From Caldisericum exile AZM16c01 (GTDB taxonomy: Bacteria > Caldisericota > Caldisericia > Caldisericales > Caldisericaceae), in assembly GCF_000284335.1 (NCBI RefSeq), contig NC_017096.1, positions 744,001 through 808,000 of the forward strand: a stretch of 64,000 nucleotides of DNA. Reading direction: 5' to 3'. The translations under genes and the position numbers were made by a program. Below, one piece after another: positions 1 through 64,000 of the stretch (position 1 is the stretch's first letter; each line of letters opens with the position of its first letter). The notes under the pieces were generated by a model. The model searched no databases. It saw nothing but the letters and a program-made list of their open reading frames with translations, and was not told where the DNA came from.

Positions 1-833
1 ATTTTATGCTTTCCTTCTGTTATGGACGATGTGTTATATGGTGTGGTACCGACTTCAATCCCATCTATTAATACTTTTGCTCCAGATGGGTTGCTCAAGA
101 TAGAGATGTAATATTTTGTCTTTCTGAGGACAACATCACGTTTTACAATTACTCCTTTTTTTATTTCAATATCTTCTGTATAGGTTTCATATTGTAATAA
201 GCTTACTGTCAAGGTATATTTGCCTTCGGGTATATCTTTTAAATCAAGCGGGGTTTTTCCAACTTCAGATTTATTAAGAAAGACAGTTGCTTTATCGGGA
301 ACAGAACTAACAATAAGTTCTGTCGTAATAGGTTCAAGTTGTGCGAATAAATTTAATGAATCATTTGCTTTAACAGAAATTGTTTGTTTCCAATCTCTAT
401 AATTCTCATGCTTCACTTCGATTAGATGGCTTTGATTTGCAATTAAATCTGCGATTACTATCGGTGTTTTACCTTTCAAAACACCGTCAACATAAACATC
501 AGAATTTGTTGGTGAGGAATCTACACTTAGCGTGAAAACAGCATGTTCTAAGATTGGATTAACTAAAGCATTTGGATTTGAACTTGAGAGTTTTACTTCT
601 TCTTTATACTCTCTGTATCCTTCAAGCCTTACCAGAATTTCATAAGTTCCAAAAGGAAGGGAATTCACAGTAAGGGGTGTTTCTCCTTTTAGTTCGCCAT
701 TTATGTAAACCGAAGCTTTTTGTGGATAAGAGTTAATAGATATACTACCAGTTTCTTTTGATAATACTTTAAACAGTACAAAACCAATTACAAAAATCCC
801 AAGAAAAATTACTAAAAGCATTAGCCTTTTCAT
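1..833 (-). CDS. PEGA-repeat secreted/anchored protein (3' end cut by window)
   Basis: The minus-strand frame opens with ATG at 833 and stays open to base 1, so about 277 residues are visible and the C-terminus is missing. Residues about 3-21 form one hydrophobic segment (signal peptide or anchor). At least four repeated units of about 70 residues follow, each with the PEGA pattern: a small/Pro pair, then a short hairpin with V-x-(V/I)-(N/D)-G or similar, then G-x-TP. Examples are SVYINGELKGETPL and DVYVDGVLKGKTPI. PEGA domains are small extracytoplasmic beta modules thought to bind surface or envelope components; substrate unknown. The start overlaps the tmk stop (ATGA), so it is probably the last visible gene of the long minus-strand operon. 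Confidence 0.8.
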   Translation of the reverse strand, partial: MKRLMLLVIFLGIFVIGFVLFKVLSKETGSISINSYPQKASVYINGELKGETPLTVNSLPFGTYEILVRLEGYREYKEEVKLSSSNPNALVNPILEHAVFTLSVDSSPTNSDVYVDGVLKGKTPIVIADLIANQSHLIEVKHENYRDWKQTISVKANDSLNLFAQLEPITTELIVSSVPDKATVFLNKSEVGKTPLDLKDIPEGKYTLTVSLLQYETYTEDIEIKKGVIVKRDVVLRKTKYYISILSNPSGAKVLIDGIEVGTTPYNTSSITEGKHK

Positions 834-1420
834 TTTAGTTTCTCCAAAACCTTGTTAAGTATTATTTCTTCTAATTCTTCAACGGTTTTGCTTCCATCAA
901 TCACAAAAAACCTATCTTCGTTTTTTGCAATTTTTAGATATCCTTTTCTTACATTCCTAAGAAAATCGATACCTAATCTTTCTATTCGATCAGCATCTTT
1001 AATTCTTTCAAAACTTAGATTTTCGTCTATATCCACAAGAACTGTGATGTTTGGAATAATTCCTTCTAAAATGAAATTATGGACATAATAAATGAAATCA
1101 AGTGGAACTCCTCTTCCATAGCCTTGGTACGCAACTGAACTATCATGAAATCTATCAGAAATTACAGTAAATCCTTTGGATAAGAAAGGTTTAATGACTT
1201 CTTTAACGTGTGTTTTTCTGTCAGAAGCAAAAAGCAGAAATTCGGAAACCGGATCCATTTCAACGTTTAGCAATATTTTTCGTATATAACTTCCCAATTC
1301 TGTTCCACCTGGTTCTTTTGTCAAGATAACATTAAAACCGAGTTTTTCAAGATTAACCTTTAGAAGTTTTGCTTGTGTTGTTTTCCCAGAACCGTCAATT
1401 CCTTCAAAAGAAATAAACAT
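830..1420 (-). CDS. tmk: thymidylate kinase
   Basis: Phosphorylates dTMP to dTDP with ATP in the cytoplasm, the last specific step to dTTP. The 196-aa product has usual family length. The P-loop is at residues 7-14 (GIDGSGKT), the DR(F/Y) nucleotide-binding motif at 89-91 is followed by SSVAYQGYGRG, and a lid region with Asp/Arg residues lies near 145-150. The ATG overlaps the stop of the upstream ATPase gene (TAATG), and the stop overlaps the start of the PEGA gene (ATGA), so translation is probably coupled. A deoxynucleoside kinase lies two genes upstream, so salvage monophosphates made there could be used here. Confidence 0.96.
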   Translation of the reverse strand: MFISFEGIDGSGKTTQAKLLKVNLEKLGFNVILTKEPGGTELGSYIRKILLNVEMDPVSEFLLFASDRKTHVKEVIKPFLSKGFTVISDRFHDSSVAYQGYGRGVPLDFIYYVHNFILEGIIPNITVLVDIDENLSFERIKDADRIERLGIDFLRNVRKGYLKIAKNEDRFFVIDGSKTVEELEEIILNKVLEKLK

Positions 1421-2910
1421 TATCTTCTCCTTGGATAAATGATGAGCCTAATGTGAGGTTTTAAGCCGACAAGTTCTGTAACAAGGCCATATTTTTCTAT
1501 GAGATCTGCCGTTTCTTGAAGTTCTTCAAGATTTCCCTCAATCTCTTTAGGAACACCTAACTCCAATACTTCCTCGACAATGTTTTCTACCTCTTTGAAA
1601 TCAATAGAGGTTCTTGGCTTGCCTTTATTTTTTAATTCTTTTATTAGGTCTTTTATTCCTCCAAGAGAATTCCTCTCGACTATTCTTATCGGAATCTGAA
1701 GAGTTGATGCATACTCAAGAATTTCTTTTCTCTTTTCAAGTGATTTCTTGTCGCAAATGATTAGATTTGATTGTTCTATATTTTTCACTGTTTTACCCTT
1801 TAGACGTATCGAGTGAAGTGCACGTTCTATGTAACTTGCATTTATTCCAAGGGGAAAAATTCTTAATTCATGAATCTCTTTCTGTTCAGTGCTTCCTTTT
1901 TCTTCTCTTAATTTTTCTTGTTCAAATTTTAAACTCTCACCGGACTTTCTTATTTCTGGAAATACGGGAAATCCTCTAAGCAACGCATCAACCGTTTCTG
2001 CAACGTCGTGATAAATTGCAAAAACTCCCCTTTCCCTTATCTCGATAAGTGTATCAAATGTGGGAGGTGATTTTCTTTCAAGGACAGTTTTTTGGGTTCC
2101 TCTTCGTGCAGCTTCCTCGTCACTTAATGTAACAGAAGTAATTCCTCCAATCAAGTCTTGGAGTGTTGGATTTACAAGTAAATTTTCTATACTTGTTCCA
2201 TGAGCAGTTGCAATAAGCCTTACTCCTCTTTCTGCAATTGTTCTACATGCCTTTGCTTCCTCTGCACGGCCTATTTCATCAATAATTATTACTTCTGGAA
2301 AATGGTTCTCTACTGCCTCAATCATTACTTCTTCTTGTGCGGTGCCAAATGGTACTTGCATTCTTCGTGCATTGCCAATTCCTGGATGAGGTATATCCCC
2401 GTCTCCTCCGATTTCGTTTGAAGTATCTATGACTATTACTCGCTTTCCAAGTTCTGTACTTAGGACTCTTGCTGCTTCTCTCAAAAGAGTTGTTTTTCCA
2501 ACCCCGGGTCTTCCAAGAAGGAGTAAATTTCTGTCGCTTGTTACAATATCTTTTAGGATATCAACTGTTCCATATACTGCTCTACCAACTCTGCATGTAA
2601 GTCCAATAACTTCTCCTCTTCTATTAAAAACTCCTGAAATTCTGTGTAATGTTTTTTCTATACCAGCTCTGTGGTCTCTATCAAAGACTCCAATTTTTTG
2701 AAGAGTTTCATTAATTTCATCTTTTGTAACGGGATCTTCTCTCAAGTAGACTGTCCTGTTTGTAAATCTTGCTTCAGGTTTTCTACCAAGGTCTAATACA
2801 ACTTCTATGAGGTTATCAAAGTCTCCAATGTCTTCCAGTTTTTCTTTTATATTTTTGGGTAATATTTCTAAAAATGCTTGCCTTTCAAATTCAGTTTGTT
2901 CGTCTCTCAT
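1420..2910 (-). CDS. Ycf45/SpoIIIAA-type AAA ATPase with C-terminal nucleic-acid-binding region
   Basis: A 496-aa ATPase with Walker A at 133-140 (GRPGVGKT) and Walker B at 207-212 (VIIIDE, then IGRAEE). The regions around residues 88-125 (ISGVFNRRGEVIGLTCRVGR) and 160-190 resemble the SpoIIIAA/Ycf45 family of single-stranded nucleic-acid-binding ATPases found in bacteria and plastids. The last about 50 residues end in a basic IYPRRR tail like the R3H-type end of that family. Cellular role is unknown. It begins inside the end of the deoxynucleoside kinase gene (20-nt overlap) and ends on the tmk start. Family assignment comes from motif layout; the R3H assignment is weaker. Confidence 0.75.
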   Translation of the reverse strand: MRDEQTEFERQAFLEILPKNIKEKLEDIGDFDNLIEVVLDLGRKPEARFTNRTVYLREDPVTKDEINETLQKIGVFDRDHRAGIEKTLHRISGVFNRRGEVIGLTCRVGRAVYGTVDILKDIVTSDRNLLLLGRPGVGKTTLLREAARVLSTELGKRVIVIDTSNEIGGDGDIPHPGIGNARRMQVPFGTAQEEVMIEAVENHFPEVIIIDEIGRAEEAKACRTIAERGVRLIATAHGTSIENLLVNPTLQDLIGGITSVTLSDEEAARRGTQKTVLERKSPPTFDTLIEIRERGVFAIYHDVAETVDALLRGFPVFPEIRKSGESLKFEQEKLREEKGSTEQKEIHELRIFPLGINASYIERALHSIRLKGKTVKNIEQSNLIICDKKSLEKRKEILEYASTLQIPIRIVERNSLGGIKDLIKELKNKGKPRTSIDFKEVENIVEEVLELGVPKEIEGNLEELQETADLIEKYGLVTELVGLKPHIRLIIYPRRR

Positions 2911-3517
2911 TCATCCTCCAGAAGAATTCTTCAATATTCTTCCTTACCTCTTCTATATCTCCAAATAAACTATAAATTTCATATTTATCAGTGTCAATTG
3001 TCAATACCGGAGAAATTTTAAAGTTTTCAACCCACTCTTCATACCTGTCGTTTAGTTTTTTAATATAGCTTCTCTTTATGGTTTTCTCGTAGCCTCTTCC
3101 CCTTATTTTTATCCTTTCCATAAGAGTATCAACAGAGGTTCTCAGATATATTATAAAATTAGGAGGTGTAATTATTTCGAGATATTGCTCATAAACTTTC
3201 TTGTATATTTTGTATTCGCTTTCGCTTAAGAGAATTTTTGCAAATATCTCTGCATCCTCATAAATTGTTCTGTCAAGAATAATATTTGATGAGTTTTTTT
3301 CTATTTTTAATTGGAGATTTGCTCTTTCAGTAAGAAAGAAAAGTTGGGAGTGGAAAGCCCATCTTTCTGGGTCCTTGTAGAATTTTTTTATGAAAGGATT
3401 TTTTGCCTCTGGTTCTTCAAGTCTATCAAATCCCCATTTCTCACTTAAATATTTAGATAGTGTTGATTTTCCAGAGCCTATGTTTCCTGCTACTGCTACT
3501 ATAAATTTAGGCTTCAT
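2891..3517 (-). CDS. deoxynucleoside kinase (dNK family)
   Basis: Transfers phosphate from NTP to a deoxynucleoside, the salvage entry into dNTP pools. The 208-aa protein has the dNK fold signature: P-loop GNIGSGKST at 11-19, the DRTIYEDAEIF motif (family DR-S-IYED), and an arginine-rich lid (ERIKIRGRGYE). This pattern fits bacterial deoxyadenosine/deoxyguanosine kinases better than thymidine kinase, but base preference cannot be read with certainty. The ATG overlaps the stop of the 506-aa gene by 4 nt. Only one gene separates it from tmk. Confidence 0.85.
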   Translation of the reverse strand: MKPKFIVAVAGNIGSGKSTLSKYLSEKWGFDRLEEPEAKNPFIKKFYKDPERWAFHSQLFFLTERANLQLKIEKNSSNIILDRTIYEDAEIFAKILLSESEYKIYKKVYEQYLEIITPPNFIIYLRTSVDTLMERIKIRGRGYEKTIKRSYIKKLNDRYEEWVENFKISPVLTIDTDKYEIYSLFGDIEEVRKNIEEFFWRMNERRTN

Positions 3518-5034
3518 TTTATTAATTGTCTTATTATAGAAAATGGATAGTGCATATTCTGTAAGAGTTTTATGATAAATTCGTTAGGCCTTAATCTTTT
3601 TTCCTTCTTGAGTTCAACAATAGCGTTAAGTCCCTGCGCAGTAAGAAAACTTCTACCCATATCGTATATAAATTCCTCCATAAACCTTTCTTTATCAATT
3701 AATATTTTATCCTCGTTAATAAAATTTTCAATGTTAAGAATATCCCAGTTTCTAAAGTAAATTTCGTTTTGGATGTACGCTTTTAACGTTGAAACATACT
3801 CTTCATAATAATAAATTAGCTCAAAAGCCCTTCCAAACTGAGATTTTATTTCATCAAAAATTGTCCTTCTAAGATAAACCGGTAGTCCATTGTAGAGTAA
3901 GTAATTCAGAAAATATTTTTTCTTTCCTTTTATTCCAACCCTATAGAAATTGACAAATGGTTTTCCAAGGAGTAAATTTGATAATATCTTATAAACTAAC
4001 ATATGATAGTTTTCTTCGTTTCGAATAATAAAAAGGACATTTTTCTTTAAATCAAATTCTCCAGAAGGAATTGCATGACCCATCAGGCTTGAAAGAATAT
4101 CGGGAAACTCGCTTGAATCTATAAAAATCCTTCTTTCGAACTCAATTTTTTCAGGAAGAATCGGGATTCTTAAGGTGTTTTCTACAGAATTTATAATATC
4201 ATTGACCCTTGTTTCGTCGAATTGCTCCTTGGTTGAGATTATTTCTTTTATTGTTTCTTTATATGGGTTTGCTATTTTTATTTCTCTTGCCTTTCTTATT
4301 AAGTTTTCAGACGTCGAAGTTAAAGTGTCTTCCAGGATTCTTTTTAGATCTACGAAGCTATTGTCGAGATTATGGAAATCAAGAAATCCTTTTAATTTTA
4401 TTTCAGTGCAAGTTTTAATTGATTTAATTAATTTCCTTAGCTCGGTTAAGGTTTCAATTGCATTTGTTTTTTCGACTTTTAGATTTTCCTTCTTATCAGT
4501 GTCGCTCTTGGTTAGTAAGTAAGTTGAAAATTGATTAATAAAATATTCGAGGTAATCGATCTCTTTTAGTACTGCTTTTCTTTCTGCATCTGTTATATTG
4601 ATAACATACGTCCTTATATAATCGTTAATATGTTTAAGTGTTCCAAGTCTCTCTGCAAAATTTCTACTTCTTATACTCATTGGTTTTGCTTGAGTTAGTG
4701 CAACTGAAACAATTCCCAAAAATGCATCAAACACAAAAAACTGAGCATTACCAAAAAAGCCTTCGTCTATGAATCCTAACGTATTTTCCAATATTTTTTT
4801 GAATGTCTTTAAGTCGTGAGTCCTTTGATTTTTGTTTCGCTCCTCAAAGCTCTTTAAAGAGATCGTTGTATCGTTTATTAAGTTTCTTAAGTTGTTTAAC
4901 TCATTTCTATCGTATGCTGAAAGTTTATAATCATACCTATGAATTCCTCTGAGAGTTGCAAAAGAAGAAAAGTAATAATAGTATTCATCAAAAAAATTTT
5001 CTACGAGTAAGTCAAGGTCGTTTTCATTTTTCAC
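3514..5034 (-). CDS. unknown 506-aa protein, possibly a degenerate DUF885-like protein
   Basis: Not confidently recognised. The N-terminus (about 8-75) has a pattern like the start of DUF885 peptidase-like proteins: FFDEYYYYFSSFATLRGIH, then RYD..LS and a helical stretch. The rest is mostly helical and Lys/Glu-rich. No HExxH or HE..PGHH motif is seen; the nearest His cluster is NYHMLVY in the C-terminal half. If it is DUF885-related, it has probably lost the metal site. No signal peptide or membrane segment, so cytoplasmic. It overlaps both neighbours (dNK by 4 nt, upstream secreted protein by 11 nt), so it is translated in step with an otherwise envelope-type gene set. Confidence 0.55.
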   Translation of the reverse strand: MKNENDLDLLVENFFDEYYYYFSSFATLRGIHRYDYKLSAYDRNELNNLRNLINDTTISLKSFEERNKNQRTHDLKTFKKILENTLGFIDEGFFGNAQFFVFDAFLGIVSVALTQAKPMSIRSRNFAERLGTLKHINDYIRTYVINITDAERKAVLKEIDYLEYFINQFSTYLLTKSDTDKKENLKVEKTNAIETLTELRKLIKSIKTCTEIKLKGFLDFHNLDNSFVDLKRILEDTLTSTSENLIRKAREIKIANPYKETIKEIISTKEQFDETRVNDIINSVENTLRIPILPEKIEFERRIFIDSSEFPDILSSLMGHAIPSGEFDLKKNVLFIIRNEENYHMLVYKILSNLLLGKPFVNFYRVGIKGKKKYFLNYLLYNGLPVYLRRTIFDEIKSQFGRAFELIYYYEEYVSTLKAYIQNEIYFRNWDILNIENFINEDKILIDKERFMEEFIYDMGRSFLTAQGLNAIVELKKEKRLRPNEFIIKLLQNMHYPFSIIRQLIK

Positions 5035-5818
5035 TGAAACTCACCTCTGTGCTGCTAAGGTCAATTGTAAGTGTAATGACCTCTTTTGAGTTCTGATTTG
5101 AATTTTCAAGTATAAATTTCGAAGGCGTTCCCTCATTTGAAAGGATTAGGGTAAGTACACTTTGTGCATTGTTACTTGCGAAAATCAATTTCGAAGGACT
5201 TTCGAATACAACATTTCCGTTAATTGCAGAGAAAAATTCATTTATTACATCGGCAAGTGGAATTAGAATGAGATTATTTGAAATAAAATCCTCTTTGTTC
5301 TCAGTAATTTCCTGAATCTGTCCTCCGTTTTCCCTTATATATACTCTTCCTGAAATTACGAAAATTTCGGTTTCTGTAATTTGTCCGTTTTGATTAGTTA
5401 TTGTTTTAGTGTATTTGTCATCTCCATTTATAACTTGGATGAAAGTATAGGAGTAGTCTGTTTTAGACGTGGTTAATTCGTATCGGTAGTTCGAAATTCC
5501 GTTTTCCCAATTATTAATTTGCTCTCTTATATAATTAGAATCTGCTTCTGAAAGATTTACTTTAGCTACTCTATACAGTGGCTTTATCCCTATTTTTACT
5601 TTGGTTGTTTGATAACCAATTCTTTCAAGTGTAATAAACTGGTTAAAAGATATGTCCAAGAACTTTGAAACTCCTTGTTCGTTTGTAAGAAAATTGTTAA
5701 CTTTTACCCCGCTTATAGGAACATTTAGTGTTTCATCAAAAACTTGTACCTCCGTAATGTTAAATAAGAGTGCAACTAAAATTAGAAATACAAAAATTGT
5801 AATCAAGTATTTCTTCAT
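5024..5818 (-). CDS. secreted or membrane-anchored protein with carboxypeptidase-regulatory-like N-domain
   Basis: 264 aa. Residues 3-20 are one hydrophobic segment with no lipobox Cys, so a signal anchor or cleaved signal. Residues about 22-95 read like a beta-sandwich carboxypeptidase-regulatory/PEGA-type module (VPISGVKVNNFLTNEQGVSK, then GYQTTKVKI). After a helix (96-115), residues 116-255 form alternating strands that could be a LolA/LppX-like half-barrel; that is a guess from strand pattern only. It lies immediately after the SurA-like gene (4-nt ATGA-type overlap) and overlaps the 506-aa gene by 11 nt. An envelope role is likely; function unknown. Confidence 0.6.
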   Translation of the reverse strand: MKKYLITIFVFLILVALLFNITEVQVFDETLNVPISGVKVNNFLTNEQGVSKFLDISFNQFITLERIGYQTTKVKIGIKPLYRVAKVNLSEADSNYIREQINNWENGISNYRYELTTSKTDYSYTFIQVINGDDKYTKTITNQNGQITETEIFVISGRVYIRENGGQIQEITENKEDFISNNLILIPLADVINEFFSAINGNVVFESPSKLIFASNNAQSVLTLILSNEGTPSKFILENSNQNSKEVITLTIDLSSTEVSFSEK

Positions 5819-6666
5819 GTTAGCAAATCTTGGACTGAAACATTCTTATACATTTCTGGTATATCTGTGCCAAGAAATGTCCCGTACCAAAACCTCATCA
5901 ACCTTTTATAGGGATTGTCTACAGTAATATTATTTATTTCCTCATTTATTAGATTTCGTCGAAGTGTTGTTGCAACGTATTGGTCTTTTTTGTTCTTTAG
6001 GCAATCTTCTTTTATCTTATTGTAATTCTCCTTAAAGTATTTTTCTTTTTCATTTTCATTTTTTACGTAAGCGCTTAGAAATTCATTGTAGAAATCTCTT
6101 ATCTCGTTTTCAGAAACAGTTATATGGCTTGTTAAAAGGTCCACCTCTCTATCTGCAAGAAGTTTTTTATAAATAACATTTTTGAGAGATGATTTTTTTA
6201 CACCGATCGTATTAAGAAAGTCTTCTAATGCAAGTTCTTTGTTGTTGAACCCAGAGGAAACGCTTTCTGTTAGATTTGAAATATATGAATCAACTTCATT
6301 ATCACTTATTGATAGACCGTCGTTTTTCGCCTTGTTATAAAGCACTGCATCAGAAATTGCATTAATGTATGCAAGCTGAAGCACATTTCTTGCTGCTGCA
6401 AGTGATTTTGGATCATTAGACTGAATGTTAGGCAATGGAGAGTTTAACGTTTTTGCTGCAAGGTATACTTGGTAATTCATTTCATCGTAAGTAATTTTAT
6501 TGTCGCCAACTTTTAAGTATACATCTTTCCAGGGGAGAAATATGCCCGCATAGATAAAGATGAGAACAAGAATTATAACAAACACTGATATTGCCCCTAC
6601 AATGAGGGGTTTTTTTATACTTTTTGCAGTTTTATTCTTTTTCTTTAAAATCTTTTTTCTTTCCAT
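5815..6666 (-). CDS. SurA-N-like membrane-anchored chaperone protein without PPIase domain
   Basis: 283 aa. A basic N-terminus (residues 1-20, Lys-rich) precedes one membrane segment at about 21-46, placing the remainder outside the membrane. The outer part opens with VGDNKITYDEMNYQVYLAA, the usual start of a SurA N-terminal chaperone domain, and is helical to about 230. No parvulin signature is visible, unlike its upstream neighbour. It is 2 nt downstream of the PpiC/SurA gene, so the two probably arose by duplication or work as a pair in folding exported proteins. The pairing is an inference. Confidence 0.7.
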   Translation of the reverse strand: MERKKILKKKNKTAKSIKKPLIVGAISVFVIILVLIFIYAGIFLPWKDVYLKVGDNKITYDEMNYQVYLAAKTLNSPLPNIQSNDPKSLAAARNVLQLAYINAISDAVLYNKAKNDGLSISDNEVDSYISNLTESVSSGFNNKELALEDFLNTIGVKKSSLKNVIYKKLLADREVDLLTSHITVSENEIRDFYNEFLSAYVKNENEKEKYFKENYNKIKEDCLKNKKDQYVATTLRRNLINEEINNITVDNPYKRLMRFWYGTFLGTDIPEMYKNVSVQDLLT

Positions 6667-6668
6667 AC

Positions 6669-8288
6669 TTAACTTCCAGATGATGGATTTACGGGTTCAA
6701 GTGGTTGAGTTGGAGTATTTTTATTCTGGTCTTGCTGAGTATTTGTTGTTGATGGTTTCGAAAGATTGCTAATCCAGTTATTGAAATTATTAAATGGTGT
6801 TGCAATATACATATTAAAGAAATTAGCAAGAATTCTACCGGGATTTGTCGTTCTTACGTGATAGATCTTTTTAAGTTCTTCGATGAATTGTTTTTTTATT
6901 TCATCTTTTTTATTATTCGTAAGTTCCTCTTTAACTTTATTGTAAGTATCTTTGTCGGTAAGGGTTGCTTTCTTTGCTGGTTGCTTATCTATTAGCTGGG
7001 CTACAATGTATGAATTACCTACAAGTATTGGGTCAGTTATTCCACCTTTTTTAAGATTTATTACTGCATCAAATATTTGCGGTTTTTCGTCTCTTGAGAA
7101 AAACCCAGTTTCTCCGTCTTTTGACTTTGTTGTCTCATCTTGTGAGAATCTCTTGACTGCCTCGATAAAACTCATACCGTTTCTTGTTTGTATAGAAATG
7201 CTTTTCGCTGACGTATAAGCGCTCTGTTTTGATTTTTCATCGTTAGCATTAAAGTTAAATTGCACTATTCTAACATTAACTTTTTCTGGCTCATCGTAGG
7301 TTTCTTGAACAGTTTTCTTTCCTAAAATGTGAATTATATGGTACCCATATTGTGTTTTTACAGGTCCTATAATGTCTCCAACTTTAACGTTTGGATCAAA
7401 ACAAGCATTTTCAAATTCTTTAACCATTGTGCCTTTGGAGAAATACCCCAAATTTTCGTATTTCAAGACCTCTTTTCCATTATTTTTTCCGTTAATTTCT
7501 TTTACTTTTGCCTGTGCGTATGTTGCAAAATTGAAATTCTTATCAGAGGTCTTCTTTTCATTTATTTCCTTTAATATATCTTCAGCAAGTTTTTTTGCAT
7601 TATCTATATCCTTTTTGCTTGGGTTGTTAGGAAGAATAGCGAGGATATGCTCTGCGGAAATTTGTTTTACAGAGCTAAAATACTGTTTAATTTCTTCATC
7701 GGTTATCTTAATATCTTTATATTTCTCATCAAGTGCCGCTTGCGCAAGAAGTGGCCTTTCTACAAATGGACCATAGATTTTTTCAAGGTGTTGCTTGTAA
7801 GCGTCCAACGAGCCATACTGAGCATTTACAAGGTCAAGAAATGTTTTCTCTCCATTGTTTTTTTTGCCTTGTTCTATAGTTTGATTAATTTGGTCCTCAA
7901 GTTTTTTCTTATACTCTGCTTCATCAATTTTTAAATTGTGGTCTTTTGCATATTGAACAAGAAGGGATTCTTCAATTAAATTTTGAAGAATGTTATCCTT
8001 AAGTTGCGCTTCCTGTTGAGATGTCAAAGTCATGCCAAATTGACTGTACAAATTTCTGTAATAATCCAGCTGGTTATTTACTTGATCAATTGTAATAGTT
8101 TCTCTTCCAACTTTCGCTGCCATATTTCTCTCAGCATATCCCCAAACGGCAGATGCACCTCCTAAGACAAAGACAACTATAAGGATCGTAACTAAAACTT
8201 TTACCCAAACCGGCGTAGGTCTTTCGCGTTCAACTCTTGGAAGTTTTCCTTCACGTCTTAATTTTCTAATTTTACCTTGTCTACCCAT
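6669..8288 (-). CDS. SurA/PrsA-type peptidyl-prolyl isomerase with two parvulin-like domains
   Basis: 539-aa extracytoplasmic foldase. There is a basic cytoplasmic tail, a membrane anchor at about 28-50, and a SurA-type chaperone domain at 55-190 (VGRETITIDQVNNQLDYY). A first parvulin domain at about 210-323 has the hallmarks SAEHILAI, LGYFSKGTMVKEFENACF and TQYGYHIIHIL. A second, more divergent parvulin-like domain lies at about 337-435 (VNVRIVQFNF, GETGFFSRDEKPQIFDAV). The tail to 539 is Asn/Thr/Pro/Gln-rich. SD GAGAGGTGA sits 6 nt before ATG. It follows lipM by 13 nt, so it is probably gene 2 of the operon. It should catalyse prolyl isomerisation and assist folding of secreted proteins. 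Confidence 0.88.
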   Translation of the reverse strand: MGRQGKIRKLRREGKLPRVERERPTPVWVKVLVTILIVVFVLGGASAVWGYAERNMAAKVGRETITIDQVNNQLDYYRNLYSQFGMTLTSQQEAQLKDNILQNLIEESLLVQYAKDHNLKIDEAEYKKKLEDQINQTIEQGKKNNGEKTFLDLVNAQYGSLDAYKQHLEKIYGPFVERPLLAQAALDEKYKDIKITDEEIKQYFSSVKQISAEHILAILPNNPSKKDIDNAKKLAEDILKEINEKKTSDKNFNFATYAQAKVKEINGKNNGKEVLKYENLGYFSKGTMVKEFENACFDPNVKVGDIIGPVKTQYGYHIIHILGKKTVQETYDEPEKVNVRIVQFNFNANDEKSKQSAYTSAKSISIQTRNGMSFIEAVKRFSQDETTKSKDGETGFFSRDEKPQIFDAVINLKKGGITDPILVGNSYIVAQLIDKQPAKKATLTDKDTYNKVKEELTNNKKDEIKKQFIEELKKIYHVRTTNPGRILANFFNMYIATPFNNFNNWISNLSKPSTTNTQQDQNKNTPTQPLEPVNPSSGS

Positions 8289-8301
8289 TTATCTTCACCT
8301 C

Positions 8302-9102
8302 TCATTTTCTAAAATTCCAATCTACTGTATTATATTTATTTTTGTATAAATCGGATGCAATTTTTAACTCATCGTCTGTTAATGTACTTTCAATTATTTC
8401 TTCTTCCAGAACTTCCTCCATGCCTTTTTTAAGTGCCTCCTTAATTTCATTGAAGCCTACTTCTCTTTTTAATTCATCAGAAAGCGACGAAATTTTTAAT
8501 TTTCCAACTTCAGTAAGTTTTCTACGTGCTTCTTCACTTAATCTAAAGCATCTGAAAATTTCATCAATGTTAACTTTATATAAAATAGAGCCGTGCTGTA
8601 ATAAGCCAAATTTATTTCTCATCTGAGCAGAACCCACTACTTTTTTCCCATTCATCAATATATCAGAGAATGTTGGAGACGCAAAGCATGAAGGACTTGA
8701 TATTTCTCTGTCTTCGCTTTTAGAAAAATCTGCATCTCCTCCAAGAATTTTAATTGCATTGATTATTCCTTTAGAAAGAAAACGAAATGATTCAAGCAAA
8801 TTCATTTCAAGAATTTTATTTGGATAGGCAATAGTAATGCTATAGGTAAGCTCCTTGTCATGTAGAACCGCCCTTCCTCCCGTTGGTCTTCTTACGAAGT
8901 CAAATCCTAACGTTTTAAGGTTTTCGAAATCAACCTCTTTCTCTGCACTTTGGAAATATCCTATTGAAAGTGTTGGTGGATAAAATTCATAAACTCTTAA
9001 AACGGGTGGTGTACCAAATGTTGCTTGTGCAATTAGAAGTGCTTCATCTATCGCCATATTCATGGCACCGTTATTTTTACCTGTGTTTATAAATCTATAC
9101 AT
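8302..9102 (-). CDS. octanoyltransferase LipM-like (lipoate/biotin ligase family)
   Basis: 266-aa protein of the BPL/LplA/LipB superfamily. RRPTGGRAVLHDKELTYS at 71-88 is the family lipoyl/octanoyl-binding core. K153/K154 and GSAQ at 157-160, then LLQHGSIL, complete the active site. Cys139, in SPSCFASP, is at the place of the catalytic Cys of LipM-type octanoyl-[ACP]:protein transferases, which argues for LipM over an ATP-using LplA; LplA remains possible. It would attach octanoyl groups to GcvH or dehydrogenase E2 proteins for later lipoate synthesis. It is the first gene of the minus-strand operon. No SD precedes the ATG; a -10 box ends 8 nt upstream, so its mRNA may be leaderless. Confidence 0.82.
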   Translation of the reverse strand: MYRFINTGKNNGAMNMAIDEALLIAQATFGTPPVLRVYEFYPPTLSIGYFQSAEKEVDFENLKTLGFDFVRRPTGGRAVLHDKELTYSITIAYPNKILEMNLLESFRFLSKGIINAIKILGGDADFSKSEDREISSPSCFASPTFSDILMNGKKVVGSAQMRNKFGLLQHGSILYKVNIDEIFRCFRLSEEARRKLTEVGKLKISSLSDELKREVGFNEIKEALKKGMEEVLEEEIIESTLTDDELKIASDLYKNKYNTVDWNFRK

Positions 9103-9110
9103 ACTTTAAA

Positions 9111-9139
9111 ATTTTATCAGAATTTAACATTTAACGCAA
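9111..9139 (-). promoter_or_regulatory. promoter for the lipM operon (predicted leaderless)
   Basis: On the minus strand, TTGCGT (9139-9134), 17-nt spacer, TAAAAT (9116-9111). Only 8 nt separate the -10 from the lipM ATG at 9102, so the expected start of transcription lies within a few bases of the start codon. No SD is present in those 8 nt. Confidence 0.6.
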
Positions 9140-9151
9140 GTTTTGAAAAAG

Positions 9152-9180
9152 TTGTTAAGAAGTCCTTTTTAGATTAAAAT
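9152..9180 (+). promoter_or_regulatory. promoter for deoB-recG-rsmD
   Basis: TTGTTA (9152-9157), 17-nt spacer, TAAAAT (9175-9180). Transcription would begin near 9187, leaving a leader of about 26 nt that contains the SD GGAGG before the deoB ATG at 9214. It is back-to-back with, but not overlapping, the lipM promoter. Confidence 0.55.
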
Positions 9181-9213
9181 ATTATAAAATTGGGTTAATT
9201 ATGGAGGTAAAGA

Positions 9214-10383
9214 ATGGAAATTAAAAGAGTAATTATTTTAGTGCTTGATAGTGTAGGAGCAGGAGAAGCAGAAGATGCAATTGAATATGGAGATTGGGGC
9301 GCAAATACCCTTTTACATACGCTTCAATACAATCCTGATATACAATTGCCAAATCTCGAAAAACTCGGTTTAAGAGGTGTTATCTTTAATGAGGATGGAA
9401 ACTATATTGGTTCTTATGGACGACTAAGAGAAAATTCTAAAGGGAAAGACTCTATAAGTGGTCATTGGGAGATGGCTGGTGTAATCTTGAAAAAGGCGTT
9501 TCCAACTTATCCAAATGGTTTTCCTAAGAATGTAATAGAAAAGTTTGAAAGACTTACAGGTAAAAAAGCCCTTGGGAATAAGCCTGCTTCTGGTACGGAA
9601 ATAATAAAAGAATATTACGAGGAACACAGAAGAACTGGAAATCCAATAGTTTATACTTCAGCAGATTCAGTTTTTCAAATTGCTGCCCATAAAGACGTGA
9701 TTCCACTTGACGAACTATATAGGATGTGCGAAATAGCAAGATATGAGGTTTGTGTTGGAGAACATGAGGTTGCGAGAGTTATTGCAAGACCGTTTATTGG
9801 AACGCCTGAAACTGGTTTTGTAAGGACATCAGAGAGAAGAGACTATGCAGTTAAACCACCAAATAAAACGGTTCTTGACCTTGTAAAGGAGAAAGGATTG
9901 AATGTAGTTGGTATCGGAAAGATTCATGATCTCTTTGCAGGTGTAGGACTCACAGAAAGTATCCACACCGAAAATAATATAGATGGTCTCGAAAAGACAA
10001 TCCAAGAGATTTCTAAAGATTACAATGGTATCATATTTACAAATCTTGTCGAGTTCGATGCAAATTGGGGTCACAGGAGAGACTTCAAGGCTTATGGAAA
10101 AGGTTTAAAGGATGTAGATGATAGACTTCCACAAATTATAAATACAATGAAACCTTATGATATGTTAATAATTACAGCAGATCATGGATGCGATCCAACT
10201 TTCAAAGCGCATACCGACCATACACGAGAATTTACTCCGCTAATTGTATACGGTGAACACATTAGACCAAATATTAATCTCGGTTTGAGACAAAGTATCT
10301 CTGATATCTCTGCAACTATATCAGAGATTTTCAATGTTGAACGTATTAACGGAACAAGTTTCATTAATCTTATTTATAAATGA
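9214..10383 (+). CDS. deoB: phosphopentomutase
   Basis: Interconverts ribose/deoxyribose 1-phosphate and 5-phosphate, linking nucleoside breakdown to pentose metabolism. The 389-aa protein is an alkaline-phosphatase superfamily member: LDSVGAGEAEDA near 11-22, PASGTEI, YTSADSVFQIAAH, EFDANWGHRRD, and ITADHGCDPTFKAHTDHTRE near the C-terminus supply the Mn ligands. At the catalytic site, GKDSISGHWE (77-86) carries Ser80 where the Bacillus cereus enzyme has the phosphoacceptor Thr85. SD GGAGG is 6-7 nt before the ATG. First gene of an operon with recG and rsmD. Confidence 0.95.
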   Translation: MEIKRVIILVLDSVGAGEAEDAIEYGDWGANTLLHTLQYNPDIQLPNLEKLGLRGVIFNEDGNYIGSYGRLRENSKGKDSISGHWEMAGVILKKAFPTYPNGFPKNVIEKFERLTGKKALGNKPASGTEIIKEYYEEHRRTGNPIVYTSADSVFQIAAHKDVIPLDELYRMCEIARYEVCVGEHEVARVIARPFIGTPETGFVRTSERRDYAVKPPNKTVLDLVKEKGLNVVGIGKIHDLFAGVGLTESIHTENNIDGLEKTIQEISKDYNGIIFTNLVEFDANWGHRRDFKAYGKGLKDVDDRLPQIINTMKPYDMLIITADHGCDPTFKAHTDHTREFTPLIVYGEHIRPNINLGLRQSISDISATISEIFNVERINGTSFINLIYK

Positions 10384-12752
10384 ATGTTGATAAATTAAAA
10401 AAACTTCTCTATCTTGAAGGGAGAAGAGGTTATAAAAATGATTCCGTAATTGGTGGGTTTGACAGGTTTGTAATCGATTATATTAATAAAGTTTTCGAAA
10501 AAGGAGACGAACAATTAGCTTATTTATTCAAAGATTATGGAGAGAAAACTCCTGAGGAAAGAAAGGTTATAATTGAACGTGCCTTAAAAATTTTAGATGA
10601 TAATGAAATGGCAGTTATAGATGAGCCAAGCCAAACTGAGATTCAAAAAGTTAAATCTTTAGCAGGTAAAAATGAAACTCGGATAAAACTTTCTGAATTG
10701 TTTACTCCAGTTCAGTTTGTAAAAGGCATTGGTCCAGAACTTGCTAAGAAACTGAAGAAGATAGGAGTTGAAACTGTCTATGATTTTCTTTATTATTTCC
10801 CAAAGGCATACCTTGATCTAAGAAACATTAGGAAAATTTTTTCTCTAAAAAATGGTGAAACTGTCTTATTGAAGGTTAAAATTATTTCTATCCAGGAGAG
10901 AAAAGGAAAACTAAATATTTTTTCTGTTTTAGGGACTGACGGAACTGGATACATTACTGCAACATGGTTCAATCAGCCATATCTTAAGAATATTTTTAAA
11001 GAGGGGATGGAGGTTTTTTTGTTTGGAAAAGTGCAATTTGCATATGGCAAATGGGAGATGCCATCACCTGAGTATGAAATTCCTCAAGATGGAAAAGAAC
11101 TTGTGCATACCCTCAGGATCACCCCTCTTTACCCCTTAACAGAAGGACTAAGCCAAAAAATATTGCGCAATAAAACACTTAATCTAATTGAAAATGTTGG
11201 GAAGAAAATTTTTGATTATTTAGATGAGGAGATTATTAAAAGAAGAAATTTAGTATCTTTAGATTATGCTATTTCAAACGTACACTTTCCGGAAAGTTTT
11301 GACGCATTAAAGAAAGCAAAAGAAAGGATTATTTTTGATGAATTATTTGGACTTCAGTATATATTAAGTAAAAGGAAACATGTAATAGAAGAAAGTGATG
11401 GTTATGTTTTTGATGTAAAAGAGGAATATGTTTCTGAATTTTATAAACTTCTCCCATTCGAACTTACAAGCGACCAAAAGAAGGTTATGGGAGAGATTCT
11501 AAACGACCTTAAATCCTCGCACCCAATGAATAGATTGTTGCATGGTGATGTTGGATCTGGAAAAACTATAGTAGCACTTTTCTCAATGTTTATTTCTTAT
11601 AAGAATGGTTTTCAATCTGCCATGATGAGTCCGACGGAGATTCTTGCGGAACAAACATATAAAACTGCTGAATCACTTTTTAAAGGAACTCCTATAAGGA
11701 TTGCCCTATTGACTTCGAGCACTAAAAATAGTGCAAGAAAGAAGATTCTTCAAGGACTTATAAACCATGATATAGACGTGATTTTCGGCACCCATGCCCT
11801 TATTGAGGAGGGTGTCCAGTTTAAAAAACTCGGACTCGTTGTAGTAGACGAACAGCACCGTTTTGGTGTAATACAGAGAAGTTTATTGAAGGACAAAGCA
11901 ATTATACCTCATACACTAGTAATGAGTGCAACACCAATTCCAAGGACATTAGCACTAACACTGTATGGTGACCTTGATGTTAGTTCCATAAAAGAGTTAC
12001 CAAAAGGAAGATTGCCAATTATAACAAAAGTTTTCTATAGGAACGAAGATATTGCATATAAACTTGTAAGAGAGGAATTAGATAAAGGACATAAGGCTTA
12101 TGTAGTATGTCCTTTGATTGAGGACTCAGAAAGCCTTGATGCGCAATCAGTTGAAACTGTCTTTGAAACTCTTTCTCAAACACATCTTAAAGGTTACAAA
12201 ATAGGAAAGCTCCATGGAGGAATGTCTTCAATAGAAAAGGCGGAGATTATGGAAAATTTTAAGAATGGGGATCTGCAAGTACTTGTTTCAACGACAGTGG
12301 TTGAAGTTGGCGTGGACGTAAAAGATGCGACAGTGATAGTAGTAGAAGATGCAGATCGATTTGGTCTTGCAACATTACATCAACTAAGAGGAAGAGTGGG
12401 AAGAAGTAATCTACAATCTTATTGTCTTCTTATAACACGTAATCCATCTAAGGATGCTATTGAAAGATTGAATGTTCTTGAAAAAACAAATAATGGGTTT
12501 GAAGTTGCCGAGTATGATCTGAAACTACGTGGTCCAGGTGAAATTCTTGGTAAAAGACAATCTGGGCTACCAGACTTTAAATTGACAACGCTCATTGGGG
12601 AAACTGATATGAGAATACTTGAAATGGCAAGAGAAGAAGCAATTAATTTACTAAAAGGGAAAACAAAATACGATCCCGAAAAACTACAAGAATTTCATAG
12701 GTTAATTCAAATAAACTATAAGGAAAAAATACCCTTTATTGAGGTTGCGTAA
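10380..12752 (+). CDS. recG: ATP-dependent DNA helicase RecG
   Basis: Branch-migrating helicase that reverses stalled forks and processes Holliday junctions. The 790-aa protein is longer than the E. coli form because of an N-terminal extension of about 105 residues, a feature also known in Thermotoga RecG. The wedge/OB region starts with VKGIGPELAKKL (114-125) and runs to about 290. Walker A is at 389-396 (GDVGSGKT), the DEQH box at 490-493 (followed by RFGVIQR), and motif VI is QLRGRVGRS. The ATG overlaps the deoB stop (ATGA). Confidence 0.96.
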   Translation: MNVDKLKKLLYLEGRRGYKNDSVIGGFDRFVIDYINKVFEKGDEQLAYLFKDYGEKTPEERKVIIERALKILDDNEMAVIDEPSQTEIQKVKSLAGKNETRIKLSELFTPVQFVKGIGPELAKKLKKIGVETVYDFLYYFPKAYLDLRNIRKIFSLKNGETVLLKVKIISIQERKGKLNIFSVLGTDGTGYITATWFNQPYLKNIFKEGMEVFLFGKVQFAYGKWEMPSPEYEIPQDGKELVHTLRITPLYPLTEGLSQKILRNKTLNLIENVGKKIFDYLDEEIIKRRNLVSLDYAISNVHFPESFDALKKAKERIIFDELFGLQYILSKRKHVIEESDGYVFDVKEEYVSEFYKLLPFELTSDQKKVMGEILNDLKSSHPMNRLLHGDVGSGKTIVALFSMFISYKNGFQSAMMSPTEILAEQTYKTAESLFKGTPIRIALLTSSTKNSARKKILQGLINHDIDVIFGTHALIEEGVQFKKLGLVVVDEQHRFGVIQRSLLKDKAIIPHTLVMSATPIPRTLALTLYGDLDVSSIKELPKGRLPIITKVFYRNEDIAYKLVREELDKGHKAYVVCPLIEDSESLDAQSVETVFETLSQTHLKGYKIGKLHGGMSSIEKAEIMENFKNGDLQVLVSTTVVEVGVDVKDATVIVVEDADRFGLATLHQLRGRVGRSNLQSYCLLITRNPSKDAIERLNVLEKTNNGFEVAEYDLKLRGPGEILGKRQSGLPDFKLTTLIGETDMRILEMAREEAINLLKGKTKYDPEKLQEFHRLIQINYKEKIPFIEVA

Positions 12753-13313
12753 ATGAGAATTGTATCAGGAAAATTCAAGGGAATGGAAATTATTTCACCT
12801 CCAAGAAATCTTGAACTTAGACCAACAAGTGATAGAGTAAGAGAAGCAATTTTTGATGTTATTCGATTTGATATTACTGATAAAGTTTTTCTCGATTTGT
12901 TTGCTGGATCTGGAGCCGTTGGTATAGAGGCAGTAAGCGAAGGAGCAAAATTTGTTTATTTTGTAGAAAATAATAAAAAAGCAGTTGATGTGATAAAGAA
13001 AAACATTGCAAAGTTTGGAATAAGAGAGCAGTGTAAAATTTTAGTTCGGGATGTGTTTAAATTTCTTTCTGATCCTCAATTAGAAAGAGAGGTAGATTTT
13101 ATTTTTCTTGATCCACCATATAAGACGCACTTTGCAAGCGAAACTCTTGAGACTTTAAAGAATTCATCTATTGTAAAAAAGGGTTCAATTATCATTGCTG
13201 AACACTCAGAAGAAGAATTTTTAAGTGAAGCATATGTTGGTAAAGTTCTCTTAAGTAAGTTTAAAGAAAAAAGATACGGCAAAATAGTGGTTTCTTATTT
13301 TATAAGGGCGTAA
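12753..13313 (+). CDS. rsmD: 16S rRNA (guanine966-N2)-methyltransferase RsmD
   Basis: SAM-dependent methylation of G966 of 16S rRNA (E. coli numbering). 186 aa, usual length. The N-terminus MRIVSGKFKG and LRPTSDRVREAIFD are typical of RsmD. The SAM site is DLFAGSGAVGIEA and the catalytic motif is DPPY in FLDPPYKTHFASE. The ATG directly follows the recG stop codon. In many bacteria coaD follows rsmD; here the next gene is a convergent small membrane protein, 2 nt away. Confidence 0.93.
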   Translation: MRIVSGKFKGMEIISPPRNLELRPTSDRVREAIFDVIRFDITDKVFLDLFAGSGAVGIEAVSEGAKFVYFVENNKKAVDVIKKNIAKFGIREQCKILVRDVFKFLSDPQLEREVDFIFLDPPYKTHFASETLETLKNSSIVKKGSIIIAEHSEEEFLSEAYVGKVLLSKFKEKRYGKIVVSYFIRA

Positions 13314-13315
13314 TT

Positions 13316-13666
13316 TCAAAGGGTTGGCCGAAATAGTAAATGCAGTAAAATCATAATTAAGTAAATGAAAATACCGGTTGTAAAAAGTAAGGACGAAGCG
13401 TTCATTTCTGGTATTTCTTTTTTGCCTTTTGTGAGAAAATAGAAAATTTTTGAATAGAGCCCTGAAATGTGGCTTAAACTACCTAAATTGCCAAAAGTAA
13501 GGGCGGCGCTTGCAATTATAAAAACGCTTCCCTCCATAAAATAAATGTTTAGTAAGTTTATAAGGTTAAATCTACTGACAGCGTATACAAAAGGAATCGT
13601 TATTGAGGTTGTAGTGACTGCAACCAAAAAACTCAAAAATACGATCCGAAATATTTGTTTAATCAT
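13316..13666 (-). CDS. small membrane protein of unknown function
   Basis: 116 aa from ATG 13666; a TTG at 13669 is in frame just before it. Three hydrophobic segments are visible at about 6-30, 43-62 and 90-112, with a short loop of charged residues (TKGKKEIPEM) between the second and third. No family recognised. A strong divergent promoter lies 8 nt upstream and there is no SD, so translation probably starts on a leaderless mRNA. Its 3' end lies 2 nt from the rsmD stop. Confidence 0.6.
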   Translation of the reverse strand: MIKQIFRIVFLSFLVAVTTTSITIPFVYAVSRFNLINLLNIYFMEGSVFIIASAALTFGNLGSLSHISGLYSKIFYFLTKGKKEIPEMNASSLLFTTGIFIYLIMILLHLLFRPTL

Positions 13667-13682
13667 CAAAATATATTATACT
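13655..13682 (+). promoter_or_regulatory. promoter for the moeA-MFS operon
   Basis: TTGTTT (13655-13660), 16-nt spacer, TATACT (13677-13682). Transcription would start near 13689, leaving about 22 nt of leader that carries the SD AAGGAAGG before ATG 13712. Its -10 shares bases with the -10 of the divergent promoter on the other strand. Confidence 0.55.
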
Positions 13683-13702
13683 TCTAATAGTTTAATTTTC
13701 AA
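13675..13702 (-). promoter_or_regulatory. promoter for the 116-aa membrane protein (predicted leaderless)
   Basis: On the minus strand, TTGAAA (13702-13697), 16-nt spacer, TATAAT (13680-13675), then 8 nt to ATG 13666. The consensus -10 and good -35 make this one of the clearest promoters in the window. Its -35 covers part of the SD of the divergent moeA gene. Confidence 0.7.
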
Positions 13703-13711
13703 GGAAGGAAT

Positions 13712-15622
13712 ATGGGTGAGATTTATTTAAAAAAAGAAACACTTAAAAATGCACTAAAACTTTTTAAAGATTCACTAAGAAACAAAAAGGTTTTTAAGAA
13801 ATTGAAAGAGGAAGAAATATCAGTCTATGAAAGTCTTGGAAGAATTACTTCAAGGCCTGTTATTGCAAAAATTTCCAATCCGTTTTTTAATGCTTCCGCA
13901 GTTGACGGTTTTGCACTTAAATCTCATGAAACTGCCAATTCAACCATAAATAATCCGAAAATTTTCAAGATTGGTCTCGATGCGATTCCTGTAAATACTG
14001 GTGACCCAATAAATTTTCCATTTGATTGTGTTGCAATGATTGAAGATGTCGAAGTAAATGGCGACTTTGTAAAAATTTTTTCTCCCTTGCATATATACGA
14101 AAATGTTCGAGTAATTGGTGAAGATTTTGCAAAAGGTGAGATTGTTATACCAATTTATGAAAAAATTACACCTGCTCATATTGGAGTCTTAATATCCTCG
14201 TACAACGAAAAAGTCTATGTATTTGAAAAACCCAAAGTTCTCATTATGGCCACAGGTGAGGAAGTTAAAAGATTAGGGGAAGATCTTAAAGTTGGAGATG
14301 TTATTGATTCAAATTCCTACATGATTTCTTCTATATTAAAAGAGTATGGAGCAGACCCATATATTTTGGAGAAGGTACTTCCAAATAATTTTGAGGTACT
14401 TAAAAATGAAATAGAAAAAGCATCACAGAACTATCACATGATTATCGTAATTGGAGGATCAGCAAAGGGAAGAAAAGACCTGATATCGGATGTTTTCGAA
14501 AGTTTTTCCGAAGTTCTCTTCCATGGGCTTACAATACAACCAGGTAAACCGCTTGTGATTGGTTTTTACGGTGATGTTCCCCTTGTTGGATCCCCAGGTT
14601 TTCCGGTCTCATCTTATATAGATGCAAAGATTTTTCTTAAAGTTGCAATTGAAGAATTTACTGGTATTTCTTTGGATTTGAAAAGAAAAATTATAGCAAC
14701 TATTAAAAGGGATATTCCCTCTTCTTTAGGCGTGGAAGAATTTGTAAGAGTAAAGTTAAATGATATTAATGGCGAAGTGATTTGTGTACCCTTAAAGAGA
14801 GGTGCAGCGAACCTTACGAGCGTAGTAAAGGGAGATGGGCTATTAAGAATAGAGGAAAATAGTGAAGGAATTATTGCAGGTTCAAAGGTAGAAATTGAAC
14901 TTTTAAAAAGCGAGTATGATATTCTTTCACAACTTTTATTTATTGGAAGTAACGATCCACTTCTTGAATACATTTTAAACATGATTCGAAAAGAAAATCC
15001 TCAATTTAAATTTGGTATAATAAATGTTGGAAGCTTAGGAGGACTTTTGTCACTTGCGAGAGGTGAAACTATTATTACATCGATTCACTTGTTTGATAGT
15101 GAGACGCAAACTTACAATACGCCATATCTCAAAAAGTACCTTGAAGAAAATTCGTATTTACGAATTCATCTATTTAACAGAAATCAGGGCTTAGTTGTTC
15201 AAAAAGGAAATCCCAAAAATATTAGGTCGCTTAAAGATTTAGAAAGAGAAGATTTGAAATTTATAAATAGACAAAAAGGATCGGGAACAAGAATTTATTT
15301 CGATTACCTTCTTTCTCAAAATGGCATCGAAAAGGAAAAAGTAAAAGGCTACGATTTAGAGGAAACAACTCATCTGGGTGTTGCTAATGCGGTGAAGGAA
15401 GGTATTGTTGACTGTGGAATGGGAATCGAATATGTTGCAAGACTTTTTGATCTTGATTTTATAAAGTTGGGAGAAGAGGAGTATGAAATTATAATAAGCA
15501 AGAATTTTCTTGAGGACCACCGAATCAATTTTGTCCTGAAGCAATTTAATGCACTAAATCTCGAAGTTCTTATGAAAAGTTTCGAAGGCTACAAATGGGT
15601 TAATAAAGTAAGGGAGGTATAA
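13712..15622 (+). CDS. moeA: molybdopterin molybdotransferase MoeA fused to a periplasmic-binding-protein-like domain
   Basis: 636 aa, about 230 longer than a plain MoeA. Residues about 1-405 are MoeA: NPFFNASAVDGFALKS, TGEEVKRLG, VGDVIDSNSYMI, VIGGSAKGRKDLISD and PLVGSPGFPVSSY cover the substrate and metal-insertion sites. Residues about 425-615 match the PBP-like domain (COG1910 type) often linked to MoeA: NRQKGSGTRIYFDYLL, THLGVANAVKEGIVDCGMG. MoeA inserts molybdate or tungstate into adenylated molybdopterin; the extra domain probably senses or binds a ligand. No other cofactor genes lie in the window. The ATG has an SD (AAGGAAGG) and its own promoter; the MFS gene follows by 4 nt. Confidence 0.9.
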   Translation: MGEIYLKKETLKNALKLFKDSLRNKKVFKKLKEEEISVYESLGRITSRPVIAKISNPFFNASAVDGFALKSHETANSTINNPKIFKIGLDAIPVNTGDPINFPFDCVAMIEDVEVNGDFVKIFSPLHIYENVRVIGEDFAKGEIVIPIYEKITPAHIGVLISSYNEKVYVFEKPKVLIMATGEEVKRLGEDLKVGDVIDSNSYMISSILKEYGADPYILEKVLPNNFEVLKNEIEKASQNYHMIIVIGGSAKGRKDLISDVFESFSEVLFHGLTIQPGKPLVIGFYGDVPLVGSPGFPVSSYIDAKIFLKVAIEEFTGISLDLKRKIIATIKRDIPSSLGVEEFVRVKLNDINGEVICVPLKRGAANLTSVVKGDGLLRIEENSEGIIAGSKVEIELLKSEYDILSQLLFIGSNDPLLEYILNMIRKENPQFKFGIINVGSLGGLLSLARGETIITSIHLFDSETQTYNTPYLKKYLEENSYLRIHLFNRNQGLVVQKGNPKNIRSLKDLEREDLKFINRQKGSGTRIYFDYLLSQNGIEKEKVKGYDLEETTHLGVANAVKEGIVDCGMGIEYVARLFDLDFIKLGEEEYEIIISKNFLEDHRINFVLKQFNALNLEVLMKSFEGYKWVNKVREV

Positions 15623-15626
15623 AAAA

Positions 15627-16775
15627 ATGAAAAAAAGACTTAATCCAAATGTAATAATTTTAGGACTTGCTAGTTTCTTTACTGATATTTCTACCGAAAT
15701 GATTACAAAAATTTTGCCGTTGTTTTTGGAATCAATTGGAGCAGGTGGTGCATTTATCGGCGTTATAGAGGGACTCGCTGAAACAATTGCATCTCTTTTG
15801 AAGGTCTTCTCTGGCTATATTTCTGATAAATTTAGAAATAGAAAATGGCTTACGATTTTAGGATATGCAGAATCTACAATTGCCAAAGCTTTTCTTCTTA
15901 TTGTAAATACTCCGGTTGGAGTTCTTATTGTAAGAGCACTCGAACGAATTGGTAAAGGCATTAGAACTGCTCCACGTGATGCGCTAATTGCATCTTACAC
16001 AGATGAAACAAATAGAGGATTTTATTTTGGATTTCACAGAGCCCTTGATACACTTGGTGCAGCACTTGGTCCACTTTTAGGTTTCTGGGTACTCGAGAAA
16101 TTTGGACGGACAAATTACAGAGAAATTTTTAAATTTGCACTGATCCCAGCAGTTGTTGCAGTTATCATTCTCTTTTTCGTTCAAGAAAAAAAGGTTATTG
16201 TTGATTTGAAAAAAAGTAGTGGATTTTTTGCGAAGGCAAAACTTGGTAAAAGGTTTTACTTGTTTTTAGTTGCAATTCTCATTTTTACGCTTGGAAACAG
16301 CTCAGATGCTTTTATTACAATGTATTCAAGCAGTTTGGGAGTTGCATCAACTACAATACTACTAATGTGGACACTTCACAGTTTGATATATGCATTCTTA
16401 TCAACGCCATTGGGAACTTTATCGGATAAAATTGGAAGAAAAACAACCTTGATAATTGGAATGGCAATTTATGGAATAAGTTATTTATTTTTTGCACTAA
16501 CAAAGAGTGGAAATTTTCTTTGGTTCGTTTTTAGCCTTTACGGTGTCTATTATGCAATGTCTGAAGGTATTCAAAAGGCATTTGTTTCGGATTTAGTAAC
16601 GGATAATGAGGTAAGAGGCACTGCATTTGGAATATACAATTTTGCAGTAGGCATAATGGCATTTCCTGCATCTTTGGTTGCAGGTATTCTTTATCAGTTT
16701 ATTGCTCCAAGCATGCCTTTCTACTTTGGCGGAATACTTGCTATTATTGCATCACTTTTGTTGCTTGTTGTTTAA
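15627..16775 (+). CDS. MFS transporter
   Basis: 382 aa, about 12 hydrophobic segments. Typical major-facilitator signatures are present: the loop 2-3 motif GYISDKFRNRKW and its second-half copy GTLSDKIGRKTT. The start is FTDISTEMITKILPLFL, common in a bacterial MFS group annotated only as permeases. Substrate is unknown; being 4 nt after moeA hints at oxyanion or cofactor-linked transport but does not prove it. SD GGGAGG precedes the ATG. The last 24 nt overlap the convergent antiporter gene. Confidence 0.85.
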   Translation: MKKRLNPNVIILGLASFFTDISTEMITKILPLFLESIGAGGAFIGVIEGLAETIASLLKVFSGYISDKFRNRKWLTILGYAESTIAKAFLLIVNTPVGVLIVRALERIGKGIRTAPRDALIASYTDETNRGFYFGFHRALDTLGAALGPLLGFWVLEKFGRTNYREIFKFALIPAVVAVIILFFVQEKKVIVDLKKSSGFFAKAKLGKRFYLFLVAILIFTLGNSSDAFITMYSSSLGVASTTILLMWTLHSLIYAFLSTPLGTLSDKIGRKTTLIIGMAIYGISYLFFALTKSGNFLWFVFSLYGVYYAMSEGIQKAFVSDLVTDNEVRGTAFGIYNFAVGIMAFPASLVAGILYQFIAPSMPFYFGGILAIIASLLLLVV

Positions 16776-17918
16776 AGTAAGTTTTTGAGTAAGAAAATAA
16801 CCTAGGGTTTCGAAGAGAATGATACTCGCAATTACAATAGCAAAAACTGAGCCACCAAAGATTGAAAAGTAATCACGGGCTAAATAAGCAAAGTATGCAC
16901 TTAAAATCGATTGAGGAAGCATTGGAATTAAAATATCAAAAATCGAGGATGATTCTACGAGTTTAAGATGCTTAATTATAATTGCTCCGGCTAATTTTCC
17001 AAACAACCTTATAATTAAAATTAAAAGACCCAATAGAAGGTATTTCTCTATTTTTGGGAATCCAACATAACTGATAGAAAATACAACAAAAAGCGTGTAA
17101 AATAGTTGGTCAATCTCTCTTAATGCAAGTCTTACTGTACGAACAACTTCAAATTTCGAAGTAATGGTAAAAGTCATACCAGCAACAAGAGAAACCATAA
17201 CAGCATGGATTTTTAAAGAATATTGCAATCCCACTATAAGCGTTATGAATGCAAAGGATGCGATTACCTGGGGGAATTTTTTATATCCGTATTTCTCAAA
17301 TTTATCAATGATAAGTCCAATGATTACTCCAAGTATCAGTGAAAGTGTAACTTCTTCAATGGTACTTAAAATAACACTGAAAGAATTGCTTTGAAATAAT
17401 TTATTAAATTTAAGAATTGGGAAAAACGCAAAGAAGAAGATTTCAGTTAGAAGGTCATCAATAACAACCATTGTGCCAAGTTGAACTTTGAGTTCAGGGC
17501 TTGTATCCATTTTTTTAAGAAGAGTAATTGAAATATCAGATCCAGTTACCATCCAGATAGTTGCAATTACTATTCCTTCGATAAAGTTCAATTTAAAAAT
17601 AAAGGTTGAAATCGCAAAAACTATAATAAACGTAAAAATTGATTGAATAGATGCTGCAAATATTATCTTCTTATTTCTTTTTAGATAAACAACTTCGAGG
17701 CCAGTTTCAAAAAGAAGCAAAGTAACGGCGATTTCGAGAATTAACTGAAAAATTGGACTAAATGATAATATGAGATTTTTTGTAAATGGTAGTATCGTTA
17801 CAAAAAGTCCAACAATGATTAGGCCAGTTATTGTTGGGAAATCTGACTTTGAAACAAGGTAAGATGCGATAAGCCCACCAATAATGGACAATGAAATAAA
17901 AATTATTAGTGCACCCAT
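16752..17918 (-). CDS. cation/proton antiporter, CPA2 (Kef-type) family
   Basis: 388-aa integral membrane protein with about 12 hydrophobic segments. The family ion-binding region is seen in VTGSDISITLLKKM and VVIDDLLTEIFFF, with acidic pairs inside membrane helices, and LLFETGLEV corresponds to the conserved helix 3 region. No C-terminal TrkA-N domain, so it is the membrane part alone. It probably exchanges Na+ or K+ for H+. The start codon ATG 17918 has no SD and lies 5 nt from a -10 box. The 3' end overlaps the MFS gene by 24 nt. Confidence 0.88.
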   Translation of the reverse strand: MGALIIFISLSIIGGLIASYLVSKSDFPTITGLIIVGLFVTILPFTKNLILSFSPIFQLILEIAVTLLLFETGLEVVYLKRNKKIIFAASIQSIFTFIIVFAISTFIFKLNFIEGIVIATIWMVTGSDISITLLKKMDTSPELKVQLGTMVVIDDLLTEIFFFAFFPILKFNKLFQSNSFSVILSTIEEVTLSLILGVIIGLIIDKFEKYGYKKFPQVIASFAFITLIVGLQYSLKIHAVMVSLVAGMTFTITSKFEVVRTVRLALREIDQLFYTLFVVFSISYVGFPKIEKYLLLGLLILIIRLFGKLAGAIIIKHLKLVESSSIFDILIPMLPQSILSAYFAYLARDYFSIFGGSVFAIVIASIILFETLGYFLTQKLTLNNKQQK

Positions 17919-17923
17919 AATTT

Positions 17924-17952
17924 ATTAAACAAAAACAACTCTCACGTGTCAA
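17924..17952 (-). promoter_or_regulatory. promoter for the antiporter gene (predicted leaderless)
   Basis: On the minus strand, perfect -35 TTGACA (17952-17947), 17-nt spacer, TTTAAT (17929-17924), then only 5 nt to ATG 17918. The expected transcription start falls on the start codon itself, so the mRNA should be leaderless. Confidence 0.75.
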
Positions 17953-18000
17953 GAGAAAATCGACAAATTTACGCTTAATTTTTCTTTAAAAAAGAAGATG

Positions 18001-18009
18001 TGTTATAAT
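18001..18009 (+). promoter_or_regulatory. extended -10 promoter for the moxR operon
   Basis: TGTTATAAT: a perfect TATAAT at 18004-18009 with the extended TGn in front. No good -35 is seen at 16-18 nt upstream. The SD AGGAG at 18024-18028 leads to the moxR ATG at 18035. Confidence 0.6.
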
Positions 18010-18034
18010 AAGAAAAATTTATTAGGAGAATGAT

Positions 18035-18985
18035 ATGAGCACAATAGATTTAATAAGAAAAAATCTGAATAGTGTTATCCTTGGAAAAAGTGAAGTGATT
18101 GACAAAGTTATTGCAGGGCTTCTTGCTTCGGGTCATATACTTCTTGAAGATGTACCGGGCACGGGTAAAACTACCCTTGCAAAGGCTGTTGCATTGTCAT
18201 TTAATATGGACTTCAAAAGAATCCAATTTACCCCTGATGTCTTACCTTCAGATATTACTGGTATAACAGTGTATGACCTGGACAAAAAATCTTTTAATGT
18301 TCGTTTTGGCCCAATATTTACTAATATATTGCTTGCAGATGAAATCAACAGAGCCACTCCTAAGGCTCAATCAGCACTTCTTGAAGCAATGGCCGAGTAT
18401 AGCGTAACAATTGATGGTGTCCGACATAATATTGAAAAACCTTTTATTGTTTTTGCAACTCAGAACCCTATTGAGTACGAAGGCACTTTTCCATTACCAG
18501 AGGCTCAACTTGATAGATTTTTAATGAAATTCTCTATTGGTTATCCAGATAAGGAATTTGAGAAGCAAATACTTAACGTTGAAAAGGTGCATGATCCTCT
18601 TGAAGAAATTAAAGTTGTAGCAACACGAGAAGATCTGTTAAAGTTACAGGAAGAAACAAGGCGCGTTTATGTTCATCCTAAATTGGTTGATTACTTGGTA
18701 GATTTATCAAATGCTACAAGGTCACATAGAGATGTATATCTTGGGCTTAGTCCAAGAGCAACAATTCATTTAATGAAAGTTTCTCAGGCATATGCAAAGA
18801 TTGACGGAAGGGCTTTTGTTATACCAGACGACATAAAATTAGCGTTTCCAGATGTTGTTAATCATAGGCTAATTTTAAAAGCTGATGCTAAGCTTAGAGG
18901 TAAAAGAGTTACAGATGTTATTGAAGACATTTTAAAGTCTACAAAGGTTCCAACGGATATCGATTTCAAGAATGAAGTATCTTAA
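18035..18985 (+). CDS. MoxR-type AAA+ ATPase
   Basis: 316 aa. AAA_3 ATPase of the MoxR group, chaperone-like ATPases that assemble or activate partner proteins, often with a DUF58 (VWA-like) partner as here. Walker A is PGTGKT in residues 41-46; Walker B and following is LLADEINRATPKAQSALLEAM. The NPIEYEGTFPLPEAQLDRF stretch is the conserved sensor region. SD AGGAG precedes the ATG. The stop overlaps the DUF58 gene by 14 nt. Confidence 0.93.
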   Translation: MSTIDLIRKNLNSVILGKSEVIDKVIAGLLASGHILLEDVPGTGKTTLAKAVALSFNMDFKRIQFTPDVLPSDITGITVYDLDKKSFNVRFGPIFTNILLADEINRATPKAQSALLEAMAEYSVTIDGVRHNIEKPFIVFATQNPIEYEGTFPLPEAQLDRFLMKFSIGYPDKEFEKQILNVEKVHDPLEEIKVVATREDLLKLQEETRRVYVHPKLVDYLVDLSNATRSHRDVYLGLSPRATIHLMKVSQAYAKIDGRAFVIPDDIKLAFPDVVNHRLILKADAKLRGKRVTDVIEDILKSTKVPTDIDFKNEVS

Positions 18986-20177
18986 AAAAGGAAGTAAAAT
19001 TTTTTTACTCGCAGTTATTATCCTCTCACTTATTTTCGGAGGGGCCCTTTATACACTGTTATTTATTAGTTTGATATATATCGTGCTATATGCTGTTTTT
19101 ATTAATAAAGTAAGCATTGAAAGTTTTACTGATGTCTCTACTTATACCCTTACGCTTGGAAGTAGTTTTGACCTAAAATATTTTGTTAGTGGAAATTCAG
19201 TTTTACCAATAAAGATCTCATATGAGGTTCTTCTGCCATATTATCTTATTCCAATTTCAAGTGGAAACAAGGGTAAATTTTTTGGTAGAAATATAAGTGT
19301 CGAAAACACTATCAGGTGTAGAGGTAACAGAAGAGGGACATATAATGTTGGTGAGATTGAGTTTAGAATATCTGACCCTTTGGCTCTTTTCAACAGAATA
19401 ATAAAATCAGATAATTTAAAAACTATTTTTGTCTTTCCAAATATTGTGCCGCTTGAAAAATTAAAAATACTGCTTTCGGACCCTTTTGAAGGGCAAAAAG
19501 CAAAATATAGAATAAATTTTGATTATTCTTATGTTGCAGGTGTCCGTGAATATAATCCGTTTGATCCTGTTTCAATGATTCACTGGAAACAAACTGCTCA
19601 TAGAGGCAAACTTATGGTAAAAGAATTTGATTTTAGTGCCTCAAAAAAAATTTATGTTGCGTTAAATCTACACAAAAAATCGAAGCGTTTCCAAGACAAT
19701 GCAACTTCGATTGCAGCATCAGTAATTTACTATGCAAACAAATTTCATCTACCAAATGCAATTATTGTTAATAGCAAACCACTCATTGTTAGTCTGCCAA
19801 AGACAGGTGAGTATCATATGCTTGAAAATTTCAAATTGCTTTCCATATCAATTGATGAATCTTTTGAAACGCTTGAATTCATTCAGAAAATTAGTGATAA
19901 TGTAGATTTTGGAAGTGAACTTTTCTATATAGACAAGGATATGAATTTAGATGCACTGGAAGAAATACTCAAAATAAAGAAAAATTTTTCTAAGATTAAT
20001 ATTATACTTTTGGTTGATGATACTTTTGTTAAACCTAATGAAAAACCTCCCAGTTATTATTTTATGGAACCAGCGTACGTAAAGAGGATTGCGTCTGTTG
20101 AAGATGTTTTAAGAAGAGAGAGTATATATTTCTACCCTATTTTTGGTAATGAATATCTAACCGTGTTGGAGAGATAA
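18972..20177 (+). CDS. DUF58 membrane-anchored protein
   Basis: 401 aa. Two adjoining hydrophobic segments at about 9-42 anchor it. The DUF58 signature is at about 190-220: YVAGVREYNPFDPVSMIHW, then KQTAHRGKLMVKEFD. DUF58 proteins resemble von Willebrand A domain proteins and pair with MoxR ATPases; a MIDAS-like metal site is not obvious here. It overlaps moxR by 14 nt and directly abuts the next gene. Role unknown; a stress or envelope function is usual for such operons. Confidence 0.88.
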   Translation: MKYLKKGSKIFLLAVIILSLIFGGALYTLLFISLIYIVLYAVFINKVSIESFTDVSTYTLTLGSSFDLKYFVSGNSVLPIKISYEVLLPYYLIPISSGNKGKFFGRNISVENTIRCRGNRRGTYNVGEIEFRISDPLALFNRIIKSDNLKTIFVFPNIVPLEKLKILLSDPFEGQKAKYRINFDYSYVAGVREYNPFDPVSMIHWKQTAHRGKLMVKEFDFSASKKIYVALNLHKKSKRFQDNATSIAASVIYYANKFHLPNAIIVNSKPLIVSLPKTGEYHMLENFKLLSISIDESFETLEFIQKISDNVDFGSELFYIDKDMNLDALEEILKIKKNFSKINIILLVDDTFVKPNEKPPSYYFMEPAYVKRIASVEDVLRRESIYFYPIFGNEYLTVLER

Positions 20178-21587
20178 ATGGAATATTTAATTTTTTCTTT
20201 TCAAGTAGTAATAGCAGGATATTTATTAATACAAAAGATTACAAAATCGCTTAACTTTGGCTTTCTTTTATATTATTTTATAATTATTTTTGCCATAATT
20301 ATGTTTTATTTTATGTACAAAATGGAAGTTTCAAAACTATTCATTGTTATCCTCTCGTTTATCTTAGGAACATTTTTAACAAAGACAAGTAATTTGTTCA
20401 ACTTACTATCATTTGGGGTTCTTTACTTTTATATTATTGATAAAACGAAAGAAAATGAGATTTTCAGTAAAAAATTGTATTTCTTGCTTGCATGGATTGT
20501 TCTTTTGGGATTAATACCCAAAAATCCCCCTACTATTTTTCTGAAACATGTTTCAACTTTAATAAAGGAAGTAATATCTTTCTTGTTTTTTAACGAGGTT
20601 AGTTCTAATAATTATCAAAACACAACTTCAAGCAAAATTTTCAATAGTATTCAGAATATCATAAACGAAAAAGCACCAGCAGATGTTCGTTTTCTCGGTT
20701 TTGCAAATACTCTTGCCTTGTTTGTTTCCTTTGCTATTTTAATAATTCTCATTTTTCTTTTTATTTTAATTCTTAAAACAGAAGTGGCGCACAAAAATTA
20801 CAAAAATAAAAAATATCAAAGGGTTATTTCTCTTGCATTGTTACTTTCAATAACGTCTTTTCTAATGATATTTATATCATTTAAGTATATCAACGATAAT
20901 ACTTCTGTACAATTAACAACGAATGTATGGAAAGGTTTGTTTTTGCTTGTCATGTATTTTTCCATTATCGTTACAATTTATCGAATTTCCAGGCAATACA
21001 TCTTAAGGCAAGACCAAAGAGAGTTTTACATAGCTCCGAGGAGCTTAATGATCTTACTTTCAGTATGTTTTGTCTTGCTTATCGCTGGTTTAACTGTAAT
21101 TATCTTGTCAGGAGAAAGATCAGCAATATCGTTTATTTCACTTTCAATAATTGCGTTTCTTATACTAATATACTTCTATGTTTTTTCTCTAAGAAGAGAA
21201 ATTGCTATTTTCGAAAATAATGAAATATTTAAAGAGCCAAAAAAATTGGTAGAAAATTATACAAAGTTTGGAGAAGACTACCTAAATATTATAAATGACC
21301 CAAGAGAATTTGTAATTTACCTTTATTTTTTATCGCTTATAAATTTCAGTAAGGTTGGGTTTAAACTTAGTGAAGGAATGACTCCAAAAGAATTTTTAAA
21401 AAAGGTTAAGCCATTCTTAAAAAGCAATTCGTTTGCTTCTTTAACGGACGCGTTTTACATTGTAGAGTATTCAAGCGAACAAATCAATCACGAATTGTTT
21501 GAAATGATTAAGAACAATTCAAAAGATTTATTAAATGAAATCCTTTTGATAGGGGAACCTAAGGGACTTTTGGAAACTGAACACTAA
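20178..21587 (+). CDS. multi-pass membrane protein with C-terminal DUF4129-like domain
   Basis: 469 aa. Residues 1-140 and 175-345 hold about nine to ten hydrophobic segments. The C-terminal 110 residues are soluble and fit DUF4129: FVIYLYFLSLINFSKVG, EGMTPKEFLKKV, then LTDAFYIVEYSSEQI. This module normally ends the membrane-bound transglutaminase of MoxR-DUF58 clusters, but no Cys-His-Asp transglutaminase core is seen, so this would be a transglutaminase-less version. It starts right after the DUF58 stop. The last 29 nt overlap the convergent histidine kinase gene. Confidence 0.72.
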   Translation: MEYLIFSFQVVIAGYLLIQKITKSLNFGFLLYYFIIIFAIIMFYFMYKMEVSKLFIVILSFILGTFLTKTSNLFNLLSFGVLYFYIIDKTKENEIFSKKLYFLLAWIVLLGLIPKNPPTIFLKHVSTLIKEVISFLFFNEVSSNNYQNTTSSKIFNSIQNIINEKAPADVRFLGFANTLALFVSFAILIILIFLFILILKTEVAHKNYKNKKYQRVISLALLLSITSFLMIFISFKYINDNTSVQLTTNVWKGLFLLVMYFSIIVTIYRISRQYILRQDQREFYIAPRSLMILLSVCFVLLIAGLTVIILSGERSAISFISLSIIAFLILIYFYVFSLRREIAIFENNEIFKEPKKLVENYTKFGEDYLNIINDPREFVIYLYFLSLINFSKVGFKLSEGMTPKEFLKKVKPFLKSNSFASLTDAFYIVEYSSEQINHELFEMIKNNSKDLLNEILLIGEPKGLLETEH

Positions 21588-22632
21588 ACTTTGTTCCTTT
21601 TCCTACCTCACTTTCAACGTGAATCTCACCATTATGTGCATATACATATTCTTTTACGATTGAAAGGCCTAATCCCATTCCTTCATTGCCACCTTTGTTA
21701 TTTTCGCCTTTATAAAATCTTTCGAAAACATGTGGGATATCCTTTTCGTGAATACCCTGTCCGCTATCTTCTACAATAACTTTAACTTTATCTTTTTCTT
21801 CGATTAAAGATATTTTAACATAACCTTCATTGGTAAATTTAATTGAGTTATCAATAAGGTTTGAGAAGATTTCTCTCAGTTTAAGCGAATCTCCCATTAT
21901 GAATATTGGTTTATTTGGTATCTCTAAGACCGGATTTAGTCCTTTTTCTTTTATCTTAATTAAAAAGCTATCAAATGTATCTTTGACAATTTCGACAACA
22001 TTTATCCTTTCAAGTTCTATAGGTAAGGTTTTACTATCTGCTGAGGATAGTTTAGTTAAGTCTTTTGCCATTTTACCAAGCCTCTCAATTTCATTCTCTA
22101 TAATCTTGAAAGCTTCTTCTTTTTCCTCCTTGGAAAAACTTTCGTCTTTTAAAACTTCAAGATACCCTTTAATTGATGCAAGAGGTGTTCTTAAATCATG
22201 AGAGACATTCTGCATTAATTTTGTTCTTAATTTTTCAGTTTCTCCAAGTCTAAACGCCATGTAATTTAGAGATTCCGCAAGTTCTCCAATTTCATCATCG
22301 CTTTCTTCATTAATTCTTGCCTCGAAATTCCCCTGCGAAATTTTGCGAGCAAAATTCTTCATTTCTATGACTGGTTTTATTATATATCTTGATACGAAAA
22401 GCGCTACGAAAATGCTTACCACTATAGATATTCCTCCTGAGATTAAAATAGCAATTCTTACAGAGTTCAGAAATCGTGAAGCTGATGCAGGAATAACAAT
22501 TGAAACACCTCTGCCAATCATTATTCGAATAAAGAAGTATCTTACAAGTTGGTCTATAAGTATTATTGATGTAACAACAGAAATAATACTTACTATAATA
22601 TGACTTAAAACTAATTTCTCTTTAAATTTCAT
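21559..22632 (-). CDS. sensor histidine kinase (PhoR-like)
   Basis: 357 aa. TM segments at about 7-33 and 58-82 leave only a short (about 25-aa) outside loop, so the signal is probably sensed in or near the membrane. A HAMP linker spans about 83-132. The phosphoacceptor is His145 in NVSHDLRTPLASIKGY. The ATP-binding domain has N-box NLIDNSIKFTNEG, DSGQGI, and GMGLGLSIVKEY. The ATG overlaps the stop of the response regulator gene (ATGA). Together they form an OmpR/PhoB-type two-component system. Confidence 0.93.
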   Translation of the reverse strand: MKFKEKLVLSHIIVSIISVVTSIILIDQLVRYFFIRIMIGRGVSIVIPASASRFLNSVRIAILISGGISIVVSIFVALFVSRYIIKPVIEMKNFARKISQGNFEARINEESDDEIGELAESLNYMAFRLGETEKLRTKLMQNVSHDLRTPLASIKGYLEVLKDESFSKEEKEEAFKIIENEIERLGKMAKDLTKLSSADSKTLPIELERINVVEIVKDTFDSFLIKIKEKGLNPVLEIPNKPIFIMGDSLKLREIFSNLIDNSIKFTNEGYVKISLIEEKDKVKVIVEDSGQGIHEKDIPHVFERFYKGENNKGGNEGMGLGLSIVKEYVYAHNGEIHVESEVGKGTKFSVQFPKVP

Positions 22633-23306
22633 TTGAGCATCCTATATCCTGCCCCATAAACTGATTCAATGTACTTAGGATTTTTGGGATCATCGTTGAG
22701 TTTCTTTCTTATATTTTTTATGTAAGCGTCAATTGTCCTATCATAAACAACTTCATCATACTCATCGTAAACTTCATTCATTAACTCTTCTCTGCTTAGG
22801 ACAAGCGGAGATTTTTTTGCAAGTGTATATAAGACTTTAAATTCCTTTGTCGTGAGCTCAATCTCTTTCCCATTCTGAATCACACGCATTTCTTTGGGTA
22901 TTATTTCAAGGTCTTTTATCTTAATTTCATGTTCGTCGGGATAAGTTCTTCTTAAAATGTTTTTCACTCTTAGAACTAATTCTCTAGGACTAAAAGGTTT
23001 TGTAACATAGTCATCTGCACCAATTTCAAGCCCCTGGACTCTATTTTCCTCATCAGCCTTTGCCGTTAACATTAAAATTGGAATATTTGAAACTTTTCGA
23101 ATTTCTCTTGCAACTTCTTCGCCACTCTTAAACGGAATCATTAGGTCGAGTATTATTAATTGGGGCTTTTCTTCGGAAAATTTTGCAAGTGCTTCTCTTC
23201 CATCTTTTGCTTCAACAACTTGAAATTCTGATTTTTCAAAATACATTTTTACTAATTTTCTTATGTTTTCATCATCTTCTACAACTAATATTTTTTTCAC
23301 TTTCAT
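22629..23306 (-). CDS. OmpR/PhoB-family response regulator
   Basis: 225 aa from ATG 23306. Receiver domain 1-118 with acidic pair D11-D12, phospho-acceptor D54 (LIILDLMIP) and K105-type KPF motif. A winged-helix domain at about 130-225 (LTTKEFKVLYTLAKKSP, RTIDAYIKNIRKKL, VYGAGYRM). An upstream in-frame start at 23417 is rejected because homology begins at KKILVVEDD and the added residues are hydrophobic, AT-rich translation. A TATAAT at 23322-23317 lies 10 nt before this ATG; GTG 23309 and GTG 23300 are other possible starts. AGGTGA just upstream could be the SD for GTG 23300. Confidence 0.92.
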   Translation of the reverse strand: MKVKKILVVEDDENIRKLVKMYFEKSEFQVVEAKDGREALAKFSEEKPQLIILDLMIPFKSGEEVAREIRKVSNIPILMLTAKADEENRVQGLEIGADDYVTKPFSPRELVLRVKNILRRTYPDEHEIKIKDLEIIPKEMRVIQNGKEIELTTKEFKVLYTLAKKSPLVLSREELMNEVYDEYDEVVYDRTIDAYIKNIRKKLNDDPKNPKYIESVYGAGYRMLK

Positions 23307-23316
23307 CACCTGATAA

Positions 23317-23322
23317 ATTATA
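23317..23322 (-). promoter_or_regulatory. candidate -10 box for the two-component operon
   Basis: Perfect TATAAT on the minus strand, 10 nt before the ATG of the response regulator. No convincing -35 at 16-18 nt upstream, which would fit an activator-dependent promoter, for example autoregulation; that is conjecture. Confidence 0.4.
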
Positions 23323-23377
23323 TGAATAATTTGTGAAGGAATTATGAATTTTTTGACTTCATAAGTAAAATAGAGTA

Positions 23378-23995
23378 ATGAAATTATTAGAAATATTGAT
23401 GTATTTGTTGTTTTCATATTCGTTAGGTGCTTTAAATTCTGCTTACATACTTACGTTTGTTTTTTATAAGAAAGATATCCGCAAATTTGGTGACGGAAAT
23501 GCTGGTACTACAAACGTGTTCGAAAATATCAATCGATTTCTTGCAATGATTGTATTCATAATCGATTTTTTGAAAGGTGTGTTGCCTATATACATTGGGA
23601 TCAAGTTAAATCAAGGTAACGGTATTGTCGCTTTGGGAGGTGCAGCCGAGATTCTTGGTCATGATTTCCCAGTTTTATTTGGCTTGAAGGGGGGAACCGG
23701 TATTACTTCTCTTCTTGGCGGTATTTTTGCAATAAATAGTAATCTTGCAGTGGTTCTGTTTGTAGTGTTTGCTTTATTATTTGTTTTCTTTTCGTTTTCC
23801 GACATACGTTTATTTAATTTCAAACCTTTAGAAGAAAGTGAAGCCTTAACATTTGTTGTTGCGATTTTTCTTATCTTGTCGTCACGAAATACTCTTTTAA
23901 AAGAATATTTTTTCTTGTCGCTTGCTATAATTATTTATAGGCACTTTCAAAAGGCACTATATGTATTAAGTAAAATAAGGGTTTTAAAAAGTTGA
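23378..23995 (+). CDS. plsY: glycerol-3-phosphate acyltransferase PlsY
   Basis: Acylates glycerol-3-phosphate with acyl-phosphate, the first step of membrane phospholipid synthesis. 205 aa with about five to six hydrophobic segments. Motif 1 reads GDGNAGTTNV (family GSGNxGATN). Motif 2 reads GHDFPVLFGLKGGTGITS, with Thr in place of the usual second Lys of FKGGKG. Motif 3 is weak. No SD; a TAAAAT lies 6 nt before ATG 23378. A TTGACT at 23353 is 17 nt before a poor -10, which would favour a start at Met8 (23399). The N-terminus is therefore uncertain. Confidence 0.82.
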   Translation: MKLLEILMYLLFSYSLGALNSAYILTFVFYKKDIRKFGDGNAGTTNVFENINRFLAMIVFIIDFLKGVLPIYIGIKLNQGNGIVALGGAAEILGHDFPVLFGLKGGTGITSLLGGIFAINSNLAVVLFVVFALLFVFFSFSDIRLFNFKPLEESEALTFVVAIFLILSSRNTLLKEYFFLSLAIIIYRHFQKALYVLSKIRVLKS

Positions 23996-24022
23996 TTAAA
24001 ATTATTTTTTTGGTATTATAAT
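23992..24022 (+). promoter_or_regulatory. promoter for the efp operon
   Basis: TTGATT at 23992-23997, then either TATTAT at 24014-24019 (16-nt spacer) or TATAAT at 24017-24022 (19-nt spacer). The SD GAGGAGG lies before the efp ATG at 24050. It would drive efp and probably the following tightly packed genes to buk. Confidence 0.5.
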
Positions 24023-24049
24023 TATTGAAATTTTTGAGAGGAGGTAAAA

Positions 24050-24613
24050 ATGGTTTCTGCAAATGAATTAAGAAGTGGCGTAACATTTGAACTTGACGGA
24101 GAATTATTTGTAGTAATATCTTACCAGCACATAAAGCCTGGGAAAGGTTCCCCTTTTGTGAGAGTAAAAATGAAAAGTCTTGAATCCGGCAATATAATTG
24201 AAAGAACTTTTAGACCAGAAGAGAAGTTTAAAAAAGCATTTCTTGAAAGAAAACCTATGCAATATCTTTATAAGGAAGGAAATAATTTTGTTTTTATGGA
24301 TTTAGAGACGTATGAGCAATTTTATCTTTCAGAAGAGGATGTTGGAGATAGCGCAAATTTTCTAAAAGAAAACTTAGAAATTCAAATCGTATTTTACAAA
24401 AATAAACCAGTGTCTGTTGAATTGCCTAACTTTGTTGAACTTAAAGTAGTACAAACTGAGCCAGGAGTAAAAGGAGATACAGCGACTTCTGCGATGAAAC
24501 CTGCAATACTTGAAACTGGCTACAAGTTGCAAGTTCCTCTATTTGTGAACGAGGGGGATATAATTAGAGTTGACACAAGAACAGGCGAATACCTTGAAAG
24601 GGTGAATAAATGA
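24050..24613 (+). CDS. efp: elongation factor P
   Basis: Relieves ribosome stalling at polyproline stretches. 187 aa, three beta-barrel domains as usual. The tip loop is KPGKGSPFVR, with Lys32 at the site that is modified in some bacteria. The C-terminal end has the family signature VNEGDIIRVDTRTGEYLERV. No recognisable EF-P modification gene (epmA, epmB, ymfI or earP) is in the window. GAGGAGG SD. Its stop overlaps the next ATG (ATGA). The efp-Asp23-nusB order also occurs in Firmicutes. Confidence 0.96.
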   Translation: MVSANELRSGVTFELDGELFVVISYQHIKPGKGSPFVRVKMKSLESGNIIERTFRPEEKFKKAFLERKPMQYLYKEGNNFVFMDLETYEQFYLSEEDVGDSANFLKENLEIQIVFYKNKPVSVELPNFVELKVVQTEPGVKGDTATSAMKPAILETGYKLQVPLFVNEGDIIRVDTRTGEYLERVNK

Positions 24614-24894
24614 GTAAAATAATACTAACGATTGATGCTTTATCATCTATTATCGAAAATGTAGTATTAAACATTGAAGGAGTAAAAGGGCTTTACGGCA
24701 AGAGTCCTGTAAAATGCGTTTTTGAGGATTCAATTATTAATGTTGAGGTAAATGTTGTCGCGAGATTTGATTATGACTTGAGAAATTTAGGCAATTTAAT
24801 CGCAGAAACTGTAAAGTTAGAAGTCGAAAATATAACACCGTTTAAAGTGAGTGAAATAATAGTGATATTTGGTGATATTTCTTATGAATCCTAA
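24610..24894 (+). CDS. Asp23/Gls24-family small protein
   Basis: 94 aa. The region TIDALSSIIENVVLNIEGVKGLYG and later ARFDYDLRNLGNLIAETVKLEVENIT fits the short Asp23 (alkaline-shock, YloU/YqhY-like) family that sits between efp and nusB in Firmicutes. Proposed roles in those bacteria involve lipid homeostasis and envelope stress; the exact function is unsettled. Soluble, no signal peptide. It overlaps efp by 4 nt and nusB by 11 nt. Confidence 0.78.
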   Translation: MSKIILTIDALSSIIENVVLNIEGVKGLYGKSPVKCVFEDSIINVEVNVVARFDYDLRNLGNLIAETVKLEVENITPFKVSEIIVIFGDISYES

Positions 24895-25294
24895 AACAAA
24901 AGGAAGAGAAATTGCACTTAGTGTTCTTTTTGCTGTTGACTTGGGTAAAAATTCTGTTCCAGATGCATTTTTGCCATTTAAGTATGAGTCTCCTGTTTCT
25001 CTCGAATATGCATTGAAATTGGTTCAAGGAACAATTGAAAATCTTTCAGATATTGATGAAAAGATAAAGTCTCTTTTGAAAAACTGGTCTTTTGAAAGAC
25101 TCAACGCAGTTGATAAGGAGATTCTGAGGCTTGCAATTTATGAAATTGAAAATGTTGTTGGTGAGGACTATGGAATAATAGTTTTTGAGGCAGTAGAACT
25201 TGCAAAAAAGTATGGCGATCTTAACTCTGGGGATTTTGTAAATGGGATACTCAGAAGTTTCCTACGATTAAGAAATGAAGAAGTTACGACTTGA
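24884..25294 (+). CDS. nusB: transcription antitermination factor NusB
   Basis: Helical RNA-binding protein that joins NusE/S10 at boxA for rRNA antitermination. 136 aa from ATG 24884, with REIALSVLFAVDL near the start and AVDKEILRLAIYEI then IVFEAVELAKKYGDLNSGDFVNGIL, all typical of NusB. GGTGAT 8 nt before this ATG can serve as SD; a TTG 15 nt earlier is in frame but less likely. Overlaps acylphosphatase by 20 nt. Confidence 0.92.
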   Translation: MNPKTKGREIALSVLFAVDLGKNSVPDAFLPFKYESPVSLEYALKLVQGTIENLSDIDEKIKSLLKNWSFERLNAVDKEILRLAIYEIENVVGEDYGIIVFEAVELAKKYGDLNSGDFVNGILRSFLRLRNEEVTT

Positions 25295-25550
25295 GGCTTT
25301 TATATACGGAATAGTTCAAGGTGTCGGGTTTAGATACTTTGTTCTCACAAATGCACGCAAGCTTGGTATAACTGGATATGTTGAAAACGTTTGGGACGGT
25401 TCTGTGCACGTTATTGCAGAAGGTGAAAAAGAAAATCTGGAGAAACTCGTTGAGTATCTAAAAAGAGGCCCACGTTCTGCGCGTGTCGATAAAGTTACAT
25501 ATACCTTGAGCGAATATAAGGGAGAATTTACAGATTTTGAGGTGTACTGA
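25275..25550 (+). CDS. acyP: acylphosphatase
   Basis: Hydrolyses acyl phosphates. 91 aa. The catalytic Arg20 lies in GIVQGVGFR (12-20) and Asn38 in GYVENVWDGSV. The 3' half RGPRSARVDKVT is usual. It overlaps nusB by 20 nt and ispA by 1 nt. In an organism making butyryl phosphate and acyl phosphates for PlsY it could scavenge those compounds, but that link is inference. Confidence 0.95.
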   Translation: MKKLRLEAFIYGIVQGVGFRYFVLTNARKLGITGYVENVWDGSVHVIAEGEKENLEKLVEYLKRGPRSARVDKVTYTLSEYKGEFTDFEVY

Positions 25551-26446
25551 TGGAAGAAAGTATAAAGGAGTATCTTGAGGAAAGAAAAAGCGTAATAGAC
25601 AATTATTTGAATATCGCACTTGAAAAAATTAGAGAAGACTCTCCACTCTATGCAGCAATTAATTACAGTCTTATGGCAGGTGGCAAAAGACTCAGACCAA
25701 TAATGCTCATTGCAACATATGAGTCGAATTTTGAGGACTATGAAGTTGTTTTGCCATTTGCAGCATCAGTCGAAATGATACACACTTATTCACTTATCCA
25801 CGATGATCTTCCAATTTTGGACAATAGTGATTACAGACGTGGTAAGCCAACATGCCACAAGATTTATGGTAGTGATATGGCTTTGCTTGCAGGTGATGCC
25901 CTTATCTCGCTTGCGTTTGAAATAATCTCGAGCAGAAAGTTACTCGAGCATTTTGAAGCGAAATTTTTGCTTAGGATTGTTCATGATTTTGCCGAATTAA
26001 GCGGTGCTAAGGGTTTAGTTGGCGGTCAGGTGATGGATATGGTTACTATGGATATGGATGAAATAGATGAAAATCTCATACTATATATTGAAAAAAGGAA
26101 AACCGCATCTTTGTTTATACTTTCGGTAAGAGTTGGGGCAATTCTTTCAGGTGTTTCGGAAGACGAGCTTGCTAATTTAACCAAATTTGCGGAAAATTTT
26201 GGCATAAGTTATCAAATTCAGGATGACATTCTTGATGAGACTTCAACTGTAGAAGAGTTAGGAAAGGATGTTCATCAGGATAGAAAAAACAAAAAAGCAA
26301 CGTTTGTTTCACTTTATGGTTTGGATCGTTCAAAAGTACTTGCAAAAGAGTATATAGAAAAAGCAAATAGTTATCTAATAGCTTATTCTGGAAAGTATAA
26401 ATTACTTGAAAACATCGCAAAATTTACTTTAGAAAGGATCAAATAA
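25550..26446 (+). CDS. ispA: polyprenyl diphosphate synthase (probable farnesyl diphosphate synthase)
   Basis: Condenses IPP with allylic diphosphates. 298 aa. MAGGKRLRP (42-50), first Asp-rich motif D85-D86...D91 (DDLPILD) followed by YRRGKP, GQVMDM, and second Asp motif DDILDE near 217. The spacing of the first motif with a two-residue insert is the bacterial type II FPS pattern, and Tyr80, five residues before it, is the bulky residue that usually limits products to C15. GGPP synthase is not excluded. It lies directly before dxs, as in many bacteria. Confidence 0.9.
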   Translation: MEESIKEYLEERKSVIDNYLNIALEKIREDSPLYAAINYSLMAGGKRLRPIMLIATYESNFEDYEVVLPFAASVEMIHTYSLIHDDLPILDNSDYRRGKPTCHKIYGSDMALLAGDALISLAFEIISSRKLLEHFEAKFLLRIVHDFAELSGAKGLVGGQVMDMVTMDMDEIDENLILYIEKRKTASLFILSVRVGAILSGVSEDELANLTKFAENFGISYQIQDDILDETSTVEELGKDVHQDRKNKKATFVSLYGLDRSKVLAKEYIEKANSYLIAYSGKYKLLENIAKFTLERIK

Positions 26447-26447
26447 A

Positions 26448-28265
26448 ATGATTCTTGAAAATATTAATTCACCGAAGGATGTAAAAAGCCTTCGTATTAA
26501 TGAATTAAAAGAACTTTCGGAAGAAATTCGTGAATTGATAATTGATGTTGTTTCTAAAAACGGTGGACATTTATCATCAAATTTAGGCGTAGTTGAACTT
26601 ACCCTTGCTTTGCATTACGTGTTTGATTTTAGCAGAGATAAGTTAATCTTTGATGTTTCCCATCAGGCGTATACCCACAAAATAATTACAGGCAGAAAAG
26701 ATTCCTTTCAGACTCTTAGAACCTTTGAGGGTATAAGTGGTTACGCCAATCCATTAGAAAGCCCATATGATGCATTTATTGCAGGACACGCATCTACTTC
26801 ACTTGCTCTTGCTCTTGGGTTTGTAATTGCTAGGAAACTTAAAAATGAAGATTATGATGTTGTTGCGCTAATTGGAGATGGTGCACTTACTGGTGGCGAA
26901 GCATATGAGGGATTAAACAATCTAGGGCATTTAGGAGAAAAGGTTATTATTGTTTTAAATGACAATGGGATGTCAATTTCGAGAAATGTTGGTGCAATAT
27001 CGAAATACCTTGCAAGACTTAGAACGTCAAAGTCATATGTGATGCTGAAAAAAATGCTTGGAAAAAATTTTGCACGTAAATTTAAACTTGCTTTAAAGGA
27101 ATTATTGCTGCCTAATATACTCTTTGAGGAATTCGGTTTTACATACATTGGTCCTGTTGAAGGACACGACTTAACCGAACTCATTGATACATTTGAAAGA
27201 GTTAAAAATTTAAATGGTCCTGTTGTTGTTCACGTAGTTACCAAAAAAGGTTACGGCTACAAACTGTCTGAGGAAAAGCCTGACAAATTCCACAGTGCCG
27301 AACCTTTTGATTTTGAAAATGGAAAAGGAGTCTCTAAGGATCATGTAACTTTTTCAGATGTTTTTGGGAAAACACTCGTTGAATTAGCAGAAAAAGATAA
27401 GCGTATAGTCGCTATAACTGCCGCGATGCCTGATGGAACAAAAACAAGTTATATAAGGGAAAGATTCCCAGAGCGGTTTATTGATGTTGGAATTGCTGAG
27501 CAGTGTGCAGTTACGACAGGTGCATCCCTTGCAAAAGAAGGCTTCAAGCCTTTTGTTGCAATATACTCTACGTTTTTGCAAAGGGCACTTGATCAATTGA
27601 TACACGACGTTTCTATTCTTTCTTTACCAGTAGTTTTTGCAATTGACAGAGCAGGCATAGTCTCCGACGATGGACCTACACATCAAGGTATATTTGATAT
27701 AGCATACTTATCCATGATTCCGAACTTTGTCATTGCTGCCCCAAAGGATGCTTTTGAACTAAAAGGGTTAATGAGTCTTGCTCTTGACAGTGATGTGCCA
27801 TTTGCACTTCGATACCCAAAAGATATCGCACAAGATGGTTTCAGTAAAAGATTTTTCCTTGAAATTGGAAAAGGAGAAATTATAAAAAGTGGAACAGAAC
27901 TTACTATAGTTACGCTCGGTCCTGTATTTTACGAAGCGCTTAAAGCGTTGGAATATTTTGAAAAGAGTGGTTACAGTGTTGGACTTATAAATGCAATTTT
28001 TGCAAAACCATTTGACAAAGAGCTGATACTTAAAGAAGCTTTAAGAAGCAAGAGAGTACTTACGGTAGAGGATGGAATAAAAAGAGGAGGGTTCGGTGAG
28101 AATTTAAAGGCCTATTTATCCGACTTTGGTGTAGAAGTCACAAATATTGCAATTGATGACTTTATGCCTGAGCAAGGAAAAAGAGAAGATCTTCTTAAAA
28201 AATATGGCATCAGTAGCGAAAACATAGTAAAAGTTGGGGTAAGATTGATTGAAAAGAAGGCTTGA
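26448..28265 (+). CDS. dxs: 1-deoxy-D-xylulose-5-phosphate synthase
   Basis: TPP enzyme making DXP from pyruvate and glyceraldehyde-3-phosphate, first step of the MEP isoprenoid pathway. 605 aa. NGGHLSSNLGVVELTLALHY near the N-terminus, DVSHQAYTHKIITGR, the TPP/Mg motif GDGALTGGEAYEGLNN (about 142-157), FPERFIDVGIAEQ and DRAGIVSDDGPTHQG are all characteristic. It starts 1 nt after ispA. The pathway continues in the rpsB operon (dxr, ispG). Confidence 0.97.
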   Translation: MILENINSPKDVKSLRINELKELSEEIRELIIDVVSKNGGHLSSNLGVVELTLALHYVFDFSRDKLIFDVSHQAYTHKIITGRKDSFQTLRTFEGISGYANPLESPYDAFIAGHASTSLALALGFVIARKLKNEDYDVVALIGDGALTGGEAYEGLNNLGHLGEKVIIVLNDNGMSISRNVGAISKYLARLRTSKSYVMLKKMLGKNFARKFKLALKELLLPNILFEEFGFTYIGPVEGHDLTELIDTFERVKNLNGPVVVHVVTKKGYGYKLSEEKPDKFHSAEPFDFENGKGVSKDHVTFSDVFGKTLVELAEKDKRIVAITAAMPDGTKTSYIRERFPERFIDVGIAEQCAVTTGASLAKEGFKPFVAIYSTFLQRALDQLIHDVSILSLPVVFAIDRAGIVSDDGPTHQGIFDIAYLSMIPNFVIAAPKDAFELKGLMSLALDSDVPFALRYPKDIAQDGFSKRFFLEIGKGEIIKSGTELTIVTLGPVFYEALKALEYFEKSGYSVGLINAIFAKPFDKELILKEALRSKRVLTVEDGIKRGGFGENLKAYLSDFGVEVTNIAIDDFMPEQGKREDLLKKYGISSENIVKVGVRLIEKKA

Positions 28266-29037
28266 TGAAGAAATTGTAAAAAGAGGATTACTCGAAAGTA
28301 GAACACTTGCAAAAACTTTCATTCTTGAGGGAAAAGTTCTTGTTAACGCAAGGAAAGCAATAAAACCGAGTGAATTGGTTAATGATAGCGATAATATAGA
28401 GATAATTGAAGAAAAGAAATATGTAAGTCGAGGTGGTTTTAAGTTAGAATTTGCATTGGAACAATTTGGGGTTGATGTTTCCGATAAAGTCTGTATAGAT
28501 ATTGGTTCTTCAACGGGGGGATTTACTGATTGCTTACTTAAACATGGTGCAAAAAAAGTTTATGCAGTTGATGTCGGAAAAAACTTGCTTGATCCGACTC
28601 TAAAGCAAAACCCAAAAGTAGTCCTAATTGAGGAATTTAATGCACGTTTCCTTTCAAAAGAAATAATAAATGAACCCGTAGATTTTATTACTATTGACGT
28701 ATCATTTATATCAATCATAAAAATACTTCCAAACCTTTTATCAATATTAAAAGACGAAGGAGAAATTGTATCACTAATAAAGCCTCAGTTTGAGGGAGAA
28801 CCAAAGTATCTTAAAAAGGGCATAGTTAAGGAAAAAAGTATACATATTACAATCTTAAAAGAACTTTTAAAAAAGGTTGAGAGTATAGGATTTACAGTAC
28901 AAAATATTACTTACTCGCCAATAAGAGGTGGAAAAGGAAATATAGAGTTCTTTTTCCATATTAAAAAAAAAGGGATATTTGTTAAAGAAGAAATTATTGA
29001 TAAAATTGTAGAGGAGGCATGGGAAAAGACAACGTGA
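28249..29037 (+). CDS. tlyA: TlyA-family rRNA methyltransferase (S4 + FtsJ-like)
   Basis: 262 aa. An S4 RNA-binding domain (about 1-60: RLDEEIVKRGLLESRTLAK) precedes a Rossmann methyltransferase (KVCIDIGSSTGGFTDCLLKHGA, SAM motif; DFITIDVSFIS; SLIKPQFEGEP). TlyA adds 2'-O-methyl groups to 16S C1409 and 23S C1920; older annotation as hemolysin is misleading. TTG start inside the end of dxs (17-nt overlap). The dxs-tlyA-nadK-recN order is widespread in Gram-positives. Confidence 0.92.
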   Translation: MKRRLDEEIVKRGLLESRTLAKTFILEGKVLVNARKAIKPSELVNDSDNIEIIEEKKYVSRGGFKLEFALEQFGVDVSDKVCIDIGSSTGGFTDCLLKHGAKKVYAVDVGKNLLDPTLKQNPKVVLIEEFNARFLSKEIINEPVDFITIDVSFISIIKILPNLLSILKDEGEIVSLIKPQFEGEPKYLKKGIVKEKSIHITILKELLKKVESIGFTVQNITYSPIRGGKGNIEFFFHIKKKGIFVKEEIIDKIVEEAWEKTT

Positions 29038-29840
29038 AAAAAATTGGTATATTCTACAAAGATGATCCCTATTTGATTGAAATAGCGAGAGAACTTGAAT
29101 CATTTTTAAAGCGAAAAAATATTGATGTTTTTAAGAACAGCGATTTTGGAAATCTCAAAGAAGATGAGTCATTAGTTATATTGAGCCTTGGAGGAGACGG
29201 AACCTTTTTAGGCGCTTCGCGTATAGCAATTCAACTTAATGCATCAGTTTTAGGTATTAATTTAGGAAATTTTGGTTTTTTGACTGACGTTGAAGGAATG
29301 GATGTTTTTATCGCAATAGAGAAATTATTACGAGGAGAATACTTCATTGAAGAAAGAATGACTCTTTCCTGTGAGATAAACGGGAACGAAGAAAATACTT
29401 TTTGTAGCGTAAATGATTTTGTGGTGTTAAAAGGTGCAGAGGACAAAATTTTACAATACGAAGTTGCTGTAAATGGAATAAAGGCAGGCAGATTTCGAAG
29501 CGATGGCATAGTTGTCTCAACATCAACCGGGTCTACTGCATATGCCCTTTCAGTTGGAGGTCCTATAATAGTACCTCAAGCACAGGTATTCGAGTTAAAT
29601 CATATTGCACCGCATAAACTTTCTGCGCGTCCCCTTATATTAGCAGAGAGTGATATTCTTGAAATTGAAATAGAAAGTGACGGTTACTACACATTTTTAA
29701 GAGATGGCCTTAAAGTGGGGAACATTAAAAGATTTGATAGATTGGAATTCAAGAAAAATCGAAGAAACTTAAAAATAGTTCATCTTAAGGGAAAAAATTT
29801 CTTTGATGTGCTAAATAAAAAATTCGGATGGGGATATTAA
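29019..29840 (+). CDS. nadK: NAD kinase
   Basis: Phosphorylates NAD to NADP. 273 aa. SLGGDGTFLGASR carries the GGDG active-site motif, LGINLGNFGFLTDV and STSTGSTAYALSVGGPI are the conserved NAD-binding blocks. ATG 29019 has GAGGAGG only 1 nt upstream, which is too close to be ideal; GTG 29034 overlaps the tlyA stop as GTGA and gives a typical KKIGIFYK N-terminus. Either start is possible. Confidence 0.95.
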   Translation: MGKDNVKKIGIFYKDDPYLIEIARELESFLKRKNIDVFKNSDFGNLKEDESLVILSLGGDGTFLGASRIAIQLNASVLGINLGNFGFLTDVEGMDVFIAIEKLLRGEYFIEERMTLSCEINGNEENTFCSVNDFVVLKGAEDKILQYEVAVNGIKAGRFRSDGIVVSTSTGSTAYALSVGGPIIVPQAQVFELNHIAPHKLSARPLILAESDILEIEIESDGYYTFLRDGLKVGNIKRFDRLEFKKNRRNLKIVHLKGKNFFDVLNKKFGWGY

Positions 29841-29841
29841 T

Positions 29842-31563
29842 ATGCTATTAGGACTTATTATAAAAAATTTGGCAATTGCAAAAGACATTGAACTATCTTT
29901 TGACAATAATCTTATCATTATAACTGGCGAAACTGGAGCTGGAAAAACAATAATAATGAATGCGATTGCCTATGCGTGTGGTGGAAACGCAAGTACAAAT
30001 ATAATCCGAACAGGTGAGGAAAGTGCTACGGTAGAGACAAGTTTTTTTATTGGAGAAAATCAAAAAATTAAATCACTTCTTGAGGAATATTCTATTTATG
30101 AAGGTGAAGATGTTTTAGTAATTTCAAGAACAATCTCAAAAACAAGGAGCAAAGTAATTGTTAATGGTCATCTTATTTCGTTAAAACAACTTGCAGAAAT
30201 TGGAAAAAATCTCATCGATATGCATGGGCAACATGAAATTCAAAGTCTTCTCGATAAGTCAACACATCTTACCTACCTTGATAAATTTAGCGGTGAAAAA
30301 ATTTCAAAGTTGAGAGAAACTGTTATTTCAGATATTGCAGAGTATAAAAAATTAGACCAAAAAATAAAAGAACTGATTGATCAGGATAATAAATTTAGGC
30401 AAGAAAGAGATTTTATAAATTATGAGATAACGGAACTTGAAAAAGCAAATCTTAAGGAAGGAGAAGAAGAGGAATTAGAGGCCGAATACAAATTACTTAG
30501 TAATGCAAAAGAACTAATTAATACTCTTGAAAGCGTTCAGGAGTCTTTATCCTCGGGTGATTTTTCGGTTTCAAAAATGCTAAATTCCGTAATTTTGCTT
30601 TTACAAAAGGTAAGTGATTATTCAACAGACATTAAGGGTTTTAAGGAAAGACTTGAGAGCACTTTAATTGATATAAAGGAAACTTCTCGTGATATCGCAA
30701 ATTTCTATAGTAGCATAGTTGTAGATCCTGATAGGCTTAGTTATCTTGAAGGTAGACTTGATGAAATTAGTAAATTAAAACTAAAATACAAAAAGTCAGT
30801 AAAAGAATTAATAGCTTATCTTTCAGAACTTAAAAATTCCGTTAAAAGTTTTAACGAAGTTTCTGAGGAGATTGAAGAACTTAAAAAAAGGAAAGAGATT
30901 CTCGTCGAAAAACTTAAAGCCGAAGTAGTCGAACTTTCAAAGTTAAGACAAGAAGCCGCAAAAGAATTTGAAAAACAAGTAGAAAATGAATTGAAAGACC
31001 TTGCGATGGAAAATGCAAAATTTATGGTAAAGTTAAATCAGATTGAAGATCCCGAAGGTCTTACAATAAATGAGAAATCTTATAAATTGTTTTCTGATGG
31101 TATAGATGTATGCGAGTTTCTTATAAGTCCTAACCCCCCACATGATTTTAAGCCCCTTGTAAGTATCGCCTCTGGCGGAGAACTATCTAGGGTGATGCTT
31201 GCAATTAAGTACGTGATCGCAAAAGTTGATGATATTCCAGTTCTTGCATTTGATGAGGTTGATGCAGGTATTGGTGGAAAAACAGGAGAAAAAGTTGCCG
31301 AAAAATTGTTTGAAATTTCAAAGTATAGGCAAGTTATATGTATTACTCATCTTCCGCAAATTGCATCGCTACCTTCTGAGCATTTTGTAGTTGAAAAAGT
31401 TGTAAGAGGCGACGAGACAGTACTGACTGTCAAAAAACTAAACGAATTTGAGCGAATTAATGAAATTGCAAGAATGATTTCTGGTACAAATATAACCGAC
31501 ACAACGATTAAGCAAGCAAAAGAACTAATAGGGAGGTGGAAAAGTGAAAATTCTTGTAATTAA
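29842..31563 (+). CDS. recN: DNA repair protein RecN
   Basis: SMC-like ATPase acting in double-strand break repair. 573 aa. P-loop at 29-36 (GETGAGKT), coiled-coil arms at about 155-225 and 295-385, signature SIASGGELSRVMLAIK, and Walker B LAFDEVDAGIGGKTGEK. It starts 1 nt after the nadK stop region. The C-terminus overlaps the butyrate kinase gene by 20 nt. Confidence 0.95.
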   Translation: MLLGLIIKNLAIAKDIELSFDNNLIIITGETGAGKTIIMNAIAYACGGNASTNIIRTGEESATVETSFFIGENQKIKSLLEEYSIYEGEDVLVISRTISKTRSKVIVNGHLISLKQLAEIGKNLIDMHGQHEIQSLLDKSTHLTYLDKFSGEKISKLRETVISDIAEYKKLDQKIKELIDQDNKFRQERDFINYEITELEKANLKEGEEEELEAEYKLLSNAKELINTLESVQESLSSGDFSVSKMLNSVILLLQKVSDYSTDIKGFKERLESTLIDIKETSRDIANFYSSIVVDPDRLSYLEGRLDEISKLKLKYKKSVKELIAYLSELKNSVKSFNEVSEEIEELKKRKEILVEKLKAEVVELSKLRQEAAKEFEKQVENELKDLAMENAKFMVKLNQIEDPEGLTINEKSYKLFSDGIDVCEFLISPNPPHDFKPLVSIASGGELSRVMLAIKYVIAKVDDIPVLAFDEVDAGIGGKTGEKVAEKLFEISKYRQVICITHLPQIASLPSEHFVVEKVVRGDETVLTVKKLNEFERINEIARMISGTNITDTTIKQAKELIGRWKSENSCN

Positions 31564-32608
31564 TCCTGGTTCAACTTCAACAAAAATTGGAGTTTTTGAG
31601 GATAAAAGTCCTATTATTGAAGAAACAATAAGACACGATAAGACTGAACTTTCAAAATTTAATACAGTTATCGAACAGTTAGATTACAGGAAATTTGCAA
31701 TCTTAGACTTACTTGAACAGAAAGGAGTTTCGTTAAATGAACTTGATGCTGTCATAGGAAGAGGAGGTATTGTAAAACCTATAGAAGCAGGTACGTACAT
31801 TGTTAATGAAGCACTTATTAATGATTTAAAAGTCTATTCAAAAGAACAAGAACATCCATCTACTCTTGGTGGTCTTATTGCCTATGAAATTGCAAATGCA
31901 ATAGGAAAGCCTGCTTTTATTGCTGATCCTGTGTGTGTAGATGAATTTGAAGAAATTGCAAGAATTTCAGGCTTAAAGGAAATAAGAAGAAAATCCCTTC
32001 TTCATGCGTTGAATGTAAGGGCAAGTATGTATAAATACGCAGAGTCGGAAGGCAAAAACGTTAATGATCTAAATCTCATAGTTGCACACCTTGGTGGTGG
32101 AATTACTGTTGCAGCAATAAAGAAAGGAAGGATAGTAGATGTAAACAATGCAAATGAGGGAGGACCTTTCTCTCCGGAGAGAACAGGATCTCTGCCATCA
32201 ATTGACGTCGTTAACATGTCATATTCAGGCAAATATACAAGAAGTGACCTTCTGAGATTATTCACAAAAGAGGGTGGTGTTTACTCATATCTTGGCACAA
32301 ATAATATAAAGGAAGTTATAGAAAGAGTAAAAAATGGTGACAAAGTTGCAAAAGAAGTTTTTGATGCAATGTGTTATCAAATTGCTAAAGAAATAGGAGG
32401 AATGGCAACTGTATTAAAGGGTGATGTTGAAGCAATAATTATCACTGGCGGTATTGCGTATAACGAAGAGGTAATCCAGGAAATTACAAAAAGAGTTTCA
32501 TTTATTGCGAAAGTAGTTTCTTATCCTGGAGAATTTGAGATGGAAGCACTTGCTTTTGCTGCTCTTAGGGTTTTAAAGAGAGAGGAAGATGCAAAAATTT
32601 ACACATAA
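31544..32608 (+). CDS. buk: butyrate kinase (or branched-chain fatty acid kinase)
   Basis: ASKHA-fold kinase converting butyryl (or branched-chain acyl) phosphate plus ADP to acid plus ATP, a fermentative energy step. 354 aa. ILVINPGSTSTKIGVF at the start, GRGGIVKPIEAGTY, HLGGGITVAAIKKGR and EGGPFSPERTGSLP are the family blocks; they distinguish it from acetate kinase. GTG start with SD GGGAGGTGG, inside recN. A related phosphotransacylase follows 49 nt later. Confidence 0.92.
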   Translation: MKILVINPGSTSTKIGVFEDKSPIIEETIRHDKTELSKFNTVIEQLDYRKFAILDLLEQKGVSLNELDAVIGRGGIVKPIEAGTYIVNEALINDLKVYSKEQEHPSTLGGLIAYEIANAIGKPAFIADPVCVDEFEEIARISGLKEIRRKSLLHALNVRASMYKYAESEGKNVNDLNLIVAHLGGGITVAAIKKGRIVDVNNANEGGPFSPERTGSLPSIDVVNMSYSGKYTRSDLLRLFTKEGGVYSYLGTNNIKEVIERVKNGDKVAKEVFDAMCYQIAKEIGGMATVLKGDVEAIIITGGIAYNEEVIQEITKRVSFIAKVVSYPGEFEMEALAFAALRVLKREEDAKIYT

Positions 32609-32611
32609 ATG

Positions 32612-32620
32612 TGATATAAT
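32612..32620 (+). promoter_or_regulatory. extended -10 promoter before ptb
   Basis: TGATATAAT: TATAAT at 32615-32620 with the extended TGn. It falls in the 49-nt gap after buk and could give ptb-rpsA-fabZ-acpP their own transcript. No clear -35. Confidence 0.5.
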
Positions 32621-32657
32621 AAAATAAATTGAGTTAAATTTGTTTTGAGGAGGAAAT

Positions 32658-33572
32658 ATGGAGACTATAAAAAAACTTGAAGATTTACTACAAGCAGTAA
32701 GGTCATTAAAAGAGAAAAGGACTGTCTCTGTTGCTTACGGCCAGGATCTTCACACGCTTCAGGCAGTTTCTAATGCAATAAAAGAGGGTATTGTGAACGC
32801 AATTATTTTTGCAGACAAAGAAGAAGTAAGACGTGTGTGTGAGGCAAACAATATTGATATGTCAATGTTTGAAGTAGTAGACGTAAAGGACGAAAAGGAA
32901 GCAGTAAGACAAGCTGTGAGGCTTGTAAGAGAAAAGAAAGCGGACTTCATAATGAAAGGACTTTGTCAAAGCGCAACATACATGAGAGGAATTCTTGATA
33001 AGCAGGAAGGTTTGCTTCCCGAGGGAAAAGTTCTTTCTCATGCCGCTTTGATAGAGTCGCCAAATTATCACAAACTTTTAATTGTTTCCGATGTTGCTGT
33101 CATTCCACAACCAGATTTAACAATGAAAGAGGCGATGATAAATTACGACGTACAAATAGCAAAAAGGCTTGGCATTGAAAGACCTAAAGTTGCAGTTATT
33201 GCGGCAGTAGAAACCGTCTCGCCTAAAATGCAAGCAACGGTCGATGCTGCGTTGCTATCGGTTATGAATAAGCGAGGACAAATCAAAGATTGTATTGTCG
33301 ATGGGCCTCTTGCTACTGACCTTGCACTTTCAAAAGAGTCTGCAGAGATCAAAAAAGTAAAGTCAGAGGTTGCTGGTGATGCAGATATTTTAATTATGCC
33401 TAATATTGAAGCAGGAAATGCATTTTTCAAAGCACTAACAAAACTTGGAAACGCTGAAATTGCAGCAGTTGTAACTGGAGCAATGGCACCTGCTGTACTG
33501 ACATCTCGTGGAGATAGCGAAAAATCGAAATTATATTCAATTGCTTTAGCAGCGCTCATCGCTGAAAAATAA
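32658..33572 (+). CDS. ptb: phosphate butyryltransferase (phosphotransacylase family)
   Basis: Exchanges CoA for phosphate on butyryl- or branched-chain acyl-CoA, providing the substrate of the neighbouring kinase. 304 aa, usual Ptb length and shorter than Pta. Family blocks include KADFIMKGLCQSATYMRGIL, VSDVAVIPQPDLTMKEAMI and DGPLATDLALSKESAEIK. SD GAGGAGG. The gene order buk-ptb is reversed from the Clostridium ptb-buk operon. Acetyl-specific Pta is less likely because of length and the buk partner. Confidence 0.9.
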   Translation: METIKKLEDLLQAVRSLKEKRTVSVAYGQDLHTLQAVSNAIKEGIVNAIIFADKEEVRRVCEANNIDMSMFEVVDVKDEKEAVRQAVRLVREKKADFIMKGLCQSATYMRGILDKQEGLLPEGKVLSHAALIESPNYHKLLIVSDVAVIPQPDLTMKEAMINYDVQIAKRLGIERPKVAVIAAVETVSPKMQATVDAALLSVMNKRGQIKDCIVDGPLATDLALSKESAEIKKVKSEVAGDADILIMPNIEAGNAFFKALTKLGNAEIAAVVTGAMAPAVLTSRGDSEKSKLYSIALAALIAEK

Positions 33573-33589
33573 AGTTAAAGAGGTGAACC

Positions 33590-34843
33590 ATGGAAGAGAA
33601 GAATTTTTATGAAAATGTTAACCCAAATGATATAGAGTCAATTTTAACCAAGGCAGCTTCAGAAAAATTACCCCAAAGTGTTAAAGAAGAAGTCAGAAGA
33701 GAAGAAACCATAAAAGAAGAAAAACCTGAAAAAATTAATTTTAACGAAAATGTAAATAATAACGTCCAAAAACAAAATCACAATCAAAACGAAACCTTTT
33801 TAATGAAGTCGTTTAAAAAAGGCGATATAATAACAGTAACTGTCGTAAAGGTCGATGCAAATGGTGCTTATGTTAATGCTGGCACTAAAGAAGATGTATT
33901 TATTCCTTTGAAAGGACTTACGAATAAGCAAGTAAATTCTGCTTCAGATGTTGTTAGGGTTGGAGATAAAATCAATGTAATGGTCTTAAGAGATGGTCCA
34001 AATTTAGTTCTATCTAAAAAATTGGCGGATAATATAAAGAAGTATGAGGATTTAAAGAAGAAGATGGAAAATGAAGAGAAGGTAAAAGCAAAAGTAGAAA
34101 AGCTTATAAAAGGCGGTCTTCTTCTTGATATTGATGGAGTTTCTGCATTTTTGCCACAATCACAAGTAGGGTTAAAAAAAGGAGAATCCCTAGATTCATC
34201 CATAGGAAAGGAGATTGAAGTTTACCTTATTGAAGTTGATCCAAAAGTCAAGAGAGTTATCGCTTCACGATTAAAAGTATTGCAAGAGGAAAAGGAACAA
34301 TTAAGAAAACAAACTCTCGTTAATCTAAAAAAGGGTGAAATTTATGAAGGCACAGTAAAAGCAATTCAAGATTTTGGAGTATTTGTAGATATTGGAAATG
34401 GAGTAGAAGGACTTATTAGAATTAACGAACTAACGTGGGGAAGAAGGAAGGACCCGCACGAGGTAGTTAAAGTCGGGGAAAAAATAAAGGTGAGAGTTTT
34501 ATCGGTTAATCTTGATAACGAGAAAGTTTCCTTAAGTTTACGACAAACTAAACCTCATCCATGGGAGATTGTAGAAGAGAAATATCCAATTGGAAGCATT
34601 GTAGAAGGTACAGTTCTTAGGATACATCCATTTGGTGTTGTTCTTGAACTTGATGAGGGTATCACAGGTCTTATTCATATTTCTCAATTAGATACAAAAA
34701 GAATAGATAAGATCGAAAACTTTGTGAAAATAGGAGATAAATTACAAGCAAAGGTAATGTCTATTGATAAAGAAAACAGAAAAATGAAATTGAGTAGAAG
34801 GGCGATATTGGAAAATGAACAAGGAGAAAATCAGAATAAATAA
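33590..34843 (+). CDS. rpsA: ribosomal protein S1 (four S1 domains)
   Basis: 417 aa. A charged, low-complexity N-terminal tail of about 70 residues precedes four S1 RNA-binding domains at about 75-144, 160-232, 246-318 and 332-404; the third (GTVKAIQDFGVFVDIGNGVEGL) is the best conserved. The four-domain layout is like Gram-positive and deep-branching S1 homologues rather than the six-domain E. coli form. It helps initiation on structured or weak-SD mRNAs. SD AGAGGTGA. It overlaps fabZ by 29 nt. Confidence 0.88.
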   Translation: MEEKNFYENVNPNDIESILTKAASEKLPQSVKEEVRREETIKEEKPEKINFNENVNNNVQKQNHNQNETFLMKSFKKGDIITVTVVKVDANGAYVNAGTKEDVFIPLKGLTNKQVNSASDVVRVGDKINVMVLRDGPNLVLSKKLADNIKKYEDLKKKMENEEKVKAKVEKLIKGGLLLDIDGVSAFLPQSQVGLKKGESLDSSIGKEIEVYLIEVDPKVKRVIASRLKVLQEEKEQLRKQTLVNLKKGEIYEGTVKAIQDFGVFVDIGNGVEGLIRINELTWGRRKDPHEVVKVGEKIKVRVLSVNLDNEKVSLSLRQTKPHPWEIVEEKYPIGSIVEGTVLRIHPFGVVLELDEGITGLIHISQLDTKRIDKIENFVKIGDKLQAKVMSIDKENRKMKLSRRAILENEQGENQNK

Positions 34844-35258
34844 GGAGGAAATAAAACAATTTCTTCCCCATAGAGAGCCATTTTTATTTGTTGACGAGAT
34901 TATAGAAGTAACACCAGGGAATAGTGCTATAGGTTTAAAGAGATTTAAAGAAGACGAAGAAATTTTTAGAGGGCACTTTCCAAATTTTCCAATAGTACCT
35001 GGCGTTATTCTTGTTGAGATGTGTGCCCAAGTTTCTGCATTTATACTTTTAACGGTCGATAAATTTAGAAATTCCTTTGGATTTCTTGTAGGAGTTGACG
35101 ATTTTAAATTTATTAAAAAAGTAGGCCCAGGCGATACGGTTAAAGTTATTGCAAATATGGTTAATGTTAAATTTGGTATTGCAAAAAGTTACGTAGAGGC
35201 GTTTGTAAACGACAATTTAGTTGCTAAAGGGACTATCTCAATAAAAATTGTTGAATAA
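34815..35258 (+). CDS. fabZ: 3-hydroxyacyl-[ACP] dehydratase FabZ
   Basis: Hot-dog fold dehydratase of type II fatty acid synthesis. 147 aa. FLPHREPFLFVDEI, catalytic His in FRGHFPNFPIVPGVI and Glu in LVEMCAQVS. Starts within rpsA (29-nt overlap). acpP follows directly. No other fab genes are in the window. Confidence 0.95.
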   Translation: MNKEKIRINKEEIKQFLPHREPFLFVDEIIEVTPGNSAIGLKRFKEDEEIFRGHFPNFPIVPGVILVEMCAQVSAFILLTVDKFRNSFGFLVGVDDFKFIKKVGPGDTVKVIANMVNVKFGIAKSYVEAFVNDNLVAKGTISIKIVE

Positions 35259-35271
35259 TAGGAGGTATATG

Positions 35272-35514
35272 ATGGAAGAGACGGAAATTAGAGAAAAAGT
35301 TAAAAAGGTAATTATAGAAAAGTTAGGATTAGAAGAAGATAAAATTAAAGATGAAGCAAAGTATGTTGAAGACCTTGGTGCTGATTCTCTTGCTCTAGTT
35401 GACATTGCTATGGCTCTTGAAGATGAATTTGGAATGAAAATTCCTGACGAAGACATTGAGAAAATTACTACTGTTGGAAGTACTATCCAGTATATTAAAG
35501 AACACTTAAAGTAG
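35272..35514 (+). CDS. acpP: acyl carrier protein
   Basis: 80 aa, small acidic carrier. The phosphopantetheine Ser is in DLGADSLALVDI; helix II continues as AMALEDEFGMKIPDEDIEKI. The start is set by SD GGAGG at 35261-35265, which is 6 nt before ATG 35272 (ATG 35269 is 3 nt before and less likely). Longer upstream extensions overlap fabZ and have no homology. It carries chains for fatty acid synthesis and possibly octanoyl groups for LipM. Confidence 0.96.
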   Translation: MEETEIREKVKKVIIEKLGLEEDKIKDEAKYVEDLGADSLALVDIAMALEDEFGMKIPDEDIEKITTVGSTIQYIKEHLK

Positions 35515-35527
35515 AAATGTAAAATTT

Positions 35528-35551
35528 AGAGGGCCATAAGGCCCTCTTTTT
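35528..35551 (+). terminator. intrinsic terminator after acpP
   Basis: Perfect 8-bp stem AGAGGGCC/GGCCCTCT with loop ATAA (35528-35547), followed by TTTT. It ends the plus-strand run before the convergent proS gene. The reverse strand lacks a good T-tract, so it acts mainly in the plus direction. Confidence 0.93.
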
Positions 35552-37256
35552 ATTCTTTTATCGCTTCTTTAATAAAGTTTACTATCTCATTAAAATCCAT
35601 TGTTTTTCGTTCTCCGGTTTTTCTAATTTTTATTTCAAACTTTCCTTCTTTCTTGAATGCTCTACCTACAATTACTTGAAGTGGAATTCCAATTAAATCC
35701 GCATCATTAAATTTTTCCCCTGCACTTAAATCATCTCTATCATCTAAAAGAACTTCTATCCCTTCTTTAACTAAACTTTCATGCAATCGATTGCTTGCAT
35801 TGTTTATTTCTTCATCACTTGTGTTAATAGGTAGAATTTCCACTTTAAATGGTGCAATATTCATTGGCCAAATTATCCCTTTATCGTCATGAAATTTTTC
35901 AATTATTGCTTGCAATGTTCTTCCAACGCCAATACCATAGCAACCCATGATGAAGTGTTTTTCTTTACCATCTGCATCAAGGAATGTGGCATTCATTTTC
36001 TCGGAATATTTTGTTCCCAATTTAAATGTATGCCCTAACTCTATTCCGTTGTATTTTTTTAAAGGTGTGCCACATTTGGGACAGAAATCGCCTTCTTTTA
36101 CAACTCGAATATCTTCTACATAGTTTGGCGTAAAATCTCGATATAGATTAACATTTTTTAAGTGGAATCCATCTTCATTTGCCCCACATATAAAGTTCTT
36201 CATTTTCAAAACTTTTTTATCTACTATAGTTTCAATTGGCGAATTTACTGGACCTATTGCACCTGTATGTGCTTTAAAAATGCTCAATACCTCTTCGTCA
36301 GTTGCTAACTCCAAAGACTTTGCATTAAAGAAGTTCTTTAACTTTACTTCATTTAACTCATCATCTCCACGAATAACCGCAAGTACATATTTGTGATCTA
36401 TCTTGTAGACAAGAGATTTTGCAAGCTTATGCCTGGGTACCTTTAGGAAATCTGAAACTTCTTCAATTGTTTTATTATCAAAAGTGTTTATTTTTTCGAG
36501 AGGCTCTTCGTCTTCTGTCTCCAAAGTTTCCGAGTCCAAAGATTTTGCTGCTTCTATGTTGGCAGCATATCCACATTTGGGACACATTACAAATTCACTT
36601 TCCCCTCCCAACTCAGAAATCACAACAAATTCATGTGAAACTTTACCCCCAATTGCTCCGGAGTCTGCCTCAATAGGAATAACATCAAGATGACACCTTT
36701 TGAAAATTTTAATATAGGCATCATACATCTTTTTATAACTTATTTCTAGGTTCTCTTCTGATGTATCAAAAGAATATGCATCCTTCATAAGGAACTCTCT
36801 TGCTCTCATTAATCCGAAACGTGGTCTAATTTCATCTCTGTATTTAGTTTGTATCTGATAAAATATTTTTGGTAAATCTTTATATGATCGTAATTCTTTT
36901 CTTGCAAGGTCAACTACTGCTTCCTCATGAGTGGGTCCAAGACAAAAGAATCTTCCTTTTCTATCTTTTAATTTAAACATCTCATCTCCGTAAATCTCCC
37001 ATCTACCTGTTTCATCCCACAGTTCCTTTGGCATAATTGCAGGGAAAAGAAGTTCAAGTGCACCTGCGTTATTCATTTCTTCTCTTATTATTTTCTCAAC
37101 ATTCTTTAAAGCAATATACCCAAAAGGAAGATATGAATATACACCTGCTGCCATTTTTCGTATAAGACCAGCTTTTATCATTAACTTATGGCTTTCTATT
37201 TCCGCATCTTGCGGATCTTCTCGTAATGTAGGAAGAAAAAAGTCTTTTATTCTCAT
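35550..37256 (-). CDS. proS: prolyl-tRNA synthetase, bacterial editing type
   Basis: Class II aminoacyl-tRNA synthetase. 568 aa. Motif 1/2 region FLPTLREDPQDAEIESHKLM, RFGLMRAREFLMKDAYSF, then an inserted editing (INS) domain at about 225-400, and a CxxC pair (MCPKCG, FCPKCG) on either side of it. GIGVGRTLQAIIE is motif 3. SD AAAGGAGT is 7 nt before ATG. Monocistronic; convergent with acpP across the terminator. Confidence 0.96.
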   Translation of the reverse strand: MRIKDFFLPTLREDPQDAEIESHKLMIKAGLIRKMAAGVYSYLPFGYIALKNVEKIIREEMNNAGALELLFPAIMPKELWDETGRWEIYGDEMFKLKDRKGRFFCLGPTHEEAVVDLARKELRSYKDLPKIFYQIQTKYRDEIRPRFGLMRAREFLMKDAYSFDTSEENLEISYKKMYDAYIKIFKRCHLDVIPIEADSGAIGGKVSHEFVVISELGGESEFVMCPKCGYAANIEAAKSLDSETLETEDEEPLEKINTFDNKTIEEVSDFLKVPRHKLAKSLVYKIDHKYVLAVIRGDDELNEVKLKNFFNAKSLELATDEEVLSIFKAHTGAIGPVNSPIETIVDKKVLKMKNFICGANEDGFHLKNVNLYRDFTPNYVEDIRVVKEGDFCPKCGTPLKKYNGIELGHTFKLGTKYSEKMNATFLDADGKEKHFIMGCYGIGVGRTLQAIIEKFHDDKGIIWPMNIAPFKVEILPINTSDEEINNASNRLHESLVKEGIEVLLDDRDDLSAGEKFNDADLIGIPLQVIVGRAFKKEGKFEIKIRKTGERKTMDFNEIVNFIKEAIKE

Positions 37257-37285
37257 AAGTTAACTCCTTTCATTTTAATTTCCAT

Positions 37286-37314
37286 ATTATATATATCTTG
37301 CATATTCTTTAAAA
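37286..37314 (-). promoter_or_regulatory. candidate promoter for proS
   Basis: On the minus strand, TATAAT at 37291-37286 with a weak TTTTAA -35 at 37314-37309 (17-nt spacer). A 25-nt leader containing the SD would result. It partly faces the pncC promoter. Confidence 0.4.
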
Positions 37315-37325
37315 TAGTGTAAAAT
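37298..37325 (+). promoter_or_regulatory. promoter for the pncC-pfk operon (predicted leaderless)
   Basis: TTGCAT (37298-37303), 16-nt spacer, TAAAAT (37320-37325), then 9 nt to ATG 37335. There is no SD in the gap. Confidence 0.55.
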
Positions 37326-37334
37326 TTACACAGT

Positions 37335-37808
37335 ATGAGAGATTTATTGCAAAAATTAGTAAATACTCTAAAAGAAAGAAATTTAACTATTGCAACTGCT
37401 GAATCAGTTACAGGTGGACTTGTTGCTAAATCAATAACCGATGTCCCTGGCAGTTCTAAAGTATTTTTAGGCGGGATTATTGCATATTCCCCAAATGCAA
37501 AAGTCAATATATTAAAGATTGACGAAACATTGATTAAAAAATTAGGAACAGTTGATCCTTTAATTGCGGAAATAATGGCCAGAAACGTTAAGGGAATTTT
37601 TGGAGCTGATGTTGGAGTTTCAACTACGGGGATTGCCGGACCAGATTCAATTGAGGGAAAACAAGTTGGCCTTTGCTACGTAGGAATTGTAATAAAGGAT
37701 GAAAATTTTGTTTTTGAAAATAAATTTGAAGGTGATCGTGCTATAATAAGAGAGTATATCACTGAGTTTTTAATTAATAAATTAATTGAAATTTTACAAG
37801 GAGGTTGA
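37335..37808 (+). CDS. pncC: nicotinamide-nucleotide amidase (stand-alone CinA C-domain)
   Basis: Deamidates NMN to nicotinate mononucleotide in NAD recycling. 157 aa: only the CinA C-terminal (PncC) domain, without the N-terminal COG1058 domain. TIATAESVTGGLVAKSITDVPGSS holds the active-site Ser, GTVDPLIAEIMARNV and TTGIAGPDSIEGKQVGLCYVGI follow. ATG has no SD; a promoter lies 9 nt upstream. First gene of the glycolytic operon. Confidence 0.92.
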   Translation: MRDLLQKLVNTLKERNLTIATAESVTGGLVAKSITDVPGSSKVFLGGIIAYSPNAKVNILKIDETLIKKLGTVDPLIAEIMARNVKGIFGADVGVSTTGIAGPDSIEGKQVGLCYVGIVIKDENFVFENKFEGDRAIIREYITEFLINKLIEILQGG

Positions 37809-37813
37809 TAACT

Positions 37814-38830
37814 ATGAGGATTGGTGTTCTAACGGGTGGTGGCGATTGTCCAGGGTTAAATCCTGCAATTAGAGGCGTGGTTTATAGGGCATTTGATTTT
37901 GGAGATGAAGTCATTGGTTTTGAAGAGGGCTGGAAAGGCCTTATTGAAGACAAGAAAAGGCAACTTTCCATAAAAGATGTAGAGGAAATTATAAATTACG
38001 GCGGTACGATTCTTTATACATCAAGAACAAATCCTTTCAAGGAAGAACACGGTCCGGAAAAGGTAATTGAAACTCTAAAGAAAAACAATATTGATGCATT
38101 AATTGCAATAGGTGGAGACGATACTCTTTCTGTTGCACTAAAACTTCACAAACTAGGGGTTAAGGTTGTAGGAGTTCCAAAAACTATGGATAATGATCTA
38201 TCACAGACCGACTACACCTTTGGGTTCTTTACTTCCGTTGAAGTTGCGGTGGATGCTCTTAATAGGTTAAGAGATACAGCAAAATCTCATAAGAGAATTA
38301 TTGTTCTTGAGGTAATGGGAAGAGAAGCAGGTTGGGTTGCACTTTTTACAGGAATTGCTGGTGCTGCCGATTGGATTTTGATTCCAGAAGAAAAGCCAGA
38401 TTACGATAAGATGTGTGAGCATCTAAAGAAGAAGTATGAGGAAAAAGGTTATGCTCTTGTTGTGGTATCCGAGGGTATTGAAATTCCAACCGAAACAACT
38501 ACCGAAGTAGATGAATTTGGACACGCACTTCTCCAGAAGAGAGGTGTTCATGAATATGTTGCCGACTTAATATCTAAAAAACTTGGAATCTCTACGCGTA
38601 GCGCAATCATAGGACATATACAAAGAGGAGGTCCTCCGACGGTATTCGATCGTATTCTTGCTACACGTGTTGGTGTAAAGGCTGTAGAAATGGTACATGA
38701 AGGCGACTTTGGAAAGATGGCTGCGATTTCTGGAAACAAAGTCATTGCAGTTCCTCTTGAAGATGCAGCGGGTAAACAAAAACTCGTTGATGAGGAATGG
38801 ATTAAATTTATGAAAGTTTTTGAAAAATGA
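37814..38830 (+). CDS. pfp: phosphofructokinase, pyrophosphate-type signature
   Basis: 338 aa. GGGDCPGLNPAIRG at 8-21, GGDDTL at 100-105, PKTMDNDLSQTDYTFGF at 122-138, VMGREAGW. The Asp103 (GGDD) and Lys123 (PKTMDND) pair is the well-known signature of PPi-dependent enzymes; ATP enzymes carry Gly at the first site. It is therefore predicted to use PPi and to run reversibly between glycolysis and gluconeogenesis. SD AAGGAGG is 9 nt before ATG 37814; a TTG at 37805 is a poorer start. It overlaps the second PFK by 4 nt. Confidence 0.88.
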   Translation: MRIGVLTGGGDCPGLNPAIRGVVYRAFDFGDEVIGFEEGWKGLIEDKKRQLSIKDVEEIINYGGTILYTSRTNPFKEEHGPEKVIETLKKNNIDALIAIGGDDTLSVALKLHKLGVKVVGVPKTMDNDLSQTDYTFGFFTSVEVAVDALNRLRDTAKSHKRIIVLEVMGREAGWVALFTGIAGAADWILIPEEKPDYDKMCEHLKKKYEEKGYALVVVSEGIEIPTETTTEVDEFGHALLQKRGVHEYVADLISKKLGISTRSAIIGHIQRGGPPTVFDRILATRVGVKAVEMVHEGDFGKMAAISGNKVIAVPLEDAAGKQKLVDEEWIKFMKVFEK

Positions 38831-39789
38831 AGAGAATAGCAGTTTTAACATCCGGGGGAGATGCCCCCGGAATGAATGCTGCAATAAGAAGCGTAGCAAG
38901 AATTGGCTTTTCAAGGGGTGTTGAGGTTATCGGTGTTTATGAAGGATACAAAGGATTAATTAAAAAGGAATTTAAAAAACTTCTTCCACGTGATGTAAGC
39001 GGATTACTTGAAGAAGGTGGAACCTTTCTTTTATCCTCAAGAGCTGAGGAATTTAAGGACGATTCAATACAGGAAATCACAATTAAGAATATGAAGGAAG
39101 AGGGGATTGAAGGACTCGTAGTTATCGGCGGAAACGGCTCACAATCTGGGAGTCTTTCACTTTTCAATAAAGGCTTTCCGGTAGTTGGAGTAGCATCAAC
39201 CATCGACAATGACCTTTGGGGAACTGACTACACAATTGGATTTGATACTGCCGTGAATACTGCAATAGAAGCGATTGATAAAATTAGAGATACCGCAACG
39301 TCACACTCAAGAACCTTTATTGTCGAAGTAATGGGTAGGAATAGAGGCTTTATAGCACTTGAAGCAGGACTTGCAAGTGGCGCTGATATAGTGCTTGTTC
39401 CTGAAAGGAGATTTGATATTGAAAAGATAGTTGAAAATATACAAAGAGGACTTGAAAAGAAGAAAAAGCACCATATGATTGTAACGGCAGAAGGCGCGAT
39501 ACGTGCTCAAGACCTTCAGACAAGGATAAAAGAAAAACTACCCGAGCTTGATGTAAAATATTCTGTACTCGGTTATATACAACGGGGTGGAGCACCTACA
39601 CGTTTTGATAGAATTATAGCGACAATGTTTGGCGCTGAAGCAGTTGATTTACTTATTCAGGGAAATCCGGGATTTGTGGTTGGTATTAAAGATAACCGTA
39701 TTGTCCATATTCCTTTTGAGGACGCAGTAAAGAAATTCAAGGAGATAAACTATAAGTTATACGATATAATAGAGGAAGTGTCCGTGTAA
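38827..39789 (+). CDS. pfkA: 6-phosphofructokinase, ATP-type-like
   Basis: 320 aa, aligning without gaps to the E. coli PfkA numbering over the active site. TSGGDAPGMNAAIRS, GGNGSQSG at 101-108, STIDND at 124-129 (catalytic Asp127), DTATSHSR and VMGRNRGF. Gly104 fits the ATP type, but Asn103 replaces the conserved Mg/ATP-contact Asp, and Ala123-Ser124 replaces Pro-Gly before TIDND. The donor is thus probably ATP, not proven. It directly follows the PPi-type gene, and the two look like a tandem duplication that diverged in phosphate donor. Confidence 0.85.
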   Translation: MKRIAVLTSGGDAPGMNAAIRSVARIGFSRGVEVIGVYEGYKGLIKKEFKKLLPRDVSGLLEEGGTFLLSSRAEEFKDDSIQEITIKNMKEEGIEGLVVIGGNGSQSGSLSLFNKGFPVVGVASTIDNDLWGTDYTIGFDTAVNTAIEAIDKIRDTATSHSRTFIVEVMGRNRGFIALEAGLASGADIVLVPERRFDIEKIVENIQRGLEKKKKHHMIVTAEGAIRAQDLQTRIKEKLPELDVKYSVLGYIQRGGAPTRFDRIIATMFGAEAVDLLIQGNPGFVVGIKDNRIVHIPFEDAVKKFKEINYKLYDIIEEVSV

Positions 39790-41171
39790 TGAGAAGAATA
39801 TTTACGTCTATTAGGTTTCAATTGATATTCGTTCTTGTGATATTTATTATATTTACATTTTTCACTATTTCATCAAGCATTTCCCAGTATCTTGAGCAAA
39901 ATGAGATTTCAAGCGAAACTAAGAGACTTACAGTGATAAGTAAGCAGATAGAAGAACGCTTTGAAAAGATGTACACCGCAGAATCTCTCCTTCGAGGATA
40001 CGATCATATTTCCCAAAAGGAACGTAATCTTTATATTAATGTATTTTTGAAACCAGCGTTTGATAACTACTTTTCAACAATATCTTCAGCTTATTCTGAT
40101 GTAGAGATTGGGTATTATCTACCAATATTTAACAATCCTGTAAACGTCCAGTCATCAAAAGGAAATTTAATCAAAAAAATTATTGTAATGGTTGCAATTC
40201 CCGAAAAATATGGTGGAGGTTATATTTTTTCAGCAATTCCCCAATTCATAATAAAAGACAATGTTAATGCCGTTATTTATTCTATAAACCGGATAATATT
40301 TTATCTTGCGTTAATTACCATGCTAATTGTTCTTATCATTACTTCTTTCTTTAGTGTGAGAATTCTCCAAATTCGCAAAGGACTGAAAAACCTTGAAAAA
40401 AATCTTGATTTTAGGTTTCCGAATTACGGTGGAGAAATTGGCGATATTGCAACCTCAATAAACATTATGGCAGAAAATTTGAAAAGAAATGTTGAAGAAA
40501 TGCAAAAAGCCGAGGCCCTAAAGTCCCTTGGATTATTTACTGCTGGAATTGTACATGAAGTAAGGAACCCATTAACTTCAATTAAAGGTTTTGCTACTAT
40601 TCTCTCTCAAAAACTTCAAGGAAAAGACGAAGAAAGATTTGTAAAACCAATTCTCACTGAAACAGAAAGACTTGGACGAATTGTAGATGACCTACTCAAG
40701 TATGGAAAACCAACTCCTTTGACACTTGTTAAATTTAATCTGAGACTATTTTTCAACCATATTTTAGAACTTGCAAAGCAATATGAATCAAATAAAAATA
40801 TTAAATTTGACCTAAAATGTGAAGATTTAACAATAGTTGCAGATGAAAGAAAACTCGAAGAACTATTCTTGAATCTTGTTATTAATGCAATTCAAGCAAT
40901 TGATAAAGAAGAAGGCATAATTGAAATAGAATGTATTAGTGAGGGTAAAAATATAAAGATAATTGTTCAGGACAATGGATCTGGAATGACTGAAGATACA
41001 CTAAAGAATATATTTGTACCTTTTTATACAACAAAAGAGCATGGAACAGGGCTAGGACTTGCCATTGTTCATAGAATTGTAGAAGAACATGGTGGTGAAA
41101 TTTTTGTTGAAAGTAAATTAGGTGTTGGAACAAAATTCATAATAGTACTACCGACGAGGGATCTACAATGA
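39789..41171 (+). CDS. sensor histidine kinase (NtrB/AtoS-like)
   Basis: 460 aa. TM segments at about 9-29 and 168-190 flank an extracytoplasmic sensor of about 135 residues with no recognised ligand fold. A HAMP-like linker leads to His256 in GIVHEVRNPLTSIKG. The ATPase domain has NLVINAIQAID, DNGSGM and GTGLGLAIVHRIVEEHGG. It overlaps pfkA by 1 nt and the response regulator by 4 nt. Confidence 0.92.
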   Translation: MRRIFTSIRFQLIFVLVIFIIFTFFTISSSISQYLEQNEISSETKRLTVISKQIEERFEKMYTAESLLRGYDHISQKERNLYINVFLKPAFDNYFSTISSAYSDVEIGYYLPIFNNPVNVQSSKGNLIKKIIVMVAIPEKYGGGYIFSAIPQFIIKDNVNAVIYSINRIIFYLALITMLIVLIITSFFSVRILQIRKGLKNLEKNLDFRFPNYGGEIGDIATSINIMAENLKRNVEEMQKAEALKSLGLFTAGIVHEVRNPLTSIKGFATILSQKLQGKDEERFVKPILTETERLGRIVDDLLKYGKPTPLTLVKFNLRLFFNHILELAKQYESNKNIKFDLKCEDLTIVADERKLEELFLNLVINAIQAIDKEEGIIEIECISEGKNIKIIVQDNGSGMTEDTLKNIFVPFYTTKEHGTGLGLAIVHRIVEEHGGEIFVESKLGVGTKFIIVLPTRDLQ

Positions 41172-42580
41172 AGATTAAAAAATATAAAATTCTTGTTGCA
41201 GATGACGAAGAAAATATTAGAATGCTTTTAGGTGAGACTTTAAAAGATGAAAGTTATGAAGTTGTTGAGGTTGATAACGGGAAAGATGCCGTCGAACAAG
41301 TAAAAACAAATGATTTTGATTGCGTTTTAATGGATGTAAGAATGCCAGTTTTAGACGGAATGGAGGCATTTTTAAAAATACGGGAAATAAATAATAGTCT
41401 TCCCGTAATTTTTTTAACTGCGTACGGAAGTTCTGATCTTGCGATTAAGGCAATGAAAAAAGGCGCATATGATTACCTTACAAAACCGTTTGATATTGAA
41501 GAATTGAAGATTAAGGTAAGAAAGGCAATTGAACTTAAAGAACTTACAGAAAACGTACCAAGTTTTGAAAAAGAAGAAAATAGATATGCATCGGACGAAA
41601 TTGTTGGAAATTCTTCCAAAATGCAAGAAGTTTTCAAAGAGATAGGAAAGATCGCCGAATCCGATGCAACTGTTTTGATAAGAGGAGAAAGTGGAACTGG
41701 CAAAGAACTCGTAGCAAAAGCAATACACCATCACAGTACAAGAAGAAACAAACCTTTTGTTGTAGTTAACTGTGCAGCAATACCTGAAAGTCTTTTAGAA
41801 TCAGAATTGTTTGGACACGAAAAAGGGGCGTTTACTGACGCTTATACCAAAAGAATTGGCAAGTTTGAACAAGCAAACGAAGGAACGATTTTTTTAGATG
41901 AAATTGGTGACATGAGTTTAAACTTACAAGCGAAACTTCTACGAGTTCTCCAAGAGAAGACTTTTAACCGTGTTGGCGGAAATGAAACAATAACTACAAC
42001 AGCAAGAGTTCTTGCTGCAACTAACAGAGATCTTGAGAAACTGGTTGAGTCTGGTGAGTTTAGAGAAGACTTATTTTATAGATTAAATGTTGTTACAATT
42101 TGGCTTCCTCCTCTTAGAGAAAGAAAGGAAGACATTCCATTGCTTGTAGATTATTTTGTTAGTAAATATTCTGAAAAATACAAGAAAAACGTTCGTGGTG
42201 TTTCTAAAGAAGTACTTGAACTTTTCATGGAATATGATTGGCCAGGAAACGTAAGGGAATTAGAGAATGCAATTGCAAGAGGGGTTATTGTAACCTCTGC
42301 TCCCTTGATTTTGTTAGAAGATTTACCTCAGACATTACAAAGTAAGATTCAAAAAAAAGAAGAAAATAAGGCGCAAATTGATGAGGAAAATTTGAATTTA
42401 CCACAACTCATAGAAAAAATTGAAAAAGAGGCTATTATTAAGGCACTTGAAAGAGCACAAGGAAATAAAACAAAGGCTGCCCAAATTTTAGGAATTTCGA
42501 GAAAATCTCTTTTTAATAAGTTAAGGTATTATAATTTAATCAAAGAGGGAGAAGAAAATGGAAAATCTGAAGATAGTTGA
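41168..42580 (+). CDS. NtrC-family sigma-54-dependent response regulator
   Basis: 470 aa. Receiver with D13-D12 acidic pocket, phospho-acceptor D56 (CVLMDVRMP) and Lys106 (TKPF). AAA+ domain with Walker A GESGTGKE at 173-180, the sigma-54 loop as GAFTDA at 220-225 (GAFTGA in most), Walker B IFLDE. C-terminal Fis-type HTH (GNKTKAAQILGISRKSLFNKL). It should activate sigma-54 promoters when phosphorylated by the kinase next door; rpoN is not in the window. Overlaps the amidohydrolase by 23 nt. Confidence 0.93.
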   Translation: MKIKKYKILVADDEENIRMLLGETLKDESYEVVEVDNGKDAVEQVKTNDFDCVLMDVRMPVLDGMEAFLKIREINNSLPVIFLTAYGSSDLAIKAMKKGAYDYLTKPFDIEELKIKVRKAIELKELTENVPSFEKEENRYASDEIVGNSSKMQEVFKEIGKIAESDATVLIRGESGTGKELVAKAIHHHSTRRNKPFVVVNCAAIPESLLESELFGHEKGAFTDAYTKRIGKFEQANEGTIFLDEIGDMSLNLQAKLLRVLQEKTFNRVGGNETITTTARVLAATNRDLEKLVESGEFREDLFYRLNVVTIWLPPLRERKEDIPLLVDYFVSKYSEKYKKNVRGVSKEVLELFMEYDWPGNVRELENAIARGVIVTSAPLILLEDLPQTLQSKIQKKEENKAQIDEENLNLPQLIEKIEKEAIIKALERAQGNKTKAAQILGISRKSLFNKLRYYNLIKEGEENGKSEDS

Positions 42581-43739
42581 TGATCTAAAGGACGAAGTAA
42601 TTGAATTGCGAAGAGAAATCCACATGTATCCAGAAACAGCATTCGAAGAGTATAGGACTTCTGATCTTGTCTTCAATTATCTTTCAAAACTTGGTCTTGA
42701 TGTTAAAAAAGGTGTAAATAAAACAGGAGTTGTAGCAGACTTAAAGGTTGAGAGTGCCTTGGGAACGGTACTCCTGAGGGCAGATATGGACGCTTTGCCC
42801 ATTCAAGAAGAGAATAATGTTAAGTATAAATCAAAAATAGATGGAAAGATGCACGCCTGTGGTCACGACTCACATACTGCAATGCTTCTTGTTGCAGCAA
42901 AAGTTTTAACACTTCTAAAAGATAGTTTACAGTTTAATGTAAGGTTTATTTTCCAACCTTCGGAAGAGAGAGACCCTGGAGGAGCGATTGGTATGATAAG
43001 AGAAGGGGTGCTCGAAAATCCTCATGTAGATTTTGCTTTTGGTCTACATGTCGCAGGTTTTTACAAAGCGAATACAATCTTTGTTAAAGAAGGCATAATG
43101 ATGGCCGAAGCAGACAGTTTTAAAATTAAAGTAAAAGGATCGGGTGGTCATGGAGCATATCCCCACAAAGCAGTAGACCCAATTATGATTTCTTCACATA
43201 TTGTACTTGCCCTCCAATCAATTATTTCAAGAGAGGTTGATCCTCTCGAACCAGCGGTATTATCTTTCGGGAAAATTTTTTCTGGCGATGTGTTTAATGT
43301 TATACCAGAAACTGCAGAACTTCAGGGAACGGTAAGAACCTTAAAGGAGGACGTTTCCAAATTCATCAAAGAAAGGATAGAGCAGATAACAATTCACACG
43401 GCACATTTATTTAGAGCAAGTGCTATTTTAGAGTACAATTTTGGATATCCTCCATTAGTCAATGACAAAAAATCAGTACATTTTATAAAAGGTATTGCAA
43501 AAGAAATTGTTGGTGAAAACAACATTCATGAAGCACCAATATCTATGGGTGGCGAAGATATGGCTTATTTCTTAAGGGAAAGGCCTGGTGCATTTTATTG
43601 GTTGGGTGCGTTAAATGAGGAAAAAGGTATAATATATCCTAACCATTCACCAAAATTTGACATTGATGAGGACATTCTTCCGACAGGAGTAAAAATGCAT
43701 GTTGCAACAGTTTTAAACTTAGAGAAGCTATACAAATAG
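42558..43739 (+). CDS. M20D-family amidohydrolase / carboxypeptidase
   Basis: 393 aa. Family: N-acyl-amino acid amidohydrolase, IAA-amino acid hydrolase, thermostable carboxypeptidase. RREIHMYPETAFEEYRT, metal ligands in ADMDALPIQEE and MHACGHDSHTAM, FQPSEERDPGGA, GGHGAYPH, and VNDK...MGGEDMAYF. It removes acyl groups or C-terminal residues from peptides; exact substrate unknown. SD GAGGGAGAAG; start within the regulator gene. Last gene of the pncC operon. Confidence 0.9.
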   Translation: MENLKIVDDLKDEVIELRREIHMYPETAFEEYRTSDLVFNYLSKLGLDVKKGVNKTGVVADLKVESALGTVLLRADMDALPIQEENNVKYKSKIDGKMHACGHDSHTAMLLVAAKVLTLLKDSLQFNVRFIFQPSEERDPGGAIGMIREGVLENPHVDFAFGLHVAGFYKANTIFVKEGIMMAEADSFKIKVKGSGGHGAYPHKAVDPIMISSHIVLALQSIISREVDPLEPAVLSFGKIFSGDVFNVIPETAELQGTVRTLKEDVSKFIKERIEQITIHTAHLFRASAILEYNFGYPPLVNDKKSVHFIKGIAKEIVGENNIHEAPISMGGEDMAYFLRERPGAFYWLGALNEEKGIIYPNHSPKFDIDEDILPTGVKMHVATVLNLEKLYK

Positions 43740-43832
43740 AAACTTATCATTTTACAAGTTTTACAAGGAAGTTTAATTTATATTTTTAAGGAATAATTTT
43801 GCTCACGTACCTCGGATATTAGCAAATATTAC

Positions 43833-43859
43833 TTGACAAAATTTCACACTGCATATAAT
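43833..43859 (+). promoter_or_regulatory. promoter for the WG-repeat gene
   Basis: Perfect -35 TTGACA (43833-43838) and perfect TATAAT (43854-43859). The 15-nt spacer is short; TAATTT at 43856-43861 would give 17. A short leader with SD GAGGAGGTG follows. Confidence 0.65.
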
Positions 43860-43877
43860 TTAATGAGGAGGTGTGGA

Positions 43878-45035
43878 ATGAATACAGAGGGTTTTGAATC
43901 TTTCATTAAATTTTCTCAAAAATTTCTAAAGTTTTTATTTCCGAAAAAAAATTTTAACAATTACTTTAGTTTTTCTAAGTTCGTAAGAGTAGTAATTACC
44001 ATTTTGGTTTTTGCTTTTGTAGCCACGACATTTTCTTGTTCAAGAACAACTAACGAGACAACATCTAATAAGGGACAAACATCTACTGAACAGTCTGGAA
44101 CTGAACAAAAAGAAATATCTCAAATTACTGCAAAACTAATTCCAATTAGAAAAAATGAACTTTGGGGTTTTTGTGACAAAAACAAAAACATAGTGATACC
44201 GGCGTCCTATGATAAAGTTCTGCCTTTTTCAGATGGACTTGCTGCTGTTGAAAAGAACTACAAATGGGGATATGTTGATGAAAAAGGAACCCTAGTTATC
44301 CCAATACAATTTACTTCGGTTTACCCATTTCGCGAGGGATTGGCAGCGGTTTGTTGGAACGAAAGTTGGGTTTATATTGATAAAGATGGTAAAAATGTAT
44401 TTGGTAAGATTTTTGATGACGCTCATCCCTTTAAAGAAGGGTATGCTGTTGTAGGATTTGGTCAATATCCTAAAACTCAATATGGATTTTTAAATAAAAC
44501 TGGCAATTTAGTAATTCCTGCTAAATTCAAATGGGCAAATCAATTTGTTAAAGGGATCGCTTGTGTTCAGGTTGAAGATGGTTGGACTTTTATAAACACC
44601 AAAGGAGAAAAATTATTTGGAAAAGTATTTAATGCTGCATGCAACTTTAGCGATGGATTAGCTGCTGTTAATGTTAAAGGAAAATGGGGATATATCGATA
44701 CAAAAGGTAATATGGCGATAGCTCCACAATTTGAGAAGGCAGGTGAATTTAGAGAAGGTCTTGCACCAATTATGGTTGGTAGTAGGTGGGGATATATTGA
44801 TGGTAAAGGTACTTTTGTAATTTCTCCAAAATATGACATTGCCAATTCTTTCAACGACGACCTTGCCGTTATTTCACTAAATGGTAAATATGGCTACGTT
44901 GATAAAAAAGGCAACCTTGTGATTCCAAACATTTTTGACTTTGCCAATAATTTTAACGAAGGCATTGCGCTTGTTTTATTATATAAAGATTGGGTATATA
45001 TAGACAAAACAGGTAGGCAGTTTTGGCAGGAATAA
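43878..45035 (+). CDS. WG-repeat protein, membrane-anchored or lipoprotein
   Basis: 385 aa. A long basic N-terminal stretch is followed by a hydrophobic segment at about 36-53 and Cys54 in TFSCS, an imperfect lipobox. A Thr/Ser/Gln linker (55-80) leads to nine WG-type repeats of about 36 residues, each of the pattern (W/Y)-G-(Y/F)-(V/I)-D-x-x-G-x-x-V-I-P then F..A..F.(E/D)G(L/I)A.V. WG repeats form beta-propeller-like folds of unknown partner. An in-frame TTG at 43833 is the -35 box, so is rejected; SD GAGGAGGTG sets ATG 43878. Monocistronic. Confidence 0.85.
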   Translation: MNTEGFESFIKFSQKFLKFLFPKKNFNNYFSFSKFVRVVITILVFAFVATTFSCSRTTNETTSNKGQTSTEQSGTEQKEISQITAKLIPIRKNELWGFCDKNKNIVIPASYDKVLPFSDGLAAVEKNYKWGYVDEKGTLVIPIQFTSVYPFREGLAAVCWNESWVYIDKDGKNVFGKIFDDAHPFKEGYAVVGFGQYPKTQYGFLNKTGNLVIPAKFKWANQFVKGIACVQVEDGWTFINTKGEKLFGKVFNAACNFSDGLAAVNVKGKWGYIDTKGNMAIAPQFEKAGEFREGLAPIMVGSRWGYIDGKGTFVISPKYDIANSFNDDLAVISLNGKYGYVDKKGNLVIPNIFDFANNFNEGIALVLLYKDWVYIDKTGRQFWQE

Positions 45036-45078
45036 TATCGATAATTAATATGTTTATTTTAACTTGAAGTTTTTCATT

Positions 45079-45104
45079 TTAAGCAATAGGAACCTATTGC
45101 TTAA
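45079..45104. repeat. 12-bp perfect inverted repeat
   Basis: TTAAGCAATAGG (45079-45090), AA, CCTATTGCTTAA (45093-45104). As RNA it would form an 11-bp stem with a GAAC loop. No T-tract follows, so it is not a standard terminator in either direction. It could be a weak terminator of the WG gene, an mRNA 3'-end stabiliser, or an operator. Confidence 0.7.
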
Positions 45105-45183
45105 TAAATAAGTTGCTTATAAAATAAAGGACAATTTCATAAAAAACCATTTATTAAGTTTTTTATTAATTTATTTAACCTTT

Positions 45184-45212
45184 TTGTAAAGACATGTAAA
45201 TTTTGCTATAGT
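45184..45212 (+). promoter_or_regulatory. upstream promoter candidate for the rpsB operon
   Basis: TTGTAA (45184-45189), 17-nt spacer, TATAGT (45207-45212). It would give a leader of about 160 nt. Confidence 0.5.
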
Positions 45213-45277
45213 AAAATTACTTAAGCCTGTTAAAGTTAAATTTAAGTTACTTGATTTTTTTGCTTAAATCCTTAAAA

Positions 45278-45283
45278 TATAAT
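45278..45283 (+). promoter_or_regulatory. proximal -10 box for the rpsB operon
   Basis: Perfect TATAAT; the only -35-like sequence is a T-run about 16 nt upstream (TTGATT is 21 nt away). Transcripts would start near 45290, just before the structured leader. Confidence 0.45.
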
Positions 45284-45293
45284 GATTACACAC

Positions 45294-45342
45294 CATCTGG
45301 ATTTTCGGAAAGTGCAGTAATTTAACTGCCTCCGAAAAGATG
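45294..45342 (+). promoter_or_regulatory. structured leader RNA upstream of rpsB (candidate S2 autoregulatory element)
   Basis: Pairing read by eye: CATC (45294-45297) with GATG (45339-45342), a 4-nt 5' bulge TGGA, then TTTTCGGA (45302-45309) with TCCGAAAA (45331-45338), and an inner hairpin GCAGT/ACTGC (45314-45318 with 45325-45329). CCTCC at 45329-45333 is complementary to the rpsB SD GGAGG (45370-45374), so an alternative fold could hide the SD. Confidence 0.5.
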
Positions 45343-45381
45343 AAGGATGGGAGGAAAAAAACTAAATTAGGAGGTTAAATT

Positions 45382-46158
45382 ATGGGTGTAGTTTCAATGA
45401 AAGAACTACTTGAAGCGGGTGTCCATTTTGGACATCAGACTAAGAGATGGGATCCCAGAATGAAAGAGTTTATCTTTACAGAGAGAAATGGGATCCATAT
45501 CTTTGACCTTAGACTTACCGTTCAAAAAATTGAGGAAGCCTATAACTTTGTTGTGGACATTACAAAACAAGGTGGAAAAATTATTTTCGTCGGAACAAAA
45601 AAGGCTGCTCAAGACATCGTTAAGGAAGAGGCAGAAAGATGCGGAATGCCTTACGTAAATGAACGTTGGGTTGGAGGACTATTAACCAACTTCCAGACTG
45701 TTAGAAAGAGTATAAATAGATTAAAGGAACTTGAAAAGCTTGAAACAGAAGGTTACTTTGATACTATTTCTGTAAAAGAACGAGTAAAACTTGAAAGAGA
45801 ATTGGCAAAGTTAAGGAAACTCTATGGTGGTCTGAAGGATATGATTACGTTGCCATGGGCGATTTTTGTAACTGATACTCACAAAGAAAGAAGTGCAATA
45901 TTGGAAGCAAGAAAGATTAAAATCCCAATTATTGGTATTTGTGATACTAACTCAAATCCTGAAGAAATAGACTATCCGATTCCAGGGAACGATGATGCAA
46001 TACGTTCTCTTAGGCTTATAACATCTATAATTGCGAATGCAGTTATTGAAGGAAGAGAAGGAAAAGTTGAGAGAGAAGAGACACAAGAGGAAGTCACTGA
46101 AGAAGAACTCCTCACGAAAGAGTTTGATTTTGAAGAATTCGAAGACTATAAAAAATAA
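45382..46158 (+). CDS. rpsB: 30S ribosomal protein S2
   Basis: 258 aa. [22 protein letters not shown] and [21 protein letters not shown] at the start, [43 protein letters not shown] later: all S2 hallmarks. An acidic C-terminal tail (Glu-rich) follows. SD GGAGG 7 nt upstream. First gene of the rpsB-tsf-pyrH-frr operon; a structured leader precedes it. Confidence 0.98.
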
Positions 46159-46178
46159 TGGAAAAGGGGTGATTTTAT

Positions 46179-46766
46179 ATGGGCTTAGATTTAATTAAAG
46201 AATTGCGTTCAAGAACAGGCGCAGGAATTGCAGATTGCAAAAAGGCTTTAGAGGAAGCAAATGGTGATATAGAAAAGGCAATAGATATTTTAAGAGAAAA
46301 GGGAATTGCAAAGGCTGTTAAAAAAGCAGGGCGAGTAACTAATGAAGGTGTTGTTGCTTCTTATATTCATCCTGGAAATCAACTGGGAGTCCTTGTAGAA
46401 GTAAACTGCGAAACTGATTTTGTTGCAAGAACTGATGAATTTAAAAAATTGGCCGATGAAATTGCGCTCCAAATTGCTGCTTCCTCACCAGATTATGTCT
46501 CTCGCGAAGAAGTACCTGAAGATGTTATTGAAAAAGAAAAAGAAATATATAGAAAGCAGTTGGAAGAAGAAGGCAAACCTGCAAACGTTATCGATAGAAT
46601 TATTGAAGGAAAGATTGAAACCTTCTATAAGGAACACTGCCTTCTTGAGCAGCCGTATCTTAGAGACGAAAGCATCACTATTGAACAATTGATTAAGGAA
46701 CATATTTCAAAGTTTGGAGAAAATATAACTGTAAGAAGATTTGTACGTTTCAAGGTAGGTGAATAG
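46179..46766 (+). CDS. tsf: elongation factor Ts (short form)
   Basis: Nucleotide exchange factor for EF-Tu. 195 aa, like the short EF-Ts of Thermus and other thermophiles rather than the about 280-aa E. coli form. N-terminal UBA-like region [22 protein letters not shown] and the EF-Tu contact TDFVAR (in [12 protein letters not shown]) are intact; the second core subdomain is shortened. SD AGGGGTGAT. Confidence 0.97.
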
Positions 46767-46768
46767 AT

Positions 46769-47482
46769 TTGCCACAGTATAAAAGGATTATACTAAAGTT
46801 AAGTGGCGAAGCATTAGCGGATATAGATGGTGTTGGAATAAGCAAAAATACTCTCGATGACCTTGCAGAACAAATTGCGTACTTGCATCAGCAAGGGATC
46901 GAAATTGGCATAGTAATCGGTGGTGGGAATATCCTTAGAGGTGCAGAAGCTGAAAAATTGGGTATTGACAGAGCAACTGGGGACTATATGGGAATGCTTG
47001 CAACAATTATTAATGCCCTTGCTCTCCAAAATGCACTATTAAGAAGAGATATTGACGCAAGAGTAATGTCAAGTTTTACTATACCGGAGGTTGCAGAGCC
47101 GTATATACTTGCAAAAGCACTTTCTCATTTTTCAAAAAGAAGAGTGATTATTTTTGGGGGAGGCACAGGTCTCCCCTTCTTTAGCACTGATACTACTGCT
47201 GCACTCAGGGCACTTGAATTAAAGGCAGAAGCAATTTTCAAAGCAACTAAGGTCGATGCTGTTTATTCCGATGATCCCATGAAAAATGAAAAAGCAGTAA
47301 GGTATGAGACAATTACTTATACTGAATTTTTGTTGAAGAATTTGAAAGTAATGGATGCAACTGCGGTTTCCTTGTGTAGGGACTTTAAGTTACCAATAGT
47401 TCTTTTTAGTATAAAAGGCAAAGATACGTTAATAAAGGCAGTAATAGATGGAAAAGTAGGAACTGTGATAAAGGAGGGATAA
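46769..47482 (+). CDS. pyrH: UMP kinase
   Basis: Phosphorylates UMP to UDP. 237 aa, amino acid kinase fold. ILKLSGEALAD at the start, IGIVIGGGNILRG, DYMGMLATIINALALQ, FGGGTGLPFFSTDTTAALRA. TTG start 46769, with AGGTGA 6 nt upstream; no nearer ATG exists. Located 2 nt after tsf. Confidence 0.97.
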   Translation: MPQYKRIILKLSGEALADIDGVGISKNTLDDLAEQIAYLHQQGIEIGIVIGGGNILRGAEAEKLGIDRATGDYMGMLATIINALALQNALLRRDIDARVMSSFTIPEVAEPYILAKALSHFSKRRVIIFGGGTGLPFFSTDTTAALRALELKAEAIFKATKVDAVYSDDPMKNEKAVRYETITYTEFLLKNLKVMDATAVSLCRDFKLPIVLFSIKGKDTLIKAVIDGKVGTVIKEG

Positions 47483-47485
47483 AGG

Positions 47486-48055
47486 ATGAATGCAGAATTA
47501 GAGAAGAAAATTTTAAGTGAAACAGAAGAAAAAATGAAGAAAGCAGTCGAAGTGATGGAGCGTGAATTTGCAAAAATTATGGCAACCCGTGTTACCCCAG
47601 AAATCCTTGACCCTGTAAAGGTGGAAGCATACGGGACTTTGATGCCATTGAAACAAGTTGCAACTGTTGTTTCACCAAAGCCGAGGTTATTGGTTGTTGA
47701 GCCTTGGGATAAGTCACTTTTAAAGGAAATTGAACGAGCAATTTTAAAAGCAAATTTGGGAGTTACACCTCAAAGTGATGGAACAACAATTACTCTTCCA
47801 TTCCCTAAACTAACGGAGGAAGAAAGGCAGAGATTTGTTGTACAGGTAAAGAAGCTTGCAGAAGAATTCAGAGAAGAAGTGAGAGCAATAAGGCGCGATG
47901 AAATAGAAAAGATAAAGACAATGGAAAAGAACAAAGAAATTTCTGAAGACGATAAATTTAGATTGCAGGAAAAAATACAACAACTTACAGAGAAATACAT
48001 TGATATAATTGATGATAGACTTGAAAAGAAAGAAAAGGAGATACTGGAGGTTTGA
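47486..48055 (+). CDS. frr: ribosome recycling factor
   Basis: Splits post-termination ribosomes with EF-G. 189 aa. The tail-like helices carry FAKIMATRVTPEILDPVKVEAYG, VEPWDKSLLKEIERAI, PFPKLTEEERQRFVVQVKKLAEEFREEVRAIRRD. SD AAGGAGGG. The stop overlaps the uppS start region. Confidence 0.97.
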   Translation: MNAELEKKILSETEEKMKKAVEVMEREFAKIMATRVTPEILDPVKVEAYGTLMPLKQVATVVSPKPRLLVVEPWDKSLLKEIERAILKANLGVTPQSDGTTITLPFPKLTEEERQRFVVQVKKLAEEFREEVRAIRRDEIEKIKTMEKNKEISEDDKFRLQEKIQQLTEKYIDIIDDRLEKKEKEILEV

Positions 48056-48744
48056 TGGATGAAATATCTCCTGTTCCTAAACACGTTGTGATAATAATGG
48101 ATGGGAATGGGAGATGGGCTATTGAAAGAGGTTTAAAAAGAACTGAAGGACATAAAGAAGGTGTCAAGGTAGTAAAAAAAATAGTTGAGGCTTCAGTAGA
48201 AGTAGGAATAAAGTATTTAACGCTCTTTGCATTTTCCACGGAAAACTGGAAAAGAAGTCCTGAGGAGGTATCTTTTTTGCTGAATCTGTTTGTTGATGCA
48301 ATTCAGAATTATATCCCTGAATTGAAAGAAAATTCAGTAAAGTTAAATTTTATTGGTGATTTTTCTCCACTTCCAATGCCTTTAAGAAAAGCAATGGATT
48401 ACGCACTTAAAGAAACAGAAAAAGGCACGAAACTTCTTTTAACAGTGGCAATAAATTATGGCGGTAGACATGAGATCATTGAAGCCTGTAAACAAATTTG
48501 CAGTAGCGGAGAAGATATAAATGAAATAAATTTTTCTAAGTATCTTTATACTTGGAATTTACCTGATCCTGATCTGTTAATAAGGACAAGCGGAGAAATG
48601 CGATTAAGTAATTTTCTTCTTTTTCAGATAGCATATACAGAACTTTACTTTACGAAAACTCTTTGGCCAGATTTTACAAAAGAAGAATTTTTTAATATTC
48701 TTAAAGACTATAATAAAAGGGAGAGAAGATTTGGTGGAGTCTAA
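48055..48744 (+). CDS. uppS: isoprenyl (undecaprenyl) diphosphate synthase
   Basis: Cis-prenyltransferase that makes the C55 lipid carrier for cell wall synthesis. 229 aa from ATG 48055. HVVIIMDGNGRWA (10-22, catalytic Asp16), GHKEGVK, TLFAFSTENWKR and DLLIRTSGEMRLSNFLLFQIAYTELYF are family blocks. A TTG 3 nt earlier is too close to the SD. Substrate FPP would come from ispA. Confidence 0.96.
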   Translation: MDEISPVPKHVVIIMDGNGRWAIERGLKRTEGHKEGVKVVKKIVEASVEVGIKYLTLFAFSTENWKRSPEEVSFLLNLFVDAIQNYIPELKENSVKLNFIGDFSPLPMPLRKAMDYALKETEKGTKLLLTVAINYGGRHEIIEACKQICSSGEDINEINFSKYLYTWNLPDPDLLIRTSGEMRLSNFLLFQIAYTELYFTKTLWPDFTKEEFFNILKDYNKRERRFGGV

Positions 48745-49876
48745 AGATAAAAGAGTTGTTATTTTTGGATCTACAGGTATACTTGGGAAAAAGGCTTTTG
48801 ATTTAGCAACAAAACTTGGATATACAATTGTTGGTCTTACTGCTCTAAAAAATTTTGAAGAGATTAATAAACAGATACAAATCGCTAAACCTTTATTTGT
48901 TTCATTGGATACCCAGTTTATAGAAAAGGTTGAACCTACCGCCACTAAAGTATGTAGTTTTGAAAATGTTCACGAATGTGTGCTTGAGTCCAATCCCGAC
49001 ATTGTCCTTTTCCTTGCAGCAGGTATTTCTTCCGCCAAATCTATAAAAGTTTGTCTTGATAATGGAGTAAGAATCGGGATAGCAAACAAAGAAAGTATAA
49101 TTGCGTTTGGTGAAATCCTTTTCGAAAACAAGGAATTCAGCAATCAAATTATACCAATTGATTCTGAAACAAATGCCGTTTTTCAGCTATTATTAGGCGA
49201 GGAAAAGAATTTCATAGAAAAAATTCATATCACTGCGTCAGGCGGACCTTTCTTTGGATATAGCAGAGACTACTTGAAAAATGTAACTGTAAGTAATGTG
49301 CTAAGACATCCGAATTGGAAAATGGGAAAAAAGATTACCGTTGATTCTGCGAATCTTATAAATAAAGCATTCGAAATTATAGAAACTCATTTTTTATTCA
49401 ATGTCCCATATTCTAAAATCGATGCATTAGTCCAGCGCGAAAGTGTAATCCATGCAATGGTTGAGTTTATAGATGGGGAAATCAAAGGTCTTTTAAGTAA
49501 GCCAGATATGTCTTTGCCCATTCAATATGCTTTAACCTATCCCGAAAGAGCAATATCAAGATTGCAAAAAACTGATTTGGTATCATTGGGAAAGTTAACG
49601 TTCTTCGAAATAGATAGGAAAACTTTTCCGCTTTTTGATATAGTATTAAATTATGCTATGCTTGGTGGAAATTACTTGCCTTCAATTGTAGCAGCGGATG
49701 AGGTTTTGGTTGAGAAGTTTATTGAAGGTGAAATTTCTTTTCTTGATATTGAAAAGTTCCTTATAGAATTTCTTAGTACTGTAAAATATAAAAAGATTGA
49801 AAGTTTTGATGAAGTTGAATATGTATATTTTGAGTCAAAAAATAAAATTAGTGAACTATTAAGGAGAAGAACATGA
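48731..49876 (+). CDS. dxr: 1-deoxy-D-xylulose-5-phosphate reductoisomerase
   Basis: Converts DXP to MEP with NADPH. 381 aa. GSTGILGKKAFDLA is the NADPH site; NKESIIAFGE, PIDSETNAVFQLL, SGGPFFGYSRDYL, HPNWKMGKKITVDSANL and NKAFEIIETH cover metal and substrate sites. The start is TTG 48731 (or GTG 48734) inside uppS; AAAGGGAGAG upstream is the SD. A typical cds-like cdsA gene that often separates uppS and dxr is absent. Confidence 0.96.
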   Translation: MVESKDKRVVIFGSTGILGKKAFDLATKLGYTIVGLTALKNFEEINKQIQIAKPLFVSLDTQFIEKVEPTATKVCSFENVHECVLESNPDIVLFLAAGISSAKSIKVCLDNGVRIGIANKESIIAFGEILFENKEFSNQIIPIDSETNAVFQLLLGEEKNFIEKIHITASGGPFFGYSRDYLKNVTVSNVLRHPNWKMGKKITVDSANLINKAFEIIETHFLFNVPYSKIDALVQRESVIHAMVEFIDGEIKGLLSKPDMSLPIQYALTYPERAISRLQKTDLVSLGKLTFFEIDRKTFPLFDIVLNYAMLGGNYLPSIVAADEVLVEKFIEGEISFLDIEKFLIEFLSTVKYKKIESFDEVEYVYFESKNKISELLRRRT

Positions 49877-50907
49877 GTGGTATTATTTATGCAACGTATG
49901 GGATTTTAATAATCAGTTTTCTTGCCTTAGCACATGAATTTGGGCATTTTTTAATTGCAAGAATTTCAAACATTCCTGTAGAGGAATTCGCAATTGGCTT
50001 TGGTCCTACAATTTACGAGCATAAACCAAAAGAAACAAATGGAATGAAGTTTAAAATTGGTCTTTTTCCTATATTAGGGTATGTTAAGATAAAGGGGATG
50101 GAAGATAATTATGATGATCCGGAAAGTTTTTATAACAGAGGTTTTTTTGCAAAGTTTTTTACTATTTTAGGTGGACCACTTATGAATTTAGTAGTTGCAA
50201 TAATAATTTTTGGCATTGTTTTTGGATCGTTTGGTAATCCTTTATCACCAACAACAACTATTGCAAGCGTAGTTAAAGGTAGTCCTGCAGAAATTGCAGG
50301 TTTAAAACCAGGTGATACAATTCTTAAAGTAAATGATTTAAAAATTCGTACTTGGAGCGAATTGGTAAATGCCATTCAAGAAAATAAGGAAAATATTGCA
50401 ACTATTGAAATTAAAAGAGAAAATGAGATACTTAAGATTCAGGTTGTGCCAAAGTTTGATCCCACACAGAAAAAATGGATGATAGGTATTTCTCCAAAAG
50501 GCGAGGTTTATAGTACTGGTAAATCCTTCATTGAAGGCATGAAATGGACATTCTCAACTTTATTCCAAATGTTTACATTTCTTCCAAAGCTTTTCACAAG
50601 AGCAGGTGTCACATCTATCACTGGGCCTATTGGAATTATTTCGATGACTGGAGAGGCTGCAAGTGCTGGTTTTCTTAATTTACTTTTCTTTATTGCCTAC
50701 ATTAGTATTGCTCTTGCCTTTACTAACTTGCTACCAATTCCACCGCTTGACGGAAGTTGGCTTATAATAATTATAGCAGAAGGAGTTTCCGGTAGAAAAA
50801 TTCCTAAGGATCTTACAGCGAAAATTCAAAGTATCGCTCTTATTTTTATGCTTATTCTCATGTTTGTTGTAAGCATTAACGATATATTAAAATTAATCAA
50901 TAAATGA
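49873..50907 (+). CDS. rseP: site-2 (M50) membrane metalloprotease RseP
   Basis: Intramembrane protease, cleaving membrane-bound anti-sigma factors or signal peptides in other bacteria. 344 aa. Zn site H21-E22-x-x-H25 in the first TM helix (LAHEFGHFLIAR), FYNRGFFAKFFTILGGPLMN, one PDZ domain at about 130-205 (GSPAEIAGLKPGDTILKVN), and NLLPIPPLDG in a later helix. Single PDZ rather than two. ATG overlaps dxr by 4 nt. Confidence 0.94.
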   Translation: MSGIIYATYGILIISFLALAHEFGHFLIARISNIPVEEFAIGFGPTIYEHKPKETNGMKFKIGLFPILGYVKIKGMEDNYDDPESFYNRGFFAKFFTILGGPLMNLVVAIIIFGIVFGSFGNPLSPTTTIASVVKGSPAEIAGLKPGDTILKVNDLKIRTWSELVNAIQENKENIATIEIKRENEILKIQVVPKFDPTQKKWMIGISPKGEVYSTGKSFIEGMKWTFSTLFQMFTFLPKLFTRAGVTSITGPIGIISMTGEAASAGFLNLLFFIAYISIALAFTNLLPIPPLDGSWLIIIIAEGVSGRKIPKDLTAKIQSIALIFMLILMFVVSINDILKLINK

Positions 50908-51947
50908 GAAAGATTAAAAAAGAAGTTCGTATTGGAGACATTCTAATTGGTGGGAATAACCCAATACGTGTTCAATCGATGTCAAAGACTGACACAAGAG
51001 ATGTCGAGGCAACAGTAAACCAAATCCTAATGCTTGAAGATTATGGATGTGAACTTATACGTGTAGCAGTAAAAGACCTTGAAGCAGCTGCCAAAATTAA
51101 AGAAATAAAGAAAAAAATTCATATTCCGCTCATTGCGGATATTCACTTTGACCCTCGTGTTGCTATTGAATCAGTTATTAACGGCGCAGATAAAATAAGG
51201 CTAAATCCATCAAATATTACTGACAGAGATTGGATCAAAAAAATAGCAATGCTTTGCAAAGAGAGAGGAATACCTATTAGAATTGGCGCTAACCTTGGCT
51301 CATTTAAGGAAAGACCCAAAAATTTAGTTGAAGCCTTGGTTAATAGTGTTAAAAATGAAATTAGAATACTCAATTCTGTAGATTTTGATAATATAGTTAT
51401 CTCTGCAAAGACATCTGATGTTCTTCTAACAGTCGAAGTTAATCGAATTATAAATGAACTTTTTGATTATCCGATTCACATAGGAATAACAGAGGCAGGA
51501 CCATTAAGAGACTCTCTTGTAAAAAGTAGTGTTGGTTTAGGAATTCTTCTAAATGAAGGTATTGGAGATACTTTGAGGGTGTCCATCACCGGAGATCCGG
51601 TAGAGGAAGTGATAGCAGGGTATAACATACTAAAGGCTCTTGGTTTAAGAAAGCACGGAATTGAAATTATTTCATGTCCTACATGCGGAAGAGCAGAAGT
51701 TGAAATCGAGGAAATAGTAAAAAAACTGAACGTAGATTTCGGAAATGTGAATAAGAGTATCAAAGTTGCAGTAATGGGATGCGTTGTAAATGGTCCAGGG
51801 GAAGCAAAAGATGCAGATGTAGGAGTTGCCTGTGGAAAGGACTCAGGAGTATTGTTTAAAAAAGGAAAAATAAAAAAAATTTTAAAAGAAAACGAAATAT
51901 ACCCTGCGCTAAAAGATGAAATTGAAAACATTTTAAATGAGAATTAA
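50904..51947 (+). CDS. ispG: 4-hydroxy-3-methylbut-2-enyl diphosphate synthase
   Basis: [4Fe-4S] enzyme of the MEP pathway converting MEcPP to HMBPP. 347 aa. TIM-barrel part carries IADIHFDPRVA, KIRLNPSNI and IRIGANLGS; cluster ligands are C258 and C261 (SCPTCGR) and C293 (GCVVNGPGE), with Glu300. ATG overlaps rseP (ATGA). The stop overlaps the convergent nurA gene by 4 nt. Ends the rpsB operon. Confidence 0.97.
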   Translation: MRKIKKEVRIGDILIGGNNPIRVQSMSKTDTRDVEATVNQILMLEDYGCELIRVAVKDLEAAAKIKEIKKKIHIPLIADIHFDPRVAIESVINGADKIRLNPSNITDRDWIKKIAMLCKERGIPIRIGANLGSFKERPKNLVEALVNSVKNEIRILNSVDFDNIVISAKTSDVLLTVEVNRIINELFDYPIHIGITEAGPLRDSLVKSSVGLGILLNEGIGDTLRVSITGDPVEEVIAGYNILKALGLRKHGIEIISCPTCGRAEVEIEEIVKKLNVDFGNVNKSIKVAVMGCVVNGPGEAKDADVGVACGKDSGVLFKKGKIKKILKENEIYPALKDEIENILNEN

Positions 51948-53041
51948 ATTCTCCTTGAAATTTTAGATAAAAACTTTTCAGAGTAACTCGAGGATTCTTT
52001 GATTTTAGACCGTAAAATATTTTCTATGAATTTTTTATCTTTTTCGTTGATCACGGCTTCAAAATGGGCTAATTTGAGAATCAGAGGATAACCTTTACCT
52101 CTTTCAATTTCTGTAAACAGTAAATGAATAAGTCTGTCAAGAATCTCTTTGCTTTCGTATACAAAGTCTGGAATTTCTACTCTTACTACTTCTTGACCAA
52201 TTTTTAGAAAGAAGAAATAGATTTTATGAGAATAATTCGATAGAAGTTTTTCTGTTGAAGAGAAAATTGAAGTTCGTTGATTGTCTTTCATAATACTATT
52301 CATTAAGTCCGAATCATTTAAACTTAGCAATAACTCATTACTAATATCGTTATTACCTTTTCTTTTAAGGTATAATATCAATGTTTTTATAACTTCCTTA
52401 GATCTTGTGCCGCTTATGTATCCTGCAATAGGCTTTTTAAGTGTGAAAGCTGTAAATATAGGTTTTTCGTATAGATTTATTGCTTTTTTTGTTTCAATTT
52501 TTTTAGACTGTTTCAAGCCCCATAATATTAGAGAACCATCAAAAAGAGCAATATCTGGATTATACATCTCAATACTTTCAGAAAGAAATTCTGCTTCCTT
52601 CAAAAGCATCTTTAGATTAATATCTTGCTCGGCTAAAAAATCTCCTTTTTCATCATAAAGATCATTCTTATTAAAATAAAATTCGGACTTGCTATTTACT
52701 TTGTGACTTGAAGATTTGCCAACTTTTTCAAAAACTGATGCAACATTTATTATATAAAAAGGAAACGGAAGACCTTCATCTATAGTAATTCTTGAACCAT
52801 CAGTTGCAAGTATAGAATAATCTTTTACAAAGTTAGAATTAAAGGTGTACAAAGAAAATTTTTCCTCAAATTTCGCATAGTTATATTCCGGTGGAGATGA
52901 AATTAAATCAAGCAAAGAAAAATCTATGTTGAAAATTTCCTCACTTAGCCTTTCCAATAATTTTTTCTTTTTGTTGTTTTGTTCTACATAATTTTCTGCG
53001 GCACTTCTAATCTGTTTTAAAAATTGGCTATTAAACTTCAT
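51944..53041 (-). CDS. NurA-like nuclease domain protein
   Basis: 365 aa from ATG 53041. NurA-family hallmarks are the acidic-site ATDGSRI (D81) and DIALFDGSLILWG (D168), followed by AGYISGTRSKEVIKTL; NurA is a 5'-3' nuclease that works with HerA in end resection. No herA is visible in the window. The longer ORF starting at 53056 is rejected: those extra codons overlay a TATAAT box, and the true promoter puts transcription start next to ATG 53041 with no SD. It is convergent with ispG. Confidence 0.82.
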   Translation of the reverse strand: MKFNSQFLKQIRSAAENYVEQNNKKKKLLERLSEEIFNIDFSLLDLISSPPEYNYAKFEEKFSLYTFNSNFVKDYSILATDGSRITIDEGLPFPFYIINVASVFEKVGKSSSHKVNSKSEFYFNKNDLYDEKGDFLAEQDINLKMLLKEAEFLSESIEMYNPDIALFDGSLILWGLKQSKKIETKKAINLYEKPIFTAFTLKKPIAGYISGTRSKEVIKTLILYLKRKGNNDISNELLLSLNDSDLMNSIMKDNQRTSIFSSTEKLLSNYSHKIYFFFLKIGQEVVRVEIPDFVYESKEILDRLIHLLFTEIERGKGYPLILKLAHFEAVINEKDKKFIENILRSKIKESSSYSEKFLSKISRRI

Positions 53042-53047
53042 ATTCAC

Positions 53048-53075
53048 ATTATACATTTCTTTTCAAAAGAATCAA
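53048..53075 (-). promoter_or_regulatory. promoter for nurA (predicted leaderless)
   Basis: On the minus strand, TTGATT (53075-53070), 16-nt spacer, TATAAT (53053-53048), then 6 nt to ATG 53041. It interlocks with the divergent promoter for the DUF401 gene. Confidence 0.7.
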
Positions 53076-53088
53076 AAATTGATATAAT
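53060..53088 (+). promoter_or_regulatory. promoter for the DUF401 gene (predicted leaderless)
   Basis: TTTTCA (53060-53065), 17-nt spacer, extended -10 TGATATAAT with TATAAT at 53083-53088, then 8 nt to ATG 53097. No SD. The core elements overlap the nurA promoter, so the two should not be occupied at once. Confidence 0.65.
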
Positions 53089-53096
53089 CGTTTTGT

Positions 53097-54317
53097 ATGA
53101 AAGACTTAGTTTTTCTGATTTTTGCGCTTGTTTTAGTAGGCATTTTTGTCCGGTTAAAGATTAACATTGCAATTTCTATTTTCCTTACAGCAATTATTAC
53201 ATCTCTATTTAAAGGTTTGGGCTTTTTCGCAGTTTTACATCTCATGTTGAAGACCTTAATGCACGTTGATACTATAAACATGATTTTTGTTATAATCATT
53301 GTTACTTACCTTGGGGAACTTTTAAAGACCTCTTACTTATTATCGGACATTACCTCTGATTTCAAGAAAATACTCTCACCAAAGGCTTTTCTTCCACTGT
53401 TTTCCCTTGTGGTAGGACTATTGCCAATGCCAGGTGGTGCGCTTGTTTCTGCACCGATGGTCGAAGAAGGAGCAAGCGATGTTGAAATTTATCCGAATGA
53501 AAAAGCGTTGTTAAATTTTTGGTTCAGACATGTTTGGGAACCAATTTCGCCTCTTTATCCAGAATTCTTATTAGGTGTTTCTATTCTTGGTACAACAATC
53601 GGTAAAGTAATTTCAATTCAGTGGCCAATTTCTTTAGGCATGCTTCTTTCCGGCATTGTATTCATCATACCATTGATCAAAAGTGATACAAAACCTAAGG
53701 ATCGAATAAGTTTGTTCCTTGCGTTGGATATAGCGAAAAATTTATCAACAATTATTTTGATTTTCGTAATGCTATTAATTTTCAAAAAATTACCAAGTTT
53801 TATTGCAATGTTATTTGGCCTTTTGTACTTAGTGATATTGAGAAAGGTTCCGCTTCACACGCTAAAAGTATCTTTTAAGTATAAGAAGGTTTTTGAGTAT
53901 GCGTTTCTCATTTATTCGATTTTCTTTCTTAGAGAAATTGTTACATCGACAAATTTCGCACAGAGTGTTTTCATCGAACTTCAGCAATTAGGAGCGCCTG
54001 AGCATTTAATATTGTTTGCTCTACCATTCTCAATTGGCTTCCTTGCAGGCATTTCTTCTGCTTCAATAGGTATTGCATACCCACTTTTAATGCCCCTTTT
54101 AAAGGTACATAATGTGCTTGTTTCTTCAAATGTGCTTATTGCATATCTCGGTGTTTGGACTGCTTTACTATTTACACCCATGCACCTTTGCCTTTCTCTA
54201 AGCGTAGATTACTTTAAAACCGAGTTTGGCAAGGTCTACAAATTAATGATCAAACCCTTTTTACTATTACTTATAATAACATTATCTTGGTTTTTGTTCC
54301 TAAAATTTAAACCTTGA
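53097..54317 (+). CDS. DUF401 integral membrane protein (ion-transporter superfamily)
   Basis: 406 aa, about ten to eleven hydrophobic segments. The DUF401 signature GLLPMPGGALVSAPMVEEGA is clear, with NFWFRHVWEPISPLYPE after it; in the second half GFLAGISSASIGIAYPLLMP. The family belongs to the ion-transporter clan of anion and organic-acid carriers; substrate unknown. Start has no SD and an extended -10 8 nt upstream. A tRNA gene follows on the same strand. Confidence 0.85.
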   Translation: MKDLVFLIFALVLVGIFVRLKINIAISIFLTAIITSLFKGLGFFAVLHLMLKTLMHVDTINMIFVIIIVTYLGELLKTSYLLSDITSDFKKILSPKAFLPLFSLVVGLLPMPGGALVSAPMVEEGASDVEIYPNEKALLNFWFRHVWEPISPLYPEFLLGVSILGTTIGKVISIQWPISLGMLLSGIVFIIPLIKSDTKPKDRISLFLALDIAKNLSTIILIFVMLLIFKKLPSFIAMLFGLLYLVILRKVPLHTLKVSFKYKKVFEYAFLIYSIFFLREIVTSTNFAQSVFIELQQLGAPEHLILFALPFSIGFLAGISSASIGIAYPLLMPLLKVHNVLVSSNVLIAYLGVWTALLFTPMHLCLSLSVDYFKTEFGKVYKLMIKPFLLLLIITLSWFLFLKFKP

Positions 54318-54342
54318 TTTTTTTAGTGAAATTTGATATTAT
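54314..54342 (+). promoter_or_regulatory. promoter for tRNA-Ser (and probably queD-folE2)
   Basis: TTGATT (54314-54319), 17-nt spacer, TATTAT (54337-54342). It starts in the last codons of the DUF401 gene and would begin a transcript about 6 nt before the tRNA. Confidence 0.55.
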
Positions 54343-54354
54343 TTATATGCATTT

Positions 54355-54445
54355 GGAGAGGTGACCGAGTGGCTTAAGGTGCACGCCTGGAGAGCGTGTG
54401 CGGGTCAAAAGCCTGCCGTGGGTTCAAATCCCACCCTCTCCGCCA
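54355..54445 (+). tRNA. tRNA-Ser (anticodon GGA)
   Basis: Acceptor stem GGAGAGG/CCTCTCC, discriminator G and encoded CCA (54443-54445). Anticodon stem CACGC/GCGTG with loop CT-GGA-GA, anticodon at 54389-54391, reading UCC and UCU codons. The long variable arm (TGCGGG...CCTGCC) is the class II Ser type. T-loop GGTTCAAATC is standard. Confidence 0.97.
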
Positions 54446-54459
54446 TTTTTGGGGGTTAA

Positions 54460-54813
54460 ATGTTTTTTCTTTCAAGAGAGTTTTCGTTTGATGCGGCACA
54501 TCGGGTAATTGACTACAATGGCAAGTGTGAGAAGTTACACGGTCACACATATCATCTTATTGTTACCATAACAGGTGATTTAAAAGAGGATGGTATGGTT
54601 CTTGATTTTTCTATCTTAAAAAAAGTAGTTCAAGAGAAAGTTATCGTGTTCCTCGACCATAAATACCTAAATGATGTTTTTGAAAATCCTACAACAGAAA
54701 TAGTTGCACAATGGATATTTAAGACCTTAGATAATGCTTTTAAAGAATATAATTGCAAGGTCTATGAGATTATACTTTTCGAAGGAGATAATAATAGAGT
54801 GAGTATAAGATGA
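54460..54813 (+). CDS. queD: 6-carboxy-5,6,7,8-tetrahydropterin synthase family (QueD/PTPS)
   Basis: 117 aa. Zn ligands H14 (FSFDAAHR), H27 and H29 (LHGHTY), catalytic Cys23 (GKCEKLHGH), and an FLDHKYLND region with catalytic His and Asp. QueD converts dihydroneopterin triphosphate to 6-carboxytetrahydropterin, toward queuosine; other PTPS forms are possible. GGGGG SD-like run before ATG, 14 nt after the tRNA. It overlaps folE2 by 4 nt, and that enzyme makes its substrate. Confidence 0.9.
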   Translation: MFFLSREFSFDAAHRVIDYNGKCEKLHGHTYHLIVTITGDLKEDGMVLDFSILKKVVQEKVIVFLDHKYLNDVFENPTTEIVAQWIFKTLDNAFKEYNCKVYEIILFEGDNNRVSIR

Positions 54814-55592
54814 AGGATGTGCAAAGCGAGAAGGATAAAAGAAATATATTCATAGAAAAAGTTGGTGTTTCTTCTATAAAGTATCCCATACGCATTATGG
54901 ATAAGCAGAATGGCTTTCAAAATACAGTTGCACTTGTGGATATTTACGTAGACCTACCTTCTGAATATAGAGGTACACACATGAGTAGATTTGTGGAAAT
55001 TCTTAACAAACATAGAAACAACATGTCACTGTCAAACCTGGAAAAGATCCTTGATGACACCAAACAGCAATTAAGGGCAAAAGTTGCACATATAGTGTTA
55101 AGATTTCCATACTTCATTCTTAAGAAGGCACCAATTACAAAAGAGGAAAGTTTCATGGACTACGAATGTGCATTTATTGCTTCAAAAAATGAAAAGTTCG
55201 ATTTTGTGCTTGAAGTAAATGTGCCAGTTCATCTTTTGTGCCCATGTTCAAAGGAAATATCGGATTTTGGGGCACATAATCAGCGAGCAAATATACGTGT
55301 AAAAGTTAAAATGGACAGGCTTGTTTGGATCGAAGAGATTGTAGAGATGGTTGAAAATTCTGCAAGTGCTCCACTTTATGCATTGCTTAAACGTCCTGAC
55401 GAAAAATACATAACTGAAAAGGCATACATGAATCCAAAATTTGTAGAAGACATCGTAAGAGATGTTTCAATTCTTTTTGATAAAGACGAAAGAATCACTT
55501 ACTATGAAATTGAGGCAATAAGTTATGAAAGCATACACAACCACAGTGCGTATGCTTATTTACACAGAGACAAAAACAGTTATAATAAGTGA
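54810..55592 (+). CDS. folE2: GTP cyclohydrolase IB (FolE2)
   Basis: Converts GTP to dihydroneopterin triphosphate, first step to folate and 7-deazaguanine nucleosides. 260 aa. The signature CPCSKEISDFGAHNQR (C144-C146 region) is characteristic of the type IB enzyme, which can work with metals other than Zn. VGVSSIKYPIRIMD starts the T-fold. Next to queD, it supports a queuosine precursor role. The last 33 nt overlap the convergent DUF1461 gene. Confidence 0.93.
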   Translation: MKDVQSEKDKRNIFIEKVGVSSIKYPIRIMDKQNGFQNTVALVDIYVDLPSEYRGTHMSRFVEILNKHRNNMSLSNLEKILDDTKQQLRAKVAHIVLRFPYFILKKAPITKEESFMDYECAFIASKNEKFDFVLEVNVPVHLLCPCSKEISDFGAHNQRANIRVKVKMDRLVWIEEIVEMVENSASAPLYALLKRPDEKYITEKAYMNPKFVEDIVRDVSILFDKDERITYYEIEAISYESIHNHSAYAYLHRDKNSYNK

Positions 55593-56144
55593 TAAAAATA
55601 ATGTTATTCCAAACCAGATATATGCAAGGACCATAAAAACTTTCTCTGGAAAAAGTTTAATAAGAAGAGTAGACGGATCTAAAAGCCAAAAATTGTTTGT
55701 AAAAAGTATTCTGTGAAAAATTATAAAAGCAAAATCGAAGTTAATCAAACTAAATATAACAATTATCGCAACAATTCCCAGTGTTACAATACCTGCCTCT
55801 CTTATAATTATTTTTTTGAGCTCTCTTCTAAAGACCAAAACCGTAACTAACGCAAAGACAAGAATAAGTAAGGCAAGAAGAATCAAAAATTTTACGTCTT
55901 TCATATGAATTTTTTCTATCTCAGACATTTCTTTTATTTCCAATAGAGGCTTTGTGTTAAAAAAGTAATGAATAATAATAGAAACTTTACTTAGATAATC
56001 TTCTTTCTCCATATTATTATAATCCTTTAGATGCAACGTGTCATACAGAAGGGAAAATATTGGTTGGTTTAAAAAAAGTATCCAAAATAAAGGTAAGAGA
56101 ATTAAGATAAGAGTTATGGATATAAGAATTGTTTTTTTAATCAT
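55560..56144 (-). CDS. DUF1461/TIGR01906-family membrane protein
   Basis: 194 aa with four to five hydrophobic segments (near 5-25, 85-110, 115-145, 170-192). The family pattern is seen in the central EIEKIHMKDVKFL and in INFDFAFIIFHRILFTNNFW, LLDPSTLLIKLFPE. Function unknown. Its ATG overlaps the helicase stop by 4 nt. Its 3' end overlaps folE2 by 33 nt. Confidence 0.78.
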   Translation of the reverse strand: MIKKTILISITLILILLPLFWILFLNQPIFSLLYDTLHLKDYNNMEKEDYLSKVSIIIHYFFNTKPLLEIKEMSEIEKIHMKDVKFLILLALLILVFALVTVLVFRRELKKIIIREAGIVTLGIVAIIVIFSLINFDFAFIIFHRILFTNNFWLLDPSTLLIKLFPEKVFMVLAYIWFGITLFLSLIITVFVSV

Positions 56145-58381
56145 GATAATATCTCATATAAAAGCATTATTGCTCCGTTTTTACTTAATGGGTTATTCTC
56201 GTTTCCACATTTTGGAGAGTAAATGCACGAGGGGCACCCATCTTTACAAGGACATGAAGATACGCTCCTTAACGCTTTTTCAAGTAAATCCTCTATCCGA
56301 TCATAAGCCTTTTCTGTTATACCAATACCACCTTCTATTCCGTCGTACAAGAAAATTGTTGTCATTCCCGTATCAGGATGAAGCGGATGCGAAACACCTC
56401 CTATATCGTTTCGATCACACTGAACTACAAGTGGTGTTACACCTACCATAGCATGTTCTGCTGCGTGAATTGCTCCTAGGAAATCTTCAACTTTTTTTAT
56501 TTTGTCGGTTATCTTGTCGTCAATTGTTATCCACAATGCCTTTGTTTTAAATGTAATTTTCGGTAATTCTAACGGCAAGGTTTCTATTTTTCTATCCGTG
56601 AAAAATTGCTTCTTAACAAATCCTCTAATTACTTCCTCAACTGTAACTTCTCCGAAATATGCCTTTACTTTGAAAACATCCTTTTCCTTTAATATGTTAT
56701 CTACCCAAATTGTTTCAATTGAAAGAGAATCTGTGTAATAATCTGTTACTTCTTTTTGTAGGTAAATTTCTCTATTTTCAAGATCCATATTCTTTACGAC
56801 ATATGTTTCACCTAAATGCATGTATACTGCACCTACAAATGCCTCTTCGAGTGCACGGTTTTTTGAAATTCTTTCAATAACTGTATTTGTCTCAACATCA
56901 ATAAGTCTAATGTTATCCTCTCCACTACTTCTAAGACTTACTTGTGAAGCAGGTGATTTCCGACCGTTTAAGAAATATTTGTCGCCCTTTCTTACAAGTA
57001 AACCTCCTCTTTCTAATTCTTGTAGAGTCCATTTTAAATTGTCTCCAAAGTATTCTTTGTCTACGTCCCATTGGATTGGAAGTTCATACGAGGCACATAA
57101 TATATGAGGATTGAGTATATAAGGGTTACTCAAATCTATATTCAGACTTTCAAATTTTCCTCGAAAGAGGTATTCTGGGTCTTTTGTAAAATATTGGTCT
57201 AATGGATTGCTACTTGTAAGGAAAAAAGTAATTGACTCATGAGTTCTTCCGGATCTTCCCGACTGTTGGAAAAGACTAGAAATACTTCCAGGATACCCAA
57301 CTATAACAGTTGCGTCTAATTCACCTATATCTATTCCAAGTTCAAGTGCATTTGTTGCAACTACACACTTTATCTCACCACTTTTGAGCTTTCTTTCAAT
57401 GGTTCTTCTTAACTCTTTCGAGTACCCAGCCCTATATGGAGAGACTGAAAAAGTATTTCCTATTCTTTCTTGGAGAAGTTTTGTCAAAATCTCAACACCT
57501 TGACGAGATTTAACAAAAGCAATGACCGTTTGGTTGTTTTTTAATAGTACCTCGATCAAATTTACAGCCTCTTGTATGATGTTCTTCCTCAGGTTTAGTG
57601 CTTCATTCACAATTGGAGGGTTGTATATCACAAATAGTTTCCCAAATGGTGGATTGAGAGGGCCTTTGATTAATTCAAATTTTTCGCCAACAAGTTTGCT
57701 TGAATATTCAAGTGGATTTTCAAGTGTTGCAGAAGATAAAATGAATTGCGGGTAGCTTCCATAATATGCCAAAAGTCTTCTCAATCTTCTTAACACCATT
57801 GAGAAATGCGATCCAAGTACTCCTGAGTAGTAATGCGCTTCGTCTATAACTACAAATTTCAGATTAATCAAAAATCTACTCCATAATGTATGATTTGGAA
57901 GCAATCCTACGTGAAGTATATCCGGATTTGCTATTACGATTCTACCATGTTTTCTAATGTATTGTCGGTCTTGTGGTGCAGTATCTCCATCATAAGTGAA
58001 CGCCGAAATGTTTGTGAGTTCTGATATTTTTTCTAACTGGTCTTGTGCTAGTGCTTTAGTAGGATAAAGATATAAAGCGGTTGCAATTTCATTCTTACTA
58101 AGTTCGGAAACTATTGGAATATTAAAAGAAAGGGTTTTCCCTGAAGCAGTTGAAGAAGTGATAATTATGTTGAAGCCTTTCTTCAAAAGATTAAATGCTT
58201 CAAGTTGATGTTTGTAGAACCCTAATATTCCTTTTTTCTTAAGTTTTTGTTTTATTTCTTTGTCTATTTCCGAAGGAAAGTCAAAAATCTCGTAGCTTTC
58301 TCTTTCAATATTAAATGTTTTAACAATTTGACCTTTGTACTCTCCACTATACTTTATTTCCCTAAGGATGTAATCGATCAC
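56141..58381 (-). CDS. DEAD/DEAH helicase with C-terminal DUF1998 Zn domain (MrfA/YprA-like)
   Basis: 746 aa. Walker A region SSTASGKT (76-83), DEAH at 180-183 (VVIDEAHYYSG), motif VI QQSGRSGRT. The C-terminal MZB/DUF1998 region has clustered C710, C712, C716, C719 and C725 for Zn. Domain order matches Bacillus MrfA, a 3'-5' DNA helicase in mitomycin C repair, and yeast Hrq1. GTG start 1 nt after tpiA stop. DUF1461 gene follows with a 4-nt overlap. Confidence 0.9.
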   Translation of the reverse strand: MIDYILREIKYSGEYKGQIVKTFNIERESYEIFDFPSEIDKEIKQKLKKKGILGFYKHQLEAFNLLKKGFNIIITSSTASGKTLSFNIPIVSELSKNEIATALYLYPTKALAQDQLEKISELTNISAFTYDGDTAPQDRQYIRKHGRIVIANPDILHVGLLPNHTLWSRFLINLKFVVIDEAHYYSGVLGSHFSMVLRRLRRLLAYYGSYPQFILSSATLENPLEYSSKLVGEKFELIKGPLNPPFGKLFVIYNPPIVNEALNLRKNIIQEAVNLIEVLLKNNQTVIAFVKSRQGVEILTKLLQERIGNTFSVSPYRAGYSKELRRTIERKLKSGEIKCVVATNALELGIDIGELDATVIVGYPGSISSLFQQSGRSGRTHESITFFLTSSNPLDQYFTKDPEYLFRGKFESLNIDLSNPYILNPHILCASYELPIQWDVDKEYFGDNLKWTLQELERGGLLVRKGDKYFLNGRKSPASQVSLRSSGEDNIRLIDVETNTVIERISKNRALEEAFVGAVYMHLGETYVVKNMDLENREIYLQKEVTDYYTDSLSIETIWVDNILKEKDVFKVKAYFGEVTVEEVIRGFVKKQFFTDRKIETLPLELPKITFKTKALWITIDDKITDKIKKVEDFLGAIHAAEHAMVGVTPLVVQCDRNDIGGVSHPLHPDTGMTTIFLYDGIEGGIGITEKAYDRIEDLLEKALRSVSSCPCKDGCPSCIYSPKCGNENNPLSKNGAIMLLYEILS

Positions 58382-58382
58382 T

Positions 58383-59141
58383 TTATTTTAATTTCTTACT
58401 TTTAAGTATTTCGTAAAGTTCAATAAATGTTGAACAGTCAAGACTTGCACCACCAACAAGTCCACCATCTATATTTTCAACTTCTGCGAGACTTCCAAAA
58501 TTATCAACTTTAATACTTCCACCATAAAGTATTGAAATATCGTTAGAACTTTCTCCAAATTTATGAAATAGCAATTCCCGTATAAACTTGTGTACTTCCC
58601 TTGCCTGTTCCGGAGTTGCATTCACCCCTGTTCCAATTGCCCAAACAGGTTCGTATGCAATTATAAAATTATTCGAATTAACTCCATTTAATCCCTGTTC
58701 TATCTGCTCCTTTATAACGCTTTCAGTTTTATTTGATTTTCTTTCCTCTAATGTCTCACCTATGCAAAGTACTGGTACTAATTCGTGGTTTATCGCCGAT
58801 AAAACTTTCTTGTTTATAAGACCGTTATCTTCCTTAAAAATATGCCGTCTTTCTGAATGTCCAATAAGAACATACTTGACTCCAATTTCCTTAAGCATAA
58901 GTGGTGAAATTTCTCCTGTGAAAGCGCCTTTTTCTTCATAGTGCATATTCTGTGCTCCTACCGTTATGGGCATAGATCTTACAGTTTTCGCAAAACTTTC
59001 CAACGCTGTAAATGGAGGAAATACTCCAATTTCAAATTTTTCATTATACTCAACATAACCTTTTAGACAGTCTGCATATTCTAATGTCTCTTTTATGGTT
59101 TTGTGCATCTTCCAATTACCAAAAAGGAAATATTTTTTCAT
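58383..59141 (-). CDS. tpiA: triosephosphate isomerase
   Basis: 252 aa. Active site Lys11 (FGNWKMHKT), His95 (LIGHSERR), Glu164 (AYEPVWAIGTG), and phosphate loop LYGGSIKV. Normally found with gapA-pgk in related bacteria; here it stands alone, in a run with cdd and a helicase. SD GAGGAGGGG. Confidence 0.97.
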   Translation of the reverse strand: MKKYFLFGNWKMHKTIKETLEYADCLKGYVEYNEKFEIGVFPPFTALESFAKTVRSMPITVGAQNMHYEEKGAFTGEISPLMLKEIGVKYVLIGHSERRHIFKEDNGLINKKVLSAINHELVPVLCIGETLEERKSNKTESVIKEQIEQGLNGVNSNNFIIAYEPVWAIGTGVNATPEQAREVHKFIRELLFHKFGESSNDISILYGGSIKVDNFGSLAEVENIDGGLVGGASLDCSTFIELYEILKSKKLK

Positions 59142-59143
59142 GT

Positions 59144-59542
59144 TTACCCCTCCTCAAGTTTTTCTTTTAAAAAAGGAAATGGTAAGAGTTCTCTTATATT
59201 TGTCTCAATGATTGTTCCCTTCTCATTTACAAGAAAAATTGGGAGATCATTTGAAAATTCCGAAATCACTTGCCTACAGATTCCACAAGGAGGAGAAGGT
59301 TCTTCTGTTTTTGTTGCAACAATCAATAATTCAAATTCACGTTCTCCTTCACTTATTGCTTTAAAGATTGCAACTCTTTCTGCGCATATACTTGCCCCAT
59401 AACTCGAATTTTCAACATTGCAGCCAGTAAAAATTTTACCACTTTTTGTTAGAAGAGCAGCCCCCACTTTGAATTTTGAATATGGAGCATACGCACTGTC
59501 CATTGCCTCAATTGCTTTTTTAATTATTTCATTCCTATTCAT
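59144..59542 (-). CDS. cdd: cytidine deaminase
   Basis: Deaminates cytidine and deoxycytidine. 132 aa from ATG 59542. YAPYSKFKVGAALL, GCNVENSSYGASICAERVAIFKA (CAE catalytic motif), PPCGICRQVISEF (Cys ligands). GAAGGTG 6-7 nt before ATG 59542 is the SD; an in-frame GTG at 59551 is less likely. It overlaps the corC stop. Usual gene order here would be ybeY-dgkA-cdd-era; dgkA and era are missing. Confidence 0.95.
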   Translation of the reverse strand: MNRNEIIKKAIEAMDSAYAPYSKFKVGAALLTKSGKIFTGCNVENSSYGASICAERVAIFKAISEGEREFELLIVATKTEEPSPPCGICRQVISEFSNDLPIFLVNEKGTIIETNIRELLPFPFLKEKLEEG

Positions 59543-60824
59543 CTGATTCACCTTCTTTCATATCCTTTATAAAAATAGCTTTTACCTGCACTATCCTTCT
59601 ATTTCTCACTTTACTTATTATGAATTTTATATTCTCAATCATAACTTCCTCTCCAGGATTCGGCAATCTTCCAAAATGCTCCAGGAGTAACCCACCAATT
59701 GTAGATGCTTCTTCACCTGTAAGTTGCACATTAAACATTTCATTGAAATCATCAATGTTAAAGGTTCCGGAAACAAGATAAGCGTGGTCGCTGAGTCTCT
59801 GAACTGGCTTTTCTTCTATATCGAATTCGTCTTGGATTTCTCCCACAATCTCTTCAAGTATATCTTCAATTGTAACTAATCCAGAAATTCCACCATACTC
59901 GTCGAAAACAAGCGCGATCTGGATTTTGTTCTTCTGCATTTCTTTGAAAAGTTCATCAACACGTTTTGTTTCCGGCACAAAAAATGGTGCTCGTAAAATC
60001 TTTTTTATATCCGGTTTTTCTTTTTTAGCTATCACTTTCAATAAATCTTTCACATATAGAATTCCTATTACGTTATCAATCTTTTCTTCATAAACTGGAA
60101 ACCGCGAATGTGCACTTTTAGTTATTAAATCAAGGATCTCATCAAGATTACTCTCAATATCGATTGCAACGATATCTACACGGGGTGTCATTATATCCTT
60201 AACTATTGTATCGCCAAATTCAAAGATGGAATAAATCATCTTTTCTTCCTCGCGTTCTATTAAACCTTCCTTTTTGCCTAATTCAATCATTGACATCACC
60301 TCTTCTTCTGACTCAAAAAACTTCTTTTCTGATGTTTTGATTCCTAAAACAAAAAGCAAAAATTGAGAAATTTTTGAAAGGACGTAGGCCAAAGGTCTTA
60401 AGATAAAGTAAAAAGGAAGAAATACCGAGAATGTTGGTCCTAAGCTTCTTTCAGGTAGTGCACTGCCTATTGTCTTTGGAATAGTCTCACCAAAAATAAC
60501 TACCAGGAGCGTTGTTATAATCGTTGCAATGAGTACCACTATTTCGTTTGAAAGCCCATATTTATTAGAATATATAACTGCAATATTTGTAATAACGGCT
60601 GAAATAAGGAAATTTACAAAATTATTCCCAATTACAACAGCACTTATAAAATTTTCGGGTCTCTTTTTGTGTTCCAATAGAAGTTTGTATATGAAGTTCT
60701 TCTTAGAAAGAGTTTGAATACGTATTAAAGACGAATTAAACATTGCAGATTCAAGCATTGTAAAAACCGCAGAAAAAAGAAGCAAAATAATTACCGCTAC
60801 CGTGCTTAAACCTAACGAAGACAA
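59535..60824 (-). CDS. CorC/HlyC-family transporter-associated protein (DUF21-CBS-CorC)
   Basis: 429 aa. DUF21 membrane domain with four helices in about 1-140, two CBS domains at about 195-320 (IMTPRVDIVAID, RFPVYEEKIDNVIGILYVKDLL, FDEYGGISGLVTIEDILEEIVG), and a CorC_HlyC domain at 335-420. The family is implicated in Mg/Co export or transport; hemolysin annotation is doubtful. TTG start within ybeY; SD AGGTGA. Confidence 0.93.
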   Translation of the reverse strand: MSSLGLSTVAVIILLLFSAVFTMLESAMFNSSLIRIQTLSKKNFIYKLLLEHKKRPENFISAVVIGNNFVNFLISAVITNIAVIYSNKYGLSNEIVVLIATIITTLLVVIFGETIPKTIGSALPERSLGPTFSVFLPFYFILRPLAYVLSKISQFLLFVLGIKTSEKKFFESEEEVMSMIELGKKEGLIEREEEKMIYSIFEFGDTIVKDIMTPRVDIVAIDIESNLDEILDLITKSAHSRFPVYEEKIDNVIGILYVKDLLKVIAKKEKPDIKKILRAPFFVPETKRVDELFKEMQKNKIQIALVFDEYGGISGLVTIEDILEEIVGEIQDEFDIEEKPVQRLSDHAYLVSGTFNIDDFNEMFNVQLTGEEASTIGGLLLEHFGRLPNPGEEVMIENIKFIISKVRNRRIVQVKAIFIKDMKEGESDE

Positions 60825-61285
60825 AGTTCAATCACCTGCCTTTTTTCTCCTTGCAAAATAACTTGTAAAAGCTTTTCTTCAACTTCTTCCATAAGTACTT
60901 TTTCTTCTTCTTTTTCGTGATCATAGCCTAATAGGTGAAGAACTCCATGTATTATAAGGAAGATAAAATAGTCGTTAAAGTTATTACCAAGCTTTTTGGC
61001 CTCTTCATGAGCAACCTCTGGGGAAATTAAAATCTCACCATATAAATCTTTACCTTTTTTGTAATCTATTTGAAATGAAAGAACATTTGTTGGTTTGTCT
61101 TTATTTCTGTATTTTTTATTTAATTCCCTTATCGCATTTTTAGAAAGTAGTGCAATGCTTATGTACCCTCTTTCTTTTACGTGCAATTCTTCAAAAATAG
61201 TTCTTATAATATTCTTTAACGCACATTTATTAACTTTATATTTTCTAACTTTACTTAATACATCAACAGTAACGCTATTTCCCAT
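60812..61285 (-). CDS. ybeY: endoribonuclease YbeY
   Basis: Metal-dependent rRNA maturation nuclease. 157 aa. The Zn motif HGVLHLLGYDH gives three His ligands; NKKYRNKDKPTNVLSFQ and LYGEILISPEVA are family blocks. It overlaps pgpH (11 nt) and corC (13 nt). Confidence 0.95.
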   Translation of the reverse strand: MGNSVTVDVLSKVRKYKVNKCALKNIIRTIFEELHVKERGYISIALLSKNAIRELNKKYRNKDKPTNVLSFQIDYKKGKDLYGEILISPEVAHEEAKKLGNNFNDYFIFLIIHGVLHLLGYDHEKEEEKVLMEEVEEKLLQVILQGEKRQVIELCLR

Positions 61286-63329
61286 TTGGATATCTCTCCC
61301 TTTTATGATATATAGAAAGTAGGCTTTTTACAAACGACACTTTCACTTTTTCAAGTTCAGAAAAAGTAATTTCAGCATTGGAGAGTTCGCCTTGTTTTAT
61401 TCTATCGTCTATTAACCTATTAACAAGTTCTTCAATTTTCCTGTAATCTATATCTTCTTTATCAAGACTTTTTGAGGCAGCTTCAACTGCATCTGCAAGG
61501 GAAACAATAACCGTTTCCTTTGTATCTGGAAGAGGGCCAGGATATCTAAAATCCTCCATTGACACATTTGTGTCAGATTCTTTTGCCTTAAGATAGAAAT
61601 ACATCATTACACTTTTACCGTGATGTGTTTCTATGAAGTGAATTATGTCGTCCGGGAGCCTATACCTCTTTGCGAGTTCTATTCCGTCTTTGACATGGTT
61701 GAGTATAATTACTTTACTCAAACTCGGAGCAATTGTATTATGAATATTTGGGACATCAGCCTGATTTTCGGTAAAGTAAAAAGGATAAAGTAATTTGCCT
61801 ATGTCGTGATACAATGCACCAACTCTTGTTAAAATTGAATTTGCATTAATGGCTTCCGCCGCTTGTGATGAAATATTTGCAACAAAAAGGCTATGTGCAA
61901 AAGTACCTGGTGCTTTTATAGACATTTCTTTAAGAAGAGGGGTATTTAAATCGTTTAATTCAAGCAGTCTTAAAAGCGTTGCCTCATTGAAAATGTGTTC
62001 AAAAATATATACAACTGCTATTGCTATTATTGGTGAAAACGCGAAATTTAAAAAGGAATAAAATGAATTTGAAAAAGACAGTTGATTGGGTAAATAAAAA
62101 TTTTTATTAACAAAAAATACGGTAAATGTAACTGATATTCCTCCAATGATACCTGAAATAAAATAACTTGAAATCTTTTTTGTCATATTTATGTAATAAA
62201 CAATTGGAACTGAAATTGCAGAAAAGAGAATCAAAAAAAGGAGAGGTTGTGTTAAGAATGGCAAAAGAAGCAAGATAAATATTATAATAGATATAAGCAC
62301 ATCTTTGAATGAGAAAAATTCATTCATAACTATTAAGAACAATAAAACCGGAATAAGGTAAATGGAGACATTACCAAGAAAGTAAGAGGAAAGAAGAACT
62401 AAGGTAAGAAGTGCAAAATATTCAAGTATTTTCTGAAATTTCTTTTTTTTCTCATCTATAATAGAAAAAGCAAGAGCAGATTCTATTAGCGATAGAAAAA
62501 ACAGAAGACCAACGGTAGCATAATTAAATGCTTTATAGATTCCGATTTTTTGTAACATTTTGATATCATCCTCTGTTACTATGTGCCCCTTTTCGATAAT
62601 TTTCGTCCCTTCTTGCAAAACTACTTGAACTGGCTTTACGTTTTTAATAGCGTCCTGTATCGCTTTATTTGTAGCCTCAGCATCAAAAACAAAGTTTGGT
62701 TTTACAAACTTCTGAGAAATCCATAAAGCGAGAACTTCATCATTGCCCGTTAAACCTAATGATTCTGCGTCTCTTTGTATTGACTTAATTGCATCACTAA
62801 CTTCGCTATCTCTTATTCCTTTTTTGTATAGGCTATTTAATTCATTTGTGAGAAAATTTTTTAGTACATTTAATCGATCAGTTTTAATTTCCATTAAAAT
62901 ATTGGAAATCTCTGGGTCATCATTACATCTTTCTTTTATTAATTCCAATTTTTTATTATTTGTAATTGTTGAATCTTCTTTTATAGATAAAATGCTGTTT
63001 ATAAAGTTTGCAATGTTACTTTGTACCTCTATCTCTACATTAGAATCATATCTATACAATGGTTTTACTGAATTCTTAGCATTTGCAATAGCCTCTTCAG
63101 TTTTTGCTTCATCGATATAAGAAATTGTTGCTGGTACAACTATGTCTTGAGGAGCAGGCTTATTAACAACAATCTTCATTTGGTTCCTTAAAGTGAGAAA
63201 AAGAAGTGTGTAATTTAATATGAGCAATAAAGCAAAAATAAGAGCAAAAAGTTTAATCTCTTTTTTAAAGTTACTAAAAACAAATTTAAGATCTATTTTT
63301 ATCTTTTGATTTATTTTCAAATTTTTCAT
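61275..63329 (-). CDS. 7TM-HD membrane phosphohydrolase (PgpH-type, probable c-di-AMP phosphodiesterase)
   Basis: 684 aa. One TM at about 27-47, an extracytoplasmic HDED-type domain 50-268, about seven TM segments 270-445, and a cytoplasmic HD domain from 455: H479 (APGTFAHSL), H508-D509 (ALYHDIGKL), HHG and DAVEAASKS later. The layout matches Listeria PgpH, which hydrolyses c-di-AMP; no c-di-AMP cyclase gene is in the window. Lies between phoH and ybeY, the usual Firmicute position. Confidence 0.92.
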
Positions 63330-64000
63330 ATGCGTTTATAATTTTTTGAACTAATGAATGTCTTACGATGTCGCTAACATCTAAGTAAACAAACTCGATT
63401 CCGTCAACATCTCTTAAAATTTCAACTGATAGTTCTAACCCGTTTTTGCCCTGGGCTGCAAGCAAATCGCTCTGAGTTAAGTCGCCTGTAACAACCATTT
63501 TTGATCCAATCCCAAGTCTTGTAAGAAACATTTTCATTTGTGAGAAAGTCGTGTTTTGAGCTTCATCCATAATAATGAAGGCATCATTAAGAGTTCGTCC
63601 TCTCATAAAGGCAAGCGGTGCAATTTCAATTGTTTTGTTGTTAATGAGCCTTTGTGTCTTTTCCTGACCCAAAAATTCGAATAAGGCATCATATATGGGT
63701 CTAAAATATGGATCTACCTTTTGTTGAATATCGCCCGGCAGATACCCTATTTTTTCGCCCACTTCGACTACAGGTCTCGTTAATATAATTCGTGACACTT
63801 TATTTGATAAGAGATATTTCACTGCTACTGCAACCGATAAATAAGTCTTTCCCGTTCCTGCTGGTCCAATTACAAATGTAATATCGTTGTTGTTTATGGC
63901 TTCTACAAACTTTTTCTGACCTAAGGTTTTGGGTATAATTCCTCTGCCCTTAATATCCTCAATTATTACTGTTTCAGGTAGTTCTTTTAAAAAGTTACCA
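63286..64000 (-). CDS. phoH: PhoH-family ATPase (5' end cut by window)
   Basis: Frame is open from the window end; about 237 residues are visible. Walker [15 protein letters not shown] lies in the first 60 visible residues; [34 protein letters not shown] is the Walker B/sensor block; [12 protein letters not shown] follows. PhoH (PhoL-type) proteins are ATPases linked to RNA handling. Overlaps pgpH by 44 nt. ATGs inside the frame (such as 63822) are internal. Confidence 0.94.

Follow-up and report, generated by a model that had tools for sequence, protein, structure and literature searches.

Two described arrangements come closest to the region between a small membrane-protein gene and moeA in Caldisericum exile. 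The first is the bidirectional promoter (Warman, Grainger), in which a near-symmetrical -10 element serves both strands between divergent genes. Excerpts of two reports describe such promoters throughout prokaryotes, with transcription starts 7-25 bp apart and a commonest distance of 18 bp (PMC10268837, PMC12825309). At five E. coli examples studied in vitro, basal transcription was too low to bring the two directions into competition, and substantial activation of one direction repressed the other (PMC12825309, same excerpts). The second arrangement is the leaderless gene, which in many bacteria carries TAnnnT as its mark, about 12 bp ahead of the start (PMC3160421, in part), and which accounts for about a third of the genes of D. 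radiodurans, of the Deinococcus-Thermus group (PMC12340547, in part). The main text of these last two papers does not name the Caldisericum lineage. Our literature searches found no paper on Caldisericum exile dealing with leaderless genes and no start-site map, judged by title, among the Caldisericum transcriptome matches listed. For leaderless starts joined with divergent bidirectional promoters, just an archaeon study and a synthetic-biology review were found.

On sequence, the locus described here resembles both systems. As in the published bidirectional promoters, a near-symmetrical -10 is found on both strands between divergent genes, with positions 13677-13680 common to the two opposite hexamers. 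The predicted starts are nominally 21 bp apart, or 23 bp if the minus-strand RNA begins at its ATG, which falls inside the 7-25 bp given in those excerpts. The locus differs in that its starts are predicted from the boxes, that one side is probably leaderless, and that the 2-bp offset of its -10 hexamers goes with a nominal distance of 21 bp and not the commonest 18. As in the TAnnnT leaderless genes of PMC3160421 and PMC12340547, again as far as those excerpts go, 8 nt separate TATAAT from the ATG of the membrane-protein gene, where the longest Shine-Dalgarno-like match is 3 nt; unlike in that class description, a good -35 is also present. The arrangement is thus a common and already described one, of which this locus is one more probable case. 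Its value as a test case is modest, and the genome-wide leaderless signal is the most useful by-product of the analysis.

Gene order and promoter elements

The window, by which we mean the whole 64,000-nt stretch analysed, spans 744001-808000 on one contig of 1,558,103 bases. Features are listed by window position in Table 1.

Table 1. Genes and promoter elements around the divergent start region (window coordinates)
Feature	Position	Strand	Remarks
recG	10380-12752	+	Upstream of moeA, same strand
rsmD	12753-13313	+	Upstream of moeA, same strand
Small membrane-protein gene	13316-13669	-	117 aa from TTG 13669, 116 aa from ATG 13666
Plus -35 TTGTTT (3/6)	13655-13660	+	Within K and Q codons of the membrane-protein gene; identical in G002
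Predicted minus transcription start	13666-13668	-	Predicted from the -10 position; at most about 2 nt from the ATG
Minus -10 TATAAT (6/6)	13675-13680	-	Ends 8 nt before ATG 13666; TATAAT-N8-ATG also in G002
Plus -10 TATACT (5/6)	13677-13682	+	N16 spacer; overlaps minus -10; TATAAT in G002
Predicted plus transcription start	13689	+	Predicted 7 nt past the -10; leader of about 23 nt before moeA
Minus -35 TTGAAA (5/6)	13697-13702	-	N16 spacer; TTGCAA at equal spacing in G002
Likely moeA Shine-Dalgarno site AAGGAAGGA	13701-13709	+	Read from sequence
moeA fused to PBP-like domain	13712-15622	+	636 aa; NF011068 above its cut-off
MFS transporter gene	15627-16775	+	Directly after moeA

A preliminary description had proposed two interlocked promoters, TTGAAA-N16-TATAAT on the minus strand and TTGTTT-N16-TATACT on the plus strand, and every box was found where it had been placed. 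Scored against the consensus, the minus promoter reaches 11/12 and the weak plus promoter 8/12. Their -10 boxes do overlap on opposite strands as claimed, within a nearly palindromic region (ATTATACT in the window, ATTATAAT in the related genome G002). The minus -35 does likewise cover part of the likely moeA Shine-Dalgarno site, namely the first two bases of AAGGAAGGA. Between 13600 and 13760, the plus promoter is the sole site of at least 8/12 that points to moeA. A palindrome at 13722-13735 is located within moeA itself.

For the membrane-protein gene, ATG 13666 is the likelier start than the in-frame TTG 13669, from which the minus -10 is separated by 5 nt. The protein has no Pfam or NCBIfam family match, and the structural prediction for it is of low quality, with four helices at a mean pLDDT of 57.3. 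For the copy in G002, DUF6498 was matched at E 0.0018, short of the curated cut-off, and two further matches were weaker.

Comparison with related genomes

Five genomes of the genus were compared at the DNA level, and the membrane-protein region matched in G000 and G002 alone; G001 and G003 are about 55% complete, such that absence there says little. At the protein level, G002, which belongs to the same genus, was the sole strong match besides the window's own genome among 54 genomes of the phylum. In a 41-genome search, G039 and G022 matched weakly in addition to G000 and G002. A two-row profile run against the 54 genomes weakly matched G007, where E was 9e-4 and the length similar, as well as G039, G050 and G021 (E 0.006-0.009). 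None of the 145 matches from a pattern search of genome contigs for the membrane protein was confirmed. The G007 match (L060:1462-1848, E 9e-4) covers most of the length and lies beside an opposite-strand gene, which by its appearance we take to be dprA.

The proteins of the window and G002 are 52% identical. Across 116 codons, the two genes differ at 45 first, 23 second and 74 third positions, a distribution by which the membrane-protein gene is, as judged from sequence, a real protein-coding gene. The order rsmD - membrane-protein gene - moeA is also present in G002, and comparison of the intergenic sequence, which the preliminary description had called for, revealed the same divergent layout with overlapping -10s. 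Toward the membrane-protein gene, G002 has TTGCAA-16-TATAAT (10/12), and toward moeA it has TTGTTT-16-TATAAT (9/12). The 2-bp offset between the -10s, both 16-nt spacers and the 8 nt from -10 to ATG are all kept. This conservation is seen in one relative, the sole one with a strong match to the gene.

Some details of the comparison weigh against the plus promoter. Only two positions of the plus -10 extend beyond the minus -10, and one of these is kept in G002 (T13682) while 13681 differs. Conservation of TTGTTT is confounded, as the hexamer sits in codons of the membrane-protein gene. The four codons I-K-Q-I, of which K-Q form the plus -35, are all identical to those of G002 (4/4), compared with 18 of 54 for later conserved residues. 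In moeA, codons were identical at 19/33 conserved K, 2/4 conserved Q and 25/48 conserved I residues, and from these values the chance of finding all four I-K-Q-I codons identical is about 8%, so that their identity speaks weakly for the plus promoter.

The membrane-protein gene had no match in G004, where rsmD ends 76 bp before moeA. There, moeA has TATAAT 7 nt before its ATG (L037, 4051-4064) and looks leaderless. The moeA orthologs of the window and G002, unlike that of G004, have Shine-Dalgarno-like sites and predicted leaders. On these sequences, moeA seems to change between leaderless and Shine-Dalgarno-led starts within the genus.

The probable leaderless start and its genomic background

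Given the 8 nt between the minus -10 and ATG 13666, the mRNA of the membrane-protein gene is probably leaderless, a point that the preliminary description had missed. The first T of this -10 (13680) is 14 bp from the ATG, in keeping with the TAnnnT mark at about 12 bp.

We looked for the same signal in a genome sample of 424 kb, consisting of the window and 18 further stretches (L041-L058). Each open frame of at least 100 aa was by rule given its first ATG as gene start, so that some starts are wrong. With starts so defined, -10-like hexamers were enriched 5-10 nt before the first ATG, with 47 hits among 363 genes. The profile rose again, more broadly, from about 15 nt, which fits leadered promoters. 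At 8 genes the first ATG followed a -10-like hexamer with no gap (0 nt), compared with 0.46% of internal ATGs; these are perhaps wrong starts.

A match of at least 5/6 to TAnnnT stood 5-10 nt before the first ATG in 42 of the 363 genes, including the membrane-protein gene; four of the 42 are copies with identical upstream sequence. This class differed from the remaining genes in its ribosome-binding signals. With duplicates included, Shine-Dalgarno-like matches of at least 5 nt preceded 2 of the 42 genes and 181 of the 321 others, and matches of at least 4 nt preceded 13 and 255, respectively (P 5e-10). A -35 of at least 4/6 accompanied 17 of the 42, in comparison to 16.2% of 1675 control sites inside genes. 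After removal of duplicates, the 5-10 nt signal was present at 39 of 359 genes and at 45 of 1742 internal ATGs, and exact TATAAT at this distance preceded 19 genes and 3 internal ATGs. The neighbouring bins held 25 (11-16 nt) and 34 (17-22 nt) in the same count. These values suggest that roughly one gene in ten of the genome sample may be leaderless, and by this measure leaderless starts look frequent in this genome.

Two observations from the sample are recorded separately. A 1671-base open frame occurs four times with the same upstream sequence (L042, L045, L047, L058) and is perhaps a mobile element. At L051:5100-6332, a divergent pair has leaderless-type -10s on both genes, with apparently one palindromic TTGCAA as the -35 both ways.

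Proposed two-way transcription and its alternatives

We consider a working two-way promoter of the published kind, serving both the membrane-protein gene and moeA, to be the best reading of the locus and a reasonably probable one. It is favoured because G002 repeats the layout, the 16-nt spacers and the distance from -10 to ATG. Under this model, the housekeeping RNA polymerase would bind the strong minus promoter, and the leaderless membrane-protein mRNA would begin at most about 2 nt from ATG 13666. The near-palindromic -10 would let the same polymerase also bind in the opposite direction, relying on a poor -35 located in the opening codons of the membrane-protein gene. The moeA transcript would then start near 13689, with a leader of about 23 nt that includes the Shine-Dalgarno site. 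Each binding direction would exclude the other at that instant, and at ordinary strengths both genes would be expressed together and independently. Points against this reading include the match of the plus -35 at 3/6, the nominal start-to-start distance of 21 bp where 18 bp is commonest, and the presence of the gene in one relative.

Of the two directions in the model, the plus one is less certain, and read-through from rsmD is its main rival. In this alternative, the minus promoter alone is effective, and the plus boxes arise as a side effect of a -10 that is nearly palindromic in AT-rich DNA. Most moeA transcription would then come from polymerases reading through recG and rsmD, which lie upstream on its strand, or from a start elsewhere. 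Among 5000 dinucleotide shuffles of 13640-13720 (25.9% GC), 1083 (22%) contained overlapping opposite -10s with both promoters at least 8/12. A promoter of at least 11/12 appeared in 45, and one of 11/12 overlapped by an opposite promoter of at least 8/12 in 18. The minus promoter is above chance, and its overlapping plus partner adds little.

Real promoter-like sequences of the genome led to the same point. Of 259 promoter-like sites of at least 10/12 in the 424-kb sample, 113 had an opposite-strand overlapping partner of at least 8/12. Such partners are frequent because an AT in front of TATAAT gives a sequence identical to its reverse complement. We compared divergent and tandem genes whose best site 3-60 nt upstream was at least 10/12. 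Partners of at least 8/12 were about as common at tandem neighbours (8/18) as at divergent ones (10/19; Fisher P 0.75), and partners of at least 9/12 were fewer at divergent genes (2/19, compared with 4/18). Overlapping -10s (9/12 with at least 8/12) occurred in 16 of 32 divergent pairs, this pair included, against 6.2 expected from shuffles. We dropped this excess as evidence of specific pairing, given that the tandem-gene control revealed no clear difference; that control is small and was preferred since shuffles contain no real promoters. The -10 overlap is therefore ordinary, as expected for a near-palindromic -10 in AT-rich DNA.

Several features nonetheless argue against the plus boxes being a mere by-product. 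The plus layout recurs in G002 with a score of 9/12 and an equal spacer, it is the sole candidate of its strength toward moeA in the interval given above, and it stands at a fitting distance from the Shine-Dalgarno site. In G004, moreover, moeA has its own -10 despite the proximity of rsmD upstream. On balance, we regard this rival as unlikely, yet serious enough to weigh.

If the two-way promoter is accepted, it may be read more broadly, and more tentatively, as a compact module in which the same stretch of about 50 bp provides one gene with its leaderless start and opening codons and the gene on the other strand with its -35 and -10. Selection would then act jointly on the protein, the start of translation and both promoters, in a lineage where leaderless starts would be regular. 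We hold this extension to be possible, with some doubt. A leaderless start leaves the -35 of the opposite promoter in coding sequence, where synonymous constraint is predicted and can be checked.

The preliminary description had gone further and suggested that the membrane protein and the molybdenum cofactor operon may alternate in their expression. Such a regulatory switch, which might follow the supply of molybdate or tungstate, would operate by polymerase exclusion or by a regulator at the common -10. Judging from the overlapping footprints, two polymerases can hardly occupy these sites together, so that binding in the two directions would be mutually exclusive. According to the excerpts of PMC12825309, activating one direction can also repress the other at the E. 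coli examples. Alternation is nevertheless not implied, because basal activity at the five tested promoters was too low for competition (PMC12825309, same excerpts). Sequences that might bind a regulator were sought at the locus itself. No inverted repeat of at least 8 nt was found between the membrane-protein gene and moeA, and RNA families gave no match in 12700-14200 at E up to 1. A direct repeat flanks the -10s (13652-13669 and 13685-13702, 14/18) and was reached by 10 of 1000 shuffles. We rejected it as an operator, as the best repeat of the G002 equivalent (12/18) is at shuffle level, being reached by 877 of 1000. What stands of the promoter-pair interpretation is the divergent genes and their overlapping -10s, kept in one related species; the alternation is not supported, and we consider a switch of either kind very improbable.

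The proposed tie to molybdenum fared no better. No cofactor-synthesis genes adjoin moeA, whose neighbours are recG, rsmD and the MFS gene, and the membrane protein has no family link to molybdenum. What had been called a molybdenum cofactor operon is moeA followed by the MFS gene, with recG and rsmD upstream. The sole PF06463 (moaA type) match in the genome is at C1:1111983, about 350 kb from moeA, and a second moeA-like match is at 836,801. As moeA is without cofactor-synthesis neighbours, a link of the promoter pair to molybdate is speculation.

A last alternative is that all the boxes arose by chance in AT-rich DNA and serve as promoters in neither direction. A general scan agrees with it, in that 2.5 kb held 9 promoter-like sites where shuffles would give 9.4. 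The alternative is hardly credible for the minus site, which alone reached 11/12 in that scan (the plus site fell under its cut-off), is of a strength rare in shuffles, is kept in G002 at equal distance to the ATG and is placed in accord with the leaderless signal of the genome.

Overlapping opposite -10 candidates were also seen at two other divergent gene pairs of the window, at 9102-9214 (9/12 with 8/12) and 37256-37335 (10/12 with 8/12).
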